Shown here: positions 1-64,000 of the stretch, one piece after another
Layout of the letters: every line of letters starts with the position of its first letter
Position numbering within the stretch: position 1 is the stretch's first letter
Assembly (NCBI RefSeq): GCF_000427425.1
Contig: NZ_KE386494.1
Coordinates: 66,857 to 130,856 of the forward strand
Length of the DNA stretch: 64,000 bases
DNA from: Caldanaerobius polysaccharolyticus DSM 13641
GTDB lineage: Bacteria; Bacillota; Thermoanaerobacteria; Thermoanaerobacterales; Caldanaerobiaceae
Reading direction: 5' to 3'
Made by a program: the position numbers and the translations under genes
Notes under the pieces: generated by a model
Seen by the model: the letters and a program-made list of their open reading frames with translations, nothing else
Told to the model about the DNA's origin: nothing
The model's database searches: none

Positions 1-1
1 G

Positions 2-955
2 GTTGCCAGTACCGGCTATGATGATATATCCTTGGTGTCGCTGAGTTCTTGCGATTATACCGACATACAGCTTCTCATTTTAAAATTAATTGAAAGATAT
101 AAAGAAAAAGGCGTAGGAGTATCGCTCCCCTCAATAAGAATTGACGCGTTTTCCGTAGGTTTACTGGAGCAGATTGAAAAGGTGCGAAAAACAGGCCTCA
201 CCTTTGCGCCAGAGGCTGGCACTCAAAGATTGAGGGACGTAATAAATAAAGGAGTCACAGAGCAAAACCTTATGGATTCCGCTAGGGCAGCCTTTGAACA
301 CGGATGGTCTACTATAAAACTCTACTTCATGATTGGCCTGCCTACCGAAACCTACGAGGATATAAAGGGAATTGCCGATTTGGCATATAAACTGGTAGAC
401 CTGTACAAGGATATAAAAGGTTCCAAAAAAGGGCTTAAGATCACGGTGAGCACCTCATCTTTTGTGCCTAAGCCTTTTACGCCTTTTCAATGGGAACCCC
501 AAGATACTATGGAACAGCTTAAAGACAAACAGGATTATTTAAAGAGCCTGCTTAAAGATAGAGCTATATCTTATAGCTGGCATGATAACAGAATGAGCTT
601 TTTAGAGGCTGTTATATCCCGAGGAGATAGAAAGGTATGCAAAGCCATTATAAGGGCATGGAAAAACGGCTGTAAATTCGATGGCTGGAACGAGTTTTTA
701 AACTTTGATGGTTGGCTTAAAGCCTTTGAAGCAGAAGGCGTAGATCCTGGATTTTATGCTTACAGAAGGCGCACGTACGAGGAGTTATTTCCATGGGATA
801 TCATTAACCCAGGAGTGAATAAGGACTATCTTATAAGAGAGCATAAGAAAGCCCAAAAAGGTATAACTACTGTGGACTGCAGGATGTACTGCTTAAATTG
901 CGGTATAAAAAAACTAGAGGAGGGACTGTGCGTTGAAAATGCGCTTGAAATTTGA
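2..955 (+). CDS. Radical SAM protein, TIGR03960-type, C-terminal part (5' end outside window)
   Basis: The reading frame is already open at base 2, so the gene begins upstream; about 317 codons are visible. The segment FAPEAGTQRLRDVINKG and the following FMIGLPTETYEDI are typical of the C-terminal half of the B12-binding-domain radical SAM family that sits beside DUF2344 proteins. The B12-binding domain and the CxxxCxxC cluster motif would lie in the missing part. The C-terminus carries a small Cys-containing tail (CRMYCLNCGIKK). It overlaps the next gene by 23 bases, which suggests translational coupling. The substrate is unknown; a role in RNA or ribosome modification is often suspected but not shown. 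A start inside the window (for example TTG at 32) would have no ribosome binding site, so the partial reading is preferred. Confidence 0.85.
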   Translation, partial: VASTGYDDISLVSLSSCDYTDIQLLILKLIERYKEKGVGVSLPSIRIDAFSVGLLEQIEKVRKTGLTFAPEAGTQRLRDVINKGVTEQNLMDSARAAFEHGWSTIKLYFMIGLPTETYEDIKGIADLAYKLVDLYKDIKGSKKGLKITVSTSSFVPKPFTPFQWEPQDTMEQLKDKQDYLKSLLKDRAISYSWHDNRMSFLEAVISRGDRKVCKAIIRAWKNGCKFDGWNEFLNFDGWLKAFEAEGVDPGFYAYRRRTYEELFPWDIINPGVNKDYLIREHKKAQKGITTVDCRMYCLNCGIKKLEEGLCVENALEI

Positions 956-1592
956 AAAAAAAGGCGATATGAGGTACATATCCCATCTGGACCTCATGAG
1001 AACCCTCTCCAGAGCTGTCAGAAGAGCTCAGCTGCCAATCGCTTACTCTCAAGGATACAACCCTCAGCCTAAGATAAGCATAGCCCTTCCTCTCTCACTG
1101 GGGTACACCAGTGATGGCGAATACATGGACATGGAGTTCTCGCATGATATATCGACACAGGACGTTATAAACAGATTGAACAACCAACTCCCTTGTGGCT
1201 TAAAGATCAAGCAGTGCATGGAGGTCGGCGAAAGTAAAACTTCCCTTATGGCTTTGATAAGATACGCTCTATACGGTGTCACATTTAAGGACGTAGATTT
1301 AGGGTTGTTGAACAACGCCGTGGAAGATATAGTAAGAAGCGACCACGTTATGGCGGAAAAAAAGACGAAATCAGGCATCAAACCAGTGGATATAAAAGGA
1401 GATATTATAAAGCTATATACAAAAGATTGTACTCTCTTTATGCTGGTATCAGCAGGCTCAAAGCGCAATTTAAAACCAGATCTGGTTTTAGATGCACTGG
1501 AAGACCGCTACAATGGCATAAAGTCAAAAGTCGTAAACGTGCACAGGTACGAGATGTATGGCGAAAATATGAAGACACCTATGGAGGCATAA
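933..1592 (+). CDS. Radical SAM-linked protein, DUF2344 / TIGR03936 family
   Basis: This is a 219-residue protein whose N-terminus (FEKKGDMRYISHLDLMR) is the signature of DUF2344. The family is found next to or fused to the TIGR03960 radical SAM protein, as here, and the two probably work together on an undefined RNA-linked reaction. The start is TTG at 933, eight bases after AGGAGGG (918-924); the ATG at 939 is a weaker alternative. It overlaps the upstream gene. In many Clostridia this pair is followed by an RNase G-like gene and rplU, but here ftsK follows after a 60-base gap. Confidence 0.85.
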   Translation: MKMRLKFEKKGDMRYISHLDLMRTLSRAVRRAQLPIAYSQGYNPQPKISIALPLSLGYTSDGEYMDMEFSHDISTQDVINRLNNQLPCGLKIKQCMEVGESKTSLMALIRYALYGVTFKDVDLGLLNNAVEDIVRSDHVMAEKKTKSGIKPVDIKGDIIKLYTKDCTLFMLVSAGSKRNLKPDLVLDALEDRYNGIKSKVVNVHRYEMYGENMKTPMEA

Positions 1593-1652
1593 GTTGGCTT
1601 AAAAGAAGGATTTCGTGTAAAAACATAGAATATGTAATTAGAGGTGGAAGGG

Positions 1653-3812
1653 ATGAAACCCAGCAAGAAAAAGGTTCAGAAAAGGCTAAATAACGAAGTA
1701 AAAGGATTGTTATTTTTGTGCTTGTCGCTGCTGTCATTTATAAGCCTTTACACGCGCTCTGCAGGGGTTTTAGGCGTTTTTATAAAGACATTGCTTTCGG
1801 GCCTTTTAGGAAAAGGAGCTGTAATCGTACCTGCTTTTATATTGCTGTATTCCTTTAATACTTTTACATCATATAGGTTTATGCCTAAGATAAGATTTAT
1901 AGCGCTTTTTCTGATAGCTTTCATAGTTGATATGCTGCTTCACATGTCTTCGTACAGTGACGTGCACCATGGTTATGGTTACTACATAAAGTACGCTTTT
2001 AGCTTAGGAAGCAAAAATATGGGCGGCGGTGCGTTAAGCGCCCTAATTGACTATTTTTTTATAAAATTAATAGGAATACCTGGGAGCTGGATTGTGCTGT
2101 TGACGCTTTTACTGGCAAATCTGGTTACGGTTTTTAATATATCGCTAAAAAAAACGACGATAGCGATTATTTCAAAGCTTAAAGAGTTAATGATTTATAT
2201 AGCACAGGGCGTAACTCATTTTGTATACGTAGAGGATAAGAGAGATAAAGCGGATTTAAAACTCCCAGATAAAAACGCCGTTGAAGATAAAGTACAAAGT
2301 AACTTTAAAGATATAATAGAAAAATCAATAGAGCTTACCAACGTAAAGATCGTGAGCCATGAGGAAAATCGCGATAAGAGCGTAGGCCAGATTGATGGTT
2401 CTGATAACCTTAAAAATTACATGCGCCCTCCTTATGAGCTTTTGAGGTTAGGTGACGAGCGCAATTTTAAGGAAAACAAGGTGGAAATTAAAAATAACAT
2501 AAAGGCCTTAGAAGATACGCTAAAGAGCTTCGGAATAGACGCCCACGTGGTGCAGGTCAGCTGTGGACCTGCTATAACCCGTTACGAACTTCAACTAAGT
2601 CCTGGAGTAAAGGTGAGCAGAATAGTAAGTCTAGTAGACGACATATCGCTGAGCTTGGCGACTTCAGGGGTGAGACTGGAAGTCCCGATTCCCGGCAAAT
2701 CAGCTATAGGTATTGAGGTACCCAACAAAAAAATAAAACCGGTTTTTTTAAGGGATGTTTTGGAGAGCTCTGAATTTATAAACAGCAAATCTGATCTTAC
2801 CGTAGCTCTAGGGAAGGATATTTCTGGTGCTAACATAATATCAGACCTTTCTAAAATGCCCCACTTGCTAATAGCAGGTGCTACAGGTTCAGGAAAGAGT
2901 GTGTGCATCAACACTATAATCGTCAGCCTTTTATATAAATCCAACCCAGAAAATGTAAGGCTTCTGCTAATTGATCCAAAGGTGGTGGAGCTAAACATGT
3001 ACAACGGGATAAGTCACCTTATCGCGCCAGTGGTTACCGATCCTAAAAAAGCAGCAGGAGCCTTAAACTGGGCGGTACAGGAAATGATAAAGAGGTACAA
3101 CCTGTTTGCTGAAAAGGGAGTAAGGGATATAGACAGGTACAACGAAATAGCCCAGAATAAATTGCCCAAGATAGTCATCATAATCGACGAATTGGCTGAC
3201 CTTATGATGGCGTCACCAGCCGAGGTAGAAGATGCTATATGCCGGCTAGCTCAAATGGCGCGAGCGGCAGGTATGCATCTGGTGATAGCCACTCAACGGC
3301 CTTCTGTAGATGTGATCACAGGGGTTATTAAAGCCAATATACCGTCTAGAATCGCTTTTGCTGTCTCCTCCCAGGTGGATTCCAGGACTATATTGGACAT
3401 GACGGGAGCGGAAAAGCTGTTAGGAAAAGGTGATATGCTTTTTTACCCGGTTGGAGAAATAAAACCAATACGGGTACAGGGGTGTTTTATAAGCGAAAAA
3501 GAAGTAGAGGGCATCGTGGATTGGCTTAAAGCTAGGAGCGCTCCCGACTACTGTGAGAATTTGATAGAAAAGATTCAAGAACAACCCGATAATGCCAAAG
3601 TCGATAACGCCGATGAACTATTACCTCAGGCCATAAATATAGTCCTTGAGGCAAACCAAGCTTCTACTTCCTTGTTGCAAAGAAAATTAAAAATAGGATA
3701 TGCCCGTGCCGCTCGACTCATGGACCAAATGGAGGAGCGAGGTATTGTCAGCAAAAGCGAAGGCAACAAGCCCAGGCAGGTATTGCTGTCAAAAGATAAG
3801 CTAAATCTTTGA
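1653..3812 (+). CDS. ftsK: DNA translocase FtsK/SpoIIIE
   Basis: A septum-anchored, ATP-driven DNA pump that clears chromosome arms at division or moves them into the forespore. The 719-residue protein has about four N-terminal membrane segments within residues 15-175, a charged linker, then the motor domain. The Walker A motif GATGSGKS lies near residue 410, Walker B is IIDELADLM, and the C-terminal gamma winged helix is LLQRKLKIGYARAARLMDQM. The start is ATG 1653, because the in-frame GTG at 1644 lies inside the GAGGTGG ribosome binding site. The length fits the SpoIIIE/FtsK family (about 720-800). The stop codon overlaps the -35 box of the next promoter. Confidence 0.95.
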   Translation: MKPSKKKVQKRLNNEVKGLLFLCLSLLSFISLYTRSAGVLGVFIKTLLSGLLGKGAVIVPAFILLYSFNTFTSYRFMPKIRFIALFLIAFIVDMLLHMSSYSDVHHGYGYYIKYAFSLGSKNMGGGALSALIDYFFIKLIGIPGSWIVLLTLLLANLVTVFNISLKKTTIAIISKLKELMIYIAQGVTHFVYVEDKRDKADLKLPDKNAVEDKVQSNFKDIIEKSIELTNVKIVSHEENRDKSVGQIDGSDNLKNYMRPPYELLRLGDERNFKENKVEIKNNIKALEDTLKSFGIDAHVVQVSCGPAITRYELQLSPGVKVSRIVSLVDDISLSLATSGVRLEVPIPGKSAIGIEVPNKKIKPVFLRDVLESSEFINSKSDLTVALGKDISGANIISDLSKMPHLLIAGATGSGKSVCINTIIVSLLYKSNPENVRLLLIDPKVVELNMYNGISHLIAPVVTDPKKAAGALNWAVQEMIKRYNLFAEKGVRDIDRYNEIAQNKLPKIVIIIDELADLMMASPAEVEDAICRLAQMARAAGMHLVIATQRPSVDVITGVIKANIPSRIAFAVSSQVDSRTILDMTGAEKLLGKGDMLFYPVGEIKPIRVQGCFISEKEVEGIVDWLKARSAPDYCENLIEKIQEQPDNAKVDNADELLPQAINIVLEANQASTSLLQRKLKIGYARAARLMDQMEERGIVSKSEGNKPRQVLLSKDKLNL

Positions 3813-3837
3813 CTTGCACCCTATAATATATTATACT
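3809..3837 (+). promoter_or_regulatory. Sigma-A-type promoter for rimO-pgsA-cinA
   Basis: TTGACT (3809-3814), a 17-base spacer and TATACT (3832-3837). The -35 box overlaps the ftsK stop codon. It drives the rimO transcription unit, starting about 35 bases before the rimO start codon. Confidence 0.7.
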
Positions 3838-3876
3838 TTAAGCTGAGAATAAAAGTGAGTGGAAGGAGGCAACTTA

Positions 3877-5193
3877 TTGCCAAAAATTGGTTTAATTTCA
3901 CTGGGGTGCGCGAAAAATCTAGTTGACTCAGAGACCATGATAGGGCTTTTAAATGAAGCTGACTTTTCCATAACAAATAGGGCAGAAGAGGCCGACGTAC
4001 TCATTATAAACACGTGCGCCTTTATCGATAAAGCCAAAGAGGAATCTCTGGAATCCATATTGGAAATGGCAGAGTACAAAAAAACCGGCAAATGCAAAGC
4101 GTTAATCGTAACAGGATGTTTATCAGAAAGATACACAAGCCAGTTGATGGAGGAAATACCAGAAATCGATGCGTTAGTAGGTACCGGTGATTTTGAAGAG
4201 ATAGTGGACGTGGTTAACCGCACGTTAAGAGGAGAAAAAACTGCTATTTACGGACATCAGGATAAATTGTTCCAAAAAAACCTGCCAAGAATTATAACCA
4301 GTAGCGGTAAGTACGCTTACGTGAAGATTGCTGATGGCTGCAATAATCGTTGCAGTTTCTGTATAATACCTACCTTGAGGGGTAGATATAGGAGCAGAAA
4401 TATAGAGGATATATACAATGAAGTTAAAGACATTGTAGAAAATGGCATTAGGGAGGTTATTCTCATCGCCCAGGATACCACGCGATACGGTTCGGATAAA
4501 GGTCGCTTGATGTTAAGCGAGCTCATAAACAGGATATCAGAGTTAGATCGTTTAAAGTGGATTAGAATTCTCTACTGTTATCCAGAGGCCATCAGTGACG
4601 AATTGATTGACACTATAGCTGCTAACGACAAAGTTTGCAAATACCTGGACATACCTATACAGCATATAAACGACGACATACTGAGGCAGATGGGACGCCA
4701 TACATCGAAAAAACAAATCTACACCCTCATCGATAAGCTTAAGGCTAGAATACCAGGTGTTGTATTGCGGACGTCATTGATCGTGGGCTTTCCTGGTGAA
4801 ACAGATAAGCAATTTGGCGAATTGGCATCCTTTGTTCAGGAAGGTATGTTTGATCACTTGGGCGTATTTGAGTATTCGCGGGAAGAAGGTACACCTGCAG
4901 CTGTATTGCCCCATCAAATACCTCAAAGGGTTAAAAAGGAACGCAGAGAGCATATTATGAAAATACAAAACAGTATATCGCGGCAGATCAATCAACGTAA
5001 GGTAGGCAAAATTTTTGACGTCTTAATAGAAGGCCAAAAAGGTGGCTATTACGTAGGCCGTAGTTACCATTATGCACCTGAAATAGATGGTATTGTATAT
5101 ATAAAGTCTGAAAGACCTGTGACAGAAGATTTTGCCAGGATACTGATAAAAAAAGCCTACGACTATGACGTCTTGGGGGAAATTGTTGAATGA
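3877..5193 (+). CDS. rimO: Ribosomal protein S12 methylthiotransferase RimO
   Basis: A radical SAM methylthiotransferase that adds a methylthio group to an aspartate of ribosomal protein S12. The 438-residue protein has the N-terminal UPF0004 domain (ISLGCAKNLVDSE, with further conserved Cys in NTCAF and TGCLS). The radical SAM motif CNNRCSFC follows, and a C-terminal TRAM domain ends the protein. The motif set and the S12-type N-terminus separate it from MiaB. The start chosen is TTG 3877, six bases after GGAGGC; the upstream in-frame GTG 3859 overlaps the ribosome binding site region. Its stop overlaps the pgsA start (ATGA). Confidence 0.93.
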   Translation: MPKIGLISLGCAKNLVDSETMIGLLNEADFSITNRAEEADVLIINTCAFIDKAKEESLESILEMAEYKKTGKCKALIVTGCLSERYTSQLMEEIPEIDALVGTGDFEEIVDVVNRTLRGEKTAIYGHQDKLFQKNLPRIITSSGKYAYVKIADGCNNRCSFCIIPTLRGRYRSRNIEDIYNEVKDIVENGIREVILIAQDTTRYGSDKGRLMLSELINRISELDRLKWIRILYCYPEAISDELIDTIAANDKVCKYLDIPIQHINDDILRQMGRHTSKKQIYTLIDKLKARIPGVVLRTSLIVGFPGETDKQFGELASFVQEGMFDHLGVFEYSREEGTPAAVLPHQIPQRVKKERREHIMKIQNSISRQINQRKVGKIFDVLIEGQKGGYYVGRSYHYAPEIDGIVYIKSERPVTEDFARILIKKAYDYDVLGEIVE

Positions 5194-5726
5194 ATATCGC
5201 AAATAAACTGACTTTATTTCGCATCATTATATTGCCTTTTTTTATGGTGTTTGCTCTTGCCAAATTTAAATACAGTGCTATTATAGCTGTTCTCATATTT
5301 TTAGTAGCGTCATTGACAGATCTATTTGATGGTTACATTGCTAGAAAGATAAACCAGACGACCAAATGGGGAAAACTTATGGATCCCCTGGCTGATAAAT
5401 TGCTCATATCTACAGCGTTGATATCTTTAGTAGAAGCTGGCAGTGTACCTGCGTGGGCAGCGATAATTATAATAGGGAGGGAATTTGCAGTTACGGGCCT
5501 GAGATCTCTGGCCGCTGTAGAAAATATAGTCATCTCTGCAAATAATGCTGGAAAGATAAAAATGGTGGCACAGATCGTAGCCATAACAGCATTGCTATTA
5601 AAAATTCCTTTTGCATCTATCGCTCTGTACATTGCAGTGATAATAACAGTACTCTCAGGTTATAACTACTTTCGCCATTACTCTTTTGTCATAAATGAGA
5701 TAGGGGGAAAGAAGGATGAAATGTGA
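5190..5726 (+). CDS. pgsA: CDP-diacylglycerol--glycerol-3-phosphate 3-phosphatidyltransferase
   Basis: This membrane enzyme makes phosphatidylglycerol phosphate, the first committed step of phosphatidylglycerol and cardiolipin synthesis. The 178-residue protein has several membrane helices. It carries the CDP-alcohol phosphotransferase motif DG..AR........G...D...D, seen as DGYIARKINQTTKWGKLMD followed by PLADK. The start overlaps the rimO stop by four bases and the end overlaps cinA by eleven, so translation of all three is probably coupled. The order rimO-pgsA-cinA-recA is common in Firmicutes. Confidence 0.93.
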   Translation: MNIANKLTLFRIIILPFFMVFALAKFKYSAIIAVLIFLVASLTDLFDGYIARKINQTTKWGKLMDPLADKLLISTALISLVEAGSVPAWAAIIIIGREFAVTGLRSLAAVENIVISANNAGKIKMVAQIVAITALLLKIPFASIALYIAVIITVLSGYNYFRHYSFVINEIGGKKDEM

Positions 5727-6942
5727 AATTATCTCAGTGGGAACTGAATTGTTGTTAGGTCAAATCGCCAATACAGACGCTCAATATATTTCACAGCAGC
5801 TAGCACCCTTGGGTATTGACGTGTATTTTCATACGGCCGTGGGAGATAACAGCGATAGATTGAAAGAATGCCTTGAAATCGCCTGGCGTCGTTCCGATGC
5901 GATTATAACCACAGGAGGTTTAGGCCCCACGCTGGATGACCTTACAAAGGAGACTATAGCTGATTTTCTAGGATTAAAAATGGTGAAATACCAGCAGGCT
6001 TATGACCATTTAAAACAGTACTTTAAGGGGAGAGAGATAACCCAAAACAATTATAGACAGGTGTATTTCCCTGAGAACTCGATTTTATTACCCAACAATA
6101 ACGGTACCGCATTGGGCTGCATTGTGGAAAAAGACAATAAAGTCATAATCATTTTGCCTGGTCCTCCCAACGAATTAATACCCATGTTCCAAGAGAGCGT
6201 TATACCTTACCTAAGGTCAAAAAGCGATTACGTGATTAAGTCCAAAGTGTTACGGTTATTTGGGATAGGCGAATCAAAAGTAGAGGAGATGCTGAAAGAC
6301 ATTATTGTCAATCAATCCAATCCTACAATAGCTCCTCTGGCCAAAGAAGGCGAAGTTACCTTGAGGATAACGGCTAAAGGCAAAGATCAAGTTATAATCG
6401 ACAGAATGATAAAAGATATGGAAGACCGGGTGAGAAGTGTTGTGGGCGAATGGATTTATGGTGTGGATGACGATTCCTTGGAATCGGTGGTAGGAAGGCT
6501 GCTGATGGAAAAAGGTATCACCATATCCCTGGCAGAGTCATGCACAGGAGGTCTTATGTCCCATAAGCTCACAAACATACCGGGTATATCGTCGGTTTTT
6601 AAATTAGGAGCGGTGGTGTACAGCAATGAAGCAAAAGAAGATATTTTAGGAGTAAATCCAACCACGATAAAAGAAAAAGGCGCTGTAAGCCGCGAGACAG
6701 CTATACAGATGGCAGAAGGTGCAAGGCTTACAGGCAAAACCGACTTAGGCCTTGCGGTTACTGGTATAGCAGGTCCTGGAGGAGGAACTTCGTCAAAACC
6801 CGTAGGATTAGTATATATAGCATTATCTGACGGCAAGAACATTGTGTGCAACGAATATCATTTTAATAGCAACAGGCAGAAAAATAAAAACCTCACGTCA
6901 ATGCATGCATTAGATATGATAAGGCGGTATTTGATTGATTAA
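5716..6942 (+). CDS. cinA: CinA, nicotinamide-nucleotide amidohydrolase / competence-damage protein
   Basis: The 408-residue protein has two domains. An N-terminal MoaB/MogA-like domain (EIISVGTELLLGQI, TTGGLGPTLDD, LPGPPNEL) acts as a COG1058 ADP-ribose pyrophosphatase in studied relatives. A C-terminal CinA domain (SLAESCTGGL, VTGIAGPGGG) deamidates nicotinamide mononucleotide in pyridine-nucleotide salvage. The start is ATG 5716, preceded by AGGGGGAAAGAAGG and lying inside the end of pgsA. It lies just upstream of recA, as in many Gram-positive bacteria where cinA-recA are co-transcribed. Confidence 0.93.
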   Translation: MKCEIISVGTELLLGQIANTDAQYISQQLAPLGIDVYFHTAVGDNSDRLKECLEIAWRRSDAIITTGGLGPTLDDLTKETIADFLGLKMVKYQQAYDHLKQYFKGREITQNNYRQVYFPENSILLPNNNGTALGCIVEKDNKVIIILPGPPNELIPMFQESVIPYLRSKSDYVIKSKVLRLFGIGESKVEEMLKDIIVNQSNPTIAPLAKEGEVTLRITAKGKDQVIIDRMIKDMEDRVRSVVGEWIYGVDDDSLESVVGRLLMEKGITISLAESCTGGLMSHKLTNIPGISSVFKLGAVVYSNEAKEDILGVNPTTIKEKGAVSRETAIQMAEGARLTGKTDLGLAVTGIAGPGGGTSSKPVGLVYIALSDGKNIVCNEYHFNSNRQKNKNLTSMHALDMIRRYLID

Positions 6943-6964
6943 GTAAACGAAAGAGGGTGTGTTT

Positions 6965-8011
6965 ATGGTGGAGAACAAACAAAGGGCGTTGGAAATGGCT
7001 ATCAGTTCTATTGAAAGGCAATTCGGTAAAGGTTCTATAATGCGATTGGGAGATGATCGTTCGCGGCTAAATGTTGAGGTGATACCAACCGGAAGTTTAG
7101 ATCTGGATATAGCTTTAGGGGTTGGCGGTATACCTCGCGGTAGGATTGTGGAGATATTCGGCCCAGAGTCTTCAGGAAAGACTACAATCGCGTTGCACAT
7201 TGTAGCGCAAGCTCAAAAACAAGGAGGTATAGCGGCATTTATCGATGCTGAGCACGCCCTGGATCCTTTTTACGCCCAGAAAATCGGGGTAAACATCGAA
7301 GACCTTTTGGTATCCCAGCCTGATACAGGAGAACAGGCCCTGCAAATAGCCGATGAGCTGGTAAGAAGCGGTGCAGTGGACGTGATCGTCATTGACTCTG
7401 TAGCTGCGCTAGTGCCAAAAGCGGAGATAGACGGGGACATGGGTGACTCTTATGTGGGATTACAGGCAAGGCTTATGTCTCAGGCATTGAGAAAATTGGC
7501 CGGTAACATAAGCAAGACAAAGAGCGTAGTTATATTCATCAATCAGTTAAGAGAAAAAGTTGGCGTCATGTTCGGTAATCCTGAGACAACTCCCGGCGGC
7601 AGAGCTCTTAAGTTTTACGCTTCTGTGAGGCTGGATGTGAGAAAGGTGGATTCGGTAAAACAAGGCACAGAGATAGTAGGAAATAGGACAAGAATTAAAG
7701 TAGTAAAAAACAAGGTTGCACCTCCTTTTAAAGTGGCTGAATTTGATATAATGTACGGGGAAGGTATATCCAGAGAAGGGGATCTTTTGGATATAGGCAT
7801 AAACATCGATTTAATCACTAAAAGCGGCGCGTGGTTTTCTTATGGAGATATAAGATTGGGTCAGGGCAGAGAAAATGCAAAACAGTTTTTGAAAGAAAAT
7901 CCTGAGGTAGCCGACGAAATCGAACAGAAGATTAGAGAAAATTTCAATCTGGCTTATGTAAAGAGCAAAAAGTCCTCTGAAGACGAAATCATAAATGTAG
8001 ACCCTGAATAG
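6965..8011 (+). CDS. recA: Recombinase RecA
   Basis: The homologous recombination ATPase and co-protease for LexA cleavage. The 348-residue protein has Walker [10 protein letters not shown] near residue 65, the Walker B region [10 protein letters not shown], the L1/L2 DNA-binding loops ([27 protein letters not shown]) and a typical acidic C-terminus. The start is ATG 6965, about seven bases after AGAGGG; the in-frame GTG 6959 abuts the ribosome binding site. No clear LexA box of the CGAAC-N4-GTTCG type was seen in the short gap after cinA, so read-through from cinA is likely. Confidence 0.97.
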
Positions 8012-8024
8012 GCAGTGGTCTTAA

Positions 8025-8462
8025 ATGGACGAAGCTTTAAAAAAGGCCTACAGCTTATCGCTAAAATACCTAGGACACAGGATGAGGACTAAATGGGAGA
8101 TGACAAATTACCTGAGGAGGCATATGTTCAGCGAGGATGTAATAGCACAGTGCATCGCATTATTGTGTCAACATCGTTATGTAGACGATCATGAGTACTG
8201 CAAGACTTACATCGAATACGGGAAAAACCGGCTGAAGAGCACAAGACAGGTGTACAACGAGCTGATGCAGAGGGGAATTGAAAGACACATCATAAACCAG
8301 TACCTCGTTGACTACCCTGAAGAGGAAATCGTACTTAAACTGCTCTCAAAACGATCTGTAAGCAAAGACAATGACAGGCGTCGTTTGACCGCTTATCTTT
8401 TGAACAGGGGATTTCAGTATGAAACCGTTAAAAGGGTCCTGGATGACGTTAACTTGACATGA
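8025..8462 (+). CDS. recX: Regulatory protein RecX
   Basis: This 145-residue, basic, helical protein is of the RecX family, which modulates RecA filament growth. It contains three-helix repeat signatures (SLKYLGHRMRTKWEM, ALLCQHRYVDDHEY, YLLNRGFQYETVKRV). It lies 13 bases downstream of recA, the usual arrangement. Its stop codon overlaps the spacer of the promoter that drives rny. Confidence 0.88.
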   Translation: MDEALKKAYSLSLKYLGHRMRTKWEMTNYLRRHMFSEDVIAQCIALLCQHRYVDDHEYCKTYIEYGKNRLKSTRQVYNELMQRGIERHIINQYLVDYPEEEIVLKLLSKRSVSKDNDRRRLTAYLLNRGFQYETVKRVLDDVNLT

Positions 8463-8482
8463 ATTTTCTAATAGGTTAAAAT
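8454..8482 (+). promoter_or_regulatory. Strong sigma-A promoter for rny
   Basis: TTGACA (8454-8459), a 17-base spacer and TAAAAT (8477-8482). The -35 is a perfect consensus. The expected start of transcription is near 8489, directly before an ATG at 8491 that opens a ten-codon reading frame ending at the rny ribosome binding site region. Confidence 0.8.
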
Positions 8483-8519
8483 ATAGTTATATGTCATTTA
8501 TGCAAGGAGGTGTTACGAC

Positions 8520-10061
8520 ATAAACTACGTAATAACAATAGTATTAGCGGTCGTAGCTGGATTAATAGGTGTCATTTTAGGTTATTATATAAGAAAGAAC
8601 ATCGCCGAATCGAAAATAAAGTCTGCTGAAGAAGAGGCAAGGCGCATAATTGAGGAAACAGAAAAAAACGCTCAAGCCAGGCAAAGGGAAATGCTGCTGG
8701 AAGCAAAAGAGGAGATCCACAGACAGAGGAGCGAACTGGAAAGGGAGATCAGAGATCGCCGTGCAGAATTACAGCGCCTTGAGAAGAGGCTAATTCAAAG
8801 AGAAGAGGCTCTTGACAAAAAGAACTCTCAACTGGAATTAAAAGACGATGCGCTTAATAAAAAAGCCAAAGAAATACAGATGTTGCAACAAGAAATTGAG
8901 CAACTGTACAAAAAAGAGATACAGGAGTTGGAAAGAATTTCTCAATTGACAATAGATGAAGCTAAAAACCTGTTATTAAAAGAAATCGAAAACGATGTGA
9001 AGCATGACGCTGCGATTATGATTAAAGAAATAGAACAAAAGGCAAAAGAAGAAGCAGAAAAAAAGGCACGAGAGATTATAACATCTGCTATACAGAGGTG
9101 CGCTGCTGATCATGCAGCCGAGACCACCGTGTCTGTGGTCAATCTTCCCAATGACGAGATGAAAGGGAGAATCATCGGTCGCGAAGGTAGGAATATCAGG
9201 ACGCTAGAGACCCTCACAGGGATAGATCTCATTATAGATGATACTCCTGAAGCGGTAATCCTCTCTGGATTTGATCCCATAAGAAGGGAGATAGCGAGGA
9301 TAGCGTTGGAAAAGCTCATAGTAGACGGGAGGATACACCCTGCCAGGATAGAAGAGATGGTTGAAAAAGCTAAAAAAGAAATCGAAATCACCATAAGAGA
9401 AGAAGGCGAACAGGCGGTATTTGAAGTAGGCCTTCACGGCGTACACCCTGAATTAGTGAAATTGCTGGGAAAGCTAAAATACAGGACGAGTTATGGCCAA
9501 AACGTATTAAGGCATTCCATTGAAGTAGCTCAACTGGCAGGTTTGATGGCTGCGGAGTTAGGAGTTGACGTCAGTTTGGCAAAAAGAGCTGGTTTGCTTC
9601 ACGATATAGGCAAAGCTGTAGACCACGAAATGGAAGGATCTCATGTGGCGTTGAGCACTGAACTGGCCAAGAGGTACCACGAATCTCCAGGTGTAATTCA
9701 CGCCATAGAGGCCCATCACAATGACGTAGAACCCAAGACCATAGAGGCGGTCTTAGTACAGGCAGCTGATGCGATTTCAGCAGCAAGACCTGGTGCAAGG
9801 CGAGAGACTTTAGAAGCGTATATAAAGAGGCTTGAGAAATTAGAAGAAATTGCTAATTCTTTTCCTGGTGTAGATAAAGCCTACGCTATTCAAGCGGGTA
9901 GGGAAATAAGGATAATCGTAAAACCGGAAGAAGTGGACGACAATATGGTAGTGTTGATTGCCAGAGATGTAGTAAAAAAGATTGAAAGCGAGCTGGAATA
10001 TCCGGGACAGATAAAAGTAAATGTGATAAGAGAGGTTAGGGCAATTGAGTATGCCAAGTAG
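8520..10061 (+). CDS. rny: Ribonuclease Y (membrane-anchored mRNA endonuclease), apparent ATA start
   Basis: RNase Y starts mRNA decay from the membrane. Read from 8520 the protein has 513 residues, the usual family length. It shows an N-terminal membrane helix ([20 protein letters not shown]), a long coiled coil (about residues 25-190), a KH domain ([15 protein letters not shown]) and an HD domain ([12 protein letters not shown]). No ATG, GTG or TTG exists in frame between the AAGGAGGTG ribosome binding site (8504-8512) and residue 57 (ATG 8691). A start at 8691 would remove the membrane anchor. The codon at good spacing is ATA at 8520. Either a rare non-canonical initiator or a single-base change or error from ATG explains this. 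Confidence 0.92.
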
Positions 10062-10068
10062 GTTTTTC

Positions 10069-10111
10069 AAATAATAGGGTTGTGCGCATAGCGCGACTCT
10101 ATTATTGTTTT
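10069..10111 (+). terminator. Intrinsic terminator after rny
   Basis: An AATAATAG...CTATTATT outer stem continues through G-C and wobble pairs to a GCGC-ATA-GCGC-like tip. It is followed by GTTTTA. Confidence 0.75.
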
Positions 10112-10147
10112 ACTCCGTGAAAACGATTAAAAATAATTTTAAACAAA

Positions 10148-10176
10148 GCAGGATTTATAAAAAATATATAGAATAT
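10148..10176 (+). promoter_or_regulatory. Sigma-H-type promoter for spoVS
   Basis: GCAGGATTT (10148-10156), an 11-base spacer and ATAGAATAT (10168-10176) match the sigma-H consensus RnAGGAwWW-N11/12-RnnGAATww at every specified position. spoVS is a sigma-H gene in Bacillus subtilis, so early-sporulation control is likely. Confidence 0.75.
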
Positions 10177-10232
10177 ATTATTATGAAAGAAATCAGGATT
10201 TTTATGAAAAGAACAAGGGGGGCAAATGATTA

Positions 10233-10493
10233 ATGGAAGTATTAAAAGTATCAGCAAAATCCAGCCCAAATGCCGTAGCAGGAGCTTTAGCTGGCGTTTT
10301 AAGAGAAAAAGGTGGTGCAGAGCTCCAGGCTATAGGCGCTGGTGCGTTGAATCAGGCTGTAAAAGCGGTTGCAATAGCCCGCGGCTTTGTTGCACCAGGC
10401 GGTATCGATCTAGTGTGTATACCAGCCTTTACGGATATTGAAATAGAGGGAGAGGAAAGGACGGCTATTAAATTAATTGTGGAACCAAGGTAA
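10233..10493 (+). CDS. spoVS: Stage V sporulation protein S
   Basis: This 86-residue Alba-like protein affects septation and spore coat/cortex development. It is almost invariant in spore formers and its N-terminus (MEVLKVSAKSSPNAVAGAL) is recognisable directly. A strong ribosome binding site (AAGGGGGG) precedes ATG 10233. It is a single-gene unit between two terminators with its own sigma-H-like promoter. Confidence 0.96.
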   Translation: MEVLKVSAKSSPNAVAGALAGVLREKGGAELQAIGAGALNQAVKAVAIARGFVAPGGIDLVCIPAFTDIEIEGEERTAIKLIVEPR

Positions 10494-10498
10494 AAACG

Positions 10499-10529
10499 TT
10501 AACCTGCTTGTTAAGCAGGTTAAATTTTT
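10499..10529 (+). terminator. Intrinsic terminator after spoVS
   Basis: Stem TTAACCTGCTT / AAGCAGGTTAA with a 3-base loop, followed by ATTTTTG. Confidence 0.85.
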
Positions 10530-10556
10530 GCACTTTGAAGAAAGGAAGATGTGCTA

Positions 10557-11381
10557 ATGGATAAAGCAGATTTACACGTGCATACCAGCGCTTCTGATGG
10601 CGCGTTAAGCCCTTCTGAAGTGGTTAAACTGGCTTTTAAAAATGGCATAAAAGCCATCGCGATAACAGATCACGACACAGTAGACGGAATAGAACCAGCT
10701 ATGAGAGCGTCCGAGGCTTATGGAGTGGAAATTATTCCCGGTATAGAAATTAATTCAGAATCAGACCTTGAAGATATTCATATTTTAGGTTATTATATTA
10801 ATTATAAAGATGCAAGATTAATTGATTTTCTTGCAGATTTACTGAAAAAAAGAGAAGAACGAGCTAAGAAAATCATAAGTATTTTATGGGATTTAGGCCT
10901 TAAAATAAGCCTAAAAGAAGTCAAAGAAGTAGGTGGAAAGTACATAGGCAGGCCTCATATAGCAAGGGTACTTTTGCAACATGGATATGTAAGTTCTGTC
11001 AAGGAAGCATTTGACAAGTACATCGGCAGGGGCTGTCCTGCTTACGTGCCCAGATCAAATCTCTCGCCTTATGACGCTATACAAATGATAAAATCCAACG
11101 GTGGTGTTGCTGTATTGGCGCATCCTGGATTGTTAAAATCTTATGATATAATAGGAAGGTTAAAAGAAGCAGGATTAGAAGGAGTGGAAGCCTATCACAC
11201 TAAACATACAGCTCAACAAACAGAAGAAATTTTGGAGATTGCACAAGCTTATGACCTTATAGTGACAGGGGGGTCAGATTTTCATGAAATTGATATGGAA
11301 TCAAATGTAACAATTGGTAGCACGTGTATTTCGTGTGACGTGATTAAAATATTGAAATTAAGGAGTGGTAATAATCTATGA
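10557..11381 (+). CDS. PHP-domain metal-dependent phosphoesterase (YciV/TrpH-like)
   Basis: The 274-residue PHP-family protein has metal-binding motifs HVHTSASDG near the N-terminus, ITDHDTVDG, then VLAHPG and TGGSDFHE. The YciV/TrpH family hydrolyses 3',5'-nucleoside bisphosphates and trims RNA 5' ends; the exact substrate here is inferred. ATG 10557 is chosen because GTG 10551 lies against the AAAGGAAG ribosome binding site. It overlaps the following aminotransferase by four bases. Confidence 0.85.
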   Translation: MDKADLHVHTSASDGALSPSEVVKLAFKNGIKAIAITDHDTVDGIEPAMRASEAYGVEIIPGIEINSESDLEDIHILGYYINYKDARLIDFLADLLKKREERAKKIISILWDLGLKISLKEVKEVGGKYIGRPHIARVLLQHGYVSSVKEAFDKYIGRGCPAYVPRSNLSPYDAIQMIKSNGGVAVLAHPGLLKSYDIIGRLKEAGLEGVEAYHTKHTAQQTEEILEIAQAYDLIVTGGSDFHEIDMESNVTIGSTCISCDVIKILKLRSGNNL

Positions 11382-12571
11382 ATTTGTCCATAAAAGCCCA
11401 AAGCATATCTGAATCATCAACATTAGCTATAACAGCTTTAGCCAATCAGTTAAAATCAAAAGGCATTAACGTCATCGGCTTTGGAGCTGGTGAACCGGAT
11501 TTTGATACACCCGAGTATATAAAAGAAGCTGCTGTGAAGGCAATTAAAGAGGGACGTACAAAGTACACCCCTGTTTCAGGTATTCCCGAACTCAAAGAAG
11601 CAATTGTGGATAAATTTGAAAAGGACAATAACCTTAAATATAAACCGTCTCAAATATTGGTCTCAAATGGCGCAAAACATTCACTGTACAATGTTATGCA
11701 AGCATTGTGCAATCCTGGAGATGAAGTTATAATACCTACACCCTATTGGGTTACTTATCCTGAACTCGTTAAAATGGCTGATGCCATACCGGTATATGTG
11801 AAATGTGATCCAGAAAAAGATTTCAGAATTGACATAGACGACTTGAAGGCAAAAATATCAGGTAAAACAAAGGCGATAATCATAAACAGCCCAAATAACC
11901 CCACAGGTGCGGTCTATCCCAAGGAGGACTTAAAGGAAATTGCTCAGCTAGCTCTTTCCCATGGTTTTTACATCATATCCGACGAAATTTACGAAGAGCT
12001 TATATACGATGGAAGGAGACATGTGAGCATAGCGTCTCTTAGCGACGAAGTCAAGGAGAAGACCATTGTGGTCAACGGGGTATCCAAGGCTTACGCTATG
12101 ACGGGTTGGAGGATAGGTTATGCCGCAGGGCCTGAAGATGTTATAAAGATAATGACGAATATACAGAGCCATTCTACGTCTAATCCTAATTCCATTGCCC
12201 AATATGCCAGTTTGGCGGCGCTTCGCGGTAATAAAGACGATGTGTTCATGATGAGAGATGAGTTTGAGCTCAGGAGAAATTACATGGTACAAAGGATTAA
12301 CGGCATAAAATATCTGTCGTGCAATACACCTCATGGGGCTTTTTACATCATGATGAACATTCAGGAATTAAAAGGCAGAAAAGTAAATGGCGCAACCATT
12401 AGTTCTTCCGAAGCAGTGGCGAAAATATTGCTGGAAAAGGCAAATGTGGCTGTAGTACCAGGAGATGGTTTTGGAACGGATGATTTCGTGCGCCTGTCTT
12501 ACGCTACATCTATAAAGAATATAAAGAGCGGTCTTGACAGAATAGAGGCTTTTATCAATTCGGAGGTGTAA
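11378..12571 (+). CDS. aspB: Pyridoxal phosphate aminotransferase (aspartate aminotransferase type)
   Basis: This 397-residue class I/II aminotransferase transfers the amino group of aspartate to 2-oxoglutarate. It shows GFGAGEPDFDTP near the N-terminus, the NSPNNPTGA motif, the PLP lysine region NGVSKAYAMTGWRIGY and the substrate-binding Arg region DFVRLSYA. This is the AspC/AspB (I-beta) pattern of Firmicutes. It lies four bases from purB and may supply aspartate for the adenylosuccinate step. Exact substrate range is inferred. Confidence 0.87.
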   Translation: MNLSIKAQSISESSTLAITALANQLKSKGINVIGFGAGEPDFDTPEYIKEAAVKAIKEGRTKYTPVSGIPELKEAIVDKFEKDNNLKYKPSQILVSNGAKHSLYNVMQALCNPGDEVIIPTPYWVTYPELVKMADAIPVYVKCDPEKDFRIDIDDLKAKISGKTKAIIINSPNNPTGAVYPKEDLKEIAQLALSHGFYIISDEIYEELIYDGRRHVSIASLSDEVKEKTIVVNGVSKAYAMTGWRIGYAAGPEDVIKIMTNIQSHSTSNPNSIAQYASLAALRGNKDDVFMMRDEFELRRNYMVQRINGIKYLSCNTPHGAFYIMMNIQELKGRKVNGATISSSEAVAKILLEKANVAVVPGDGFGTDDFVRLSYATSIKNIKSGLDRIEAFINSEV

Positions 12572-12574
12572 GCA

Positions 12575-13996
12575 TTGCACGAACACTATCAAAATCCTTT
12601 GATAACGAGATACGCATCTGAAGAAATGAAACAAAATTTTTCTGAAAAAAAGAAATTTACTACATGGCGAAAGCTGTGGGTGGCTTTAGCAGAAGGGGAA
12701 AAAGAGCTTGGACTAAACATAACTCAGGAGCAAATCGACGAGCTAAAAGCTCACGTGTACGACATAAACTACGATGTGGCACAGAAAAGGGAAAGGGAAG
12801 TAAGACACGATGTGATGGCGCATGTTTACGCATACGGTCAACAGTGTCCTAAAGCCAAACCCATAATTCACCTGGGTGCGACAAGCGCATACGTAGGGGA
12901 CAACGCTGATATCATAATATACAGGGATGCCTTAAAGATCATTAAGAAAAAATTGATTAATGCCATGGATATTTTGGCGCGTTTTGCCTTAAAATACAAA
13001 GATCTGCCTACGCTGGGCTTTACCCATTTTCAGCCGGCGCAATTGGTTACGGTAGGTAAGAGGGCATCATTATGGCTTCAGGATTTGCTTTTAGATTATC
13101 AAGATCTGGAATATAGGCTGTCAAATATGAAGCTTTTAGGGGTAAAAGGGACAACAGGAACTCAAGCCAGCTTTATGGAATTATTTAATAATGACCATGA
13201 AAAGGTAAAAAAGTTGGATTACATAGTAGCGAAAAAGATGGGCTTTGAAGAAGTATACCCTGTTTCGGGTCAAACCTATACCAGAAAGCTGGACAGCCAG
13301 ATCATGGGGGTTTTAAACGGAATAGCTCAAAGCGCTCATAAATTTAGCAACGATATAAGGTTGTTGCAGCACCTTAAAGAAATAGAAGAGCCTTTTGAAG
13401 AAAAACAAATAGGTTCTTCAGCTATGGCCTACAAGAGAAATCCTATGAGAAGTGAGAGAATGGCTTCTCTGTCCAGACTTGTCATAACTCTTTCATTAAA
13501 TCCCGATTTGACCGCAGCAGAGCAGTGGTTTGAAAGGACCCTTGACGATTCAGCCAACAGGCGAATCTCCATACCTGAGGCATTTTTGGCCGTGGATGCT
13601 ATATTAACGCTGTATATAAATATTGCAGGTGGTCTGGTGGTCAACGAGAAAGTAATAGCTAAGCACATAGAAGAGGAGTTGCCTTTTATGGCCACAGAAG
13701 CTATATTGATGGAAGGGGTAAAAAATGGTGGAGACAGACAGGAGCTTCATGAGAGGATAAGGAGATATTCTATGGAAGCCGCTTCACGGGTAAAAAGTGG
13801 ATTGAGCAATAACCTCCTTGAAAAAATAAAAAGCGACCCTTCGTTCCGCGTCGATGACATTGACAGCCTGATTTCGCCTGAGAAATTCATAGGGAGGGCT
13901 CCCGAGCAGGTTGAAGAATTTATTGAGAAAATGGTCAAACCGGTGCTGGAGAAAAACAGGGATTTGTTAGGTGTAAATGCTATTGTAGAAGTGTAG
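12575..13996 (+). CDS. purB: Adenylosuccinate lyase
   Basis: It cleaves SAICAR and adenylosuccinate in purine synthesis. The 473-residue protein has the fumarase/ASL superfamily signature GSSAMAYKRNPMRSE, the conserved LGATSAYVGDN and HFQPAQLVTVGKR blocks, and the ADSL C-terminal domain. Start TTG 12575 follows GGAGGTG by six bases. It is slightly longer than typical bacterial PurB (about 430) and closer to the long ADSL subgroup. Confidence 0.92.
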   Translation: MHEHYQNPLITRYASEEMKQNFSEKKKFTTWRKLWVALAEGEKELGLNITQEQIDELKAHVYDINYDVAQKREREVRHDVMAHVYAYGQQCPKAKPIIHLGATSAYVGDNADIIIYRDALKIIKKKLINAMDILARFALKYKDLPTLGFTHFQPAQLVTVGKRASLWLQDLLLDYQDLEYRLSNMKLLGVKGTTGTQASFMELFNNDHEKVKKLDYIVAKKMGFEEVYPVSGQTYTRKLDSQIMGVLNGIAQSAHKFSNDIRLLQHLKEIEEPFEEKQIGSSAMAYKRNPMRSERMASLSRLVITLSLNPDLTAAEQWFERTLDDSANRRISIPEAFLAVDAILTLYINIAGGLVVNEKVIAKHIEEELPFMATEAILMEGVKNGGDRQELHERIRRYSMEAASRVKSGLSNNLLEKIKSDPSFRVDDIDSLISPEKFIGRAPEQVEEFIEKMVKPVLEKNRDLLGVNAIVEV

Positions 13997-14011
13997 TGTA
14001 ACACAAAAGTG

Positions 14012-14058
14012 CCTCTTTGCATATAACATTTTATAAAGGGGTTTTATGTGCAAAGAGG
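14012..14058 (+). promoter_or_regulatory. 15-bp inverted repeat enclosing the spoVK-like ribosome binding site
   Basis: Arm 14012-14026 (CCTCTTTGCATATAA) pairs with 14044-14058 (TTATGTGCAAAGAGG) with one G-U wobble and a 17-base loop. The right arm contains the AAAGAGG ribosome binding core used by the ATG at 14069. No T-run follows, so it is not a normal terminator. A translational switch, or protection of the purB mRNA 3' end, is inferred. Confidence 0.6.
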
Positions 14059-14068
14059 TGACAAAGTG

Positions 14069-14929
14069 ATGAAATGTTTCAATAGGTTTGGCATATCAGC
14101 GTTTCAAGGCATTGACTTGGACGATAATATACAAAAAAGTGCACAGACTGATTTAACCCTGGAAGATTTGGTTGGCTTGGACGCTGTAAAGCAAACCATT
14201 AACGAGATAAAAGCTTTTTGCATCGTACAAAACCAGAGAAAGGCCATAGGTTTAAAACATCAGTCACTGGTTTTGCACATGATCTTTAAAGGAAATCCCG
14301 GAACAGGTAAGACCACTGTTGCCCGTATTCTCGGCAAAATTTTTAAAGATATAGGGGTGCTGGAAAAAGGCCACGTAGTCGAGGTGGACAGAGCTGATCT
14401 GGTAGGTGAGTACATAGGCCACACGGCTTTAAAGGTAAAGGAAAACATCAGAAAGGCCTTGGGTGGCATACTTTTTGTGGACGAGGCATATTCGCTGGCA
14501 CGGGGTGGAGATAGAGATTTTGGAAAAGAGGCTATTGATACCCTCGTGAAAGCCATGGAAGACCACAAAAATGAGTTTATACTGATCTTAGCGGGTTACA
14601 CCCACGAGATGAATTGGTTTATTGAAATGAATCCTGGCCTTAAATCCCGCTTCCCAATCCAGATAGAATTTCCCGATTATAACCTGGATGAGCTAATGCA
14701 AATAGCTTTGAAGATGTTCAGCGATAGGCAGTACGAGCTAGCTGAGTTGTCTAAAAAGAAACTGTTTCGCGTATTAAGCCATAAATATCCTCAAGACAAT
14801 GGCAATGCTAGATTGGTAAGAAATGTTGTAGAATTAGCTATAAGAAAACACGCCATGAGAATTGTAAACAAGAGCCATTTTAAAAAGGAAGATTTAATCT
14901 TAATACAACCTGAAGATATAATAGGATAA
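14069..14929 (+). CDS. spoVK: SpoVK-like AAA+ ATPase (CbbX/CfxQ family)
   Basis: The 286-residue AAA+ protein has Walker A GNPGTGKTT, Walker B ILFVDEAYSLARGG, a sensor region and the Arg-finger region LKSRF. SpoVK is a mother-cell sporulation protein of the CbbX clade in Bacillus, and the pairing with a YnbB-type lyase next door is shared with Bacillus. ATG 14069 has AAAGAGGTG at good spacing; an alternative GTG 14048 has its own AAAGGGG and would add seven residues. The ribosome binding site lies inside a hairpin. Some family members lack proven sporulation roles. Confidence 0.8.
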   Translation: MKCFNRFGISAFQGIDLDDNIQKSAQTDLTLEDLVGLDAVKQTINEIKAFCIVQNQRKAIGLKHQSLVLHMIFKGNPGTGKTTVARILGKIFKDIGVLEKGHVVEVDRADLVGEYIGHTALKVKENIRKALGGILFVDEAYSLARGGDRDFGKEAIDTLVKAMEDHKNEFILILAGYTHEMNWFIEMNPGLKSRFPIQIEFPDYNLDELMQIALKMFSDRQYELAELSKKKLFRVLSHKYPQDNGNARLVRNVVELAIRKHAMRIVNKSHFKKEDLILIQPEDIIG

Positions 14930-14941
14930 GGAGTTAGGACA

Positions 14942-16222
14942 GTGGATATAAAGGATTTTTTTAACATATCGGAAAAGCTGATAAAAATTTCAGGGGATGT
15001 TGAAAGTTCCATAAAAAGTATTTTTAATAAGGTTGATTCTGTTAAAGAGCACAATACATATAAAGTACTACGCGCTTTTCACGTCAATAAAGTAAGTGAA
15101 TCCCATTTTCATTCTTCTACTGGTTATGGATATGGTGATATAGGCCGTGATGTCATCGACAGGCTTTACGCTATGGTGTTTGATGCTCAAGATGCTATTG
15201 TAAGGCCGCATATCGTGTCAGGCACTCACGCTATTGCTTTGTGTTTATACGGCATATTGAGACCTGGGGATGAGTTAATATCTATAACTGGTAAACCTTA
15301 TGACACCTTGGAGGATGTAATAGGGATAAGTAATAAAGGTAATATAGGTTCTCTTAGAGATTTTGGCGTTTCATATAAGCAGGTAGACTTAATCAATGGA
15401 AAAGTAGACTACGAAGGAATTAAAGACGCTATAACATCAAAGACCAAGATGGTGTTAATTCAACGTTCAAAAGGATATAACTGGAGGCCTTCTCTTGATA
15501 TCCGTCAAATACAGCAGCTTATAGAATACGTTAAGGGAATAAAATCAGATGTCATATGCTTTGTGGACAACTGTTATGGTGAGTTTGTAGAAGATAAAGA
15601 ACCTACTTCTGTAGGAGCCGATATAATGGCAGGCTCCCTTATAAAGAATCCAGGAGGTGGTTTAGTAAGATCTGGTGGTTATATTGCGGGGAAAAGGGAA
15701 TACGTAGAGATGGCAGCGTATAGATTGACGACACCCGGCACTGGGAGAAAAGTTGGTTCGTCATTGGGCACAAACAGAGAGATCATACAAGGATTGTTCT
15801 TTGCTCCTCATGTGGTATCAGAGGCGTTAAAATCAGCGATCTTTGCTTCTAAGTTATTTGACACGCTGGGCTTTGCGGTCAATCCTGAGTGGGATGACCT
15901 AAGGACTGACATAATACAGATAATAAGGTTAGGAAGCAAAGAAAGGCTGGTATCGTTCTGCCAGGGTTTGCAAAAAGGCTCTCCTATCGATTCATTTGTG
16001 CTTCCAGAACCGTGGGATATGCCAGGTTACAATGAAGAAATCATAATGGCAGCAGGAACTTTTGTGCAAGGGTCTTCTATAGAGTTAAGCGCTGATGCGC
16101 CTTTAGTAGATCCATATTGCGTATATCTGCAAGGGGGGTTAATTTACGAACAGGCAAAAGTAGGAATACTGTATGGAGTGCAGGAGTTGCTGGACAAAAA
16201 ACTACTTCATCTTCCTGAATAA
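14942..16222 (+). CDS. Methionine gamma-lyase family / aluminium resistance protein (YnbB-like)
   Basis: This 426-residue PLP-dependent protein is of the Alum_res (PF06838) family, related to cystathionine lyases. Visible features are YGYGDIGRDVIDRLYA, the VSGTHAIALCLYG cofactor-binding block and the likely PLP lysine in SLIKNPGGG. Start GTG 14942 lies twelve bases after the spoVK-like stop, with a GGAG ribosome binding site. The physiological substrate is not established. Its last 21 bases overlap the 3' end of the convergent lexA gene. Confidence 0.87.
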   Translation: MDIKDFFNISEKLIKISGDVESSIKSIFNKVDSVKEHNTYKVLRAFHVNKVSESHFHSSTGYGYGDIGRDVIDRLYAMVFDAQDAIVRPHIVSGTHAIALCLYGILRPGDELISITGKPYDTLEDVIGISNKGNIGSLRDFGVSYKQVDLINGKVDYEGIKDAITSKTKMVLIQRSKGYNWRPSLDIRQIQQLIEYVKGIKSDVICFVDNCYGEFVEDKEPTSVGADIMAGSLIKNPGGGLVRSGGYIAGKREYVEMAAYRLTTPGTGRKVGSSLGTNREIIQGLFFAPHVVSEALKSAIFASKLFDTLGFAVNPEWDDLRTDIIQIIRLGSKERLVSFCQGLQKGSPIDSFVLPEPWDMPGYNEEIIMAAGTFVQGSSIELSADAPLVDPYCVYLQGGLIYEQAKVGILYGVQELLDKKLLHLPE

Positions 16223-16819
16223 GCCGACGACCTTACCTAGGATATTTACATGATTTGTTATAATAGGTTGCATGTAGGGATTTTCAGGTTGCAATTTTAT
16301 GTATTTTTTCTCTTTATAAAATCTTTTAACCGTAGCTTCTTCGCCTATCATGGCGACTACGATATCGCCGTTTTCAGCAATAGATTGCTGCCTCACTATG
16401 ATGTAATCGCCGTCCAGAATGCCTGCGTTTATCATGCTGTCTCCTCTTACCAACAACATATAAAATTTATCTTCAGAGGTATAGCCTTGTATAAGTTGTA
16501 TGGGAATAGGAACATTCATTTCAATATTTTCTATGGCTAAAATAGGCATTCCGGCGGTTACTTTACCCACCAGAGGTATTGTTATAAAATCGTTTTTTTC
16601 TCTTAAATCTCCAATAACCTCTATTGCTCTTGTCTTTGAGTGATCTCTTTTTATGTAGCCTTTCTGCTCCAGTTTTTGCAAATAACCGTGAACCGTAGAA
16701 GTAGATCTAACCCCTACGGCTTTGCATATTTCTCTAACAGATGGAGGGTAGCCCTTTGCAGCAATGTGTTCTCTTATAGCATCTAGAATCTTGGCCTGTT
16801 TACTAGTCAGCTTTTCCAA
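16202..16819 (-). CDS. lexA: SOS repressor LexA
   Basis: The 205-residue repressor of DNA-damage genes is inactivated by RecA-stimulated self-cleavage. The N-terminal winged helix (SKQAKILDAIREHIAAKGYPP, SVREICKAVGV) precedes the cleavage site Ala-Gly in GKVTAGMPI. The catalytic Ser is in RGDSMINAG and the Lys in EEATVKRF. TTG 16819 is the start, eight bases after a GAGGTGAT ribosome binding site. No convincing LexA box was found upstream. It follows a tyrosine recombinase gene by 47 bases and overlaps the convergent lyase gene by 21 bases. Confidence 0.95.
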   Translation of the reverse strand: MEKLTSKQAKILDAIREHIAAKGYPPSVREICKAVGVRSTSTVHGYLQKLEQKGYIKRDHSKTRAIEVIGDLREKNDFITIPLVGKVTAGMPILAIENIEMNVPIPIQLIQGYTSEDKFYMLLVRGDSMINAGILDGDYIIVRQQSIAENGDIVVAMIGEEATVKRFYKEKKYIKLQPENPYMQPIITNHVNILGKVVGLFRKMK

Positions 16820-16866
16820 GTCTATATCACCTCATAAGTTCATATCGTTGATAATTATAACACACT

Positions 16867-17814
16867 TTAGCTATTAGAAAGAGGGTTTTTATTTACAGCA
16901 TCCCTTAATTTTTTATCGTCGATGTGAGTGTATATCTGGGTTGTAGACACGTTAGCATGACCCAAAAGGTGTTGCAGCGTTCTTATGTCGACGTTACCGT
17001 ATTTGTACATAAGGGTAGCTGCTGTATGCCTCAATTTATGGGTAGAGTATTTTCGAGAGTCTAAACCAGCTGCTTTAATATACTTTTTTACTATGTACTG
17101 AACAGTCTTTTTGCTTATGCGCCTTTTATTTCTGCTCAGAAAAAGCGCATTTTTATCCTTTACTCCCTCAGTGGGCCTTACCCTCATGTACTCTTTTATA
17201 GCTTTTATGCACGCATTGTTTAAATATACCGTGCGCTGTTTATCGCCTTTTCCTATAACCGTCAGGGTATCGCCCTTTATATCATCGAGATTTATACCTA
17301 CCAGTTCTGATAGGCGAAGGCCGCAGTTTAAAAATATAGTGAGTATCGCCTTATCTCTTTCTTTATAAGCACCATCCACGCAGTTTAAAAGATCTCTGCT
17401 CTCGTCAAGGGTTAGATAAATAGGCTGACGTTGGCTGATTTTTGGAGATTCCAGTTCCTGTGCTGGATTATTATCTAGCACATGAGCTTTACTGACAAGG
17501 TATTTAAAATAAGCCCTGAGGCTAGCGACTTTCCTCGCTCTGGCACGAGCGCTGTTATCTCGCTTATCTGTTACGTAAGATAAAAAGGAGTAAAGATCAC
17601 TTAACGTTATATTTTTTATAAAGTCATAGTCCACGTCGCTTATATCGATGTCTTCTATATTAATGGTTTCTGACATATCGTATTTTTTGTACCATACCAT
17701 ATATCTTAAAAAAAGCTGGAGATCATAAAAGTACGCCTGAACAGTATTAGGTGATTTTGCCTTTATCGTCGCAAGGTAATTTAAAAAATCGCTGAGCACT
17801 TCTGGATATCGCAT
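16867..17814 (-). CDS. Tyrosine recombinase, XerC/XerD-like
   Basis: A 315-residue site-specific recombinase. It has an N-terminal SAM-like core-binding domain (SDFLNYLATIKAKSPNTVQAY) and a C-terminal catalytic domain. The catalytic residues are Arg in CGLRLSELVG, HKLRH, LLGH and the nucleophile Tyr in TQIYTHI. Its size and lack of a mobile-element context suggest chromosomal XerC/D-like dimer resolution rather than a phage integrase. ATG 17814 has an AGAGGGG ribosome binding site. lexA lies downstream in the same direction, so both may share a transcript. Confidence 0.87.
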   Translation of the reverse strand: MRYPEVLSDFLNYLATIKAKSPNTVQAYFYDLQLFLRYMVWYKKYDMSETINIEDIDISDVDYDFIKNITLSDLYSFLSYVTDKRDNSARARARKVASLRAYFKYLVSKAHVLDNNPAQELESPKISQRQPIYLTLDESRDLLNCVDGAYKERDKAILTIFLNCGLRLSELVGINLDDIKGDTLTVIGKGDKQRTVYLNNACIKAIKEYMRVRPTEGVKDKNALFLSRNKRRISKKTVQYIVKKYIKAAGLDSRKYSTHKLRHTAATLMYKYGNVDIRTLQHLLGHANVSTTQIYTHIDDKKLRDAVNKNPLSNS

Positions 17815-17834
17815 AAAATCAACCCCTCTAAATT

Positions 17835-17863
17835 ATTCTATAACATCGAATTTTGTACTGCAA
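17835..17863 (-). promoter_or_regulatory. Probable sigma-A promoter for xer-lexA
   Basis: On the - strand, TTGCAG (17858-17863), a 17-base spacer and TAGAAT (17835-17840). The match is moderate. Confidence 0.5.
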
Positions 17864-17908
17864 GGGGATTCACTCAATTAAAAAATTATTAAATTTAATG
17901 CTTTTATA

Positions 17909-17937
17909 TTGAATTAATCGGATGTATCCTGTAAAAT
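17909..17937 (+). promoter_or_regulatory. Sigma-A promoter for uppP
   Basis: TTGAAT (17909-17914), a 17-base spacer and TAAAAT (17932-17937), about 40 bases before the uppP start. The rest of the gap 17815-17984 is AT-rich with nothing else recognised. Confidence 0.65.
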
Positions 17938-17984
17938 TACTCTGTATTACGTTATTTAACTACTAGAATAGAAAAGGTGATAAC

Positions 17985-18791
17985 ATGATTATTCTGTTGA
18001 AAGCATTTTTAATGGGTATAGTGGAAGGACTTACTGAATTCCTACCTATATCATCCACAGGCCATCTTATAATCGTAGGTGATCTTATAAATTTCAAGGG
18101 AAGCTTTGAAACGATGTTTGAAATCGTGATACAATTAGGTGCTATTTTAGCCGTAGTGTACTATTATAGAAGAAAGATATGGCAATCTCTTAAAAGCTTA
18201 AGGCCCGGCAAATGGGGATTTAACCTCTGGCGCAACATGGTCATCGCATTTATGCCATCGGCTATAATAGGAGTGCTTTTAAATAACTACATCGAAAAAT
18301 ACCTATTTTCATCATTTACAGTGGGAATTGCGATGGTAGTGGGTGCTATCATGTTGTTGATTGTGGAATGGGCTTTTGGCGGTTATAAAATAGATGATAT
18401 AAATGATGTAGACACTAAAAGGTCTCTCTTAATAGGTATTGCTCAGTGCATGTCACTTTTCCCAGGAATGTCCAGATCAGCATCAACCATAATGGGCGGC
18501 ATGATAGCCGGGTTATCAGTTAAGGCTGCTGCAGAGTTTTCATTTTTTCTAGCCATACCCACTATGTTCGCAGCCACAGGGTATTCTCTTTTAAAAAACA
18601 TCACTGCTATGACGGCATCAGAATGGCAAGCACTGGCGGTTGGATTTATTATGTCCTATATCGTGGCGTTATTTGTAGTAGATAGGTTTCTATCGTATTT
18701 AGGGAAACATTCTTTAAAAGTTTTCGCTTATTATAGATTGGTTGTAGGTGCGCTGATGATATGGTTAGTTTTGTCGGGCATTGTTAAATAG
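17985..18791 (+). CDS. uppP: Undecaprenyl-diphosphatase (BacA family)
   Basis: A membrane phosphatase that recycles undecaprenyl pyrophosphate for peptidoglycan synthesis and confers bacitracin tolerance. The 268-residue protein has the family motifs EGLTEFLPISSTGHL near the N-terminus and PGMSRSASTIMGG in the middle, with about eight membrane helices. A good AAAGGTGAT ribosome binding site precedes ATG 17985. It is a single-gene unit with its own promoter and terminator. Confidence 0.95.
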   Translation: MIILLKAFLMGIVEGLTEFLPISSTGHLIIVGDLINFKGSFETMFEIVIQLGAILAVVYYYRRKIWQSLKSLRPGKWGFNLWRNMVIAFMPSAIIGVLLNNYIEKYLFSSFTVGIAMVVGAIMLLIVEWAFGGYKIDDINDVDTKRSLLIGIAQCMSLFPGMSRSASTIMGGMIAGLSVKAAAEFSFFLAIPTMFAATGYSLLKNITAMTASEWQALAVGFIMSYIVALFVVDRFLSYLGKHSLKVFAYYRLVVGALMIWLVLSGIVK

Positions 18792-18824
18792 GACAGGAGA
18801 TAACATTAACTCCTGTCTTTTTTT
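18792..18824 (+). terminator. Intrinsic terminator after uppP
   Basis: Stem GACAGGAG / CTCCTGTC followed by a run of seven T. Confidence 0.88.
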
Positions 18825-18860
18825 GTATACAAAATGAAGCGCTTTAAAATATGTCGAATA

Positions 18861-18889
18861 TTGAAAAATGAGGATATATAAAGTATAAT
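18861..18889 (+). promoter_or_regulatory. Sigma-A promoter for motAB
   Basis: TTGAAA (18861-18866), a 17-base spacer and a perfect TATAAT (18884-18889). No sigma-D (TAAA / GCCGATAA) flagellar promoter was seen, which differs from class III motility control. Confidence 0.75.
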
Positions 18890-18921
18890 AGGGTTTAGAT
18901 GCAAATGAGGAGTGATGTAAA

Positions 18922-19716
18922 GTGGACGTATCAACTTTATTAGGAATGGCAATAGGATTTGGATCACTGATATTGGCATTTGTCCTGGAGGGAGGAAAAG
19001 TAGGGTCGCTGGTCGTAGGCAGCGCCGCGCTAATCGTGTTCGGTGGTACTATCGGTGCTGTCATGACATCGTATAAATTTAAGGACTTTATAAAAATCCC
19101 CGGTCTTTTGATAAAATCCTTTACTGATAGAAATGTAGATATCTCGTCTTTGATTGAAACAATTGTATCGCTGGCAAAAAAGGCAAGACAGGAAGGGCTT
19201 TTAAGCCTGGAAGAAGAATTAAATAGGGGAGATTTAAACGATTTCTTAAAAAGGGGTTTAACTTTTGTAATAGATGGCCTCGATGTAAATTTAATAAAAG
19301 ATATGATGGAATTGGATATGTACATATTTGAGCAAAGGGCTAAAAAGGAAATAAATATATTCCAATCAGCAGGGGGATATGCGCCTACGATGGGTATAAT
19401 CGGTACTGTGATGGGCCTTGTCAACGTGTTGAGTAATTTGTCAAACCCTCAAGAATTAGGTCCCTCTATCGCAGTCGCTTTTATAGCTACTCTTTATGGC
19501 GTATCCAGTGCTAATCTGTTCTGGTTGCCTATAGCAGAAAAGTTGAAACAAAGAGCGGAATCAGATAGAACCGTAAGAGAACTTATTATCGAAGGCATTT
19601 TATCAATACAACAGGGCGAAAATCCGAAGATAATAGAAGAGAAACTGATTTCTTTCTTAGAGAAAAAGGAAAAGAATGCGCATAATGTAGTTCCTGAGTT
19701 AAGTGAAAATATCTGA
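18922..19716 (+). CDS. motA: Flagellar motor stator protein MotA
   Basis: The proton- or sodium-conducting stator subunit has 264 residues and four membrane helices. Family blocks include FVLEGGKVGSLVVGSAALI, a long cytoplasmic loop, AGGYAPTMGIIGTVMGLV and AVAFIATLYGVSSANLFWLP. Start GTG 18922 follows GAGGAGTGAT. It lies 15 bases upstream of motB. No other flagellar genes are in the window. Confidence 0.93.
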   Translation: MDVSTLLGMAIGFGSLILAFVLEGGKVGSLVVGSAALIVFGGTIGAVMTSYKFKDFIKIPGLLIKSFTDRNVDISSLIETIVSLAKKARQEGLLSLEEELNRGDLNDFLKRGLTFVIDGLDVNLIKDMMELDMYIFEQRAKKEINIFQSAGGYAPTMGIIGTVMGLVNVLSNLSNPQELGPSIAVAFIATLYGVSSANLFWLPIAEKLKQRAESDRTVRELIIEGILSIQQGENPKIIEEKLISFLEKKEKNAHNVVPELSENI

Positions 19717-19731
19717 TGGAGTGGTTTTAAT

Positions 19732-20487
19732 ATGCATAGGAAAAACGCGGAATCGTCAGATGAAAAAAATAATTTAGAGAGATGGCTTCTCACGTATTCA
19801 GATCTAATTACGCTTTTGATGATATTTTTTGTAGTCATGTATTCTTTAAGTAGTATTAATTTAAATAAATTTGCACAGCTAGCAAATTCACTGGGGTTGA
19901 GTTTGGGATCTAAGTACGTAATAGGGGAAAATTCCGGTAATTCTTTGATAGATAATAACCTAATAAACAATAACGGCGGCAAAGATTCCAACGCCAATTT
20001 AAAAGGTAACAATAGCGGCGGCGTAGAACAAAAATTACTTTCTTATATTGAGTCAAAACATTTAAGTTCGTATGTAACCTTGTACAGCGACGAGAGAGGA
20101 GTTGTAATAAGCCTTCAAGAACCTCTCTTATTTAAAATAGGATCAGCAGACGTTCTTCCACAAAACAGAAAGATCATCGACAATATATCTCAAATTCTAA
20201 AGACCATTCCTAACTACATAAGAGTAGAGGGATATACGGATGATATTCCTATAAACAACGAGAAGTACAAATCCAACTGGGAGTTATCAGTAGCAAGGGC
20301 TACGAATGTAATTGAGATTCTCGTAGAAAATGGTGTAAACCCCGAAAGGCTAATTGCAGTTGGATATGGACAGTTCAAGCCCGTCGTCCCTAACACCTCA
20401 GAGGAAAACAGAAAAAAAAATAGACGAGTTGACATAGTGATCATGAAGTCTGATTATAACAAGTGGGAGCCATACGGCAAGCCATAA
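19732..20487 (+). CDS. motB: Flagellar motor stator protein MotB
   Basis: The 251-residue stator subunit anchors MotA to peptidoglycan. One N-terminal membrane helix carries the ion-carrying Asp in RWLLTYSDLITLLMIFFVV. A Ser/Asn/Gly-rich linker (about residues 60-100) leads to an OmpA-like peptidoglycan-binding domain (VEGYTDDIPINNEKYKSNW, ANRR-type end KKNRRVDIVI). It forms an operon with motA and ends just before a strong two-way terminator. Confidence 0.93.
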   Translation: MHRKNAESSDEKNNLERWLLTYSDLITLLMIFFVVMYSLSSINLNKFAQLANSLGLSLGSKYVIGENSGNSLIDNNLINNNGGKDSNANLKGNNSGGVEQKLLSYIESKHLSSYVTLYSDERGVVISLQEPLLFKIGSADVLPQNRKIIDNISQILKTIPNYIRVEGYTDDIPINNEKYKSNWELSVARATNVIEILVENGVNPERLIAVGYGQFKPVVPNTSEENRKKNRRVDIVIMKSDYNKWEPYGKP

Positions 20488-20508
20488 AAATAAACTTTAA
20501 AACAAACT

Positions 20509-20550
20509 ATCCCCAATTAGACGAAATAGTTATTTCGTCTAATTGGGGAT
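20509..20550. terminator. Bidirectional terminator between motB and the histidine kinase
   Basis: A perfect 20-bp stem (20509-20528 with 20531-20550) has only GT between the arms. It serves motB (+) and the kinase operon (-). The kinase stop codon (20539-20541) lies inside the right arm. Confidence 0.85.
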
Positions 20551-21900
20551 TATATTAGGAAGGTCAATTACAAAGGTTGTGCCTTCTCCGACTTTGCTTT
20601 CAACGTTAATGCTGCCATCATGGGAGTCTATAATCCGCTTTGCAATAGAAAGGCCCAGGCCCCAGCCTTTATGCTCTTTAGAGCGGGATTTATCTACTCT
20701 GTAAAAGCGCTCAAATATAAAAGGAATATCTTTTTCAGGTATTCCTATGCCTGTATCTCTAATCTCTATCTTCACCTTATCATCCTTTGCAAGGGCTTGT
20801 AACGTTATTTTGCCTCCAGGTTGAGTGTATTTAATGCTATTATCGATAAACGCCCTTAACATCTCCTTAATGAGGTTTTTATCTGCCCAAATGTAAATAT
20901 CGTCTCTACAATTAACTTCTATAATGTGCTCTTTTGATAGCATACGGTAATGTTGAGCTACTCCTTTAATGACGTCGTTTAGCAAAAACCTTTCTTTTTC
21001 TAAATTGATAATTCCATTGTCACTTTTGGCTAAAAACAACAGGCGCTCAGTTAACGCACTCATATCATCGACAAGACCCCTAATAGCGTCAATGCTCTCT
21101 TGCAACACTTCTTTATCTTCTTTACCCCACCTATCTAACATATCTACATAACCCTTTATCGCGGCTATAGGAGTTCTTAGCTCATGAGAAGCATCGGAAA
21201 CAAATCTTTCCTGTTTTTTAAATGAATCTTGTATTCTATCCAGCATATTGTTAAACGTCCTGGCAAGACGTGTGAACTCATCTTCAGGGCCTTGTATTTC
21301 CAATCTTGTATTTAAACCTGTAACGCTTATTTCTTTTACCTTCTTTATTATATAATCAATGGGCCTTACAACTCTTTTTGTAGCCATAAAACCAATAAAA
21401 ACCGATACAAGCACACCAGCTCCATTGGCCAATACCATCACGACGAAAAGCGCTTTTATAAAATCGTATTCATTATCCATGTTTCTAATAATTTGAATAT
21501 AATAGGTACTTTTATTCACCTGAATTTTCTTATTTAAATAAACCAGATGTTTTTCATCTACTTCTGTTTTACTGATTAAATTTATGTTTTTGTTAAAAGG
21601 AATGAGATGAGCATCTTTACTTACATTGTCGGATGAATAAAAAACTTTTCCGCGGCTTGAGTAGACTATTATGCCGATATTATATAGACCTGTATCAAAT
21701 AAATCACTATCGTTAAGAGCGACTTTATAATGCTCATATTTTACTCTCTTTATAACAGTATCAGCCTGACTCCTCACCTGAGATATAGCCTGTTGGATAA
21801 GGTAGTACCTTATGCCTAGTAACACAAAGGCACTCAATGTAATTAATACAGCACACAACAAAATAGCATATGTAAATGCTATTTTAAATGATATTTTCAT
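20539..21900 (-). CDS. Sensor histidine kinase (OmpR-type partner)
   Basis: The 453-residue membrane sensor kinase has two membrane segments bounding an extracellular region of about 110 residues. A HAMP linker (RVVRPIDYIIKKV), the HisKA site SDASHELRTPIAAIKG and an HATPase domain (IDNSIKYTQPGGKI, RDTGIGIPEKD, GWGLGLSI) follow. It overlaps the response regulator gene by four bases. The signal is not evident; a cell-envelope stress role is a guess from architecture. Confidence 0.92.
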   Translation of the reverse strand: MKISFKIAFTYAILLCAVLITLSAFVLLGIRYYLIQQAISQVRSQADTVIKRVKYEHYKVALNDSDLFDTGLYNIGIIVYSSRGKVFYSSDNVSKDAHLIPFNKNINLISKTEVDEKHLVYLNKKIQVNKSTYYIQIIRNMDNEYDFIKALFVVMVLANGAGVLVSVFIGFMATKRVVRPIDYIIKKVKEISVTGLNTRLEIQGPEDEFTRLARTFNNMLDRIQDSFKKQERFVSDASHELRTPIAAIKGYVDMLDRWGKEDKEVLQESIDAIRGLVDDMSALTERLLFLAKSDNGIINLEKERFLLNDVIKGVAQHYRMLSKEHIIEVNCRDDIYIWADKNLIKEMLRAFIDNSIKYTQPGGKITLQALAKDDKVKIEIRDTGIGIPEKDIPFIFERFYRVDKSRSKEHKGWGLGLSIAKRIIDSHDGSINVESKVGEGTTFVIDLPNIIPN

Positions 21901-22583
21901 TTAGCATTCTCCTTTAAAACATACCCTACTCCTCTTACAGTATGGATTAACTTATTTTCATATCCATCGTCGATCTTACTTCTTAGATATCTTATATAAA
22001 CATCTACTATATTCGTATCCCCTAAAAAATCATATCCCCACACCTCACTTAATATTCTATTTCTTGACAACACCACATTCTTATTCTTTAACATGTATTG
22101 CAATAGGTCAAATTCAGTTTTGGTAAGGCTTATATTTATACCTCCCCTTTTTACTGTTCGTGTGGACATATTCAGCACTAAATCTGCTGCCTTAAGTTCT
22201 TCTCCACATCTGTATATTTTCTCCTTGCCTCTAAGCAAAACTCTCATCCTGGCCAACAACTCTTCGATGGCAAAAGGCTTGGTTATGTAATCATCAGCAC
22301 CTATATCCAAACCTAAAACCTTATCATTTACATCACTTTTAGCGGTTAGTAAAATTACAGGAACATCAGAATTCAACCGTACTTTTTTGAGCAATTCAAT
22401 GCCGTCCATGCCCGGCAGCATTATGTCCAAAATTATTATATCATATTCATTGTTCCTTATCTTTTCATAACCTGAAATACCATCATGAGCCACGTCTACG
22501 ATATATCCTTCGTGTCTTAATTCCAGTTCCACAAACCTGGAAATAGGTCTATCATCTTCTACTAACAAGACGCTTTTAGGCAA
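21897..22583 (-). CDS. OmpR-family response regulator
   Basis: The 228-residue two-domain regulator has a receiver (VLLVEDDRPISRF, phospho-Asp in IILDIMLPGMDG, Thr in LLTAKSD, Lys in ITKPF) and a C-terminal winged helix (TKTEFDLLQYMLKN, VDVYIRYLRSKID, TVRGVGYVLK). It lies between a DUF554 gene 10 bases upstream and its kinase, which overlaps it, so all three probably share a transcript. Confidence 0.94.
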   Translation of the reverse strand: MPKSVLLVEDDRPISRFVELELRHEGYIVDVAHDGISGYEKIRNNEYDIIILDIMLPGMDGIELLKKVRLNSDVPVILLTAKSDVNDKVLGLDIGADDYITKPFAIEELLARMRVLLRGKEKIYRCGEELKAADLVLNMSTRTVKRGGINISLTKTEFDLLQYMLKNKNVVLSRNRILSEVWGYDFLGDTNIVDVYIRYLRSKIDDGYENKLIHTVRGVGYVLKENAK

Positions 22584-22593
22584 TTAAATCACC

Positions 22594-23286
22594 TCATAAG
22601 TGAAAAATAAGCTTTATAAGCTGATATACAACAGGCACAAATATAGCTGGTAATAAGTTCCCCACTTTTATGTTTTTTATATCAAGCATATTCAAAGAAA
22701 TTCCGACGATCAATACCCCGCCAATTGCTGACATATCCGCAATAATTGGGTTAATAAGAAGGTCTTTTAAAAACGAGGCCATCAACGTTATAAACCCTTG
22801 ATATATAAAAACCGTTACGGAAGAAAACAGTACGCCTATTCCAAAAGTAGAAGCAAAAACTATAGACGCAATACCATCCAGCATAGATTTCGCATATAGT
22901 ATACTATGATCCCCCTCCAATCCATCCTTTAACGCTCCTACAATAGCCATGGCACCTACACAAAAAATAAGACTAGCTGTTACAAACCCCTTACTTACGC
23001 TAGAATTGCTTCCATTACTCATCTTGCTATGAACTATATCTCCTAGTTTGTTTAGCAGGTATTCAATGCCAATGGCTTCACCGATTATACCGCCGATCAC
23101 AAGACTTACAATGACTAGCAATAAATTATTGTATTTTAAAGCATTGGATAAACCTATGATCATAACGCTTAAGGACAATCCCTGCATTATGGTAGATTTG
23201 TACCTTTCGGGTATTCCCATTTTAAGAAATGCTCCCACAGCACTCCCTACCACGATTGCAGCTACGTTTACTAATGTACCCAACAT
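22594..23286 (-). CDS. DUF554 membrane protein (YdfK/YqgA-like)
   Basis: The 230-residue integral membrane protein has six to seven predicted helices. The family signature is visible as LGTLVNVAAIVVGSAVGAFL and AIVGALKDGLEGD. DUF554 function is unknown, and transport has been suggested. ATG 23286 follows GGGGAGAT. It is the first gene of an operon with a two-component system, so the two-component system may sense something handled by this protein (inference). Confidence 0.85.
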   Translation of the reverse strand: MLGTLVNVAAIVVGSAVGAFLKMGIPERYKSTIMQGLSLSVMIIGLSNALKYNNLLLVIVSLVIGGIIGEAIGIEYLLNKLGDIVHSKMSNGSNSSVSKGFVTASLIFCVGAMAIVGALKDGLEGDHSILYAKSMLDGIASIVFASTFGIGVLFSSVTVFIYQGFITLMASFLKDLLINPIIADMSAIGGVLIVGISLNMLDIKNIKVGNLLPAIFVPVVYQLIKLIFHL

Positions 23287-23316
23287 AACATCTATCTCCC
23301 CTATTGCCTACCTTAC

Positions 23317-23325
23317 ATTATATCA
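23317..23325 (-). promoter_or_regulatory. Extended -10 promoter for the DUF554-regulator-kinase operon
   Basis: TGATATAAT on the - strand has a TGn extension and a perfect -10; the -35 is weak. It lies about 30 bases before the DUF554 start. Confidence 0.55.
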
Positions 23326-23356
23326 CACTCATTTCAGCGAAAGTAGACATAATTTT

Positions 23357-23391
23357 AAAGAAGGACACCATCTTTAGATGTCCTTCTTTTT
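23357..23391. terminator. Terminator downstream of the flavin oxidoreductase
   Basis: Stem AAAGAAGGACA (23357-23367) / TGTCCTTCTTT (23379-23389). The + direction has the better T-run, but the only gene reading into it is the - strand oxidoreductase ending at 23409. Confidence 0.7.
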
Positions 23392-23408
23392 GAAACGCAA
23401 TTAAAAGG

Positions 23409-25343
23409 TCAAACCTTAACAGCCATCCTTGCCGCTTCTTCTATAGCTACCAGTGCATCCCTGGCCCGTACTGCATCGCCTACAATATATACCTCTGGCA
23501 CCTTATCCTTTATCCTCTGTTCAAGGGGATTGTACGCTACAGCTCCCATTGCAAGAACAATTGTATCAAATCCTGTTAGTTTTTCTATTTTTTCATCTTT
23601 TTCATATATCACGCCATCATCCAGGAATTCTTTGACAACAGCATTTGTAATGGTCTTTACACCGTACTTATTAAGTCTCTTCATCAAAAAATACTTTACT
23701 GCATCCTGTTCACCTCTTGCTATCTCTGGCAGCATTTCTATTATAGTTACATTATGATGGTGCTCGCCAAGGAAGTCAGCTGTCTCCGCGCCAACCATAC
23801 CTCCGCCTACGATCAGGACGTTCATGCCTACTTCTTTTTTGCCTTCCAACACATCTACAGCTTTCACAAATCTTGGATTATCAATACCCTTGATATTGGG
23901 TACCAAAGGCACACCACCGGTAGCCAGCACAACTACGTCCGGCTTTTCTCTTTCAATAAGATCCTCAGTTACCTCCACACCTAGTCTGTAATTTACACCA
24001 TACTTCTTGCCCATAGTTATATAATATCGGAGAGCTTTTAGTATGTCCTGTTTAGCAGGCGGTATAGCACCTATTCTGTACTGTCCACCTAAAACATTTT
24101 CTTTTTCATACAAGGTTACAATATGGCCTCTCTTTGCCAGAATCCACGCCGCTTCAAGGCCACCAGGCCCACCACCAACCACCATAATCTTTTTGGGTTT
24201 TTCGGCTTTCTCTATCTTGAGCTCTCCTTCTCTGCACGCAAAAGGATTGACAAGGCAGGAAATATGCGGTTGATCAGGATCAAATAGATATCCCGCGCAG
24301 GCCTGCATGCATCCAATACAAGGTGATATTTCATCGATCGCACCTGCAGCTACCTTATTAGGAAGCTCTGGATCAGCAAGGGATTCTCTTCCCATTGCAA
24401 CCATATCGGCTTTTCCTGTCTCCAGGATATCCTCAGCCAGCACAGGATCGTTAATTCTTCCAACAGCGATTACCGGAATTTTTACTGCTTTTTTTATCTC
24501 CTCGGCAGCATAGACGTTAAAGCCTGGAGGCATTGCCGCTGGGGCAATTATATATTGCGTACTCGCATAAACTCCTGCTGATACGTGAATAGCGTCGACC
24601 CCTGCTTCCTCCATAACCCGTGCTACCGCTCTTGAATCATCAATATTTCTACCTCCCACGACTTTCTCATCGCCGCTGAGCCTGAATATAATCGGGTAAC
24701 CGTTGCCGACCTTTTTTCTGATGTTTTTAACGATTTCTACAGGGAATTTCATCCTGCTCATAAAATCTCCACCAAACTCGTCGATACGCTTATTTGTGTA
24801 AGGAGACATAAATTGTGCGATAAGATAACCGTGAGCGCCATGCACTTCTACAGCGTCAAATCCAGCATCCCTTGCCCTTCTGGCTGCATCCCCAAATTTT
24901 TCTATTAATTCATATACCTCTTCTGTAGTAAGCTCGCGCGGTATTTCTCTTTCAATAGGACATGGTATGGGGGACGGTGCCACCGGCTGTCCGTTTATTT
25001 TATCATGGGTGGTCTGCCTCCCAGCATGGTGCAACTGTATTGCTATTTTGGCCCCGTATTTATGAACTTCGTCCACAATTTTTTTCCACGCAGGGATGAA
25101 ACTGTCATCCCATATACCGGGTTCATCCCATGGAGAGCCTTTCCCCAGAGGATCTACGGCTGTAGCCTCTACAATCAAAAGCCCATATCCTCCTTTTGCT
25201 CTTGTTGCAAAATAAGTAACATGTGCGTCCGTAGGACTTCCGTCAGGCCTGGCCAGCCCAGTGGCCATTGGTGGCACAACAAACCGGTTCTTCACCTCCA
25301 TTGTTCCTATCTTGATTGGCGAGAAAAGCATCGAAAACCGCAT
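23409..25343 (-). CDS. NADH:flavin oxidoreductase, 2,4-dienoyl-CoA reductase / 2-enoate reductase type
   Basis: This 644-residue multi-domain enzyme has an N-terminal Old Yellow Enzyme TIM barrel with FMN (SPIKIGTMEVKNRFVVPPMA, EVHGAHGYLIAQFMSPYTNK). A 4Fe-4S site (CIGCMQAC followed by a later Cys in SCLVNPF) comes next. A C-terminal FAD/NAD(P)H domain has two Rossmann motifs (VVGGGPGGLEAA and IVGGGMVGAETA). Such enzymes reduce activated C=C bonds with NAD(P)H. The exact substrate cannot be told; FadH-like, enoate reductase or steroid-reductase roles are possible. ATG 25343 follows GGGAGGG. It appears monocistronic. Confidence 0.88.
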   Translation of the reverse strand: MRFSMLFSPIKIGTMEVKNRFVVPPMATGLARPDGSPTDAHVTYFATRAKGGYGLLIVEATAVDPLGKGSPWDEPGIWDDSFIPAWKKIVDEVHKYGAKIAIQLHHAGRQTTHDKINGQPVAPSPIPCPIEREIPRELTTEEVYELIEKFGDAARRARDAGFDAVEVHGAHGYLIAQFMSPYTNKRIDEFGGDFMSRMKFPVEIVKNIRKKVGNGYPIIFRLSGDEKVVGGRNIDDSRAVARVMEEAGVDAIHVSAGVYASTQYIIAPAAMPPGFNVYAAEEIKKAVKIPVIAVGRINDPVLAEDILETGKADMVAMGRESLADPELPNKVAAGAIDEISPCIGCMQACAGYLFDPDQPHISCLVNPFACREGELKIEKAEKPKKIMVVGGGPGGLEAAWILAKRGHIVTLYEKENVLGGQYRIGAIPPAKQDILKALRYYITMGKKYGVNYRLGVEVTEDLIEREKPDVVVLATGGVPLVPNIKGIDNPRFVKAVDVLEGKKEVGMNVLIVGGGMVGAETADFLGEHHHNVTIIEMLPEIARGEQDAVKYFLMKRLNKYGVKTITNAVVKEFLDDGVIYEKDEKIEKLTGFDTIVLAMGAVAYNPLEQRIKDKVPEVYIVGDAVRARDALVAIEEAARMAVKV

Positions 25344-25477
25344 AAAAATTTACCCTCCCTTTCAACTTTTTCTAACAAAGGATATAGACAAAGTAATTAT
25401 CTACATCTAGTCTAAATTATATACTGTCGACCTTACTATAATTATTTTACTACTTCATTCTCTTTTAGCCAATTATA

Positions 25478-26275
25478 TTATTTGTTAATTTCTATTTTAA
25501 TTCCTTTTTTTATCTTTTCTTCTGTAAGGTTATATACTTCATCGAAGAATGCCATCTTAAAACTGGCTGGCCCTTTAACTGCGCTACTGGATGCGGCTAG
25601 CTCGCCTGCCAGCCCAAAAGAAACAAATGCCGCTATCGTAGATTCAAAACTGTCTTTATTAGCACCACAAAAACTTCCCACCACCGACGTGAGCATGCAG
25701 CCTGTACCGGTGATGGTCCCCATCATAGGATGACCATTTCTAACATAGGCTACATTTTCTCCATCGGTAATCATATCGGTTGCTCCTGTAATTGCTACCA
25801 CTGCTTTGTACTTGCTTGCCATCTCCTTAGCAGCACCAACAATATCTTCTGCACTGTACGCAGCTTCCACTCCTCTTATTTTTCCATCTCTACCAGCAAG
25901 AATGGCTATCTCTGAGCTATTTCCCTTTATTACAGACACCTTGATTTTCTCCAGTATCCTTTTAGCACTGTCCGTTCTCATTGCCGTAGCTCCGGCACCC
26001 ACAGGGTCCAATACAACTGGTATTTTGAGGGAATTTGCAACTATTCCTGCTTTTATCATGGCATTCACTTGTTCCTTTGTAAGAGTGCCAATATTTAAAA
26101 CCAGGGCTTGGGCAGCGCTTACCATTTCCTCTACCTCTTCTAAAGCATGGGCCATTACTGGCAGCGCCCCTATGGCAAGGGTTATATTGGCACAATCATT
26201 AATGGTAACCGTGTTAGTTATATGATGAACTAATGGTTTTTTATTCCTTAGATTTGTAAGCAAGCCTTCTAGCAT
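25478..26275 (-). CDS. thiM: Hydroxyethylthiazole kinase
   Basis: It phosphorylates 4-methyl-5-hydroxyethylthiazole in thiamine salvage. The 265-residue protein has [17 protein letters not shown] near the N-terminus, the [10 protein letters not shown] block, VIKGNSSEI and TGTGCMLTS at the ATP site. It is the last gene of thiD-cytX-thiM. Its ribosome binding site (AGGAGG) lies in the final codons of cytX, so translation is coupled. Confidence 0.95.
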
Positions 26276-26276
26276 C

Positions 26277-27473
26277 TTACATTCCTCCTAGTGACTTAAA
26301 TGCTAAGTTAATTTTATGGATAATTAAATAAATAATGCCAGTAAGTATTACATCAGGCATTGTAACACCAATAACCGTGTCATACCTTAACAAAACATAG
26401 TAAAGCATCACACCTATAGCCCACGAAATCAAAGCCTCTACATTAAATCTCTGGCTATTCTTATTTTCTTTAAAAATAAAATAACCTATCACCAGCACTG
26501 CAAAAAGCGGTGCAAATGTTGAGCCTATAGCGTAGAGAAAATTTTCGTACTGGTCCATAGGAAATACGAGGGCGATTACCGTGCCTATAATACCCATAAC
26601 CACAGATACCAGTCTTTCATTTCCGCTCTTAATATTCAGGAACGATATACCCGAAGAATATACATCTAAAAATGTTGTAGTAACAGTTGATATAATCACT
26701 ATTATCAAAGCGTAAATCCCTAAACCTGCTTTTAACATTATATCTGTCGGATCACTACTGTTGAATACAAGGGCTGTGCTTAAGCCTATGATATACATCC
26801 ATGAGCTCCCTATAAAGTAGCCAAGCCAAGTAGCGACAGCTGAGCCTTTTTCTGATTCAGCGGCTCTTGTATAATCAGATATCAGTGGAAGCCACGATAA
26901 AGGCATAACTACTGCCAGCTCAAAACCCTGTCCAAAGCTCATGCCACCTTTGATTCTATCTGGCATACCTCCTTTAAACACCGAAAAACTCATAACCATC
27001 GTTAGAATAAGCAATAATATGACGGCAATATTATTTATCACATTAAAACCCCGGTTTCCTGCATATATCCATAGTATTACCAGCAGACCTGTGATCAACG
27101 CCCAAACATAGAAGTTGTCAAATCCCCACAGCTTTATAGATATAGAATTCAATGAGCGGCCTGATATAATTATCATCACAGCAGTCCATCCCATAAGCTG
27201 GAGGATATTAAGAATGGAAAATAAATAAGAACCGTATATTCCGAAAGCATAGCGGGTAGATTCCATGGAACTGACTTTTTCTCTGAAACCTATTACACCT
27301 GTCAGCACAAGTAATGTATTACCAACGACATGCCCCAGCAGGATGGCCACTATTCCTTTTTTAAATCCCATGGGGGCGTATAAGGCCCCTGTCATTATCT
27401 CAGCCATAGATATGGCTGCCCCAAACCAGAGTAAAAACATGCTGCGATTGGAAAGCTTAATATTCACATTCAT
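26277..27473 (-). CDS. cytX: Hydroxymethylpyrimidine transporter CytX
   Basis: A 398-residue permease of the NCS1 (cytosine/purine) family with about twelve membrane helices. Placement between thiD and thiM, under a TPP riboswitch, supports uptake of hydroxymethylpyrimidine or a thiamine breakdown product. It overlaps thiD by 17 bases. The start may be ATG 27473 or GTG 27467; the GTG is better spaced from AGGGGAG. Confidence 0.88.
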
Positions 27474-28263
27474 CTCCCCTTACGTGGCAGTTCCAGAAAT
27501 GATTGGTGGGACCCACCCCATGTCCTATACCCAGTGAGTGCTTTATAGCCCCCGTGATGTAATTCTTTGCTCTCTTTATAGATTCCAATAAGTCATACCC
27601 TAAAGCCAAATTAGCAGCAATTGCTGAGGAAAAGGTACATCCTGTACCATGGGTGTTCTCAGTATTAATTCTTTCTGATGTAATCTCATAAAACACCTTG
27701 CCATCGTAGAATATATCTAAAGCATCACCAGTGAGATGCCCACCTTTTACAACTACTGTCTTGGCACCAAGATCCAATATCTTCTTAGCAGCCTCTTTCA
27801 TATCCTCTTTGTCCTTAATCTCAAAGCCACTCAATGCCCCTGCTTCCATAAGGTTGGGCGTAACCACAAGGCTTAATGGGATAAGCTTTCTTTTTAAAGC
27901 CTCAATGGCCTCTGGTTTTAATAAATGGTTTCCACTCTTTGAAATCATCACGGGATCTAAGACTACCTTTTCAGGCTTATAATTTTTTAAACCTCCTGCA
28001 ATAGATTCGATTATGCCTTCATTGGATACCATACCTATTTTCACAGCGTCAGGATATAGGTCTTCAAAGATCGCCTTTATTTGCAGGGCTACCATCTCCG
28101 GACTTATATCCTCTATTCCGAGAACGCCAGTGGTATTCTGCGCCGTAATCGATGTAATGACGCTCATACCATAAACTCCATGGGCCGAATAAGTTTTTAA
28201 ATCCGCCTGTATACCTGCTCCACCACCGGAGTCAGAACCAGCGATAGTAAGTGCTAACTTCAC
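27457..28263 (-). CDS. thiD: Bifunctional hydroxymethylpyrimidine kinase / phosphomethylpyrimidine kinase
   Basis: It phosphorylates HMP and HMP-phosphate for thiamine synthesis and salvage. The 268-residue ribokinase-fold protein starts KLALTIAGSDSGGGAGIQAD. It shows ITAQNTTGV, VLDPVMISKSG, VVVKGGHL and THGTGCTFSSAI. GTG 28263 is the start, preceded by GGAGGTGAT; an upstream in-frame extension would run into the riboswitch terminator hairpin. It is the first gene of the TPP-controlled operon. Confidence 0.95.
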   Translation of the reverse strand: MKLALTIAGSDSGGGAGIQADLKTYSAHGVYGMSVITSITAQNTTGVLGIEDISPEMVALQIKAIFEDLYPDAVKIGMVSNEGIIESIAGGLKNYKPEKVVLDPVMISKSGNHLLKPEAIEALKRKLIPLSLVVTPNLMEAGALSGFEIKDKEDMKEAAKKILDLGAKTVVVKGGHLTGDALDIFYDGKVFYEITSERINTENTHGTGCTFSSAIAANLALGYDLLESIKRAKNYITGAIKHSLGIGHGVGPTNHFWNCHVRGDECEY

Positions 28264-28287
28264 AGTATCACCTCCAAAATAAATTAA

Positions 28288-28307
28288 GCCCACCTGTATA
28301 GGTGGGC
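28288..28307 (-). terminator. Riboswitch-linked hairpin (likely regulated terminator)
   Basis: On the - strand, GCCCACCT-ATAC-AGGTGGGC is followed by TTAATTTATTTT. It lies between the TPP aptamer and the thiD ribosome binding site. The CACCT of its left arm could also pair with the AGGTG of the ribosome binding site. Confidence 0.75.
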
Positions 28308-28342
28308 ATTTTTGTAAAGTCACAAAGCATTTAAAATACTTT

Positions 28343-28430
28343 GATGCTTCCCTACGCAGGCATTATCCTGACAGGTTCAAGGGTCGGGAACGAGTCCCCT
28401 CTCAGCCTCACACGAAGCTCCCCTAGCATC
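28343..28430 (-). ncRNA. TPP riboswitch (THI element)
   Basis: On the - strand the outer P1 stem pairs GATGCT (28425-28430) with AGCATC (28343-28348). Inside are the conserved GGCTGAGAGG core motif, the GACCCTTGAACCTG segment and GGATAATGCCTGCG, as in TPP aptamers. It controls thiD-cytX-thiM. Confidence 0.97.
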
Positions 28431-28452
28431 CTCTTATTTAGTTTCTAAATAC

Positions 28453-28481
28453 ATCATAATACCTCAATGCTTTACAGTCAA
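28453..28481 (-). promoter_or_regulatory. Sigma-A promoter for the TPP riboswitch-thiD operon
   Basis: On the - strand, TTGACT (28476-28481), a 17-base spacer and TATGAT (28453-28458). Transcription would begin near 28446, 16 bases before the aptamer. Confidence 0.75.
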
Positions 28482-28517
28482 GTTTTAAGAAAAAAGTTAT
28501 TGTATCATCATTACATT

Positions 28518-28790
28518 TTAGTCCTTTTTATAGTAATTATTATTAATAGCACAATCCGTATAGCCTAACAGGTACGCCGTAGTATATCCTAATTGTGCTA
28601 CTTTCTTAGCAGCTTCAACGACATCTATTAGCAAGTTCATATCAATACCAACAGCTTTAAGTTGCTTTGCTAACGCATTATATTTATTGGCATAATCATT
28701 CCAAACAGCATCAAACATAGGATTATCAGTAATGGAAACATTACCATTAACAATATCGATAATATGATTCATAATCGTTTGATTCAACAT
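28518..28790 (-). CDS. Hypothetical small helical protein, 90 residues
   Basis: I do not recognise this protein. It has a strong ribosome binding site (AAGGGGG) before ATG 28790, so it is likely expressed. It is soluble and mostly helical, with no Cys pair motif or membrane segment (NPMFDAVWNDYANKYNALAK, DVVEAAKKVAQLGYTTAYLL). The central-to-C-terminal pattern recalls small uncharacterised phage-linked or DUF6809-like proteins, but this is weak. It lies between the thiamine promoter and a toxin-antitoxin module, so it may belong to the same accessory island. Confidence 0.6.
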   Translation of the reverse strand: MLNQTIMNHIIDIVNGNVSITDNPMFDAVWNDYANKYNALAKQLKAVGIDMNLLIDVVEAAKKVAQLGYTTAYLLGYTDCAINNNYYKKD

Positions 28791-28973
28791 TCGGTTTTCC
28801 CCCTTGCATTTTGTATACTTTTTTGCATAGTATATTTCGCGTTTTTATATCCCGTCATCAATCCTCTTTTCCGCAAATTTTACATATATCCTAACCACCT
28901 CCTTTCTTCTCTTTCATTTCCATCGTTTTTTTGTTTATCTCCTCTACCATACTTTCTAAAAATTTTTGGACAC

Positions 28974-28999
28974 AAAAAAGCAGGGTTAAACCCTGCTTT
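28974..28999 (-). terminator. Hairpin terminator at left edge of the toxin-antitoxin module
   Basis: AAAGCAGGG-TTAAA-CCCTGCTTT, with a run of six T on the - strand. It would end the toxin mRNA after it has crossed the whole antisense RNA gene. Confidence 0.7.
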
Positions 29000-29013
29000 A
29001 TGGAATATCCCTG

Positions 29014-29041
29014 TTTACTTTTTTATTACCTGTGCTATAAT
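29014..29041 (+). promoter_or_regulatory. Extended -10 promoter of the antisense RNA
   Basis: TTTACT (29014-29019), a 16-base spacer and TGC-TATAAT (-10 at 29036-29041). The TGn extension and perfect -10 predict strong constitutive transcription starting near 29048. Confidence 0.7.
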
Positions 29042-29047
29042 ATAATA

Positions 29048-29138
29048 ATGAGGCAATCGACCGCAATAGGCGGTTGCCCCAAAGTACGGTTAAAATATCA
29101 TAACCGCTCTGGTGCCAGCAGGGCGGTTATTTTTTTCT
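29048..29138 (+). ncRNA. Probable antisense RNA antitoxin, about 90 nt
   Basis: The unit runs from the extended -10 promoter to an excellent terminator: AACCGCTCTG (29102-29111), loop GTGCCAG, CAGGGCGGTT (29119-29128), then seven T. A 5' hairpin forms from GGCA...TGCC and ACCGC/GCGGT. No reading frame with a ribosome binding site lies in it. It converges on the toxin gene and overlaps its stop codon and 3' untranslated region, as RatA does with TxpA. Function is inferred from layout. Confidence 0.65.
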
Positions 29139-29210
29139 CTTAAAATCGAGGATTGCTACGATCAACATACCGAACATTATCATTAATGACAATGTCTGAT
29201 ACATACTCAT
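29127..29210 (-). CDS. Putative holin-like type I toxin, 27 residues
   Basis: The peptide MSMYQTLSLMIMFGMLIVAI ends in LDFKRKK. This is the short form of the putative holin-like toxin family (Hol_Tox; TxpA/BsrG-like membrane peptides), with the Y-x-x-L-S-L-M-I-x-F-G pattern, one membrane helix and a basic tail. The ribosome binding site GGAGGTGG is strong but sits in a CTCCTT-AA-AAGGAG palindrome (29219-29232), so it may be folded away. Its stop codon lies in the terminator stem of the convergent RNA. It would depolarise the membrane if overexpressed (family knowledge). Too short for routine gene finders. Confidence 0.75.
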   Translation of the reverse strand: MSMYQTLSLMIMFGMLIVAILDFKRKK

Positions 29211-29218
29211 AGCAACCA

Positions 29219-29232
29219 CCTCCTTAAAAGGA
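29219..29232 (-). promoter_or_regulatory. Palindrome covering the toxin ribosome binding site
   Basis: CTCCTT-AA-AAGGAG is a perfect short inverted repeat. Its proximal arm overlaps the GGAGG of the toxin ribosome binding site. Such sequestration is common in type I toxin mRNAs. Confidence 0.55.
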
Positions 29233-29272
29233 GAGTGGCAACCGCACCTGCTTTTCCGACTGCCTCATGTAT

Positions 29273-29281
29273 ATTATACCA
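29273..29281 (-). promoter_or_regulatory. Extended -10 promoter of the toxin mRNA
   Basis: TGGTATAAT on the - strand has a TGn extension and perfect -10, with a weak -35. The -10 and the first transcribed bases closely resemble those of the antisense RNA on the other strand. Confidence 0.6.
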
Positions 29282-29390
29282 TAATTGGTAAGTATCTTAT
29301 AATAAGTACTGCTATGAGTATAAACGGCATAAATTTCAGCTGTGTCTTCAGTTGCACGTTATCTTGCAGTTTTATACATATCGTACACAA
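29274..29390 (-). CDS. Possible 38-residue hydrophobic peptide (doubtful)
   Basis: A frame from TTG 29390 ends with FMPFILIAVLIIRYLPIMV, a membrane-like segment preceded by charged residues (KLQDNVQLKTQLK). It has no visible ribosome binding site, and its end overlaps the toxin promoter. It may be a relic of a small membrane protein or chance. The rest of the gap 29282-29452 shows nothing else recognisable. Confidence 0.2.
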   Translation of the reverse strand: MCTICIKLQDNVQLKTQLKFMPFILIAVLIIRYLPIMV

Positions 29391-29452
29391 GTCCGATAAG
29401 GCACGAAATGTATATTATCAGAAAATTGTGTCCGTCTAACACCGCAATTTGA

Positions 29453-29475
29453 AAAGCAGGCTTTAAACCTGCTTT
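29453..29475 (-). terminator. Terminator after the SPFH gene, at right edge of the toxin-antitoxin module
   Basis: AAAGCAGG-CTTTAAA-CCTGCTTT touches the SPFH stop codon and is nearly identical to the hairpin at 28977-28999. Confidence 0.7.
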
Positions 29476-30413
29476 CAGGGCTTCTTTTCGCTTTTTAAGA
29501 TTTCTGCTATAGCCGCTATGCTTCCAAGGCTATCCAGAGCTGAATTAGGCAGTATCAGCTTGTTGGCAGGATTTTTAGCCATCTCCTGCAGCGCTTCTAT
29601 CTGCTTGAGTGCTATGACGGTTTCATTGGTCCCCGATTCTATGATAGCCTTATTGACCAGTGCAATAGCCTTGGCCTGCGCTTCAGCAATGGCCTTTATG
29701 GCAGTGGCTCTACCCTCGGCCTCCAAGATTTGAGACTGCTTCAGGCCTTCCGCTCGCCTTATATTGGCCTCCTTTTCCGCCTCCGCCGTCAGTATCTTCG
29801 CCTGCTTTTCGCCTTCGGCCCTTGCTATGGCACTTTGCTTTTCACCTTCCGCCTGAAGTATCATCGCCCTCTTATCCCTTTCGGCCTTCATCTGCTTTTC
29901 CATCGCCTGTCGTATCTCGTCAGGCGGTATGATGTTCTTTATTTCCACTGACAGGATTTTAATGCCGTATGCGTCCGTCAGCTGATCCACCACCTTGAGA
30001 AGCTCCGCATTAATTTTATCCCTGCCGGATAGAACTTCATCAAGGGTCATATTGCCAATTATGTTTCGCATATTGGTTATAGTGGAGTAAATGATACCAG
30101 ATTTGTAGTCCTCGATATTGTATATGGCATCTCGTGCGTTCATGACCTTAAAAAATATTACGTTGTCTACAGAAATCTTGACGTTATCCTTTGTTATAAC
30201 GCTTTGAGGCTCTATATCCAATATCTGCTGCTTTGTCGATACTTTTGCCCTTACGTAGTCCAGAAACGGTATTATGACATGCCAGCCCGGTTCCAGCACT
30301 TTGTAGAACTGCCCCAGACGCTCCACGATGAACACGTTGCCTGTTGTTACGATTTTAATTGAAGCAAAAAGCACGATCAAGATGAAAATCAAAACGATGA
30401 TACCAAAAATCAT
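29475..30413 (-). CDS. SPFH/Band 7 membrane protein (stomatin/QmcA-like)
   Basis: The 312-residue protein has one N-terminal membrane helix (IFGIIVLIFILIVLFASI), the SPFH domain (VERLGQFYKVLEPGWHVIIP) and a long Ala/Glu/Lys coiled coil (AEGEKQSAIARAEGEKQA repeats, about residues 185-260). It is of the stomatin/QmcA type that scaffolds membrane microdomains. It overlaps the upstream NfeD gene by four bases, the usual SPFH-NfeD pairing. Confidence 0.9.
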   Translation of the reverse strand: MIFGIIVLIFILIVLFASIKIVTTGNVFIVERLGQFYKVLEPGWHVIIPFLDYVRAKVSTKQQILDIEPQSVITKDNVKISVDNVIFFKVMNARDAIYNIEDYKSGIIYSTITNMRNIIGNMTLDEVLSGRDKINAELLKVVDQLTDAYGIKILSVEIKNIIPPDEIRQAMEKQMKAERDKRAMILQAEGEKQSAIARAEGEKQAKILTAEAEKEANIRRAEGLKQSQILEAEGRATAIKAIAEAQAKAIALVNKAIIESGTNETVIALKQIEALQEMAKNPANKLILPNSALDSLGSIAAIAEILKSEKKP

Positions 30414-30841
30414 TTTTTATCATCCTCCACTTTTTTAATCAAAAACTTACTATCCTCTATACCGATCACTTCAACCGTATTCCCTTTTTTTATAGGTTCT
30501 CCCGTATTCTTAACCCTCCAGTATATTCCTCCTATTTTCATCTCGCCCTCTTCTTCAATATCATCGGGTACTGTAAACCGTTGGCCGATGTACTTATTCT
30601 CAAACGGAGAAAAATGCGGCACGGTCCTCTTTAAGTTTTTTCGCACATAGGGGTAAATAAGCAGTATGAGCACGATACTCACGATGAGAAAACAAAGCAA
30701 CTGCGTCAAAAAAGATAACCCGATCAAATACACAGCGATGGCTATTACTCCGCCGACCGAAAAGAACACGAAAAAAATATTGCTGGTCAACAAATCCAGG
30801 ATCGCCGCGACAATCACTATTGCAAGCCACAGCTCTACAAT
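30410..30841 (-). CDS. NfeD family membrane protein, probable ATT start
   Basis: It has two to three N-terminal membrane helices (SNIFFVFFSVGGVIAIAVYL and FLTQLLCFLIVSIVLILLIY) and a C-terminal OB-fold domain (GQRFTVPDDI, GGIYWRVKNTGEPIKKGNTV). Partner of SPFH proteins. GTG 30817 is the only usual start near the N-terminus, but it has no ribosome binding site and clips the first helix. ATT 30841 lies seven bases after the AGG of GAAGGTG and gives a family-like N-terminus (MVELWLAIVIVAAILDL). The ATT start is therefore preferred but uncertain. Confidence 0.8.
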   Translation of the reverse strand: MVELWLAIVIVAAILDLLTSNIFFVFFSVGGVIAIAVYLIGLSFLTQLLCFLIVSIVLILLIYPYVRKNLKRTVPHFSPFENKYIGQRFTVPDDIEEEGEMKIGGIYWRVKNTGEPIKKGNTVEVIGIEDSKFLIKKVEDDKK

Positions 30842-30908
30842 AATAACACCTTCTTTCTTTTATACCTATTATATCATATTTCTAACTTTACTGTTACATT
30901 TTGTTTTT

Positions 30909-31328
30909 CTAATCTTTTAGAAAAACCCAGTATTTATATAATAGATAGTTTATAATCTGAGCGCACAACGTCGCTAAAATTTTAGCAATCAAAATCGAGC
31001 TTACCCAATAGGTTTTTGCAATTTTTATCACGAAAATAGAGCAAGTTAGTGAAATTGCGTTTACAGTACCAAATTTTATAGCTTTAATAAAAATAATCTT
31101 CCCTGTTGTCCTGTCTTCAAAGGTCCATTTTTTATTTAAAATAAAGCTATTTATTGTCCCTGCAGTATAGCCGCTTATTTGACTTAATGAATAATTTATG
31201 TGAAAAATTGAATAACAGAAGAAAAACACAGCAAAGTCTATCAAAGTATTTAAAATACCGACCATAGAAAATTTACCTATTTCTATAATTTGCTTTATTC
31301 TCTTTAGTTTTGTCCAGCTATAGATCAT
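30909..31328 (-). CDS. GtrA family flippase-like membrane protein
   Basis: The 139-residue protein has four membrane helices of the GtrA/DPMS family (FSMVGILNTLIDFAVFFFCY, SQISGYTAGTINSFILNKKW). The family helps move lipid-linked sugars across the membrane. ATG 31328 is chosen because GTG 31337 lies inside the AGGTGA ribosome binding site. It lies next to a GtrB-like glycosyltransferase, as expected. Confidence 0.87.
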   Translation of the reverse strand: MIYSWTKLKRIKQIIEIGKFSMVGILNTLIDFAVFFFCYSIFHINYSLSQISGYTAGTINSFILNKKWTFEDRTTGKIIFIKAIKFGTVNAISLTCSIFVIKIAKTYWVSSILIAKILATLCAQIINYLLYKYWVFLKD

Positions 31329-31337
31329 TTTCTTCAC

Positions 31338-32300
31338 CTATTCAATTTCTTTTAAACTCTCGTCAGCTATCTCTTCTATCAAAAACAACGGCCTTCTTTT
31401 TACTTCCTTGTAGATTTTACCTATGTACTCCCCGATCAATCCTAAGGCCATCAGCTGCATTCCACCGATAAACCATATTGAAATAGAAAGAGATGTCCAA
31501 CCCGGTACCACATCGCCTTTAATCTTTTGAATTATGGAGTATATAAGAATTATTATACTCAGCGCAAACATTAAAAAACCTGCCAGTGTTATATATCTTA
31601 TTGGCTTTATTGAAAAGGATGTAATTCCATCAAAGGCGAATGCCAACATCTTTTTAAGAGGATACTTGGTTTTTCCTGCCATTCTTTTTTGCCTTTTGTA
31701 ATGTACCGTGGTAGATTTAAGACCTATAAGCGGTATTATCCCACGTAAAAATAGATTCCTTTCTTCAAATCTCATCAGATACTCTACTGCTCTTTTGCTC
31801 ATAAGCCTGTAGTCGGCGTGGTTGTAGACAATCTCGACACCCAAAAATCGCATAAGCTTGTAAAAAGACTGAGCAGTAAATCTCTTAAAAAACGTATCCA
31901 CTTCTCTTTCACTTCTTACACCATAAACAATTTCATAGCCTTGTATAAATTTATCTATAAACTCATCAATAACATTTATATCATCTTGTAAATCAGCGTC
32001 CAATGTAATGACACAATCAGCAAAGTTTACAGCATAGCTCATTCCGGCCATCAATGCATTCTGATGTCCGCAGTTTCGCGATAGTTTCACGCCAGAAAAA
32101 CGCTCATTTTGCGCGGCGCTTTTGATCAGTTTCCATGTATTATCTCCACTACCATCGTCAACAAAAAGCACTTTACTATCCTGGTGTATTAGATCTTTTT
32201 CTACAAGAGCATTTAACTTTTCGTTCATTCTGTCAATTGTAAAAGGCAATACTTCTTCTTCGTTGAAACAGGGAATCACAAAAAATACCTTAGGTTTCAT
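31338..32300 (-). CDS. Polyprenol-phosphate glycosyltransferase, GT2 (GtrB/DPM1-like)
   Basis: The 320-residue enzyme has a GT-A domain (VIPCFNEEEVLPFTI, LFVDDGSGDNTW, ITLDADLQDD) and two C-terminal membrane helices. It transfers sugar from a nucleotide sugar to undecaprenyl phosphate. ATG 32300 follows GGAGC by eleven bases and gives the standard N-terminus; an upstream extension would lie inside the preceding gene. It works with the GtrA and GT39-like neighbours in envelope glycosylation (inference). Confidence 0.9.
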   Translation of the reverse strand: MKPKVFFVIPCFNEEEVLPFTIDRMNEKLNALVEKDLIHQDSKVLFVDDGSGDNTWKLIKSAAQNERFSGVKLSRNCGHQNALMAGMSYAVNFADCVITLDADLQDDINVIDEFIDKFIQGYEIVYGVRSEREVDTFFKRFTAQSFYKLMRFLGVEIVYNHADYRLMSKRAVEYLMRFEERNLFLRGIIPLIGLKSTTVHYKRQKRMAGKTKYPLKKMLAFAFDGITSFSIKPIRYITLAGFLMFALSIIILIYSIIQKIKGDVVPGWTSLSISIWFIGGMQLMALGLIGEYIGKIYKEVKRRPLFLIEEIADESLKEIE

Positions 32301-32326
32301 TTTGCTTTTCAGCTCCTTTCTTAGCC

Positions 32327-33778
32327 TTATTTTACCAAGTACCTTGGAGAGGTCAAAATCTTTAAATTTCTCAATCCAAACGCTGCTATAGGAATTAAAC
32401 AAACTATCGCAGGATAATGATAACGAGACTGAACCTCTAAAAACGCATAGGCTATAACGTGAATCGAGAATACCATCGCTGGAACTATCGACTTTTTGTT
32501 TTCTCTACTTATTGATAATCCACAAAACACGAAAAACAAAATAGCGAGATAGTAAATTTGAAGGACAACTATTAACATGTTTTTCATAAATGGAATTTTT
32601 AACAAACGGGTATTAGAAGACTGCTCAAAGCTCCAGCTTATCGCATATAGTTCATCTCCCCACATTATCCTAGTTTTTTCTTCGACAAGATTCAAAAATC
32701 TTAACGGATGTGATCTAATCCTTTCTATTGCAGTTTTTGCGCTTTCTTTATGGACCTTGTCAAAGTCATAGTTGTATTTACTGAGTATTAAAGCATCCTC
32801 GTTGTTATACATTCCGTGTGAATAATAGTTTGTACCAACCATCAAATTGTATCCCATTGACGAACGAAGGGTTATTCCCGTCAGATCTTTTGTAGTAATG
32901 CCTAATACTTCCATGGTTATTAAAAAGAAGACAAACACAAAGACGAACTTCTTAACAAAGCCCTTGAGTGCGCGCTTATGGCTTAAAACGATGCCTGCTA
33001 TCAAAAACACTATTAATAGCATCTGAGCTATTGGCCTGATAAATTGAGCCAATGCTACGCAAATACCGCAGATTATAGCCAATAAAACACTTCGCTTAGA
33101 ATCCTCTTCTATACATTTCATAAACAGTATAATAGCTGTTAAAAATAATGTCATAAATAACCGCTCAGAAGCTATTGTCGATGAATACATAATCTGGGAT
33201 GGCCAAAGTGCATAAAGCACTGCTGAAACTCTTGCTACATTAGGATTGTAAATCATCTTTGCCAATATGTAAACTAGAACAATGTTCATAGTAGAAATAA
33301 ATATATTAAACAAACTCCCTGTCGAAACAAACGGACCAAAAAGAAAATAGACAAAACCTAAAAATAAAGGAAAACCAAATCTGTGCGGAAATATTACGCA
33401 TGTCTTATCAAGGGGTAGATAATTCCCTTTGCTAATTTTTTCAGCGTAATTGTGATAAAACAAAAAATCTGATACAGGTAACGGCTTCGTGAAAATATAA
33501 TAAAATATTCTCAATAAAAAAGCTATAGATAGTAAAATAATGACAAAAGATACCTCGCCAATGGTACCAACTTTTATTTTACTTGCTTGTACTTTTAGAA
33601 GGAAAAAAACGATCATATATATGATAATAATCAGCATGTAAGAAGGATATCCTGTAACTATATTACTTCGCTGAAAAAGAGATATTAAAAAAATATAGGC
33701 CACAGACAATAAACTAAAGTACATCAATGATTTAAAAATTTTTTCTTTAATATCTGCAAAAAAGAAATTACCCGTCAC
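32327..33778 (-). CDS. Multi-pass membrane glycosyltransferase (GT39/ArnT-like)
   Basis: The 483-residue protein has about ten to twelve membrane helices. The first outer loop has the PMT-type acidic motif region (TKPLPVSDFLFYHNYAEKI), and RFGFPLFLGF and MYSSTIASERLFMTLFL follow. This fits the GT-C (PMT_2) fold, which uses lipid-phosphate sugars to modify proteins or wall polymers. Start GTG 33778. A -10-like TATAAT lies at 33818-33823. It is the first gene of a three-gene envelope operon. Confidence 0.82.
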   Translation of the reverse strand: MTGNFFFADIKEKIFKSLMYFSLLSVAYIFLISLFQRSNIVTGYPSYMLIIIIYMIVFFLLKVQASKIKVGTIGEVSFVIILLSIAFLLRIFYYIFTKPLPVSDFLFYHNYAEKISKGNYLPLDKTCVIFPHRFGFPLFLGFVYFLFGPFVSTGSLFNIFISTMNIVLVYILAKMIYNPNVARVSAVLYALWPSQIMYSSTIASERLFMTLFLTAIILFMKCIEEDSKRSVLLAIICGICVALAQFIRPIAQMLLIVFLIAGIVLSHKRALKGFVKKFVFVFVFFLITMEVLGITTKDLTGITLRSSMGYNLMVGTNYYSHGMYNNEDALILSKYNYDFDKVHKESAKTAIERIRSHPLRFLNLVEEKTRIMWGDELYAISWSFEQSSNTRLLKIPFMKNMLIVVLQIYYLAILFFVFCGLSISRENKKSIVPAMVFSIHVIAYAFLEVQSRYHYPAIVCLIPIAAFGLRNLKILTSPRYLVK

Positions 33779-33922
33779 TCATCCCAACCCTTTCTCTCAC
33801 ATATCGATTTAATAAATATTATACAATATCGTTTATAAAAAGAAAATGGCGAGCAAACAGCTTCTTCCGGCCGTTCTTTCGCCATAATTTTACTATTATA
33901 TATTACATTCACCCAGCAATTC

Positions 33923-33974
33923 TGACATCCTCCCACGGGTAAACCCGTGGGGTTCTTTCCCCACGAGGCCGTGG
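33923..33974 (-). mobile_element. IS200/IS605-type right end
   Basis: On the - strand, CCCACGGGT-TT-ACCCGTGGG is followed by AGGATGTCA ending at 33923. This hairpin plus terminal motif is typical of the right end of TnpB-bearing IS200/IS605 elements and overlaps the 3' end of the guide RNA in active copies. Confidence 0.65.
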
Positions 33975-34013
33975 TACGAACGGTTTTATACTTCGCGGCT
34001 GTTCAAGCAAGCC

Positions 34014-34600
34014 CTATGCAGCCTGTTTGAACGTCCCCTGTTCACGGCCTTTCGGTGTGGTTTTTCTCCACACAAACAGGTTGACCGCAGGGCGTGCCAG
34101 CACGCCCACTACTCCTGACTGAATCGGCACAGCCGCTCCAGTCTCACGGAGATACCTCTGCAAAATGTTGTACGCTCCCACCACATCCGCATTGAACGCT
34201 TTATCGCAGTGAACAAACAACCCACGGTATATACGGGCTTTTTTCTCACTCCTGCCGCATAATGGACACGTGGTGCTGGTGCTCCTCTCCGATGTCTTTA
34301 TCACCCGTATTCCTGCAAGGGCTGCCTTATAGGTGAGCAGCTCTATTATCCTGCTGAATGGCCATTCATAAAGCTTCTGATTGCCCGCATCTCCCCAGTC
34401 TTTATCCTCGCGAATACCTTTTAATTCGCCTACCACAATGGTGGAAACATTGTGGGCAACCGACAGATCAACCAGCCATCTGGTCAGAACGTGCAGGTAG
34501 TGATTTCGCTGCCTGCCCCATTTGATATTCGTTCGACGCAGCGTCTGCTATCAGGCTTGGTACACTTGGCTTTTTCCTTCTGAAAGTATCGGTCGAGATC
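34014..34600 (-). pseudogene. TnpB (IS605 OrfB) remnant
   Basis: The open part from 34436 to 34014 (140 codons) is the C-terminal RuvC/zinc region: VVGELKGIRED, CPLCG, a residual HC and NADVVGAYNIL with the last catalytic Asp. Upstream, the same family continues without a start (RRTNIKWGRQRNHYLHVLTR), then a frame change near 34540 leads to DLDRYFQKEKAKCTKP. About 195 codons remain of the usual 370-400, so the N-terminus is lost. No TnpA gene is present. It is probably inactive. Confidence 0.8.
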
Positions 34601-34626
34601 CCACATTCACTTCTGTAATCTATCCT

Positions 34627-34644
34627 CTGTGATAAATATCACAG
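34627..34644. repeat. Short palindrome upstream of the TnpB remnant
   Basis: CTGTGATA-AA-TATCACAG is perfect. It could be a left-end hairpin of the decayed element or unrelated. Bases 34645-34762 hold nothing else recognisable. Confidence 0.35.
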
Positions 34645-34762
34645 ACAAAGAAAAGATTATATGCCTGCGTAAAAAACTGTAAAAAAAGAGTTACAGGGAC
34701 ACTTATCTTTGAAAATTTTAAAGTTGTTACGATAGAAATACGATATACAGCTGACAAATACG

Positions 34763-34801
34763 AAAGAGCCATCTAAGCGTAGAGATCTAAGATGGCTCTT
34801 T
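34763..34801. terminator. Terminator of the family 5 ABC operon
   Basis: AAAGAGCCATCT / AGATGGCTCTTT, 12-bp arms with a 15-base loop, just after the DppF-like stop. Confidence 0.75.
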
Positions 34802-34806
34802 GCATA

Positions 34807-35607
34807 TTAAAACTCCCAGCGGCTTTGAATCTTTGGCACATCGCTTAAGAGATGCTTGGTATAATCTTGTGTGGGGTTTAAAATAACGTCATCAGGAAGT
34901 CCTTCCTCAACAAAGCAACCACTTTTCATAATGTATATTTTATCAGATACGTAATAGGCAAGGCCGATATCATGAGTGATAAAGACAACCGTCATCTTTG
35001 TTTCATCGCGCAGTTTGAGTATCATGTCGAGGATATTCGCACGCGAACAAGCATCAATCATGGAGGTAGGTTCATCGGCAATTACAATCTTGGGGCGCAA
35101 CATGAATATACGGGCTATCATAAGCCTTTGCATCTGCCCACCGGAAAGCTCAAAGGGGTATTTATTAGAGATCTCTTCAAATTTCAGGTTGACAAAATCA
35201 CAAGCCTCTTTCATCCTCTGATATTTTTCCTCTTTTGTTAATGATTTCTGGCCTTGCAATTTTATGCAATCTAGCAGCAGTGTGTCAACTTTGCTAAAAA
35301 TATTAAACGAAGAAAATGGGTCCTGAAAAATCGGCTGCACATTCCTCCAGTATGCTTTGCGCTTTTTCTGGGTTGTGATGTCTCTGGGTTTGCCTTCGTA
35401 ATAAATTTCCCCCTCTGTCATGTTAAGCAAACCGAGTATCATTCTTGCCAGCGTCGTTTTTCCGCTGCCACTTTCGCCTACTATGGATATTATCTCACCG
35501 CGACAAAACTCGAAATTGACATGATCCACAGCAGTGAACCTTGTCCTTCCATTTATAAACACCCTCGTTACATTTTTCCCACTTAGGAGCACTTCGTTTT
35601 TCTTCAT
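34807..35607 (-). CDS. Peptide/oligosaccharide ABC transporter ATPase (DppF/OppF-like)
   Basis: The 266-residue ATPase has Walker [10 protein letters not shown], the signature LSGGQMQRL and Walker [10 protein letters not shown]. It lacks the C-terminal Cys-rich extension seen in its partner, as expected for the OppF-type subunit, though it is shorter than usual. It overlaps the OppD-like gene by four bases and ends the five-gene operon. Confidence 0.9.
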
Positions 35608-36605
35608 TTGCCATACATCTCCTTAAGCGCACCCGCTTGTAATATGCATCTATACCCTCTGCCGTTCACCGTTTTTATAGGTATCTTGCCTTTTTTGCAT
35701 TCACTTTTAACGTACCTGCATCGATCGGCAAAACGGCAGCCTTCTGATACATATTTCAGATCTGGCGGAGCACCAGGAATAGATATAAGCTTTTTGCTGC
35801 GCGTGCCTTTTTCAGGGACAATAATCGAATCCATAAGGCCTTTTGAATACGGGTGCAAAGGGTCAAAAATCATTTCTTGGGCCGTCCCGTACTCGACAAT
35901 TTCACCTGCGTACATAACCATTATATTGTCCGCCACATTGTAGAGAAGGGGCAACTCATGGGTTATAAAAACCATTGATTTAATAAAACCCCTCTTCATT
36001 AAATCTTTTAAAAGTTTAATGACCATTTTTTGAGACGTAACATCCAAAGCTGACGAGGGTTCATCAGCGATAAGCACTTTGGGGTTCAATATTGTGGATA
36101 TGGCGATTACCGTTCGCTGTTTCATACCACCTGAAAGCTCTATTGGATATTTGTTGAGAACTTCCCTCGGCAGATTGAGCGTTTCAAACCTCTCGGCCGC
36201 CATTTCGATTACATCTTTTTTACTCATATCCGGCCTATGTTCTTTCATGACATCTTCAATAAGGTTGATTATTCTTTGAGTGGGATTTAATGCATTCATA
36301 GCCGCCTGAGGTATATAAGCTATCTCACTGCCAAGCACCTTGACCCTTAATTGATTAAATTTCATCCTAGTAATATCCATCCCATCAACTTTAACGGTGC
36401 CGCTTTCATAGCGAAGCGGTGGAAAATAATAACCCATTATACTCATGGCCAATGTGGATTTACCACAACCGGATTCGCCAGCAATGCCTAAGCACTTACC
36501 TTCTTCCACCTCCAGCGAAACCCCGTCAACAGCATGGACTTCCTCGCCAAATCTTGTCCTGTATTTACTCCTTAATTCATGGACTTCTAACAACTTTTTT
36601 CCCAT
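35604..36605 (-). CDS. Peptide/oligosaccharide ABC transporter ATPase (DppD/OppD-like)
   Basis: The 333-residue ATPase has Walker [10 protein letters not shown], signature LSGGMKQR, Walker [13 protein letters not shown] and the oligo_HPY C-terminal extension. That extension carries Cys residues ([18 protein letters not shown]) that can bind an iron-sulfur cluster in relatives. It pairs with the downstream OppF-type subunit. Confidence 0.92.
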
Positions 36606-36610
36606 AATTA

Positions 36611-37447
36611 TTAGCTCCTTATCTGCGGATTGAAAATTTGATCCAGCCCTGTATTCATTAAATTAAGGGAAAATGTAATCAATGCAATCGTCAAAACCAC
36701 AGGTATAAAAGCCCACCATGCACCGCTCATATGCGCCTCGTACATTGTCGCCCAGCTTAACATAAGGCCTAATGTCGCCGTATTTTGTGGTCCCAAACCC
36801 AGCATGGATATCTGGGCTTCAGAGAGAATTCCCGAGGCAACCTGAAGGATAAACGCCATAGCTACATATGATGCCACATAAGGCAATATTTCAACAGCTA
36901 TTATCTTAGGTGTACTGTAACCGGACACCTTTGCAAGGTTGACGTGATCGCGATTTCGCAAGGAAATAGTCTGTGCCCTCACAGCCCTCGCTGTCCAGGG
37001 CCAGCTTGTAAACCCTATGACCAATGCGGTCGTTATGTACGACCTGGAGCTGATGCTTACAGATACCAGAACCAATATAATGAAAGACGGGATCACAATA
37101 AATATGTTAGTAATTGCCGAAAGAATATCGTCTACTATCCCACCGACATAACCGCTAAACAAGCCTATCAGTAACCCAATGGTAGTGGCAATCCCCCCAG
37201 CCAGTATGCCGATAATAAGCGATGTCTTGGCACCGGCAATCAGCTCAATAAGTACATTTCTGCCGAAATTATCAGCGCCCAGTGGGAGCTGTCTGCTCGG
37301 TTTTGCAAACATAGTCGATGTCATCTCGAGCGGATCTGCGTGGTTCAACAAGGGAAAAATTATCATAATCAAGAGCAATACGGTGAAAATAATAAACCCT
37401 ACCAGGAATTTACCTGATCCAAAAGTGATTTTAAGCTGATTTTTCAT
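36611..37447 (-). CDS. Family 5 ABC transporter permease (DppC-like)
   Basis: The 278-residue permease has six membrane helices. The N-terminal OppC segment ([20 protein letters not shown]) and the EAA-type loop region ([20 protein letters not shown]) are visible. It lies between the DppB-like permease and the two ATPase genes. Confidence 0.92.
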
Positions 37448-37453
37448 AACCTA

Positions 37454-38458
37454 TCACTCCTGTTGCACCGCTTTTATTCTTGGATCTACTAGGCCATAAA
37501 TAATATCGACGACAAAATTAGCTATTAGCACTGCCGTAGTGATTAATAAAGTACACCCCGAGATAAGGGGAAAATCCTGTGAGGTAATCGCATTAAACAA
37601 AGCATACCCTATACCAGGATAGCTGAATACAATCTCCGTAACCAGTGCGCCGCCAACCATCGTACCCAGCGAAAGCGCAAGGCCGGTTATCTGCGGAAGC
37701 ATCGCGTTTTTAAACACATACCTTACAATTCTCCTGTCTTTAAGGCCTAACAAACGGCAGTACTTGACATAATCTGCATTAAGTTCGTAAATAGACATTT
37801 CCCTCATGCCCAGCGATTGCCCTCCAATGGCGATCAAAACTATTGACCAGAACGGCAATTGATAATGTTTAAGGACCGATAATAAAAATGGCAAAGTCGG
37901 ACTGGGTATCATGTCAAAGGCGTATCCGCCGCTGGCAGGAGCTATTTTGAGAATAACGCTAAACAGCCATACCAAAATAATGGCAAAGCCAAAAGATGGA
38001 ATGCAGCTTATAAAGAGGAATACAGGAAATATGACCTTATCAAAAACCTTCTTTTTATAAGCGGCGATAGCCCCCAGAACGTTACCCAACACCCAGCCCA
38101 CGATAATAGCAGGTAACTGAAGTCCTATTGTCCATGGCAGTGCACTGGCAAGTATATCAGTAACTTTGCGCGGGTACTGCCCAAAGGATGTACCCATATC
38201 GCCGTGGAAAAGGTTAGCCACATAAATAAAGAACTGCTCCAATAGAGGTTTATCCAGGCCAAATTCCCTTTCAAATGTCTCGTATACGCGTTTTATCGAA
38301 TCGGTGTCAGCCATACCGCTGGTCATTTTGGAAATAACGGTTGATACCGGATTGCCCGGTATCAACCTTGGTAAAAGAAAGTTTAATACCACTGCCACGA
38401 TAAACGTTATCACATACCATATGATTTTATTAACGATATACCTCTTATAACCCTTCAC
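37454..38458 (-). CDS. Family 5 ABC transporter permease (DppB-like)
   Basis: The 334-residue permease has the family N-terminus (LNFLLPRLIPGNPV), six helices and an EAA loop (CRLLGLKDRRIVRYVFKNAM). GTG 38458 is chosen since AAAGGTGG lies six bases before it. ATG 38482 overlaps the binding-protein stop but has no ribosome binding site, and remains an alternative. Confidence 0.9.
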   Translation of the reverse strand: MKGYKRYIVNKIIWYVITFIVAVVLNFLLPRLIPGNPVSTVISKMTSGMADTDSIKRVYETFEREFGLDKPLLEQFFIYVANLFHGDMGTSFGQYPRKVTDILASALPWTIGLQLPAIIVGWVLGNVLGAIAAYKKKVFDKVIFPVFLFISCIPSFGFAIILVWLFSVILKIAPASGGYAFDMIPSPTLPFLLSVLKHYQLPFWSIVLIAIGGQSLGMREMSIYELNADYVKYCRLLGLKDRRIVRYVFKNAMLPQITGLALSLGTMVGGALVTEIVFSYPGIGYALFNAITSQDFPLISGCTLLITTAVLIANFVVDIIYGLVDPRIKAVQQE

Positions 38459-38478
38459 GCACAACCACCTTTGCTTGT

Positions 38479-40287
38479 TCATTTAGAAGCATGAATCTTA
38501 TACAGAGCTGCTACACCATAACCATCCATGCATATCTGCGGCGGAATATTGGTTCCATCGCCTTCTACAGGAAATCCGCTCCAAACTGAGGTGTTTACGG
38601 TGTAAAAATCTGCTGGCCTATACATGAGACCGATCATAGGAACGTCCTGGAGGTAAATCTTATTGAGCTTTGTCCACGCTTCTTTTAGCTGCGCTTGATC
38701 GGTAATAGTCGGGATCTGACTGAGCAGATTGTCGACCTCCGGATTCTTGTAGCGGCCGTAGTTGCGAAATGCGGTTTCCCCAACAGGAGGCACTCCTTGA
38801 GAGCTCATAGCTTGATATGCACGCATCCACGGAGAGGAAATACCCACGCCTTGATATGAGTACATAGCCATGTCGAATTTCCCTGTCTGCAAATCATTAA
38901 TCCACACTGATTGCTGCGGGAAATATGTCTGCACATCAATTCCTATCGCTTTGCTGGACGATGCAACAATTTCCAAAGCTGCATTCCAATCAGACCAGCC
39001 AGATGGGCACTCAACCTTGAAGGAAAGCTTGTGGCCATTTAAAACCCTGATTCCATCAGGGCCTTTTTTGGCTCCTATAGAGTCGAGCAAAGCGTTAGCG
39101 CCTGCTATATCATTGGATTTCCATTGCAGGCTGGCGATTTGATTTTGATCGATCAGTTTCTGTTCCGGATCCGTTGGAAGCATTAAAGACGGTGACATTT
39201 TTTGCGAATAGCCGCTCATGGCATTTGCAGCAATTTTATCATAATCAATGGCCATAGCAATGGCTCTGCGTACATTGGGATTGTCAAGGCCTGGCTTTGT
39301 CGTATTGATGACAAGCCATGGGATTACACCAGGTACATAATAAGGCGGCTTAGATAGATAAGTTTTTACATTAGGTCCAAACGTCTGGATATTTGGTGTA
39401 AACTGCTGAGAAACGTCAACCTGATTCTGCCTAAGCGCGGTGTCGCCAGCCGCATTGTCTTTAAATATGTTATGAACTATATACTTTGGTGCCGGCAACT
39501 TGCCCCACATAGAAGGTGACTTTCCCCAGTAGTTATCATCCCTTATGAGAACGATTTTACTATCGTCATAATAGAATACTTTATATGGTCCAGATCCAAC
39601 CGGGTCTTTGTTGACCTCGTTTGAAATCTTTGTGAAATCGTTATTGTCGTTTTGCTCGATCGTCGTCCATACGTGCTTAGGCAAAATGTAAACTGATTCC
39701 AGTGCCTCCTCCACCATCAGCGGGTTTTTGTTTGTACTCTTCACTTTAAACTCAACGGTGTAATCGTCTTTCGCTGTAACGCTATCGAGGTACTCCCAAT
39801 AGCTTGACCAGTTGACAGGGTACTTCTTGCCTAATTCAAATGTGTATACAACATCTTCGGCCGTTACAGGCTTGCCGTCATTCCAATGGGCATCTTTGTT
39901 TAACGTTACTGTGCAAGTGGTATTATCAGACGACCATGAATACTTGGTCCCAAGGAGCGGATACATCTTACCATCGAGTTGATTATACATAAACAGTGTC
40001 TCATAAGTAAGCTCACGGGCTATACTCCCTGACGCGATAGGAAAACTTGCTGGATTAGCATTCAGAGGATTAAAGTTGGTTGGAGCCCCCCATTGCAGGC
40101 CACTGATATAAAGCGTCTCGTTTCTAGGAGTAGGCTGACCGGGTTTAACTGCTTTATCAGATGAAACACTGTTGCTGGTCTTATTGCTTGTCGTTTTGCT
40201 CGAAGTTTCTTTGCTTTTGCAACCAGCAACCAACAACGCTATAATGCTAAACACGAGGATAAAGCTAATAACCTTTTTTAGCTTCAT
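38479..40287 (-). CDS. Family 5 extracellular solute-binding lipoprotein
   Basis: The 602-residue lipoprotein has signal IALLVAGC and a Ser/Thr/Lys-rich linker. The SBP_bac_5 fold is seen in RELTYETLFMYNQLDGKMYP, KDAHWNDGKPVTAEDVVYTF and NPNVRRAIAMAIDYDKI. This family binds peptides or, in thermophilic anaerobes, often oligosaccharides; the substrate cannot be told here. ATG 40287 has a correctly spaced AGGG site; ATG 40293 abuts it. It is the first gene of its operon, under a conserved upstream element at 40463-40534. Confidence 0.9.
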   Translation of the reverse strand: MKLKKVISFILVFSIIALLVAGCKSKETSSKTTSNKTSNSVSSDKAVKPGQPTPRNETLYISGLQWGAPTNFNPLNANPASFPIASGSIARELTYETLFMYNQLDGKMYPLLGTKYSWSSDNTTCTVTLNKDAHWNDGKPVTAEDVVYTFELGKKYPVNWSSYWEYLDSVTAKDDYTVEFKVKSTNKNPLMVEEALESVYILPKHVWTTIEQNDNNDFTKISNEVNKDPVGSGPYKVFYYDDSKIVLIRDDNYWGKSPSMWGKLPAPKYIVHNIFKDNAAGDTALRQNQVDVSQQFTPNIQTFGPNVKTYLSKPPYYVPGVIPWLVINTTKPGLDNPNVRRAIAMAIDYDKIAANAMSGYSQKMSPSLMLPTDPEQKLIDQNQIASLQWKSNDIAGANALLDSIGAKKGPDGIRVLNGHKLSFKVECPSGWSDWNAALEIVASSSKAIGIDVQTYFPQQSVWINDLQTGKFDMAMYSYQGVGISSPWMRAYQAMSSQGVPPVGETAFRNYGRYKNPEVDNLLSQIPTITDQAQLKEAWTKLNKIYLQDVPMIGLMYRPADFYTVNTSVWSGFPVEGDGTNIPPQICMDGYGVAALYKIHASK

Positions 40288-40447
40288 GTTCATCCCTCTC
40301 TCATTATTTTTGTGCAAAAACCACATTAAACACCCATCCGCCACAATGACTGAACGCTGATTGCCTTAATTTATCACCACCTTTCCTAAAACCTTTTAAA
40401 TAAATTCTTATTACAGTAAATTATATATACAAACGCCTCTAAATATT

Positions 40448-40476
40448 ACTTTAGTCTTCCAAAAAAACATTTTCAA
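40448..40476 (-). promoter_or_regulatory. Predicted promoter of the family 5 ABC operon
   Basis: On the - strand, TTGAAA (40471-40476), 17-base spacer, TAAAGT (40448-40453). The -35 lies at the end of the repeated upstream element, giving a leader of about 155 bases. Confidence 0.5.
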
Positions 40477-40534
40477 AGTCTGAATTCAATCAAATTCAGC
40501 CAAATTCATTGAATATTCGCCGTTTTTTTTTTTT
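40463..40534 (-). repeat. Conserved upstream regulatory element, copy 1 (four phased units)
   Basis: On the - strand: a run of twelve A, CGGC, then GAATATTCAAT, GAATTTGGCT, GAATTTGATT, GAATTCAGAC at 10-11 base steps, then TTTGAAAATGTTTTT. The same arrangement occurs at 50569-50631. It lies upstream of the binding-protein gene. The remaining bases of the 40288-40672 gap hold only the terminator at 40597. Confidence 0.75.
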
Positions 40535-40596
40535 CTGAATCTTTCTCATTCTTCCTTGCCTTTTCTTCTTTTATCATTTCTAGCAACAAAAAACAA

Positions 40597-40620
40597 ATGG
40601 GAGGTAAACTTCCCTCCCAT
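40597..40620 (-). terminator. Terminator of the heterodimeric ABC exporter operon
   Basis: ATGGGAGG / CCTCCCAT with an 8-base loop, followed on the - strand by TTGTTTTTTG. Confidence 0.8.
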
Positions 40621-40672
40621 GTACATTTATATTTACACCATTTTACCCCGTAACTGGATAGCACTCAACCTT

Positions 40673-42559
40673 TCAGCTTGCCAGTTCATCTCGCTCAAAC
40701 TGGCTGTTATAAAGGCTTGCATAAAAACCACCTTTTGCCAGAAGCTCTTCATGGGTACCTTGTTCCACGATATCTCCATGATTCATAACGAGTATTAAAT
40801 CAGCGTTGCGTATTGTAGACAGGCGGTGAGCGATTATAAAGCTGGTGCGGCCTTTCATCAGGTAATCCATAGCCTTTTGTATTTGTATTTCAGTGAGGGT
40901 ATCTACAGAGCTTGTTGCTTCATCGAGAATGAGAATCTTTGGATCTTTCAATATAGCCCTTGCTATAGTGAGAAGCTGCTTTTGCCCTTGTGAAATATTT
41001 GTAGTTTCTTCATTTAATACCATGTTGTAACCGCCAGGCAGTGTGTGTACAAAGCTATCTACATGAGCTGCTTTTGCCGCTTCTATAACTTCTTCATCCG
41101 TTGCATCAAGGCGACCATACCGTATATTGTCCATAATAGTGCCATTGTAAAGCCATGTATCCTGTAAAACCATGCCAAACAGTGAGCGCAAGTCTTCGCG
41201 GGCAAATTCCCTTATGTCATGTCCGTCAATCAGAATCGCACCCTCATTTACATCGTAAAAGCGCATAAGGAGTTTAACTATAGTGGTTTTTCCTGCACCG
41301 GTAGGACCTACGATTGCAACCTTTTGACCTGGTTTAATGCTAACCGAAAAATCATTGATTATAATCTTGTCAGGATTGTACCCAAAGCGAACATGCTTAA
41401 ATTCAACACTACCTTTGACAGTATCAAGTTTTATAGGATTGGGATTGTCCGGCACTTCTTCTTCTTCCTCTAAGAACTCAAACACGCGTTCTGCACAAGC
41501 AGCTGTTTGTTGTAGTATGTTAGAAATATTCGCGATTTGTGCGATTGGCTGTGTAAATGAGCGTACGTACTGTATGAAAGCCTGAATATCCCCAATCTCT
41601 ATTGCCTTTTTAATTACAAGCCACCCTCCTAAGACCGTTACTACAACATAGCCAAGATTGCCTATAACGTTCATAATAGGCATCATCATACCTGTTAAGA
41701 ACTGTGATTTCCATGCTACAGTATAAAGCCTATCGTTTAATTCATTGAATTTATCTACGCTCTTCTTTTCACCATTAAAAGCCTTTACTATATTATGTCC
41801 ACCGTACATTTCTTCCACATGGCCATTTACATGTCCTAAGTAACTCTGCTGTTCTACAAAGTATACCTGGGAATACTTTATTATAATAGTAACGAATACC
41901 GCGGATAATGGAATTATAAACAGCGCCACAACAGTCATGAGCCAATTTATACTGAGCATCATGACCAATACCCCAATTACCGTGGTAACCGAAGTAATTA
42001 TTTGTGTTAAACTCTGATTAAGTGTCTGGCTTATTGTATCCACATCGTTTGTAATACGTGACAGTATTTCACCTTGATTGGTGCTTTCAAAATACTTCAA
42101 TGGCATACGGTTAATTTTTTCTGATATTTCCTTTCTGAACCGATAAGTAACCTTCATTGAAACACCGGACATAATCCAGCCTTGCAAATAACCAAATATT
42201 GAGCTTAATGAATACAGCACTACAAGAATGAGGATTATCCTCCCGATATATTCAAAATCTATACCATTGCCAGTACCTGTGATCTTACTCATTATGCCAT
42301 CAAAAATTTTTGTTATTGCTTTGCTCAATATTTTTGGACCTACTATGGAGAATACAGCGCTGGCCGATGCAAATATGAACACGACAATTATAGATACCTT
42401 ATAAACGCTCAGATATCGCATCAGCTTTTTCATCGTGCCTTTAAAATCACGGGCTTTTTCTACACCACGCATCATACCGCCAGGCCCATGACCCATTCCA
42501 ACACCGCGGAGTCTCGTCATCTTTTTGGGTAATTCTTGCTTGTTATTTTGCCCCTTCAT
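40673..42559 (-). CDS. Multidrug-type ABC exporter, second half-transporter
   Basis: The 628-residue fused membrane-ATPase protein has six helices in the first 350 residues. The ATPase has Walker A GPTGAGKTT, signature NISQGQKQLL and Walker B ILILDEATSS. The N-terminus has a Gly/Met-rich stretch (GVGMGHGPGGMMRGVEKA) typical of YfiC/BmrA-like heterodimeric exporters. It overlaps its partner by four bases. The signature is canonical-like but with Gln for Gly (SQGQ), common in one half of such pairs. Confidence 0.9.
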   Translation of the reverse strand: MKGQNNKQELPKKMTRLRGVGMGHGPGGMMRGVEKARDFKGTMKKLMRYLSVYKVSIIVVFIFASASAVFSIVGPKILSKAITKIFDGIMSKITGTGNGIDFEYIGRIILILVVLYSLSSIFGYLQGWIMSGVSMKVTYRFRKEISEKINRMPLKYFESTNQGEILSRITNDVDTISQTLNQSLTQIITSVTTVIGVLVMMLSINWLMTVVALFIIPLSAVFVTIIIKYSQVYFVEQQSYLGHVNGHVEEMYGGHNIVKAFNGEKKSVDKFNELNDRLYTVAWKSQFLTGMMMPIMNVIGNLGYVVVTVLGGWLVIKKAIEIGDIQAFIQYVRSFTQPIAQIANISNILQQTAACAERVFEFLEEEEEVPDNPNPIKLDTVKGSVEFKHVRFGYNPDKIIINDFSVSIKPGQKVAIVGPTGAGKTTIVKLLMRFYDVNEGAILIDGHDIREFAREDLRSLFGMVLQDTWLYNGTIMDNIRYGRLDATDEEVIEAAKAAHVDSFVHTLPGGYNMVLNEETTNISQGQKQLLTIARAILKDPKILILDEATSSVDTLTEIQIQKAMDYLMKGRTSFIIAHRLSTIRNADLILVMNHGDIVEQGTHEELLAKGGFYASLYNSQFERDELAS

Positions 42560-44781
42560 GCCATTTCCTCCTTTGAAAGCTGCGATAAGGCTATTTCTCT
42601 GTAAGTATCACAACTTTCTAAAAGTTCTTTATGCTTGCCTATACCAACAATCTTTCCGTCTTCAAGTACAATTATTTGATCTGCATTAGCGATGGTTGAA
42701 ATGCGCTGCGAAACCATCAAAACCGTGCTTGAACCAAGACGCTCCTTTATGGCTTTCCTTAAAGCCGCCTCTGTTTTAAAATCAAGGGCAGAAAAACTTT
42801 CATCAAAAATGTATATTTCAGGTTTTTTCACAAGAGCCCGTGCAATTGACAACCTCTGCTTTTGCCCACCTGATACGTTAGTTCCTCCTTGCGCAATCTC
42901 TGAGTCAAGGCGCTTTGGCTTTTCATTAATAAATTCCATCGCCTGAGCTATTTGGGCAGCTTCCCTTACCTCTTCGTCGGATGCACTTTCATTCCCATAT
43001 TTTAAGTTAGATTTAATAGTACCGCTAAACAACCAACTTTTTTGGGGCACATAACCTATTTTACTGCGAAGTTCATGCTGTGTCACATCTCTTACATTTA
43101 TTCCATCAATTAGCACTTCACCGCTCGTTGCGTCGTAAAAGCGAAGGATTAAATTGACAAGCGTGGTCTTTCCTGAGCCTGTTCTCCCTATAATGGCTGT
43201 CGTCTGGCCCGGCAGTACTTTAAAACTTATGTTTTTCAACGCATCTTCATCAGCACCAGGATACCTAAACGACACATTTCTAAACTCTATCGTCCCTGCC
43301 ATGTTTTTATCAAAATGCTTTGGATTTTCTGGATCTACAATAGAGGGCTCTGTTTCTAAAATTTCAGCAATGCGCTGCGCGGATACAGACGCCCTTGGAA
43401 TCATAATAAACAACATCGACAACATTAAGAATGCGAAAATAATTTGTATGGCGTATTGCATAAATGCCATCATGTCTCCTACCTGCATACTTGAATTCTG
43501 AATCTGGTGTGCTCCAATCCATACTATTAAAAGCGTAACTCCGTTCATTATAAACATCATAGAGGGAAACATGATAGCCATAGCGCGGTTTACAAAAAGC
43601 CCTACCTTTGTAATATCTGTATTTGCATTGTCAAAGCGGCTCTCCTCAAAATTTTGATTATTAAAAGCTCTTATTACCATTATGCCTGAAAGGTTTTCGC
43701 GCGTAACCAGGTTAAGCCTGTCAATGAGTTTTTGCATAAGCATAAACCTTGGCATGGCAATAGAGAACAACACTGATATCAAACCCAACAGCACGATGAC
43801 AGCCAACGCTATGATCCACGACATGGACGTGCTTTTGGCAAGGGCTCTAAACACTCCGCCAATGCCCATTATAGGTGCGTAAAACACCATTCTCATCATG
43901 ATAACAACAAGCATTTGAATTTGTGTAACATCATTTGTAGTCCTTGTTATAAGGGATGCAGTAGAGAATTTATCAAATTCCGCATTGGAGAAATTCTGGA
44001 CTTTTGTAAATAAATATTTGCGCAAGTCCCTGGCTAACCCCGCCGCCACCTTTGCCGCAAAAAAGCCAACTACAACCGTACTTACCGCACTTAGCAAAGT
44101 TATCAAAAGCATAATTACACCCGTGTTTATGATGTACCCGTTTTGAATTTTATCTGTATTTACACCAAGCGCAGCGTACTCAGCCTTTACAGCGCTGGTT
44201 GCGGCCTGTATGACCATGTTGTCACCCAAAGATGTAAACTTTTTATTCATCTCATCTCTTAACTGCAAAAGTTGCGCCTCAGGCATTTTCGCTATCATAT
44301 CAAACAAATTTACATTCGCTGGTATTTTCCTGCCATTAAATTCAATTACCCCACCTTTTGCATTAGCTTTGGCTTTTTCAATGCCTGCAACGGCAAGAAA
44401 TGCCTTCCCCATCGGCAGGTTTATTCTGTCGATTTCTGATTTATCAATATCTCTAAGAACATAAACAGGTTCTTTGGAGAGAACAGGATAATCCTTGACA
44501 TATTTATTATAGTCAGCACTGGATTTATCCACTAACGCGTAGTCCTTTAAAACCTCAGCTTTGTCTTCTGGACTCATAAACAATATCAGCTTATCCATTT
44601 GGCTTTTCCTAACAGCTTTAGGAACGGCATTTACGATACCACCTTGCTGTATACCTTTATTAACAATGTTTGACATATAATCAGGCAGAGAAAGGTCACT
44701 CATCGCCTGAACAAATATAAAAATTATCGCCATAATGATCATAGCTGTATACGGTTTTAGATACTTTGCTAGTTTTAACAT
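42556..44781 (-). CDS. Multidrug-type ABC exporter, first half-transporter
   Basis: The 741-residue half-transporter has an extra extracellular domain of about 170 residues between the first two helices. The ATPase has Walker A GRTGSGKTT, signature NVSGGQKQRL and Walker B YIFDESFSALD. The last carries Ser instead of the catalytic Glu after Asp (DES), the usual degenerate site in heterodimeric exporters. It lies 27 bases after a MarR gene that probably controls it. Confidence 0.9.
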   Translation of the reverse strand: MLKLAKYLKPYTAMIIMAIIFIFVQAMSDLSLPDYMSNIVNKGIQQGGIVNAVPKAVRKSQMDKLILFMSPEDKAEVLKDYALVDKSSADYNKYVKDYPVLSKEPVYVLRDIDKSEIDRINLPMGKAFLAVAGIEKAKANAKGGVIEFNGRKIPANVNLFDMIAKMPEAQLLQLRDEMNKKFTSLGDNMVIQAATSAVKAEYAALGVNTDKIQNGYIINTGVIMLLITLLSAVSTVVVGFFAAKVAAGLARDLRKYLFTKVQNFSNAEFDKFSTASLITRTTNDVTQIQMLVVIMMRMVFYAPIMGIGGVFRALAKSTSMSWIIALAVIVLLGLISVLFSIAMPRFMLMQKLIDRLNLVTRENLSGIMVIRAFNNQNFEESRFDNANTDITKVGLFVNRAMAIMFPSMMFIMNGVTLLIVWIGAHQIQNSSMQVGDMMAFMQYAIQIIFAFLMLSMLFIMIPRASVSAQRIAEILETEPSIVDPENPKHFDKNMAGTIEFRNVSFRYPGADEDALKNISFKVLPGQTTAIIGRTGSGKTTLVNLILRFYDATSGEVLIDGINVRDVTQHELRSKIGYVPQKSWLFSGTIKSNLKYGNESASDEEVREAAQIAQAMEFINEKPKRLDSEIAQGGTNVSGGQKQRLSIARALVKKPEIYIFDESFSALDFKTEAALRKAIKERLGSSTVLMVSQRISTIANADQIIVLEDGKIVGIGKHKELLESCDTYREIALSQLSKEEMA

Positions 44782-44808
44782 TTTTACACCTTCTTCCTAT
44801 AGGAGTTT

Positions 44809-45249
44809 TTAGCGTTTTTCCCTATCTAGTACTTTCTTTAACGTATTTAGACCATCAAGTATAGTGTTTAATTCTTCAGGAGTGGCACTGTTTATAATTT
44901 CTTCAATCCTTTTTTCCGCTTCGTCGAAATATTTTTGAAAGCTTCTCTTAAACTCTGGAGTTACATTTACATAAATTACCCTCCTATCCTTAGCGCTCCT
45001 GGTCCTTTTAACCAAGCCCTGTTTTTCTAACCTATTAATGATCCCTGAAACGGTACTATTTGACAGCCCAAGTTTTTCGCTTAAATCACTTATTTTCATC
45101 TCTCCATAATGAGCCAATACGCCCATCAGTATACTCTGAGGCCCTGTTATATCGATATTTTGGCTCTGATACTTCATTTCCTGCTTTATAATGTCTAATA
45201 TCTGCTTTAACATCTTAAGGACTTTAAAGCCGTTTTTTATTTCTTCCAT
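44809..45249 (-). CDS. MarR family regulator of the ABC exporter operon
   Basis: The 146-residue winged-helix regulator has MKISDLSEKLGLSNSTVSGI, LEKQGLVKRTRSAKDRRVIY. ATG 45249 follows CAGGTGGTGA; longer in-frame starts would run through the operator region. It is the first gene of an operon with two ABC half-transporters. The nested palindromes just upstream are its likely autoregulatory operator. Confidence 0.9.
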   Translation of the reverse strand: MEEIKNGFKVLKMLKQILDIIKQEMKYQSQNIDITGPQSILMGVLAHYGEMKISDLSEKLGLSNSTVSGIINRLEKQGLVKRTRSAKDRRVIYVNVTPEFKRSFQKYFDEAEKRIEEIINSATPEELNTILDGLNTLKKVLDREKR

Positions 45250-45273
45250 ATTCACCACCTGCTTATGAAATCG

Positions 45274-45320
45274 TTCGAATACAAATATTTCGTATTCGAA
45301 TATTTTAGAATACGAAATAT
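45274..45320 (-). promoter_or_regulatory. Nested inverted repeats, likely MarR operator
   Basis: Repeat 1 is TTCGAATAC (45274-45282) with GTATTCGAA (45292-45300). Repeat 2 is ATATTTCGTATTC (45285-45297) with GAATACGAAATAT (45308-45320). Both are perfect and they share the central half-site. They lie immediately downstream of the -10. Confidence 0.75.
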
Positions 45321-45350
45321 ATTTTAAACCTGCTGCAGCAGTTTTGTCAA
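45321..45350 (-). promoter_or_regulatory. Sigma-A promoter of the MarR-ABC exporter operon
   Basis: On the - strand, a perfect TTGACA (45345-45350), an 18-base spacer and TAAAAT (45321-45326), directly followed by the operator palindromes. Confidence 0.75.
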
Positions 45351-45355
45351 TATAC

Positions 45356-45406
45356 AAAAGCCCAGGGAATCTCTTTTATTTATAAATTGAGATTCCTTGG
45401 GCTTTT
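45356..45406. terminator. Terminator of the arabinose operon
   Basis: AAAAGCCCAGGGAATCTC / GAGATTCCTTGGGCTTTT, an 18-bp stem with one mismatch, after the GH51 gene on the - strand. Confidence 0.85.
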
Positions 45407-45450
45407 ACAGAAAAGCTGTATAAAATATAGCTACCACATAAGTAAGGCTG

Positions 45451-47905
<2,455 letters not shown>

Positions 47906-47907
47906 AT

Positions 47908-48813
47908 TTATGCTTCCTCCTTTTTAAACAATCCAAAAAGTCCCAGCTGAACTATATTTACTATTAAAACTATTGCCAACAACACTATACCTATTGCTGC
48001 ACCCAATCCTAAGTTTCCATTTTCAAAAGCTTGTTGATACAAATAAGCCACAATTGTCAATCCTGCGTCTTCAGGTGAATGCGTTCCCCAGTAAATATAA
48101 GTTTCGGTAAACATAGCATATCCACCATATATACTGATAGTTAAAACATAAATAATCACAGGCCTTAAAAGTGGTAATGTCACATATAAAAATTTAGAAA
48201 TCGTACCTGCCCCATCTATTTCTGCTGATTCATATAATTCTTTTGGTATGTTTTGTAACCCTGATAAAAAGTATATAATATTTACTCCCGTCCATCGCCA
48301 AGTTGCCAGTAATACTAAAAGAAACATCGCGACATTCACATCGGACAACCATGTTTTTGGCGGCAAACCAAATTTAGCTAAAAGCGCATTTGCAGGAGCA
48401 ATAGAAGTATCTCCAAAAATCAATCTAAAAACTATGCCAGCAACTACAGCAGAAGTGAGTATAGGCATAAAAAGGGCTGCTCTAAAAAATTTTTTACCTA
48501 TTAATTTTTCAGAGTTTAAACAAATTGCCAAAATTATAGGTATAGGAATCAAAATTAGCAACGTCCAAAAAGTATAACGCGTATTATTCCATAATGCCCT
48601 ATAAAAATGGTAATTTAAAAGACTTTTATAATTCTCCAATCCTACAAACTTGACTTGGTCAGGCCCCATTATATTTTGAAAACTCATAATAAAAGCACTT
48701 ACAGTAGGATATAAAAAGAACAATAGAAACGTAATCACAAACGGTAAAATAAAAAGATAGGGAGCCCATTTAGGGGAATATAATAAATCCGTCAAAAAGC
48801 TCTTCCCTTTCAA
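47908..48813 (-). CDS. Sugar ABC transporter permease, MalF type
   Basis: The 301-residue permease has six helices and an EAA loop (ESAEIDGAGTISKFLYVTLP). TTG 48813 is preferred, seven bases after GGAGG; GTG 48816 is an alternative. It is separated from the binding-protein gene by a strong 18-bp hairpin. Confidence 0.9.
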   Translation of the reverse strand: MKGKSFLTDLLYSPKWAPYLFILPFVITFLLFFLYPTVSAFIMSFQNIMGPDQVKFVGLENYKSLLNYHFYRALWNNTRYTFWTLLILIPIPIILAICLNSEKLIGKKFFRAALFMPILTSAVVAGIVFRLIFGDTSIAPANALLAKFGLPPKTWLSDVNVAMFLLVLLATWRWTGVNIIYFLSGLQNIPKELYESAEIDGAGTISKFLYVTLPLLRPVIIYVLTISIYGGYAMFTETYIYWGTHSPEDAGLTIVAYLYQQAFENGNLGLGAAIGIVLLAIVLIVNIVQLGLFGLFKKEEA

Positions 48814-48830
48814 CACATTTCCTCCTCTCA

Positions 48831-48876
48831 ATTATCAGGAGATGCAAAAGCAGTGCGCTTTGCATCTCTTGATAAT
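48831..48876 (-). promoter_or_regulatory. Intercistronic stem-loop between binding protein and MalF-type permease
   Basis: An 18-bp stem with one wobble (48831-48848 with 48859-48876) and a 10-base loop, without a T-run. It probably protects the 3' end of the binding-protein mRNA so that it is made in excess over the permeases. Confidence 0.7.
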
Positions 48877-48886
48877 CTGCTAATAA

Positions 48887-50230
48887 TTATTTTTTATTTT
48901 TTCGCAGTTCATCTGCTGCCGCTTTCAATGCCTGTTCTGGTGTGGCTTTATTAGTTCTTAAAACTTTATATAATACCTGATTTGCCAATAAATCATTGGC
49001 CGTAGGATTCAATTCAGTACTTCTCAATGAAGTAACATTACCTTTTGTAGACGACAAAAGAATCTTGAATATATCTTTTCCGTTGACAAAATACTGAGTA
49101 TATTTATTGTCTCCAGGATTATTAGCAAGTTGTTCCCATACATCCCAACGCGGAGGATCAAAACCTAATACATTCCATATCTCAAGATTGGCTTCTTGTG
49201 TTCCCTTAGCAAAGTACAAAAATTTCTTTGCCAACTCCACATTTTTTCCTTGTAATGGCACTACAGTTCCTGTACCTCCAAGACCAATCGTAGGATATTT
49301 GTTGCCGTCTTTCCAAACGGGAACTGGGGCTACAAGTACTTTACCCTTCAAATCTGGCATATAACTTACAAACCTACTCATATACCAGAAAGGCATTATT
49401 ACTGACGCTACATTTCCTTTATCAATCCATCCATAAGACTGCTCGGTATCAACTTGTCCTCCTGGAGCAACAACAGCTATCTGATCTTTATATATCATGT
49501 CATGCATAAATTGTAATGTTTTCACATTGACATCGCTATCTAAAATAACGTTACCATTTTCATCAAATATATCTGACCCTTGCTGTCCAATCATTGTATC
49601 AAATTCCCACATTGCAGTCTGAGAAAGAGCTACCATTGGCTTTCCTGTTTTGGCTTTAACAATTTTACCTGCTGCCACGAAATCATCCCATGTTACTATT
49701 TTACTAGGATCAATTCCTGCTTTGTCGAGAAGCTCTTTGTTGTAAAATGCCATTACACTGCCTCCATGGGTTGGCATTCCATAGAGCTTACCATCTTTGC
49801 TGTAAATTTGCAAGCGGGACTGTATAAATTTGTCCTTGTCACTTTGCACAAGATCAGTTAAATCCGCCAATTGCGGTGTACCTTTTAAGAATTGTGGGAA
49901 TCTACCAATTTCCACATCAGCGATATCCGGTGCACCTACTCCTGATTGTAGTGCCACTAACAACTTATTGTGCATATCTTCATAAGGATAAGTAACTGCT
50001 TTCAATTCTATAGGTTGATCAGGATGCTCCTTATTCCACCTTTTAGCAGCATCATTATAAAGCTGCGCATGTAAACCTACAAAAGTCCATAAAGTTAATT
50101 TAGTAGGTCCTTTACTTTCACTACTGCCTCCTTGTTTAGTTGCTTGCGTCGAACCCTTCTGTCCGCAACCAGCTAATACTATCATTGACAATATAGAAAA
50201 AATGAGCACTATACTTAAAAACTTTTTCAT
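48887..50230 (-). CDS. Family 1 sugar-binding lipoprotein (arabino-oligosaccharide importer)
   Basis: The 447-residue lipoprotein has signal LSMIVLAGCGQK and the SBP_bac_1 fold (GKLYGMPTHGGSVMAFYNKE, DDFVAAGKIVKAKTGKPM). Operon with MalF/MalG permeases and GH51 points to arabinose-containing oligosaccharides; this is inference. The upstream 50231-50789 gap carries AraR-like boxes and a conserved element. Confidence 0.9.
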   Translation of the reverse strand: MKKFLSIVLIFSILSMIVLAGCGQKGSTQATKQGGSSESKGPTKLTLWTFVGLHAQLYNDAAKRWNKEHPDQPIELKAVTYPYEDMHNKLLVALQSGVGAPDIADVEIGRFPQFLKGTPQLADLTDLVQSDKDKFIQSRLQIYSKDGKLYGMPTHGGSVMAFYNKELLDKAGIDPSKIVTWDDFVAAGKIVKAKTGKPMVALSQTAMWEFDTMIGQQGSDIFDENGNVILDSDVNVKTLQFMHDMIYKDQIAVVAPGGQVDTEQSYGWIDKGNVASVIMPFWYMSRFVSYMPDLKGKVLVAPVPVWKDGNKYPTIGLGGTGTVVPLQGKNVELAKKFLYFAKGTQEANLEIWNVLGFDPPRWDVWEQLANNPGDNKYTQYFVNGKDIFKILLSSTKGNVTSLRSTELNPTANDLLANQVLYKVLRTNKATPEQALKAAADELRKNKK

Positions 50231-50341
50231 CTAAAAAATCCCCCCAATAATAGTTTGCACAAATTAAGAACCTAACCTTTTTCACTCGTTCATCATCCAC
50301 ATTTCAAAATATATGTATATATAATTACTAACATTATAGTT

Positions 50342-50349
50342 ATACGTAT
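50342..50349. promoter_or_regulatory. AraR-like half-palindromic box (proximal)
   Basis: A TACGTA-centred site (TTATACGTATAT) lies 111 bases upstream of the binding-protein gene. It resembles the two distal boxes and the B. subtilis AraR operator core GTACGTAC. Confidence 0.4.
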
Positions 50350-50493
50350 ATTTACTATGCTCGGTATTTTAAATAAAAAGTACTAAATCCAACTCTAATC
50401 CTTTAAATTTATCACCTCTCAAAAATAATTCTTAAAATTTACAACTTAAAAGAACGTTTTTTGCTTTTATATCCCCTCCTTTTCATTTTGTAG

Positions 50494-50534
50494 TATACGT
50501 ACGTCTTACAAACAAAATTTAAGATGTACGTATA
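50494..50534. promoter_or_regulatory. Paired AraR-like operators
   Basis: TATACGTACGTCTTA (50494-50508) and TAAGATGTACGTATA (50520-50534) form an inverted repeat with one mismatch. The TACGTA centres are 31 bases apart, about three helical turns. They lie downstream of the conserved element and upstream of the arabino-oligosaccharide operon. Confidence 0.55.
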
Positions 50535-50553
50535 TCTCTCATCTCTCCTTTTT

Positions 50554-50582
50554 AGGATACTTCTTTATAAAAACATTTTCAA
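50554..50582 (-). promoter_or_regulatory. Predicted promoter of the arabino-oligosaccharide operon
   Basis: On the - strand, TTGAAA (50577-50582), 17-base spacer, TATCCT (50554-50559). The -35 lies at the same place in the conserved element as in copy 1. The leader would be about 320 bases. Confidence 0.4.
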
Positions 50583-50631
50583 AGTCCAAATTCGGCCAAA
50601 TTAATCGAATATTCGCCGTTTTTTTTTTTTT
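50569..50631 (-). repeat. Conserved upstream regulatory element, copy 2 (three phased units)
   Basis: On the - strand: a run of thirteen A, CGGC, then GAATATTCGAT, TAATTTGGCC, GAATTTGGAC, then TTTGAAAATGTTTTT. It matches copy 1 at 40463-40534 but lacks exactly one 10-base unit. Confidence 0.75.
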
Positions 50632-50743
50632 CAGAATATTGCTCGCGATTTCTCATTTTTCCTTCATTTTTCTTTTATATGCGCGTTTTGATTTACGGTA
50701 AAAGATATCAAAAAATTTTATGAACCTGAGCGCATATAAGGTG

Positions 50744-50749
50744 TATAAT
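50744..50749 (+). promoter_or_regulatory. -10 box for pepT
   Basis: A perfect TATAAT about 40 bases before pepT; the -35 is poor. Confidence 0.4.
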
Positions 50750-50789
50750 TACTATTGTTATCAATTATCATCAGATAAGGAGGAATCTT

Positions 50790-52031
50790 ATGGAAAAATT
50801 GATAGAGAGGTTTTTAAAATACGTCAAATACGATACCCAGTCTAGCGAAAAATCAAACACATTTCCAAGCACACCAGGTCAGATATCCTTTGCCTATGAT
50901 CTCGCCGGAGAACTTAAGGAAATAGGGCTTCATGATGTGGCAGTAGATGAAAACGGCTACGTTACAGCAACCCTGCCCTCCAACACAGATAAGAAAGTAC
51001 CTGCCATAGGGTTTATCGCTCACATGGACACAAGCCCTGATATGTCAGGAAAGGATGTAAAACCCCAAATCGTAAAGGATTACAGCGGTGGCGACATTGT
51101 TTTAAATAGAGAAAAGAACATTATACTGTCGCCCGTGGACTTTCCCGAGTTAAAAAAGTACGCAGGTCACACCCTTATCACAACTGATGGCACTACTCTC
51201 TTGGGCGCTGACGATAAGGCCGGTATCGCAGAAATCGTGACCGCCTGTGAATACCTTATAAACCATCCCGAAATAAAACACGGCACCATAAGGATAGGAT
51301 TCACGCCAGATGAGGAAGTAGGCAAAGGCGTAGACAAATTTGACGTAAAAAAATTTAGCGCTGAATTTGCATACACCGTTGATGGAGGCGGTGCAGCTGA
51401 AATCCAATATGAAAACTTTAATGCGGCAAGTGCAACTGTCACGATAAAGGGGTTAAATGTTCATCCAGGCTCAGCAAAGGGCAAGATGAAAAACTCCATA
51501 ACGATAGCTATGGAATACGCAAGTAAGCTGCCCAAAGGCGAAGTACCTGAGATGACAGAGGGGTACCAAGGATATTACCACCTCAATAACATAGAAGGCA
51601 GTGTAGAAAGAACAGTTTTGTATTATATACTAAGGGATTTTGAAGAACAAGGTCTCGCCAACAGAAAAGCGATGATGAACAAGGTATCTGAAGAGTTAAA
51701 CGCAAGATACGGTCCCAATACTGTCCATGTAGAGTTAAAAGACCAGTATTACAACATGAAAAAAATCATCGAAAAAAACATGTACATTGTAGATATAGCC
51801 TGTGATGCCATGAAAAGCGTGGGATTAAAACCCCAGGTTGTGCCCATAAGAGGAGGAACAGATGGAGCCAGGCTTTCGTATATGGGACTTCCCACGCCGA
51901 ATATCTTTACAGGGGGACATAACGGACATGGTAAATATGAGTACGCGGTTGTAGAAGAGATGAAAAAGGCGGTGGAAACCATTGTAGAAATCGCCAGATT
52001 GTGCGCTGAAAAGTTAGGTGAGAAATCTTAA
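50790..52031 (+). CDS. pepT: Peptidase T (tripeptide aminopeptidase)
   Basis: The 413-residue cytosolic zinc aminopeptidase of family M20B removes N-terminal residues from tripeptides. Metal-ligand motifs are visible: GFIAHMDTSPD, LLGADDKAG, FTPDEEVGKG, YTVDGGG and the late GGHNGHGKYEY. The length is standard. AAGGAGG precedes ATG 50790. It is a monocistronic + strand gene among - strand transport operons. Confidence 0.95.
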   Translation: MEKLIERFLKYVKYDTQSSEKSNTFPSTPGQISFAYDLAGELKEIGLHDVAVDENGYVTATLPSNTDKKVPAIGFIAHMDTSPDMSGKDVKPQIVKDYSGGDIVLNREKNIILSPVDFPELKKYAGHTLITTDGTTLLGADDKAGIAEIVTACEYLINHPEIKHGTIRIGFTPDEEVGKGVDKFDVKKFSAEFAYTVDGGGAAEIQYENFNAASATVTIKGLNVHPGSAKGKMKNSITIAMEYASKLPKGEVPEMTEGYQGYYHLNNIEGSVERTVLYYILRDFEEQGLANRKAMMNKVSEELNARYGPNTVHVELKDQYYNMKKIIEKNMYIVDIACDAMKSVGLKPQVVPIRGGTDGARLSYMGLPTPNIFTGGHNGHGKYEYAVVEEMKKAVETIVEIARLCAEKLGEKS

Positions 52032-52058
52032 AGGCTGCCCCTTTAAGGCAGCCTTTTA
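52031..52058 (+). terminator. Terminator of pepT
   Basis: AAGGCTGCC / GGCAGCCTT with a 7-base loop, followed by TTTAT. The stem starts at the stop codon. It could also act for the opposing MarR gene. Confidence 0.85.
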
Positions 52059-52073
52059 TACGGTGAACCTACT

Positions 52074-52529
52074 TTAATGGTGAAGGGAAGGTCCTACTAT
52101 CTTTTCTATAAGACACGTTATGGTTTTTACTGCTTCAATAGCTTCCCTTATCTCTTCATCATTTAGGTTTGAGCATTTTTCCTTTATAAGTTTATCTATT
52201 ACGTCTAATTTGTTTTCCAGGTACATCTTGCCTTCATCGGTTATCTCTATGTAAATCTTTCTGCGGTCCTCACTGGACAAATTCCTTTTAACGTATCCCA
52301 GGTCCTCAAGATAATCTATTATAGGGGTCATATTAGATTTTCTTACCGAAATGATATTTCCTATCCTGGATATAGGCATAGGACCATATTTATCCAGTAC
52401 CATCAGCACGCCCAGATCTTTTGAGAAACCCTCGTCTAAAAAACTAAAGATGTAATTTATAAACCTGTGCAGCCTTATGGGAAAAAATAAGAACATATCC
52501 CTTAATTCTTCTTGTATATCTTGCATCAA
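52074..52529 (-). CDS. MarR family regulator of the RND efflux operon
   Basis: The 151-residue winged-helix regulator has KYGPMPISRIGNIISVRKSN, LGYVKRNLSSEDRRKIYI. It is the last gene of the RND operon, 11 bases after the adaptor gene, and probably represses the operon through the palindrome over the -10 box at 56881. Confidence 0.88.
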   Translation of the reverse strand: MMQDIQEELRDMFLFFPIRLHRFINYIFSFLDEGFSKDLGVLMVLDKYGPMPISRIGNIISVRKSNMTPIIDYLEDLGYVKRNLSSEDRRKIYIEITDEGKMYLENKLDVIDKLIKEKCSNLNDEEIREAIEAVKTITCLIEKIVGPSLHH

Positions 52530-52539
52530 ACGACCATCC

Positions 52540-53769
52540 TCATCTTACAGTATTTACTGTTTCGCCTTCAGCAACAAAGCTCTGGCCCTCTATTACGACC
52601 ACAGCCCCTTCCCTCAAACCAGAGGTTATCTGCGTATTCTTGCCATCAGATATCCCTGTGCTCACAATTACTTTCTTGATTTTTTTATTTTCCACCGTAT
52701 AGACAAACTGTATTCCGTTTTCTACCATTATCGCATCGCTGGGTATTAGCACACAGTTGTCTGCCTTCTCCGATGGCAACGGTATTTTTGCAAAAGAACC
52801 GGGTTTGTACTTTCCATCGCTGTTATTTATCAACACTTTTACGGTAAAAAGATGGCTTCGGGCATCTGCACTGGGGGATACGCTATGCACAATCCCCTGC
52901 ACCTCGCTATCGCCCAAATCTAATTTAACACCGACATTTTGCCCCTCTCTGAGCTTAACCGCTACCGTGCCAGGTACACTAGCTACGGCGTACAATTTGG
53001 TCAAGTCATCAATAACGTAAGCAGGCGACGAATTGGAAACCATCTGGCCAACTTCCACGCTCTTGGACTCCACTACGCCGCTTATAGGTGCTGTCACAGT
53101 AGCACCTTCTTTTTGTAAAAGCAGCACATTCTCTGCAGCCTGAGCTTGTTTTACCTGAAGAGCAGCTGTATCCACCGCATCGGGTATGACCTTAGAGTTC
53201 AGCGCATTCAAGTTATCCGTGGCGCTGTCAAGTTGGATCTTGGCGCTGTCAAGCTTTGCTTTTGCCTCATTTACATCTTTTTCAGACGCTAACCCCTTTT
53301 TGTATAGCGCATACACATTGTCATAAGCCTTTTTAGCTTCATCGTACTGAAGCTGTGCCGCCTTTTTGCCATACTGAGCCTGGGATAGCTGCTGGGCAAA
53401 AAGGGAATTCTTTGTCCTCTTAAGATTGGATTCGCTAAGGTCCACGTTGACCTTGGCCTGATTTAATTGGGCATCTATGTCCTTTGTATCAAGGGCAAAA
53501 AGTACGTCGCCCGCATTGACTTTATCGCCCACATCGGCATTAACCCGTGCTACCTTGCCGGGAGTTTTGGCAAACACCATAACCTGCCTGTATGGCGTCA
53601 GTACGGCGGGATAATCCGCCGTCAGCTCCAGGGAACCTTTTTTAGCAACAGCCGTTTTTACTGTCTTTATCTCATTTTTCACCGTCGCCTTTTTGGCACT
53701 GCAGCCAGAGACAATTAGCGTTAACACCGTCAAAGATGTGATTACAAACAAAAGTGCGCCTCTTTTCAT
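52540..53769 (-). CDS. RND efflux adaptor lipoprotein (membrane fusion protein)
   Basis: The 409-residue protein has a lipoprotein signal (LTVLTLIVSGCSAKK), a biotinyl-lipoyl-like domain (KVNAGDVLFALDTKD), a coiled-coil hairpin (about residues 90-205, LSESNLKRTKNSLFAQQLSQ) and a beta-barrel region. It links the RND pump to the envelope exterior. It overlaps the transporter gene by four bases. No outer-membrane factor gene is present, as expected in a Gram-positive cell. Confidence 0.9.
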   Translation of the reverse strand: MKRGALLFVITSLTVLTLIVSGCSAKKATVKNEIKTVKTAVAKKGSLELTADYPAVLTPYRQVMVFAKTPGKVARVNADVGDKVNAGDVLFALDTKDIDAQLNQAKVNVDLSESNLKRTKNSLFAQQLSQAQYGKKAAQLQYDEAKKAYDNVYALYKKGLASEKDVNEAKAKLDSAKIQLDSATDNLNALNSKVIPDAVDTAALQVKQAQAAENVLLLQKEGATVTAPISGVVESKSVEVGQMVSNSSPAYVIDDLTKLYAVASVPGTVAVKLREGQNVGVKLDLGDSEVQGIVHSVSPSADARSHLFTVKVLINNSDGKYKPGSFAKIPLPSEKADNCVLIPSDAIMVENGIQFVYTVENKKIKKVIVSTGISDGKNTQITSGLREGAVVVIEGQSFVAEGETVNTVR

Positions 53770-56700
53770 TGCTCCACCCCCTGATTCAATGACCTATGGC
53801 CTCTTACCTTTTTCTTTAGGTCATCAAGCATGGCGTAAACAACAGGTATAAGCACTGGTGTCAAAACGGTGGACGTTATAAGCCCTCCTATCAAAACCAC
53901 CGCCATACCCGACTTCACCTCGCTGCCCTCATTTAAAGCCAGCGCAGCTGGCAACATGCCCGCTATCATGGTTATAGACGTCATAAGTATAGGCCTCAGT
54001 CTCGTTGTACCAGCCTCTATTAATGCGTCCTTAAATGCCAGTCCTCTTTTCATAAGGGTGTTGGTGTAATCAATCAGTAATGTACCGTTTTTTGATGCCA
54101 GTCCGTCCAGCATGATAATACCTATAAGCGACACGATATTCAACGACTTGCCTGTTATCGCAAGGGCGACCAAAGCACCTATGGCGCCGCAGGGCAGAGA
54201 CAACATCCTGAGAAAAGGCGTAAGGAAAGATTCATACAATACCACAAGAATCATGTATACCAAGATCACTGAGATAATAAGGGCTTTTATAAGAGAATCA
54301 AAAGAAGTAGCCATATTCTGCTGGTCACCACCCAACGTTATCTCATACCCCGGAGGAATTTGAAGCTTATCTATTTTCTCCTTTATGTCCTGCGTAATGC
54401 TTCCCAAAGGCCTGCCCGATACATTGGCCGACACGGTTACCAGTTCCCTTTTATTTAACCTTAACTTCTGAGGAGGCGAATCCGACGTATAAATCCTGGC
54501 CACCTGGTTAAGCCTTACCTGCTGACCTGTAGAATTTGAAATCTTTATTGTCCCGATGTCGTAAGGCGTCATGCTGCCGCTATACTTTACAGTTATTTCG
54601 TACTCATCGCCGTTTGCCCTGTAGATACCCGCACTGGCCCCTTCATTCGATGCCGCCTTAACAGAAGTGTAAATATCCCCAGGCCTTATGTTGTAAAATG
54701 CTGATGCAGCGGGGTCAATCTTGATATTTACTTCACTTTGATTGAGCATGGCGGTGCTATCCACATCTCGGGTTCCAGGCGTGGTTCTGACAATGTCCTC
54801 CACCTTTTTTGCAATCTGCCGTACCACATCAATATTGTCACCAGTGACATTCACCGCAACGGGTTTATCGCTGTCCTCAGAAGTGCGTCCTACCAAGCTG
54901 TTTTCTGTCACCGATGCGTCAATACCTGGTATAGATGCAAGATACTCCCTGACTTTTTCTGCTACCTCACTTTGAGATAGCTTTCTGTTCCTTTTATCTA
55001 CAAGGTTCACCGTTATAGAAGCAGTTGATGGATCACCCTGAATTCCCACCTGGGATATAAAATCCTTCACCTCGGGCAAGCTCTTCAAGTAGCGTTCTAC
55101 CGCTTTTACTTTTGTATCTGTCCTATTTATACTAGAATTCGGATCTGTCCTCAAATTTATTGTAAAGGCGCTTTGATCGGTATTAGGCAGAAATTCCGCG
55201 GTTATATAATTTAGGGGTATAAGAAGTATGCTCGCGATAAAAGCAATCAATACCAAGCTGACTATTTTCCATCTGTTATCTATCGACCAGATTAAAAATC
55301 TTCTATATCTTTCTGTTAGCGCTTTGAGTTTGTTTTGAAAATAGCCTTCTCTATCCGGCGCTTTTCTATTAGGTACTGATTTTAATACCCTTGATGCTAG
55401 CATGGGTGTTAGAGTAAAGGATACAGCAAGCGAAAAACTAGTAGCAAAAACCACTGTGAGGCCAAACTCCCTAAAAAATTTTCCTACCATGTCCGACATA
55501 AAGGCCACAGGTCCAAACACGACGATGTCACATAAAGTTATAGCTATAGCAGCCATTGCTATTTCCCTTCTGCCGTTTATTGCCGCGTGTATAGGATCTT
55601 CTCCCCGCTTTATGTGCCTTTCTATATTCTCTATGATCACAATAGAATCGTCTACCAGTATACCTATTGACACTGACAAAGCCAACAAAGACAAAAGGTT
55701 CAGCGTAAAATGAAACACGTACATCATAAAAAACGTAGCGATAAGCGAAGTGGGAATTGCTACCAATACTATAAATGACGACCTTAACTGCCCTAAAAAA
55801 AGCAACATGACTACAGCAGTAGTTATTACCCCTTCAATGAGGTTTCTCTTTATCTCCTTTAGAGTGGCATTTATAAATTTTGAGGAGTCGCTCGCTATGT
55901 TTACCTTTACTCCTTTTGGCAGTTCTTTTTGTATTGCTTCTAGGTCTTTTTTTACCCTATCTGTTGTTTCAACTATATTGGCATCGCTTTGCTTTTTAAT
56001 AAATATGCCTATAGCTGTTTTGCCATTATCTCGAACATAACTTTGAGCAGGAGGATATTTTAGCGATACGTCTGCAATCTCGGATAAAGGTATAGAGTCT
56101 CCTGTAAGAAGGGGAATTCTTAAGTTTTTTACATCGTTTATGTCTTTAAATTCTCCCGCTATTTTAATTGTTTCGCTCCTATCGCCGTTATCTAATTTGC
56201 CTGTTGGAATGTCTACATTACTGGATTGTATAACGTTTGCTACCATAGATGGAGTAATACCGTAATAATCCATTTTTGTCCTGTCAAGAGCTATTAGGAG
56301 CTGTTTTTTGTATGCCCCTTCAATGGATACTTCTCCTACACCATCGACCTTTTCGATTTTCTGTTTTACTTCATTAGCCGCGTTGTAAAGTTCATCGTAC
56401 GGTACTGAACCCGATATAGTAAGTATAAGTACAGGCATAGCATCTTTATTGTATTTCATGACCACAGGCCTTGAAGCATCCTTGGGCAAATCACCGGATA
56501 TACTCGCTATAGCCTGTTGAACATCGTTAAAGGCGTTGTTTAAATTGGTACTCATGGAGAATTTGAGTATGTTGTAGCAATAGCCGTCATTTGAGACCGA
56601 TCTTACCGTTTCAATGCCGCTTACACCTGATACGGCGTCTTCAATAGGCTTTGCCACTTCCTTTTCTATTTCATCTGCGCTGGCCCCAGGATATGTAGTG

Positions 56701-56843
56701 AATATGGTTATGTACGGAGTGTCTATCGACGGCAATAAATCGGCACCTAGATGGTTATAACCGTAAACCCCTAATCCCATTACGAATAAAACAACCATCA
56801 ATACCCCAAGAGGTTTTTTAACAGATAATTCTGTGACCCCCAT
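53766..56843 (-). CDS. RND family efflux transporter (AcrB/HAE-like)
   Basis: The 1025-residue inner-membrane proton antiporter has twelve helices and two large extracytoplasmic loops. Conserved blocks include DLLPSIDTPYITIFTTYPGA, the helix 4 proton-relay region SIGILVDDSIVIIENIERH and the late IMLDGLASKNGTLLIDYTN. Note the DD pair in helix 4, as in AcrB. Substrates are unknown. ATG 56843 follows GGAGAG. It heads an operon with the adaptor and MarR genes. Confidence 0.94.
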   Translation of the reverse strand: MGVTELSVKKPLGVLMVVLFVMGLGVYGYNHLGADLLPSIDTPYITIFTTYPGASADEIEKEVAKPIEDAVSGVSGIETVRSVSNDGYCYNILKFSMSTNLNNAFNDVQQAIASISGDLPKDASRPVVMKYNKDAMPVLILTISGSVPYDELYNAANEVKQKIEKVDGVGEVSIEGAYKKQLLIALDRTKMDYYGITPSMVANVIQSSNVDIPTGKLDNGDRSETIKIAGEFKDINDVKNLRIPLLTGDSIPLSEIADVSLKYPPAQSYVRDNGKTAIGIFIKKQSDANIVETTDRVKKDLEAIQKELPKGVKVNIASDSSKFINATLKEIKRNLIEGVITTAVVMLLFLGQLRSSFIVLVAIPTSLIATFFMMYVFHFTLNLLSLLALSVSIGILVDDSIVIIENIERHIKRGEDPIHAAINGRREIAMAAIAITLCDIVVFGPVAFMSDMVGKFFREFGLTVVFATSFSLAVSFTLTPMLASRVLKSVPNRKAPDREGYFQNKLKALTERYRRFLIWSIDNRWKIVSLVLIAFIASILLIPLNYITAEFLPNTDQSAFTINLRTDPNSSINRTDTKVKAVERYLKSLPEVKDFISQVGIQGDPSTASITVNLVDKRNRKLSQSEVAEKVREYLASIPGIDASVTENSLVGRTSEDSDKPVAVNVTGDNIDVVRQIAKKVEDIVRTTPGTRDVDSTAMLNQSEVNIKIDPAASAFYNIRPGDIYTSVKAASNEGASAGIYRANGDEYEITVKYSGSMTPYDIGTIKISNSTGQQVRLNQVARIYTSDSPPQKLRLNKRELVTVSANVSGRPLGSITQDIKEKIDKLQIPPGYEITLGGDQQNMATSFDSLIKALIISVILVYMILVVLYESFLTPFLRMLSLPCGAIGALVALAITGKSLNIVSLIGIIMLDGLASKNGTLLIDYTNTLMKRGLAFKDALIEAGTTRLRPILMTSITMIAGMLPAALALNEGSEVKSGMAVVLIGGLITSTVLTPVLIPVVYAMLDDLKKKVRGHRSLNQGVEQ

Positions 56844-56880
56844 TTAATCTCTCCTTTAATTTTAATTATGTTCTATAACA

Positions 56881-56914
56881 GTTATATTATATAACCATTA
56901 AGTGCAGAAGTCAA
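56881..56914 (-). promoter_or_regulatory. RND operon promoter with operator over the -10
   Basis: On the - strand, TTGACT (56909-56914), a 17-base spacer and TATAAT (56886-56891). The -10 lies inside the perfect palindrome GTTATAT-A-ATATAAC (56881-56895), a likely MarR site. Confidence 0.75.
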
Positions 56915-56925
56915 TTTGATAACTA

Positions 56926-56956
56926 AAGAATGCCTGGCTGTACACCAGGCATTCTT
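56926..56956 (-). terminator. Terminator of the DUF1646 gene
   Basis: AAGAATGCCTGG / CCAGGCATTCTT with a 7-base loop, overlapping the stop codon. The stem is nearly identical to that at 58087-58111. Confidence 0.8.
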
Positions 56957-57977
56957 AAATTATAAACAGTACAGCAAAATACACTAATAAAAGTGTTATA
57001 CCTATAGGAACGCCGATTTGCGCCCATTCCGTACTTTTTATTTTTAATTTGCCTGCACAAATAATGTTCGGAATGTTGCCGGGAATTAACATACCACCGC
57101 TAATTATTAGGCCCATTAATATAGCCCTTACCTGTTCCTGGGTCATTAGAGGAGAAAACTCCGCTGCTGCCAGCGTAGCATTATCAACAATCGCTGAAAT
57201 TGTATTTACCCAATATAATAGTTCGCTTTTCATCTTAACAATGTACACGTCAACGATGGGTTTAAACCCTGTTCCCAAAAGTTCTAACGCAACTACAAAT
57301 ACAAACACTTTGAACGCTCTGATAAGCACATCTCTTACATTTTCACTATCTTCGATCTCTCCTGTAAGATCCACGTCATTATTATTCTTTCTCGCAAAAA
57401 ACATACCAATCAGTCCCATGGCCAATATGGCGAGTATAACATCTATCCCTATTAGTCTAATCAAATAAAAGAAGTCGGTATTTAATTTTGAAACGACGAT
57501 TGTAGACAGTGGCTCTCCAATAGGCGTCAAAACAGCACCAAGGCCGATGGAAAAACATGCAGCAACAATTATATTTATCTTTGCTTTCCTTGCAAGAGGC
57601 AAACAACTGACGATCTCCACAAGTATCAATGAGGCGATTATCGCTGTAATAACGCTTGATATAAGGCCAAGAAAAACCACTATAATAAAAACAAAAAATC
57701 TTAACGATATTCTATTCACAAGTTTTTCAATACCGGCCTTTAATTTCTCTCTAAATAGCGTAAAAATTAGCCCCGCGATTAAAACTGCTAAAGTAATGTA
57801 ATACATCAAGGGGTTTTTAAAGACGCGTAAAAACAAATCTGTACTGACCTGTTTTGACACAACAACCGACACAATACCCATGGCAAAGAGAAAATACTCC
57901 AAGTTGTGTTCAATTACTTTTACCATAAATGGGAGCACAAAGATAAGAATGAGAATAACAGCCAATGCTATAAGCAC
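56955..57977 (-). CDS. DUF1646 family membrane protein, probable ion transporter
   Basis: The 340-residue protein has about ten membrane helices. It matches DUF1646, a branch of the ion transporter superfamily with NhaD/ArsB/CitMHS. Two similar half-motifs are visible (GAVLTPIGEPLSTIVVSKL and SGGMLIPGNIPNIICAGKLK), which suggest an inverted repeat architecture with re-entrant loops. Start GTG 57977 follows AAGGAGGC. The ion is unknown; a Na+/H+ antiport role is possible. Confidence 0.8.
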   Translation of the reverse strand: MLIALAVILILIFVLPFMVKVIEHNLEYFLFAMGIVSVVVSKQVSTDLFLRVFKNPLMYYITLAVLIAGLIFTLFREKLKAGIEKLVNRISLRFFVFIIVVFLGLISSVITAIIASLILVEIVSCLPLARKAKINIIVAACFSIGLGAVLTPIGEPLSTIVVSKLNTDFFYLIRLIGIDVILAILAMGLIGMFFARKNNNDVDLTGEIEDSENVRDVLIRAFKVFVFVVALELLGTGFKPIVDVYIVKMKSELLYWVNTISAIVDNATLAAAEFSPLMTQEQVRAILMGLIISGGMLIPGNIPNIICAGKLKIKSTEWAQIGVPIGITLLLVYFAVLFII

Positions 57978-58086
57978 TTAGAAGCCTCCTTCGCTTTTTC
58001 TTATATCATTTACCATCACATATAATATATTATATTATAACATAAAATCCGGTTTTGTAGAAAAAAAGAAGAAATACTGCATAAAT

Positions 58087-58111
58087 AATGCCTGGCTGCA
58101 TACCAGGCATT
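58087..58111 (-). terminator. Terminator of the second sugar ABC operon
   Basis: AATGCCTGG / CCAGGCATT with a 7-base loop, followed by ATTTAT on the - strand. The rest of the gap 57978-58131 is AT-rich with nothing else recognised. Confidence 0.75.
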
Positions 58112-58131
58112 ACTTAAATAAATCAAAAATA

Positions 58132-58962
58132 TTAACCTTTTACAGCTCCCGCCACCATTCCAGCTACAATTTTTTTGTTAAAGAAAATAAATAGTATTAG
58201 CGGTGGAATTGATATCAATACGACGTCAGCAAAAAGCAAGTTCCAAGACGTAATATATCGACCCATAAAATAGTAAAGAGAAAGTTGCACTGTTACATTA
58301 TCTGCTCCCGGAAGAAAGTATAGCGGGTTAACGAAATCATTGAAAATAGTTAAACCTGAAAGAACAATTATTGTGGATGTAACCGGTTTTAGGAGCGGAA
58401 ATATGATCTGGAAAAACAACCTTAGACCTCCACATCCATCAATAACAGCGGCTTCATCGATTTCACGGGGTATAGTGGCTATAAAACTCCTATACAGTAT
58501 AGCTGCAAAGGGGAATGACAACGCTACTTCCACAAGGATCATTCCCGATAGTGTTTTAAACAAGCCAATCGCCCGTAAAACCCATATAGTTGGCACTATT
58601 GAAGGTGGTATCATAAGCCCTGAAAGGACAAGGAAATTTATATACGGAGACGCTTTGCCGTTCCTGCGCTGCATTACAAATCCTGCCATTGAGCCCACAA
58701 TTATTAAAACGATAATTGAAAAAACGGTAATAACCGTGCTGTTAAAGAACGCCCGAATAACCATTCCGTCTTCAGCGGTCAGAACGGCCCTGTAGTTTTC
58801 AATAATCTGAAATGTTTTCGGCCAAGCTATACTCATATCTGCTGCCTCTGTTGGGGTTTTAAATGAGTTTATAGTTACAAAGTAAAGGGGAACTCCAAAA
58901 ATTAATAATGCCAAAAAGACAGCAAAAGATTCTACCGCAAAATTTTTAATCCTATTAGTCAT
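58132..58962 (-). CDS. Sugar ABC transporter permease, MalG type (second system)
   Basis: The 276-residue permease has six helices and an EAA loop (DEAAVIDGCGGLRLFFQIIF). It overlaps the MalF-type gene by four bases. It is the last gene of the operon. Confidence 0.92.
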   Translation of the reverse strand: MTNRIKNFAVESFAVFLALLIFGVPLYFVTINSFKTPTEAADMSIAWPKTFQIIENYRAVLTAEDGMVIRAFFNSTVITVFSIIVLIIVGSMAGFVMQRRNGKASPYINFLVLSGLMIPPSIVPTIWVLRAIGLFKTLSGMILVEVALSFPFAAILYRSFIATIPREIDEAAVIDGCGGLRLFFQIIFPLLKPVTSTIIVLSGLTIFNDFVNPLYFLPGADNVTVQLSLYYFMGRYITSWNLLFADVVLISIPPLILFIFFNKKIVAGMVAGAVKG

Positions 58963-59825
58963 AACTCCACCTCGCTTTTTGTAAGAAATCTGTACAATGG
59001 GAAAGCCAAAACCGCTATAAATATAAAAAGAATAACGTTACCCGCTGTAGAAAGTCCATAGAAACCAGCAGCATACTGTTTATAAATTATCGAGGAAATA
59101 AGATCTGTACTAAAGCCCGGCCCGCCTTTTGTCATAACCCATATAAGGTCAAAAGTACGTAGACCGCCTATAAATGAAAGGATTATTACGGTGTTCATAG
59201 CAGGACGACAAAGCGGCAGGGTGATATTCCAGAACTTATCAAAGGAGTTTCCGCCGTCAACTACGACGGCCTCGTAATACTCCTTGGGAATTGACATGAT
59301 ACCCGCAATGTAAATAACTGTAGCTATGCCAACACCTTTCCACACATCTACAAATATGACCGACAAAAGTGCAATTTTGGTATTGCCCAACCAATCAGGT
59401 CCTGTAATGCCAATTGTAGCAAGTGCCTTATTGATAACACCTAGAGTGGGATGCATCATACTGGTGAAAGCAACGCCAACCGCCACTGTGCTTAAAATAG
59501 CCGGGAAAAAAACCATTGCACGCAGGAAATCTTTAGTCTTGATATTCGTACAAAGAAATGTAGCAAGTAAAAGGCCAAATACGACCTTCAGCCCACTTGT
59601 CAATACAGCGTAAATGATGGTGTTTTTAAAACCTATATTTAACGAGGGTTCTGAGAAAAATTCAATAAAGTTCTCCAAACCATTAAACCGCCAATCTGTA
59701 AGGGTCCACCATGTCATGCTAAAAAAGAACGACATTGCCATCGGTAACAAGAACAATCCACCATAAACAATACCTGCAGGTAAAAGGAAGTTATAGGAAT
59801 ATAGCTTTTTTGACATTTTGCCCAC
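58959..59825 (-). CDS. Sugar ABC transporter permease, MalF type (second system)
   Basis: The 288-residue permease has six helices and an EAA loop (YEAVVVDGGNSFDKFWNITL). AGGAGGAGAG precedes the ATG at 59825. It follows an intercistronic hairpin after the binding-protein gene. Confidence 0.92.
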   Translation of the reverse strand: MGKMSKKLYSYNFLLPAGIVYGGLFLLPMAMSFFFSMTWWTLTDWRFNGLENFIEFFSEPSLNIGFKNTIIYAVLTSGLKVVFGLLLATFLCTNIKTKDFLRAMVFFPAILSTVAVGVAFTSMMHPTLGVINKALATIGITGPDWLGNTKIALLSVIFVDVWKGVGIATVIYIAGIMSIPKEYYEAVVVDGGNSFDKFWNITLPLCRPAMNTVIILSFIGGLRTFDLIWVMTKGGPGFSTDLISSIIYKQYAAGFYGLSTAGNVILFIFIAVLAFPLYRFLTKSEVEL

Positions 59826-59849
59826 TTTTATCTCTCCTCCTCAAAAGAT

Positions 59850-59876
59850 TGGTCCTACCTGAAAACAGTAGGACCA
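59850..59876 (-). promoter_or_regulatory. Intercistronic stem-loop in the second sugar ABC operon
   Basis: TGGTCCTAC / GTAGGACCA with a 9-base loop, between binding protein and permease, with no T-run. It matches the position of the hairpin at 48831-48876. Confidence 0.65.
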
Positions 59877-59888
59877 TTATATACATAT

Positions 59889-61223
59889 TTACCATCCCTG
59901 GAGTCCAAGTTGCTTGGCTTGCTTTTCCACATCCTTATCATATTCTGCAGCAGCTTCTTTTGGCGACTTAGCGCCGCTACCGTTCTCCACGCAAATCTGC
60001 GGAAGATTTGGCCCTTTTAAAGGCGTAAGGAACTCAAGGGCAGGAGCAATCTTGCCTTCCTTAAAATACGGGAGCAGATCCTTGACAGCTGCAAACGTAT
60101 CCTCTGGAAGATTTACACCCTTTATGGGGAAGGGACCCTGTGCTTTTTCCTTTGACAGAAAAGCATCAATACCCTCTTTTGAAACGAAAAATTCTACCCA
60201 TTTCTTTGCAGCATCGATATTCTTACTGTTCTTGTATATATATATCCCAGCAGGCATCCACACGGTAAGACCGTTTTTGTCAGCGCTATCCCCAGGCTGC
60301 GCAAATGCACCTATATCGTCGATTTTGTCAGGAAAATTCCTGTAGATATTGGGAAGAGCGACGGTAAGCATAGGATAATGTGCTCCGGTACCTTCAGCAA
60401 GCATTTTTAAAGCTCTATCGTAAGTTGTAGCGAGAAAATCTTTATTCATATAGCCTTTTTTAAATATTTCCTGTTGCTTCTCAAAACTTCTAAGGGCTGC
60501 AGGAGTTGTGGCAAACTTTGCTTTATTAGCAGTAAAATCTGTCGCAAAATTAGGATCCTTAACTTGTACATTGTAATAATCTGCCAGTACAATAAGTTGA
60601 GAGGTCCAGTCATCTTTGTACGATCCAATCACAGGCGTTTTACCAGCTGCCTTAATCTTTTCAAGGTTAGCCAAAAGCTCATCCCAGGTTTTTGGAACTT
60701 TAAGTCCAAGTTCATTGTATACTTTTTTATTATAAAGCCAGACGCCTGCAGCCGTGGTACCCCCTGGTATTCCATATACCTTCCCTTTGTAGCTTACGGT
60801 AGCTTTAAAAGCATCGTCGAAATTGGCTACATAAGGTTCGTCTGTAAGGTCCACAAAGTTAGCTTCAGGGTTAAGGGCCTGAAATAGCGAACCTGAGTTA
60901 TAATAGCACAGATCATCCATCTCTCCTGTAGCCAGACGGGTCTTTACAATGTTATCACCCTCTGAACCACCCGGGCGAAGGTCGATTTTGGTTTTGATCC
61001 CGGTCTTTTTCTCAAAAGCCTCTATTACAGCTTTAATACCATCGAGTGAGCTTTGATTGTCGACTAGGAGTGTAAGCGTAGTTCCTTTCTCCGACGTTTT
61101 ACTTTGTTCGCCGGACTTTGATGTCTCCTTTGAGGTTGTCTTTGAACCACAGCCTGTAAGCAACGTAAAAAGAATTGCTACAGCAGTCATCAGTGAAATA
61201 ATTTTCCTTGTGCTTATACTCAT
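59889..61223 (-). CDS. Family 1 sugar-binding lipoprotein (second system)
   Basis: The 444-residue lipoprotein has signal AILFTLLTGCGSK and the SBP_bac_1 fold (GKVYGIPGGTTAAGVWLYNK, WVEFFVSKEGIDAFLSKEKA). GAGGGGG precedes ATG 61223. The adjacent YesMN-like two-component system probably controls it; the sugar is unknown. Bases 61224-61343 hold a small ACATAGA/TCTATGT hairpin and no clear promoter. Confidence 0.9.
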   Translation of the reverse strand: MSISTRKIISLMTAVAILFTLLTGCGSKTTSKETSKSGEQSKTSEKGTTLTLLVDNQSSLDGIKAVIEAFEKKTGIKTKIDLRPGGSEGDNIVKTRLATGEMDDLCYYNSGSLFQALNPEANFVDLTDEPYVANFDDAFKATVSYKGKVYGIPGGTTAAGVWLYNKKVYNELGLKVPKTWDELLANLEKIKAAGKTPVIGSYKDDWTSQLIVLADYYNVQVKDPNFATDFTANKAKFATTPAALRSFEKQQEIFKKGYMNKDFLATTYDRALKMLAEGTGAHYPMLTVALPNIYRNFPDKIDDIGAFAQPGDSADKNGLTVWMPAGIYIYKNSKNIDAAKKWVEFFVSKEGIDAFLSKEKAQGPFPIKGVNLPEDTFAAVKDLLPYFKEGKIAPALEFLTPLKGPNLPQICVENGSGAKSPKEAAAEYDKDVEKQAKQLGLQGW

Positions 61224-61343
61224 ATTCTTTCCCCCTCGTTAATTATTTTAAAATCACGAGTTTATTTTATATTAACTATCAACTGCAATACATAGATTAA
61301 ACAGAACATCTCTATGTAAAATCCAAAACTTATTTTTAGGCTT

Positions 61344-62882
61344 TTATCCTGTTGCTATTTTTGCTGCATATTCTGATGGGGGCATACCTGTTATGGATCG
61401 AAAAACGCGACTAAAATAGAATTGGTCGCTATAGCCTACGATTGAAGCTACATCCTTCAATGGCATATTTGGGTTTTCCTCAATAAGCCGCTTTGCCTTA
61501 TCAATCCTTCTCATCGTCAGATATTCGTTAAAGGACATGTTTTCGTATTTGCGGAATAACCTGCTTAAATAAGTTTGAGATATTCCAAATACAGAGCATA
61601 CAGATTGGAGAGAAAGTTGTTCCGATATATTTTGCTCCAAATACTCCTCTATAGATCTAAAAAAGGCTAGTGTATCCACTTTATAGTGTCTTTTTTCATC
61701 GTGTTGTACAATTTTTTTCACAATCTCCCATATATTAGCCATAAGTTCGCCAAAAGTAGTTGAATAGTATAGCGCCTCATCCAACATAAATTCAATATCG
61801 CAGTTCTGATCCTCACTAAACGTTGTAGAATATTTTTTGATATGATAAAGTATTTGCCGCAAATTGCTCTCAACCCACAATTGAGTGCGTTTTTCCCTCT
61901 CCCATGTATTAAAAAGCTTTATAAATTCTTGCTTTAGCTCATCGTACATTCTATTTGTAACAAGAAAGCCTATCTTGTTTACCAATACCCCGTCTAAAAC
62001 CGGATGAATCTCCAGATTACAACGGGTTTGAGGTGAGTCAAAAATTACCTGGGAAAGGCCGATGACTATGTTGTTATCCAATGTGCGGTACAGGTTCGCA
62101 ATGGTCTTTTTGCAGTCAGATAATTCAAATAATTTTGAAGTGAAAGCTATAGTGTAATAGCCGTCGGACAGTTTGGGGCCAATCTGACCAACCATCTCTT
62201 TAAAACGATTTTGCTGAGCATGGCTTTCTGGAGCATGGAAAAAAATCAATTCCCTTTCGTCTCTACCAGGTAAAATCCATGTGTTTTTAAAGCGCGTAAC
62301 ATTAGACAATATGCCAATTCCATCATCAATATTATATCCCGCCGCATGCTTTGAGGCGAATCGTGAGGGTAAACCGTTTTGGCGTAAAATCGCCGCCGAA
62401 TAGTACTTATATGGAAGATATCTTTCTGCCTGCCAGCTCTCCACCGCCTTTCCGTTCAAAATTTGCTTGAGCAGCAGTACGCATCTTTCATAGCGCTCCT
62501 TTTCGATTCTTTCCTTGATGGTGTCCAGCAGACTTTTTAATTGTTTAGGATTTACCGGCTTTAGCAAATAATCAACGACGCCAGATTTTATCGCACCTTT
62601 AGCGTATTCAAAATCCTGATATCCGCTCACTATCACCGAATAGATAAACGGAAACTCTTCCCTAACTCTGGCCACAAGCTCTATCCCATCCATACCTGCC
62701 ATCTTTATATCAGTTATGACTACATCAGGTTTTAATGATCGAATTTTTTCTAGCCCATCAATACCGTTTTCTGCTGTGCCAATAATCTCAAAACCATTGC
62801 ACCGCAATTCTATAATAGCCTTAAGATAACGCATTGCTGAAGGCTCGTCTTCTACAATGACAACCTTAACCATTATTATCAC
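61344..62882 (-). CDS. AraC-type response regulator (YesN-like)
   Basis: The 512-residue protein has an N-terminal receiver (VVIVEDEPSAMRYLKAI, phospho-Asp in VVITDIKMAGMDG, Lys in YLLKPVNPKQL), a middle domain without recognised motif (about residues 130-400) and a C-terminal AraC double helix-turn-helix (SLQSVCSVFGISQTYLSRLF, LKDVASIVGYSDQFYFSRVF). It overlaps its kinase gene by 17 bases and lies directly upstream of the sugar ABC genes, its likely targets. Confidence 0.93.
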   Translation of the reverse strand: MIIMVKVVIVEDEPSAMRYLKAIIELRCNGFEIIGTAENGIDGLEKIRSLKPDVVITDIKMAGMDGIELVARVREEFPFIYSVIVSGYQDFEYAKGAIKSGVVDYLLKPVNPKQLKSLLDTIKERIEKERYERCVLLLKQILNGKAVESWQAERYLPYKYYSAAILRQNGLPSRFASKHAAGYNIDDGIGILSNVTRFKNTWILPGRDERELIFFHAPESHAQQNRFKEMVGQIGPKLSDGYYTIAFTSKLFELSDCKKTIANLYRTLDNNIVIGLSQVIFDSPQTRCNLEIHPVLDGVLVNKIGFLVTNRMYDELKQEFIKLFNTWEREKRTQLWVESNLRQILYHIKKYSTTFSEDQNCDIEFMLDEALYYSTTFGELMANIWEIVKKIVQHDEKRHYKVDTLAFFRSIEEYLEQNISEQLSLQSVCSVFGISQTYLSRLFRKYENMSFNEYLTMRRIDKAKRLIEENPNMPLKDVASIVGYSDQFYFSRVFRSITGMPPSEYAAKIATG

Positions 62883-64000
62883 ACTCCTTTTTTAACCCTG
62901 TAGGTCCGCCTATTGTAACCTGTGCACCGCCTGTGGGGATATTTCCCAGATGGAATACAAATTTGTTGTTATAAAACAGTGCTAATCTTCCAAAGGTGTT
63001 AACAAGTCCCATACCACCAATTGCAAAACTGGTTTTTGTTTTCCCTTCGCCAAGTTCCGCTTTCATGTTTTTTATCTTTTTTTCCAGATCATTTAGCACA
63101 TCCGGGTCAAAACCCTGCCCATTGTCAGTGATTTTAATATACCACCATCCATTTGATAGATAACCCTCAATTTTTATTTTCATAATTGTTCGTTCTTTTG
63201 TAAAACCGTGGTTTATCGAGTTTTCAACAATAGGTTGCAGTACTATTTTGGGTATTTCCTCCCGGCAAATAGCATCGTCAACATCAATGCTAAATTCAAG
63301 CATGTGCTCAAACCTTTTCTTCATAAGTAACAGGTAGTTGCGAACATGGTCCAATTCTTCACCTATTGTGGCTGAGCGCTTTTTTGTGGAAGTTGAGTAG
63401 CGCAGCATAGATGCAATGCTATCGCATATCTCACAAATTTCATCATCGCCATTCTCAATGCCCTTATTTGAAAGGACGTTGAGGATATTATAGATGAAAT
63501 GCGGGTTAACCTGCGACTGAAGGGAATCAAAGCTCGCTTGCATTTGAAGCCAGTGGGATTTGATTTCCTGCTGCACCGCATCGTTAAGCCTTTCTCGTAA
63601 GCGTTGAAAGGCCTTGTTAAGAGCCGCGATTTCATCACTTGAGCTTTCAATATTTATCTGTTCTGGCAGGTTTTGCAGCTCGATATGCTCCATTTTTTCT
63701 TTTAACTCTTTTATGGGCCTGGTTAACTGCCTGGAAAAAATATACATATAGACAAATGAAATGATGATTATTACAATGCCGCTTGTTATAGTCATATTGC
63801 GTGTAAACAAAAAGGGTTTTAGCAGTGCAGCCCTGTCCTGTACAATGATAACTTTTATTCCCGTATAATCGGAGTTGGTGCCTATCACGACTTCGTTTTT
63901 ACCAGTGATTGTATTTTTCTTTACAAATGGAAAATCTGTTACTTTGGTAGCTAGGTGCGAGTAGTAGTTCAGCAACGCGCTGTCAGTTATACCGCTGTCG
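62866..64000 (-). CDS. YesM-like sensor histidine kinase (5' end outside window)
   Basis: The frame is open to the window edge, so the N-terminus is missing; 378 codons are seen. They show the end of an extracellular dCache-like domain, one membrane helix (MTITSGIVIIIISFVYMYIF), HAMP, the His_kinase site HFIYNILNVLSNKG and an HATPase domain (ENSINHGFTKE, DNGQGFD, GGMGLVN). This is the YesM/LytS-like sensor class that controls carbohydrate uptake. It overlaps the yesN-like gene. Confidence 0.92.
   Translation of the reverse strand, partial: DSGITDSALLNYYSHLATKVTDFPFVKKNTITGKNEVVIGTNSDYTGIKVIIVQDRAALLKPFLFTRNMTITSGIVIIIISFVYMYIFSRQLTRPIKELKEKMEHIELQNLPEQINIESSSDEIAALNKAFQRLRERLNDAVQQEIKSHWLQMQASFDSLQSQVNPHFIYNILNVLSNKGIENGDDEICEICDSIASMLRYSTSTKKRSATIGEELDHVRNYLLLMKKRFEHMLEFSIDVDDAICREEIPKIVLQPIVENSINHGFTKERTIMKIKIEGYLSNGWWYIKITDNGQGFDPDVLNDLEKKIKNMKAELGEGKTKTSFAIGGMGLVNTFGRLALFYNNKFVFHLGNIPTGGAQVTIGGPTGLKKECDNNG

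Follow-up and report, generated by a model that had tools for sequence, protein, structure and literature searches.

A conserved hairpin over the spoVK ribosome-binding site overlaps a sigma-K-type promoter motif and may insulate spoVK from purB read-through

How can a developmental gene lie directly behind a housekeeping gene without leaking from it? The question is raised by a spoVK gene of Caldanaerobius polysaccharolyticus DSM 13641, which follows purB in the window, i.e., the whole stretch of 64,000 nucleotides that was analyzed (Table 1). The two genes are co-directional, and the purB stop codon lies 72 nt ahead of the spoVK ATG. Between 12400 and 16400, the + strand contains no terminator-like site, and purB and spoVK are thus not separated by one. 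TIGR02881 (SpoVK) is by far the best family for the spoVK product. However, its curated cut-off of 422.95 bits is narrowly missed, and the gene is therefore strictly spoVK-like, though its neighbourhood is conserved. In B. subtilis, SpoVK is described as a MurG-activating chaperone, which activates this cell-wall enzyme in sporulation (PMC10659427). Such an activity is a plausible reason to exclude SpoVK from growing cells.

Table 1. Features of the purB-spoVK region, in positions of the window.
Feature	Position	Strand	Details
purB (adenylosuccinate lyase)	12575..13996	+	ORF; TIGR00928 388.9 bits, cut-off 326.2; stop codon 13994-13996
Putative sigma-K -35 element, AC	14001..14002	+	N17 to the -10; spacing identical in G001 and all leaders of the sister family f3
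Hairpin 5' arm	14012..14026	+	CCTCTTTGCATATAA; extendable by a G14011-U14059 pair
Putative mother-cell -10 element	14020..14028	+	CATATAACA; overlaps the 5' arm; 1 mismatch to CATAnnnTA
Hairpin loop, 17 nt	14027..14043	+	Between the arms
Predicted transcription start	~14035 (+/-2)	+	In the loop; placed from the -10 position
Hairpin 3' arm	14044..14058	+	TTATGTGCAAAGAGG; contains most of the spoVK Shine-Dalgarno site
7-codon ORF (MCKEVTK)	14046-14069	+	ATG 14046; stop overlaps spoVK ATG 14069
GTG, second start of the earlier note, rejected	14048..14050	+	Inside the 3' arm; impossible in G001
spoVK Shine-Dalgarno site	14054..14062	+	AGAGGTGAC; anti-SD duplex -11.5 kcal/mol
spoVK (AAA+ ATPase)	14069..14929	+	ATG 14069 start common to G001; TIGR02881 2.5e-120, 400.4 bits
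PLP-enzyme gene (methionine gamma-lyase-like), downstream	14942..16222	+	Adjoins spoVK in many relatives

An earlier note on this DNA had proposed a 15-bp hairpin over the spoVK ribosome-binding site, and folding and shuffling confirmed it. The stem has 15 pairs, one of them G-U, and its 5' arm lies 15 nt behind the purB stop. The AAAGAGG of ATG 14069 (14052-14058) is buried in the stem, as the note had stated. The minimum free energy of 13990-14100 was -31.1 kcal/mol (z -3.7), and 1 of 200 shuffles was equally stable. Freeing the spoVK Shine-Dalgarno site costs 13.7 kcal/mol; when the leader was dinucleotide-shuffled 2000 times, this value was reached twice. In the window, spoVK had the highest such cost of 51 genes. 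It ranked eighth among 376 genes when 400 kb of the same genome were added, at settings slightly different from those of the 51-gene ranking. The hairpin does not have the form of an intrinsic terminator, in which a GC-rich stem is followed by a T run, since its stem is followed by TGACAAAGTG. No Rfam model matched at the hairpin; the sole match in the window was a TPP riboswitch elsewhere (28332-28434 (-), 76.3 bits). Further copies of the hairpin across the genome were not found, bar chance matches of 15-25 nt. Separately, an inverted repeat of 20 perfect base pairs around a 2-nt loop, perhaps a terminator, lies at 20509-20550 of the window.

The hairpin is a real, conserved structure. A counterpart of 17 bp covers the spoVK site (AAAGAGGTGG) of G001, a genome of the same genus and the only other genome of the window's family that was compared; 31 of 2000 dinucleotide shuffles of its leader bury the site equally well. 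When the two stems are aligned at their common CAT, five pairs show a change in one partner only, no pair is broken and none is changed on both sides. A 13-nt block at the -10 element (TTTGCATATAACA) is identical in G001. In the sister family f3 (Thermoanaerobacter, Caldanaerobacter and relatives), 16 distinct spoVK leaders have a 12-17-bp hairpin at the same place over the site. Their stem (CCACATCCCAATATCAT / ATGGTATTGGGATGTGG and variants) is unrelated in sequence to that of the window, and in some of these genera the gene ahead of spoVK is purB. Conservation in G001 and the sister family supports the proposal of the earlier note that the hairpin may block spoVK translation. As to its suggested check for compensatory changes in relatives, the differences from G001 are all pair-preserving, and in f3 both sides changed in 1 of 17 pairs only, eight pairs being invariant. 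Covariation in f3 is weak because the stem hardly varies within the family, and we set it aside as a proof of the hairpin. Two loci of the sample, L012 and L019, have stems of 14 and 12 bp, yet these are ordinary by shuffle (40/100 and 10/100). At L016, spoVK seems to have a frame break close to its start, which may be a sequencing error. The start was misplaced and the locus was scored as being without the hairpin, but the same hairpin is present in its leader.

Long arms that are nearly unchanged within f3 might also be expected of an inverted repeat that serves as a DNA operator for a dimeric regulator and not as an RNA structure. However, the distance between the arms ranges from 15 to 29 nt in f3, which a dimer would hardly tolerate and which speaks for RNA pairing. 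Moreover, the stem sequences are unrelated between families, and the ribosome-binding site is always covered by the 3' arm. We therefore regard an operator as quite unlikely and treat the repeat as an RNA hairpin.

The 5' arm of the hairpin overlaps a putative mother-cell promoter. The general mother-cell -10 consensus is CATAnnnTA, from which the element of the window deviates by one base. The AC-N17-CATA spacing is exact in the window, in G001 and in all f3 leaders, where the -10 elements are CATAGAATA, CATAAAATA or CATAAGATA. The genome encodes sigma-K, with a match above the cut-off. In C. difficile, sigma-K promoters have AC and sigma-E promoters ATA at -35, the -10 elements being very similar, and the P2 promoter of sigK combines AC with the -10 element CATATAAT (PMC3789822). 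The spoVK gene of B. subtilis has one sigma-E and one sigma-K promoter, and its predicted sigma-K elements are 14-16 nt apart (PMC517825).

We then considered spoVK loci more widely. A pattern search gave at least 594 matches; 512 of these passed confirmation and the 80 best were retained, which biases the sample to closer relatives. Of the loci with a spoVK hit, L078 was left out, as it was without a start, and after identical start-region sequences had been merged 101 remained. A sigma-K-like motif was present upstream of spoVK in 65 of them; shuffles gave 5.3 and reversed sequence 6. Burial of the ribosome-binding site was called strong if no more than 1 of 100 shuffles buried the site as well, and 31 loci fell into this category. 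The motif was found in 29, where AC precedes the -10 by 18-20 nt and transcription is predicted to start past the 5' arm; at L035 and L115, this start falls within the 3' arm, by a few bases. The other two are the window, whose single -10 mismatch was disallowed by the scan, and L095, which is without AC.

Given that the predicted start of the window lies in the loop, RNA from the sigma-K-type promoter would lack the 5' arm. In the folding model, the cost of freeing the site dropped from the full-length to the promoter-started RNA in all 19 loci examined. The decrease was from 11.1 to 3.7 kcal/mol in the window, from 7.5 to 1.9 kcal/mol in G001 and from 20.1 to 0.5 kcal/mol in L115. The shortened RNA of G001 is predicted to retain a hairpin, though a weak one (-3.2 to -7.2 kcal/mol). 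As a side observation, L115 (Desulfosporosinus), L035 and L110 have stems of 11-17 bp over the spoVK ribosome-binding site that are unrelated to the stem of the window, and CGTATAGTA or CATACTATG lies within or beside the loop.

The sigma-K-type promoter and the unterminated purB, both missed by the earlier note, together suggest the purpose of the hairpin. It is probably a translational insulator against read-through from purB that leaves the sporulation mRNA readable. In growing cells, RNA polymerase would continue from purB into spoVK, as no terminator separates the two genes. The long read-through mRNA would have both arms, fold and hide the ribosome-binding site, and no SpoVK would be made. 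In the sporulating mother cell, polymerase with sigma-K (perhaps sigma-E) would start in the loop, just past the 5' arm. The ribosome-binding site of this short mRNA, which would lack the 5' arm, should be free, and SpoVK could be made.

The earlier note had assigned other roles to the fold. It placed a second start, GTG 14048, with its own AAAGGGG, exposed in the loop, so that the fold could choose between two N-termini. The AAAGGGG is well spaced ahead of this GTG and also of ATG 14046, from which a regulatory 7-codon uORF might be translated. However, both starts are inside the 3' arm, and the AAAGGGG is partly paired in the minimum free energy structure; located in the stem, the GTG is not exposed. 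In G001, an in-frame stop lies 12 nt upstream of the spoVK ATG, and a longer SpoVK therefore cannot be made there. The uORF is not conserved either, having shrunk in G001 to an ATG followed by TAA. Two N-termini or a regulatory uORF are thus scarcely credible. The note had also thought of a temperature-dependent switch. RNA thermometers such as ROSE and fourU have a hairpin over the ribosome-binding site, as has spoVK, and a thermophilic host is plausible since the sister family includes Thermoanaerobacter and Caldanaerobacter. In such a thermometer, heat would open the stem and spoVK would be translated only at high temperature. Unlike a thermometer, the spoVK stem appears too stable to melt at 70 C, where in the model the pairing of the site is still 97% or more in the window and 93% in G001, and the stems are continuous, without internal loops. 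We consider a thermometer very unlikely. From the earlier interpretation, a hairpin blocking spoVK translation is retained, but the two N-termini and the temperature switch are not.

If the hairpin insulates spoVK, how is it distributed relative to terminators? The loci were sorted by their upstream region, which covers 100 of the 101; L057 was left out, as no upstream gene was available for it. Where a co-directional gene lay at most 100 nt upstream and was not followed by a terminator, burial was strong at 27 of 38 loci, versus 4 of 62 for all others (3 of 41 with a terminator and 1 of the remaining 21). The three loci that combine a terminator with strong burial are L095, L102 and L103. Outside L009-L030, which comprise the window's family (f1) and f3, the counts were 9 of 17 versus 4 of 61 (3/41 + 1/20; Fisher p 6e-5). 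With one locus per cluster of similar leaders, the counts were 6 of 14 versus 4 of 50 (p 0.005). These p values, and that of the control comparison below, are descriptive, since the 115-nt leader and the detection of small genes were chosen after a first round of Fisher tests, in which an 80-nt leader was used, small upstream genes were missed and the result outside L009-L030 was not significant (p 0.14). In addition, strong burial was seen in 3 of 150 control genes, drawn from 204 at the same loci, versus 13 of 79 spoVK genes outside L009-L030 (p 1e-4). At a threshold of 5 or fewer of 100 shuffles, 19 of the 150 controls were buried, which is above nominal; the threshold to trust is therefore 1 of 100. 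In many distant loci (L046, L053, L059-L061 and others), a small gene of 76-90 aa, perhaps encoding Hfq, and then a terminator lie ahead of spoVK.

The position of the 5' arm relative to the upstream gene also bears on the insulator. At 18 f1/f3 loci with strong burial and an unterminated co-directional gene, the 5' arm begins 13-18 nt past the upstream stop. This is roughly where a terminating ribosome ends, and translation of the upstream gene should therefore leave the hairpin closed. At four loci outside f1/f3 (L066, L075, L088 and L094), the 5' arm is within the upstream coding region, where ribosomes would hold it open, and this counts against an insulator. The hairpin might instead be a constant brake that lowers translation on all spoVK mRNAs, its overlap with the promoter being incidental. 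The small hairpin over the sigG ribosome-binding site of B. subtilis is such a brake, of 2-4 fold (PMC5942855). However, RNA from the predicted promoter cannot form the spoVK hairpin in the model, and burial tracks the absence of an upstream terminator across spoVK loci. A constant brake is thus unlikely, and we prefer the insulator.

Other sporulation genes were also among the most buried sites of the 464-kb sample of the genome. In this sample, spoIIID ranked 2, spoIID 5, spoVK 8, a spoVD-like gene 11, pdaA 20 and sigG 23; annotation extended to the top 21 (20 genes besides spoVK) and, of 30 lower-ranked genes taken at random, to 20, one of which is sigF. The spoIIID gene has a hairpin over its ribosome-binding site, with a -10 element in the loop, in both genomes of the genus. 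These stems are 10 bp in the same genome as the window (L194) and 14 bp in G001 (L193), and the mother-cell -10 element in the loop is GCATATATTA. Strong burial at other sporulation genes was patchy, with 3 of 29 loci for spoIIID (this genus included) and 1 of 29 for spoIID, and a device general over sporulation genes was rejected on these counts. The hairpin device thus occurs at individual genes, spoVK being the steadiest case. With sigG taken as a yardstick, site-burying stems with a forespore -10 in the loop were found in the same genome and in several of 30 loci. In the sigG leaders L150, L148, L145, L147, L151, L152 and L153, a stem of 7-14 bp covers the ribosome-binding site and the loop contains a forespore-like -10, as in B. 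subtilis. The deepest buried ribosome-binding site of the 376 genes (22.9 kcal/mol, 13-bp stem) belongs to L164:12291-13148 (-), whose product of 286 aa has no NCBIfam match.

Spore-forming Clostridia may have two interchangeable insulators for spoVK, a terminator or a promoter-spanning hairpin, the hairpin having emerged, or been remade, on several occasions with unrelated sequence. We find the considerations for and against this broader proposal evenly balanced. If it is true, keeping SpoVK out of growing cells is under strong selection, and the sequence from -35 to -10 is constrained by pairing with a ribosome-binding site some 15-30 nt beyond. A developmental gene could then lie behind a housekeeping gene without leaking, one stretch of DNA being both promoter and half of an RNA lock. 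The proposal makes it testable why clostridial spoVK genes have a terminator in some cases and a hairpin in others, and it gives a sequence signature for locating more such sites. The recurrence of the hairpin and its swap with terminators seem to be new; a literature search, whose coverage mostly excluded subscription papers, found no published report of a spoVK read-through hairpin, the one match for spoVK with a hairpin being about protein structure.

Related devices are known. In phage T4, the sites of late genes such as gene e are hidden in early read-through RNA. As proposed, spoVK resembles gene e in being silent on long RNA but translated if the RNA begins within or past the 5' arm. 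Unlike spoVK, gene e belongs to a phage and has a late promoter and unrelated sequence. The small sigG hairpin also covers the ribosome-binding site of a sporulation gene and is often conserved. Unlike that of spoVK, it has 5 bp and is wholly in the gene's own mRNA, as a constant brake (PMC5942855). The same source describes a larger hairpin at sigG (spoIIIG) of B. subtilis, of 20+ bp, whose proposed role is to keep read-through RNA from being translated and which RNA from the gene's own promoter cannot form. In both cases a sporulation gene lies behind another operon, and a long hairpin is proposed to hide the ribosome-binding site in read-through RNA. The spoVK locus resembles sigG in its co-directional gene directly upstream without a terminator, and in an extended stem that takes in the ribosome-binding site and, in the model, forms only in the longer RNA. 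The developmental promoter motif of spoVK is at conserved spacing, and its start is predicted in the loop, past the 5' arm. The two differ in the gene, in the promoter (mother-cell sigma-K-type at spoVK, forespore at sigG), in the stem (15-17 bp versus 20+ bp) and in the metabolic gene purB upstream of spoVK. On paper, the spoVK hairpin most likely works as the large sigG hairpin is proposed to do.

What the first reader, a model, noticed from the sequence alone, without database searches (positions are those of the whole stretch)
28974..29475. Unannotated type I toxin-antitoxin module with a 27-residue holin-like toxin and convergent antisense RNA
Seen: a 27-codon gene with a strong ribosome binding site in a palindrome, a one-helix peptide with a basic tail matching the putative holin-like toxin pattern, and a convergent RNA unit with extended -10 promoter and strong terminator. 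The toxin stop codon lies inside the antisense terminator stem. Known: TxpA/RatA of B. subtilis and Fst/par of Enterococcus have this convergent layout. Inference: the + strand RNA is the antitoxin. It is too short for standard gene callers.
Basis: partly seen in the sequence, partly recalled or inferred. Interest (0 to 1): 0.75.

Follow-up and report, generated by a model that had tools for sequence, protein, structure and literature searches.

The report
BsrG-like type I toxin-antitoxin module
This is a real, compact pair of overlapping genes, a 27-residue membrane toxin and the small antisense RNA that silences it; it belongs to the same kind as the well-studied BsrG/SR4 pair of Bacillus subtilis and is widespread in thermophilic and other clostridia, so it is a new member of a known kind.

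Summary
The peptide (29127-29210, minus strand) hits Pfam Hol_Tox at 39.3 bits (cut-off 23.3). That family also contains BsrG, a proven type I toxin. In a second genome of the same genus the flanks are unrelated, and only 29283-28974 is conserved (86%). That block runs from the toxin promoter to the toxin terminator. In an alignment of 27 loci from clostridial relatives, all keep the convergent antisense extended -10. The toxin reading frame is under purifying selection. In Thermoanaerobacterium-type genomes, eight loci have a dead toxin with the antitoxin largely kept; none show the reverse. Its first 11 nt pair with its own 3' UTR, with both-sided compensatory changes at 9 of 11 pairs. The Shine-Dalgarno sequence is locked in a hairpin. 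The bsrG mRNA is predicted to fold with the same closed layout. Mechanism (inferred): the full-length mRNA is poorly translated; the ~85-90-nt RNA pairs with the 3' UTR and stop codon and promotes RNase III decay, as for RatA and SR4. No transcript or toxicity was tested. 'Holin' is only a family name.

The parts
29273..29281 (-). toxin promoter: extended -10 (TGG TATAAT), weak -35; predicted start near 29266
   Evidence: sequence; -10 region conserved in most relatives
28977..29266 (-). toxin mRNA (predicted ends)
   Evidence: promoter position and terminator; conserved block in the same genus is 29283-28974
29256..29266 (-). mRNA 5' end, strand of closing helix a (GAGGCAGUCGG)
   Evidence: pairs with 29050-29060; 9 of 11 pairs with both-sided changes in 27 loci
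29240..29252 (-). 5' UTR segment b (AGCAGGUGCGGUU), pairs with the ORF end 29117-29128
   Evidence: fold, pair counts
29237..29245 (-). 5' UTR segment c (GCGGUUGCC), alternative pairing with 3' UTR 29070-29078
   Evidence: pair counts; chosen by the fold in more than half of the relatives
29216..29238 (-). hairpin that sequesters the Shine-Dalgarno sequence (AAGGAGGTG at 29217-29225)
   Evidence: fold; SD pairing probability at least 0.65 in 27 of 27 at 37 and 65 C
29127..29210 (-). toxin ORF, MSMYQTLSLMIMFGMLIVAILDFKRKK
   Evidence: Pfam Hol_Tox 39.3 bits; pS 0.32-0.80 against pN 0.05-0.15
29050..29060 (-). 3' UTR strand of closing helix a; the same DNA encodes the antitoxin 5' end
28977..28999 (-). 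toxin mRNA terminator
   Evidence: terminator scan; conserved in the same genus
29014..29041 (+). antitoxin promoter: TTTACT-16-TATAAT with TG before the -10
   Evidence: promoter scan; extended -10 kept in all 27 loci
29048..29138 (+). antitoxin RNA, about 85-90 nt (predicted ends)
   Evidence: promoter and terminator; fold z -4.28
29050..29081 (+). antitoxin 5' hairpin (GGCAAUCGACCGC...GCGGUUGCC)
   Evidence: fold
29100..29136 (+). antitoxin terminator; its stem overlaps the toxin stop codon
   Evidence: stem pairs with compensatory changes in relatives (helix 3)

Best explanation
A chromosomal type I toxin-antitoxin module of the Hol_Tox (TxpA/BsrG-like) kind. The minus-strand mRNA encodes a 27-residue single-helix membrane peptide that is expected to damage or depolarise the membrane when made in excess. 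The full-length mRNA closes on itself (5' end with 3' UTR, 5' UTR with the ORF end or 3' UTR) and hides its Shine-Dalgarno sequence, so it is poorly translated. The convergent plus-strand RNA of about 85-90 nt is fully complementary to the stop codon and the proximal 3' UTR; pairing makes double-stranded RNA that RNase III cuts. Shown here by sequence analysis: gene family, conserved elements, conserved pairing, selection on the peptide, one-sided decay. Inferred: transcription, toxicity, RNase III decay, low translation.
For: Hol_Tox hit, with BsrG hitting the same model. The conserved block equals the module while the flanks are unrelated. The antisense extended -10 and terminator stem are kept in 27 loci. 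pN is far below pS. Eight loci have a dead toxin with the antitoxin kept (seven complete, one with a damaged terminator), and no locus has the reverse. The 5'-3' closing helix is 97% paired, with both-sided changes at 9 of 11 pairs, and is in the predicted fold of 27 of 27 at 37 and 65 C. The bsrG mRNA is predicted to fold in the same closed form. All studied B. [quoted passage not shown]).
Against: No transcript data and no toxicity test. The complementary stretch (about 85-90 bp) is somewhat shorter than the 100-140 bp of the B. subtilis pairs. The eight toxin-dead loci amount to only about five independent events. NCBIfam gives its best, sub-threshold match to ComI, a competence inhibitor, so the peptide's role may be other than growth arrest.
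Confidence: 0.9

Rival explanations
1. The peptide is a regulatory membrane peptide rather than a growth-arresting toxin, for example a competence inhibitor like ComI, and the antisense RNA only tunes its level.
For: Best NCBIfam match is ComI, 28.3 bits, below its cut-off of 55. The window copy is chromosomal, between a TPP-riboswitch thiamine gene cluster and a stomatin-like gene (gene names from my reading of the ORF translations).
Against: One-sided decay, toxin lost while antitoxin kept, suggests that the peptide is costly when unregulated. Relatives on plasmids and phages fit a maintenance toxin.
Confidence: 0.12
2. The matching 5' and 3' ends of the mRNA are a by-product of an inverted duplication of promoter and start region, not a selected long-range fold.
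For: The two promoters also resemble each other as inverted repeats (I5).
Against: Compensatory changes track both sides over 27 loci, and slid pairings lose the signal. Long 5'-3' complementarities of unrelated sequence occur in divergent Hol_Tox modules.
Confidence: 0.1
3. A non-functional relic or a small interspersed repeat without coding function.
For: Several broken copies exist in relatives.
Against: pN is far below pS; all elements are intact in the window; Hol_Tox is well above cut-off.
Confidence: 0.02

Closest known systems
bsrG/SR4 (B. subtilis prophage SPbeta)
   Same: Peptide in the same Pfam family; SD hairpin; closed 5'-3' mRNA in the predicted fold; antitoxin pairs with the mRNA 3' end (PMC6562991).
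   Different: BsrG has 38 residues against 27; SR4 has 180 nt against about 85-90; bsrG is on a prophage, this copy is not in a recognised prophage.
bsrE/SR5 and bsrH (B. subtilis)
   Same: Toxin length 29-30 residues and 3'-end overlap with the antisense RNA (PMC6562991, table).
   Different: Sequences were not compared here; antitoxins are longer (163-200 nt).
txpA/RatA (B. subtilis skin element)
   Same: Convergent layout, 3'-end pairing, RNA degradation mode (PMC6562991).
   Different: 59-residue toxin, 222-nt antitoxin; sequence not compared here.
ComI (B. subtilis plasmid pBS32)
   Same: 30-position NCBIfam model matches residues 2-21 at 28.3 bits.
   Different: Below the equivalog cut-off of 55; whether comI has a convergent antisense RNA was not checked.
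aapA/IsoA (Helicobacter pylori)
   Same: Inactive mRNA closed by 5'-3' long-distance pairing plus local SD hairpins (PMC6733600).
   Different: Different peptide family and phylum; it works like it in mRNA design only.
par/Fst (Enterococcus)
   Same: Convergent toxin and antitoxin RNAs (own knowledge).
   Different: Pfam assigns Hol_Tox and no other family.

Membership tests
Hol_Tox peptides (PF16935) | score above the curated cut-off | tested here: met
   39.3 bits against 23.3
Type I toxin-antitoxin, TxpA/BsrG-like kind | small hydrophobic peptide homologous to a proven type I toxin | tested here: met
   same Pfam model as BsrG, 34.5 bits for BsrG
Type I toxin-antitoxin, TxpA/BsrG-like kind | convergent antisense gene with its own promoter and terminator overlapping the toxin mRNA 3' end | tested here: met
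   consensus sites conserved in 27 loci; transcription itself not shown
Type I toxin-antitoxin, TxpA/BsrG-like kind | RBS sequestered in the mRNA | tested here: met
   predicted, not probed:
Type I toxin-antitoxin, TxpA/BsrG-like kind | peptide is toxic and the RNA neutralises it | not testable with these tools
   indirect only: one-sided decay
Type I toxin-antitoxin, TxpA/BsrG-like kind | antitoxin promotes RNase III decay of the toxin mRNA | not testable with these tools
   inferred from B. subtilis (PMC6562991)
ComI equivalog (NF052249) | score above the curated cut-off | tested here: not met
   28.3 bits against 55
PepG1 (NF041589) | score above the curated cut-off | tested here: not met
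   12.7 bits against 70
par/Fst | peptide in the Fst/Ldr family | tested here: not met
   Pfam scan gives Hol_Tox only
holin (phage lysis protein) | makes lysis pores as part of a lysis cassette | tested here: inconclusive
   stand-alone module between metabolic genes in the ORF list; function not testable

The most novel reading that the evidence does not exclude
The toxin mRNA carries in its 5' UTR an internal imitation of its own antitoxin: the first 11 nt and the GCGGUUGCC motif match the antitoxin, so the leader occupies the same 3' UTR sites that the antitoxin binds. Two competing inner pairings (b and c) may act as a switch between a silent closed form and a form open to antitoxin or ribosome. 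This design would be shared by Hol_Tox modules across Firmicutes.
Probability: 0.4. Interest if true: 0.55.

Novelty: new member of a known kind. Interest (0 to 1): 0.4.

Why it matters
It extends well-supported TxpA/BsrG-type modules into thermophilic and other clostridia. The held review of clostridial type I systems reports that a homology search found no known type I toxins in most clostridial species, with TxpA-like sequences named only in C. bolteae (PMC6563280). It supplies 27 aligned loci in which the long-range mRNA fold is supported by compensatory changes, which makes the leader-imitates-antitoxin idea directly testable.

Tried and rejected
The same pattern in viral contigs gave nothing. 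Rfam gave no RNA family at the locus, only a TPP riboswitch at 28332-28434. The neighbouring ORF at 29359-29442 (MLDGHNFLIIYISCLIGLVYDMYKTAR) has no family match and no evident ribosome binding site; judged noise. The C. acetobutylicum pSOL locus with a mapped TSS for an unannotated holin-like toxin (PMC9045289) is not in the collections under the accession tried. The paper on bsrG/SR4 structure (PMC3834814) is not held, so whether its published structure shows the closing helix could not be read. The 24-bp direct repeats at both ends of the stretch (28976-28999, 29452-29475) were considered as insertion marks and judged to be similar terminators, since the upstream copy lies outside the block conserved in the same genus. 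Fst/par membership was rejected.

Full report
Check of the observation. The minus strand carries ATG at 29210-29208, 27 codons and TAA at 29129-29127, with AAGGAGGTG 6 nt upstream of the ATG inside an inverted repeat. The plus strand carries TTTACT-16-TATAAT with a TG before the -10 (29014-29041) and a 12-bp stem followed by T residues (29100-29136); the minus strand has a terminator at 28999-28977. The toxin stop codon lies inside the plus-strand terminator stem.

More than chance. The peptide hits Pfam Hol_Tox at 39.3 bits, cut-off 23.3, E = 5.9e-10. It is the only hit over the cut-off in its genome. The predicted mRNA folds with z = -8.75 and the antisense RNA with z = -4.28 against dinucleotide shuffles.

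Relatives. Among 150 related genomes, 24 hold a Hol_Tox match. A leader-plus-start DNA pattern found 19 stretches in named clostridial genomes, among them Thermoanaerobacterium butyriciformans, Alkaliphilus pronyensis, Geosporobacter ferrireducens, Petroclostridium sp. X23 and Thermotalea metallivorans. In 27 aligned loci the leader GCAGGGTGYGGTTGCCAC, the SD hairpin, the ORF, the antitoxin terminator, the GGCAACCGC...GCGG hairpin and the antitoxin extended -10 and -35 are recognisable. In the other genome of the same genus the flanks are unrelated and only 29283-28974 matches (86%), the extent of the two transcription units.

Selection. Between ORFs, synonymous differences per site (0.32-0.80) far exceed non-synonymous ones (0.05-0.15). 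In the order, 13 loci look whole. Eight have a broken or unpromoted toxin with the antitoxin kept: L061, L062, L066, L068, L073, L074 and L076 with the antitoxin complete, and L086 with a damaged terminator. None has a whole toxin with a broken antitoxin. Some loci are relics of both (and my reading of it). Some of the eight share one event, so the independent number is about five; the asymmetry is suggestive rather than proof.

mRNA fold. The first 11 nt of the toxin mRNA (29266-29256) pair with its 3' UTR (29050-29060). In 27 loci 97% of these cells are standard pairs and 9 of 11 pairs show changes on both sides. Sliding the partner by 1-3 columns removes the signal. The inner leader pairs either with the ORF end (segment b, 29252-29240 with 29128-29117) or with the 3' UTR (segment c, 29245-29237 with 29078-29070); the two compete. 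The closing helix is in the predicted fold of all 27 at 37 and 65 C, with SD pairing probability at least 0.65. Because the antitoxin is the complement of the 3' UTR, the leader has the same sequence as parts of the antitoxin. Leader-3' UTR complementarity above shuffles also occurs in several divergent Hol_Tox modules (a Paenibacillus plasmid, a Lacticaseibacillus plasmid, a Streptococcus satellite phage, bsrG), though not in all tested. The bsrG mRNA of SPbeta is predicted to fold in the same closed form with an SD hairpin, z = -6.24.

How it most likely works. Literature on B. [quoted passage not shown] txpA, bsrE and bsrG hide their ribosome binding sites (PMC6562991). In H. pylori aapA/IsoA a 5'-3' long-distance pairing makes the full-length mRNA inert until its 3' end is trimmed (PMC6733600). 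By analogy, here the closed mRNA is weakly translated and the roughly 85-90-nt antisense RNA pairs with the stop codon and proximal 3' UTR and triggers decay. These steps are inferred. A TSS for an unannotated holin-like toxin gene has been mapped in C. acetobutylicum (PMC9045289), which shows that such a gene is transcribed in a clostridium.

Membership and novelty. It meets the sequence criteria of Hol_Tox and of TxpA/BsrG-like modules; BsrG hits the same model. It fails the ComI and PepG1 cut-offs and is not Fst. 'Holin-like' is a family label; nothing here shows a lysis role. Plasmid records derived from RefSeq list relatives of the same length as genes, so such genes are not always missed. 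Verdict: a new member of a known kind, with good comparative evidence for a long-range mRNA fold as the most interesting addition.

Noticed in passing
28332-28434: TPP riboswitch (Rfam RF00059, 76.3 bits) upstream of a thiamine gene cluster on the minus strand.
   Followed up: no
28976-28999 and 29452-29475: Two near-identical palindromic terminators, 88% alike, 476 nt apart; a similar one lies elsewhere in the genome (G000:C3:120450) and in the same-genus genome.
   Followed up: partly
28893-28904: A second exact copy of AAGGAGGTGGTT (minus strand), the toxin's SD stretch, followed by ATATATGTAA with no evident gene.
   Followed up: no
28518-28790: 90-residue minus-strand ORF with no family match over cut-off.
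   Followed up: partly
L068, L073, L074: Thermoanaerobacterium-type copies that lack the toxin promoter and leader, with the ORF joined to an upstream terminator-like sequence; antitoxin kept.
   Followed up: partly
L077 and L084: Toxin ORFs that run past the usual stop into the antitoxin terminator region, giving a longer C-terminal tail.
   Followed up: no

Follow-up and report, generated by a model that had tools for sequence, protein, structure and literature searches.

The main finding of this study is that a promoter cassette of about 130 bases stands ahead of about 28 distinct operon loci, mostly sugar-importer operons, in the genome of Caldanaerobius polysaccharolyticus (G000; 2,499,862 bases), with two copies in the window, i.e., the whole stretch of 64,000 nucleotides analysed here. 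We read this cassette as a genus-specific sigma-A promoter module that is the common promoter of nutrient-importer operons, with one common regulator on a helically phased array and local sugar-specific repressors downstream, a reading to which we assign a probability of roughly 0.55. An earlier note had singled out the two copies and proposed a regulon linking two uptake systems; a regulon-like set of uptake operons is what the genome search returned, although it comprises about 28 loci rather than two. The note knew of no described match, and our literature searches likewise gave no description of the motif, while its exact pattern had no match across 84,980 named genomes, a set that possibly leaves out its own and near genomes. 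The module looks like a previously undescribed motif, specific to the genus, and a promoter family of a known general kind.

Both copies sit on the minus strand where they had been placed, with the runs of 12 and 13 adenines ascribed to them (Table 1). The CGGCGAATATTC block is exact at 40511-40522 (copy 1) and 50607-50618 (copy 2), and so is GACTTTGAAAATGTTTTT at 40463-40480 and 50569-50586, for which 0.24 matches are expected by chance. The distance from the CGGC block to the -35 is exactly 10 bp longer in copy 1, and the unit region accounts for the difference, copy 1 belonging to a four-unit class and copy 2 to a three-unit class. The TTGAAA that had been called -35-like is in both copies paired with a -10 at exactly 17 bp, and the phased array extends ~65 bp further upstream than the span first noted. 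Copy 1 stands upstream of an Opp-type importer operon with a family-5 binding protein, and copy 2 upstream of an operon for a CUT1 sugar importer and an arabinofuranosidase (SBP_bac_1 and Alpha-L-AF_C in Pfam).

Table 1. Coordinates in the window of the two promoter copies, their parts and the genes that follow them.
Feature	Positions	Strand	Basis
Whole promoter module, copy 1, four-unit class	40446..40593	-	Model R1 match G000:C2:107302-107449, E 7e-21
Copy 1 upstream GAGAAA-type phased array	40535..40593	-	Alignment with 19 other copies; period of 10 bp in this half across the family
Copy 1 poly-A run A12	40523..40534	-	Among the genome's 13 A/T runs of at least 12
Copy 1 CGGCGAATATTC block and AATTTG-type units at 10-bp steps	40481..40522	-	
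Copy 1 -35 hexamer TTGAAA	40471..40476	-	
Copy 1 -10 hexamer TAAAGT, 17 bp from -35	40448..40453	-	
Whole promoter module, copy 2, three-unit class	50552..50684	-	Model R1 match G000:C2:117408-117540, E 5.5e-29
Copy 2 poly-A run A13	50619..50631	-	
Copy 2 CGGCGAATATTC block and AATTTG-type units	50587..50618	-	
Copy 2 -35 hexamer TTGAAA	50577..50582	-	
Copy 2 -10 hexamer TATCCT, 17 bp from -35	50554..50559	-	
AraR-like operator pair (ATATACGTACA ... CGTACGTATA), predicted 5' leader of copy 2	50494..50535	-	Resemblance to the AraR consensus
Operon 1 first gene, family-5 solute-binding protein	38479..40344	-	SBP_bac_5, E 1.7e-66
Operon 2 first gene, family-1 solute-binding protein	48887..50230	-	SBP_bac_1 match

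The size of the family was established by searching the whole genome. With copy 1 as query, BLAST gave 22 places below an E-value of 1e-3, one of which is copy 1, and R1, a sequence model derived from 20 copies, gave 32 at E ≤ 0.01. Chance is excluded, since E-values in these searches reach 1e-18 when one copy is compared with another and 1e-30 over the family as a whole. The figure of about 28 loci is what is left after merging dependent places (C1:5.8-6.8 kb, C1:8.5 kb, C1:5697 and C1:6530): the first holds two nearly identical stretches flanking a run of N and may be one locus, the copy at C1:8.5 kb is interrupted by N, and those at C1:5697 and C1:6530 are partial. At G000:C1:5560-6960 (L059), the near-identical promoter stretches around the N run have A10 in one and A13 in the other. 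This pair is probably one locus split by the assembly, the other option being a true duplication; if it is one locus, the two lengths are a hint of A-run length variation, or possibly a sequencing error. The same locus has, at 5680-5835, a degenerate half-copy (TATGAA, 17 bp, TATGAT) ~200 bp upstream of the full copy; a hairpin with a T run, resembling a terminator, comes after it, and the arrangement is perhaps that of a tandem promoter whose leader is short. Elsewhere, G001, the only other species of the genus examined, has 13 candidates, with E ≤ 1e-5 for 10, and G016, from another family of the same order, has a single full copy (E 1.8e-13) whose promoter is good. With the R1 model, the element was found at E ≤ 1e-5 in none of 34 other genomes of the class searched. 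Weak BLAST matches in G011, G028 and G031, to which the R1 model gave no confirmation, were treated as chance, as were matches in G018 and G003 (E ~0.002), which by eye look like coding sequence.

When the copies are aligned on the -35, a fixed order of parts is apparent: upstream GAGAAA-type units at 10-bp steps, the poly-A run, the CGGCGAATATTC block, AATTTG units, TTGAAA, 17 bp and TAnnnT. TAnnnT lies exactly 17 bp after TTGAAA in 37 of 39 copies checked, a few of them with small -35 variants, and the two exceptions are degenerate G001 copies; the element is thus placed at promoters, as had been supposed. The spacing counts in part as independent evidence, since the query that yielded the first copies stopped short of the -10. 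Within the -10, the three inner bases are variable, and the start of the spacer (ATGTTTTT) is conserved. Hexamers at this spacing fall within the 16-18 bp of sigma-A (sigma-70 type) promoters, and a sigma-A promoter, with a start site predicted from sequence, is our best reading of the module. Similarity between copies ends near -105 to -160 on one side and +20 to +75 on the other, which means that only the promoter region is common and not the genes. A subset of copies (e.g., L078, L080 and L086) has a further common stretch at ~-160 to -200 that reads roughly GTTTGAYATGGGAAYAAAGGYATTTTAAAC and might represent a second promoter upstream. Two other kinds of element were considered and rejected. 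A terminator on the other strand would need a hairpin, and in most copies the GAATATTC palindrome would not accommodate a loop; a longer hairpin is possible only at G000:C2:762540, so this reading is not general. A riboswitch or other RNA element finds no Rfam match at the element, which lies upstream of the predicted transcription start; the sole match in the window is a TPP riboswitch elsewhere (76 bits, 28332-28434, minus strand).

A further property of the module is its helical phasing. The AATTTG units lie at -56 and -46, plus -66 in the four-unit class, so that two or three are present at 10-bp steps, and the centres of the A/T cores lie near -43, -53 and -63, plus -73 in the four-unit class. 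Beyond them lie the CGG/CAG-C block, the A-run at -84 to -72, and GAGAAA-type units that continue to ~-150. There are two length classes exactly 10 bp apart, seven loci, of which two are near-identical, having four units and the others three. One whole turn is the sole length change in the unit region of intact copies, so that the constraint to one face of the helix seen earlier in two copies is real; other spacing occurs only in a degenerate G001 copy (L103, ~one base short). The A/T period is 10.0 bp, with p ≤ 0.025 in 29 of 35 copies in per-copy dinucleotide shuffles, copy 1 being among the weak cases in this single-copy test, and median power at 10 bp is 3.00 in the copies versus 0.50 in 33 upstream regions taken from this genome as controls. 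Strong static curvature was rejected, the rise predicted by the wedge model being modest (median 1.16 vs 1.04).

The same array can be described in two ways, and it is here that the leading rival reading has to be weighed. The A/T-rich sites directly upstream of the -35 at one-turn steps have the form of an UP element or phased A-tract, and the direct half-site copies at 10 bp, with an extra unit of exactly 10 bp, have that of an OmpR/PhoB/ArcA-type array. A possible, if less probable, explanation is thus a phased UP element without a dedicated regulator, in which A/T cores and A-run would be contacted by the alpha-CTD and shape the DNA toward the polymerase, so that the promoters would be strong and constitutive, with local repressors as their only control. 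The core centres lie in alpha-CTD territory just upstream of the -35, their 10-bp periodicity suits such contacts, phased A-boxes and A-tracts have a known effect (PMC4081817 and references), and operators downstream of the -10 would suffice for specificity; the UP-like role that the earlier note gave to the A-tracts is plausible to this extent. However, conservation alternates every 10 bp and is not confined to A/T: C-60, G-50, G-40 and C-37, which lie between the A/T cores, are kept, while their neighbours (-59 to -56, -49 to -47) are variable, as is the inner -10, which speaks for sequence-specific reading. Moreover, strength alone leaves the restriction to importer and sugar genes unexplained, and housekeeping genes of the typical, strongly expressed kind are absent from the loci that were read. 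Both this restriction and the conserved G/C bases favour a sequence-specific protein, and we infer from conservation and phasing that one regulator binds the array, on which regulator and RNA polymerase alpha subunits may both act. The cooperative regulator binding suggested in the earlier note is possible, with contacts by the alpha subunits alone as its rival.

The operons behind the module are united by function. First genes were scanned against Pfam, gene order was read from the fetched loci, and we grouped as two-permease loci those with two adjacent PF00528 permeases (n=31). The module heads the operon in 19 of these 31, across unrelated transporter types; among the 19 we count C1:69480, whose operon opens with a YesM/YesN-type two-component pair, and the weaker match at C2:937796 (28 bits), whose operon opens with a LacI-type regulator gene. 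The module is not obligatory, since the other 12 two-permease operons lack it, and it stands at two of eight PF02653 matches (ribose-type importers, CUT2) and at none of seven single-permease loci. First genes belong to families as different as SBP_bac_1, SBP_bac_5, Peripla_BP_4, ABC ATPase, GH127 and GH67, which indicates that the module tracks function and not gene lineage. Further targets are a GH67 alpha-glucuronidase, a mannitol-dehydrogenase-family oxidoreductase, permease-less binding proteins and a URO-D-like gene, there is no clear target gene at C2:6110, and in G001 the module mostly precedes family-5 binding proteins.

Just after the -10, the copies split into separate sequence groups. 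Four of them (C2:117425, which is copy 2, C2:740164, C2:750233 and C3:43525) have in common a palindrome with TACGTACA, resembling the AraR operator consensus, and their operons include an arabinofuranosidase, a GH127 enzyme and a CUT2 importer (Pfam). The fucose operon at C2:331858 and its G001 ortholog (C34), whose proteins are 76-89% identical, have conserved the promoter between the two species and share TATTGAAACGATTyA, a LacI-type sequence. In ~13 to 17 copies, AACTTAATAAAGTT or a close variant lies ~10 bases from the -10, with little variation in this distance. The box seen there (e.g., in L037, L123 and L129) reads AACTTAATAAAGTTTTTTTAAAAAG and is near-palindromic, and the operons that have it include those for a GH67 and for an enzyme of the mannitol-dehydrogenase family. 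Resemblance in sequence, together with gene content, points to a downstream layer of operators for sugar-specific repressors. In the mechanism that we propose, a common putative regulator would bind the helically phased array upstream of the sigma-A core promoter, and a second, sugar-specific repressor with its operator just downstream of the -10 would decide transcription. The local brakes would be AraR-like at arabinose operons, a LacI-like site at the fucose operon and the AACTTAATAAAGTT box at the ~13-17 others, the module acting as a shared 'importers wanted' input to which interchangeable brakes are added.

Part of the conservation may be due to recent copying, as copies in one genome have common ancestry. 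Taken further, this would make the module a promoter repeat spread by copying (a mobile promoter or short non-autonomous element) that is kept by drift or selfish spread, its bias toward transporters being incidental. Many similar copies do precede non-homologous genes, in a distribution limited to the genus apart from the single copy in another family. We nevertheless consider this unlikely, because the copies have no fixed ends, their common borders differing from one to the next as they would not in a transposable or MITE-like element, because conservation is patterned instead of uniform, because an orthologous promoter is retained between two species, and because nearly all copies keep the correct promoter register. 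CodY was tested because both G000, which has the gene with its helix-turn-helix, and G001 possess it and the AATATTCWGAAAA stretch before the A-run resembles its box, but a set of target sites in the CodY regulon is very improbable, since the 12 of 15 matches to AATATTCTGAAAAAA in some copies are for most elements no better than in shuffled copies, positions are inconsistent, a AATTTTCWGAAAATT-like 15-mer is no better than chance at a conserved place, and relatives possess CodY without the element.

Within the shared promoter module, the poly-A run has a peculiar distribution. All 13 A/T runs of at least 12 in the 2.5-Mb genome lie inside the element, as do 17 of the 23 runs of at least 10, the six others being exactly 10 long and at places without the element. 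In the window, runs of 7, 8 and 9 occur 41 times, twice and once, those of 10 and 11 are absent, and the one run of 12 and the one of 13 are those of the two copies. Low-order Markov models from the window lead one to expect ~6 to 26 runs of at least 12 genome-wide; compared with the observed runs, this suggests that long A/T runs are avoided elsewhere and retained inside the element. Four of the five runs of at least 12 in G001 are likewise in elements or element candidates. The fifth, A30 at G001:C48:2308-2337 (L227), is preceded by a similar AGAATATTC and has no promoter match of this family, and in other genera of the order runs of at least 12 occur at places where the R1 model finds no element. 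A pure run is not essential, being interrupted by G in many G001 copies and in weaker G000 copies, and its length is free to vary, the longest pure run ranging from 5 to 20 across copies. It is conceivable, though doubtful, that the run is a mutable tuning device, in which length change by slipped-strand mispairing would alter the position of the upstream array with respect to the core promoter and give each importer operon a heritable, reversible setting, with the population bet-hedging over nutrients.

If true, one conserved module before unrelated importers would mean that much of food uptake is coordinated at one common step, sugar specificity being added by separate downstream repressors. 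The module is also a defined bait for finding the putative global regulator, its one-turn spacing variants are a natural series for testing helical phasing, and its poly-A runs offer a testable case of genome-wide homopolymer tuning.

Comparison with known systems highlights similarities and differences. In Caldicellulosiruptor bescii, AraR and LacI-type repressors bind in the leaders or over the promoters of sugar importer operons (PMC8579813), which parallels the local repressors proposed here, although that network is described as one of mostly local regulators (PMC8579813) and the module was found in none of 13 class-mate genomes of a neighbouring family, inferred to be Caldicellulosiruptor and its kin. 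This parallel, together with the operator groups, leads us to see in the module a shared promoter that combines a common upstream input with interchangeable local operators. In the T-tract rheostat of Helicobacter pylori sabA (PMC4081817), too, a homopolymer that varies in length separates phased A-boxes upstream from the core promoter, but that case concerns one gene and a run adjoining the -35, whereas here ~17 copies have runs of 10-14 that are three to four turns away from it. UP elements and phased A-tract promoters (PMC4081817 and references) share the one-turn A/T cores directly upstream of the -35; unlike these, the module has conserved G/C positions, one functional class of operons and two discrete length classes. 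Finally, OmpR/PhoB-type arrays, exemplified by E. coli ArcA, which controls carbon metabolism globally and recognizes two to five tandem direct repeats at 11-bp steps (PMC3798270), likewise place a variable number of one-turn direct repeats in promoters. The module differs from them in sequence, in its 10-bp step and in a regulator that is putative, and its array is much longer and more conserved, with a poly-A run and a fixed distance to the -35.
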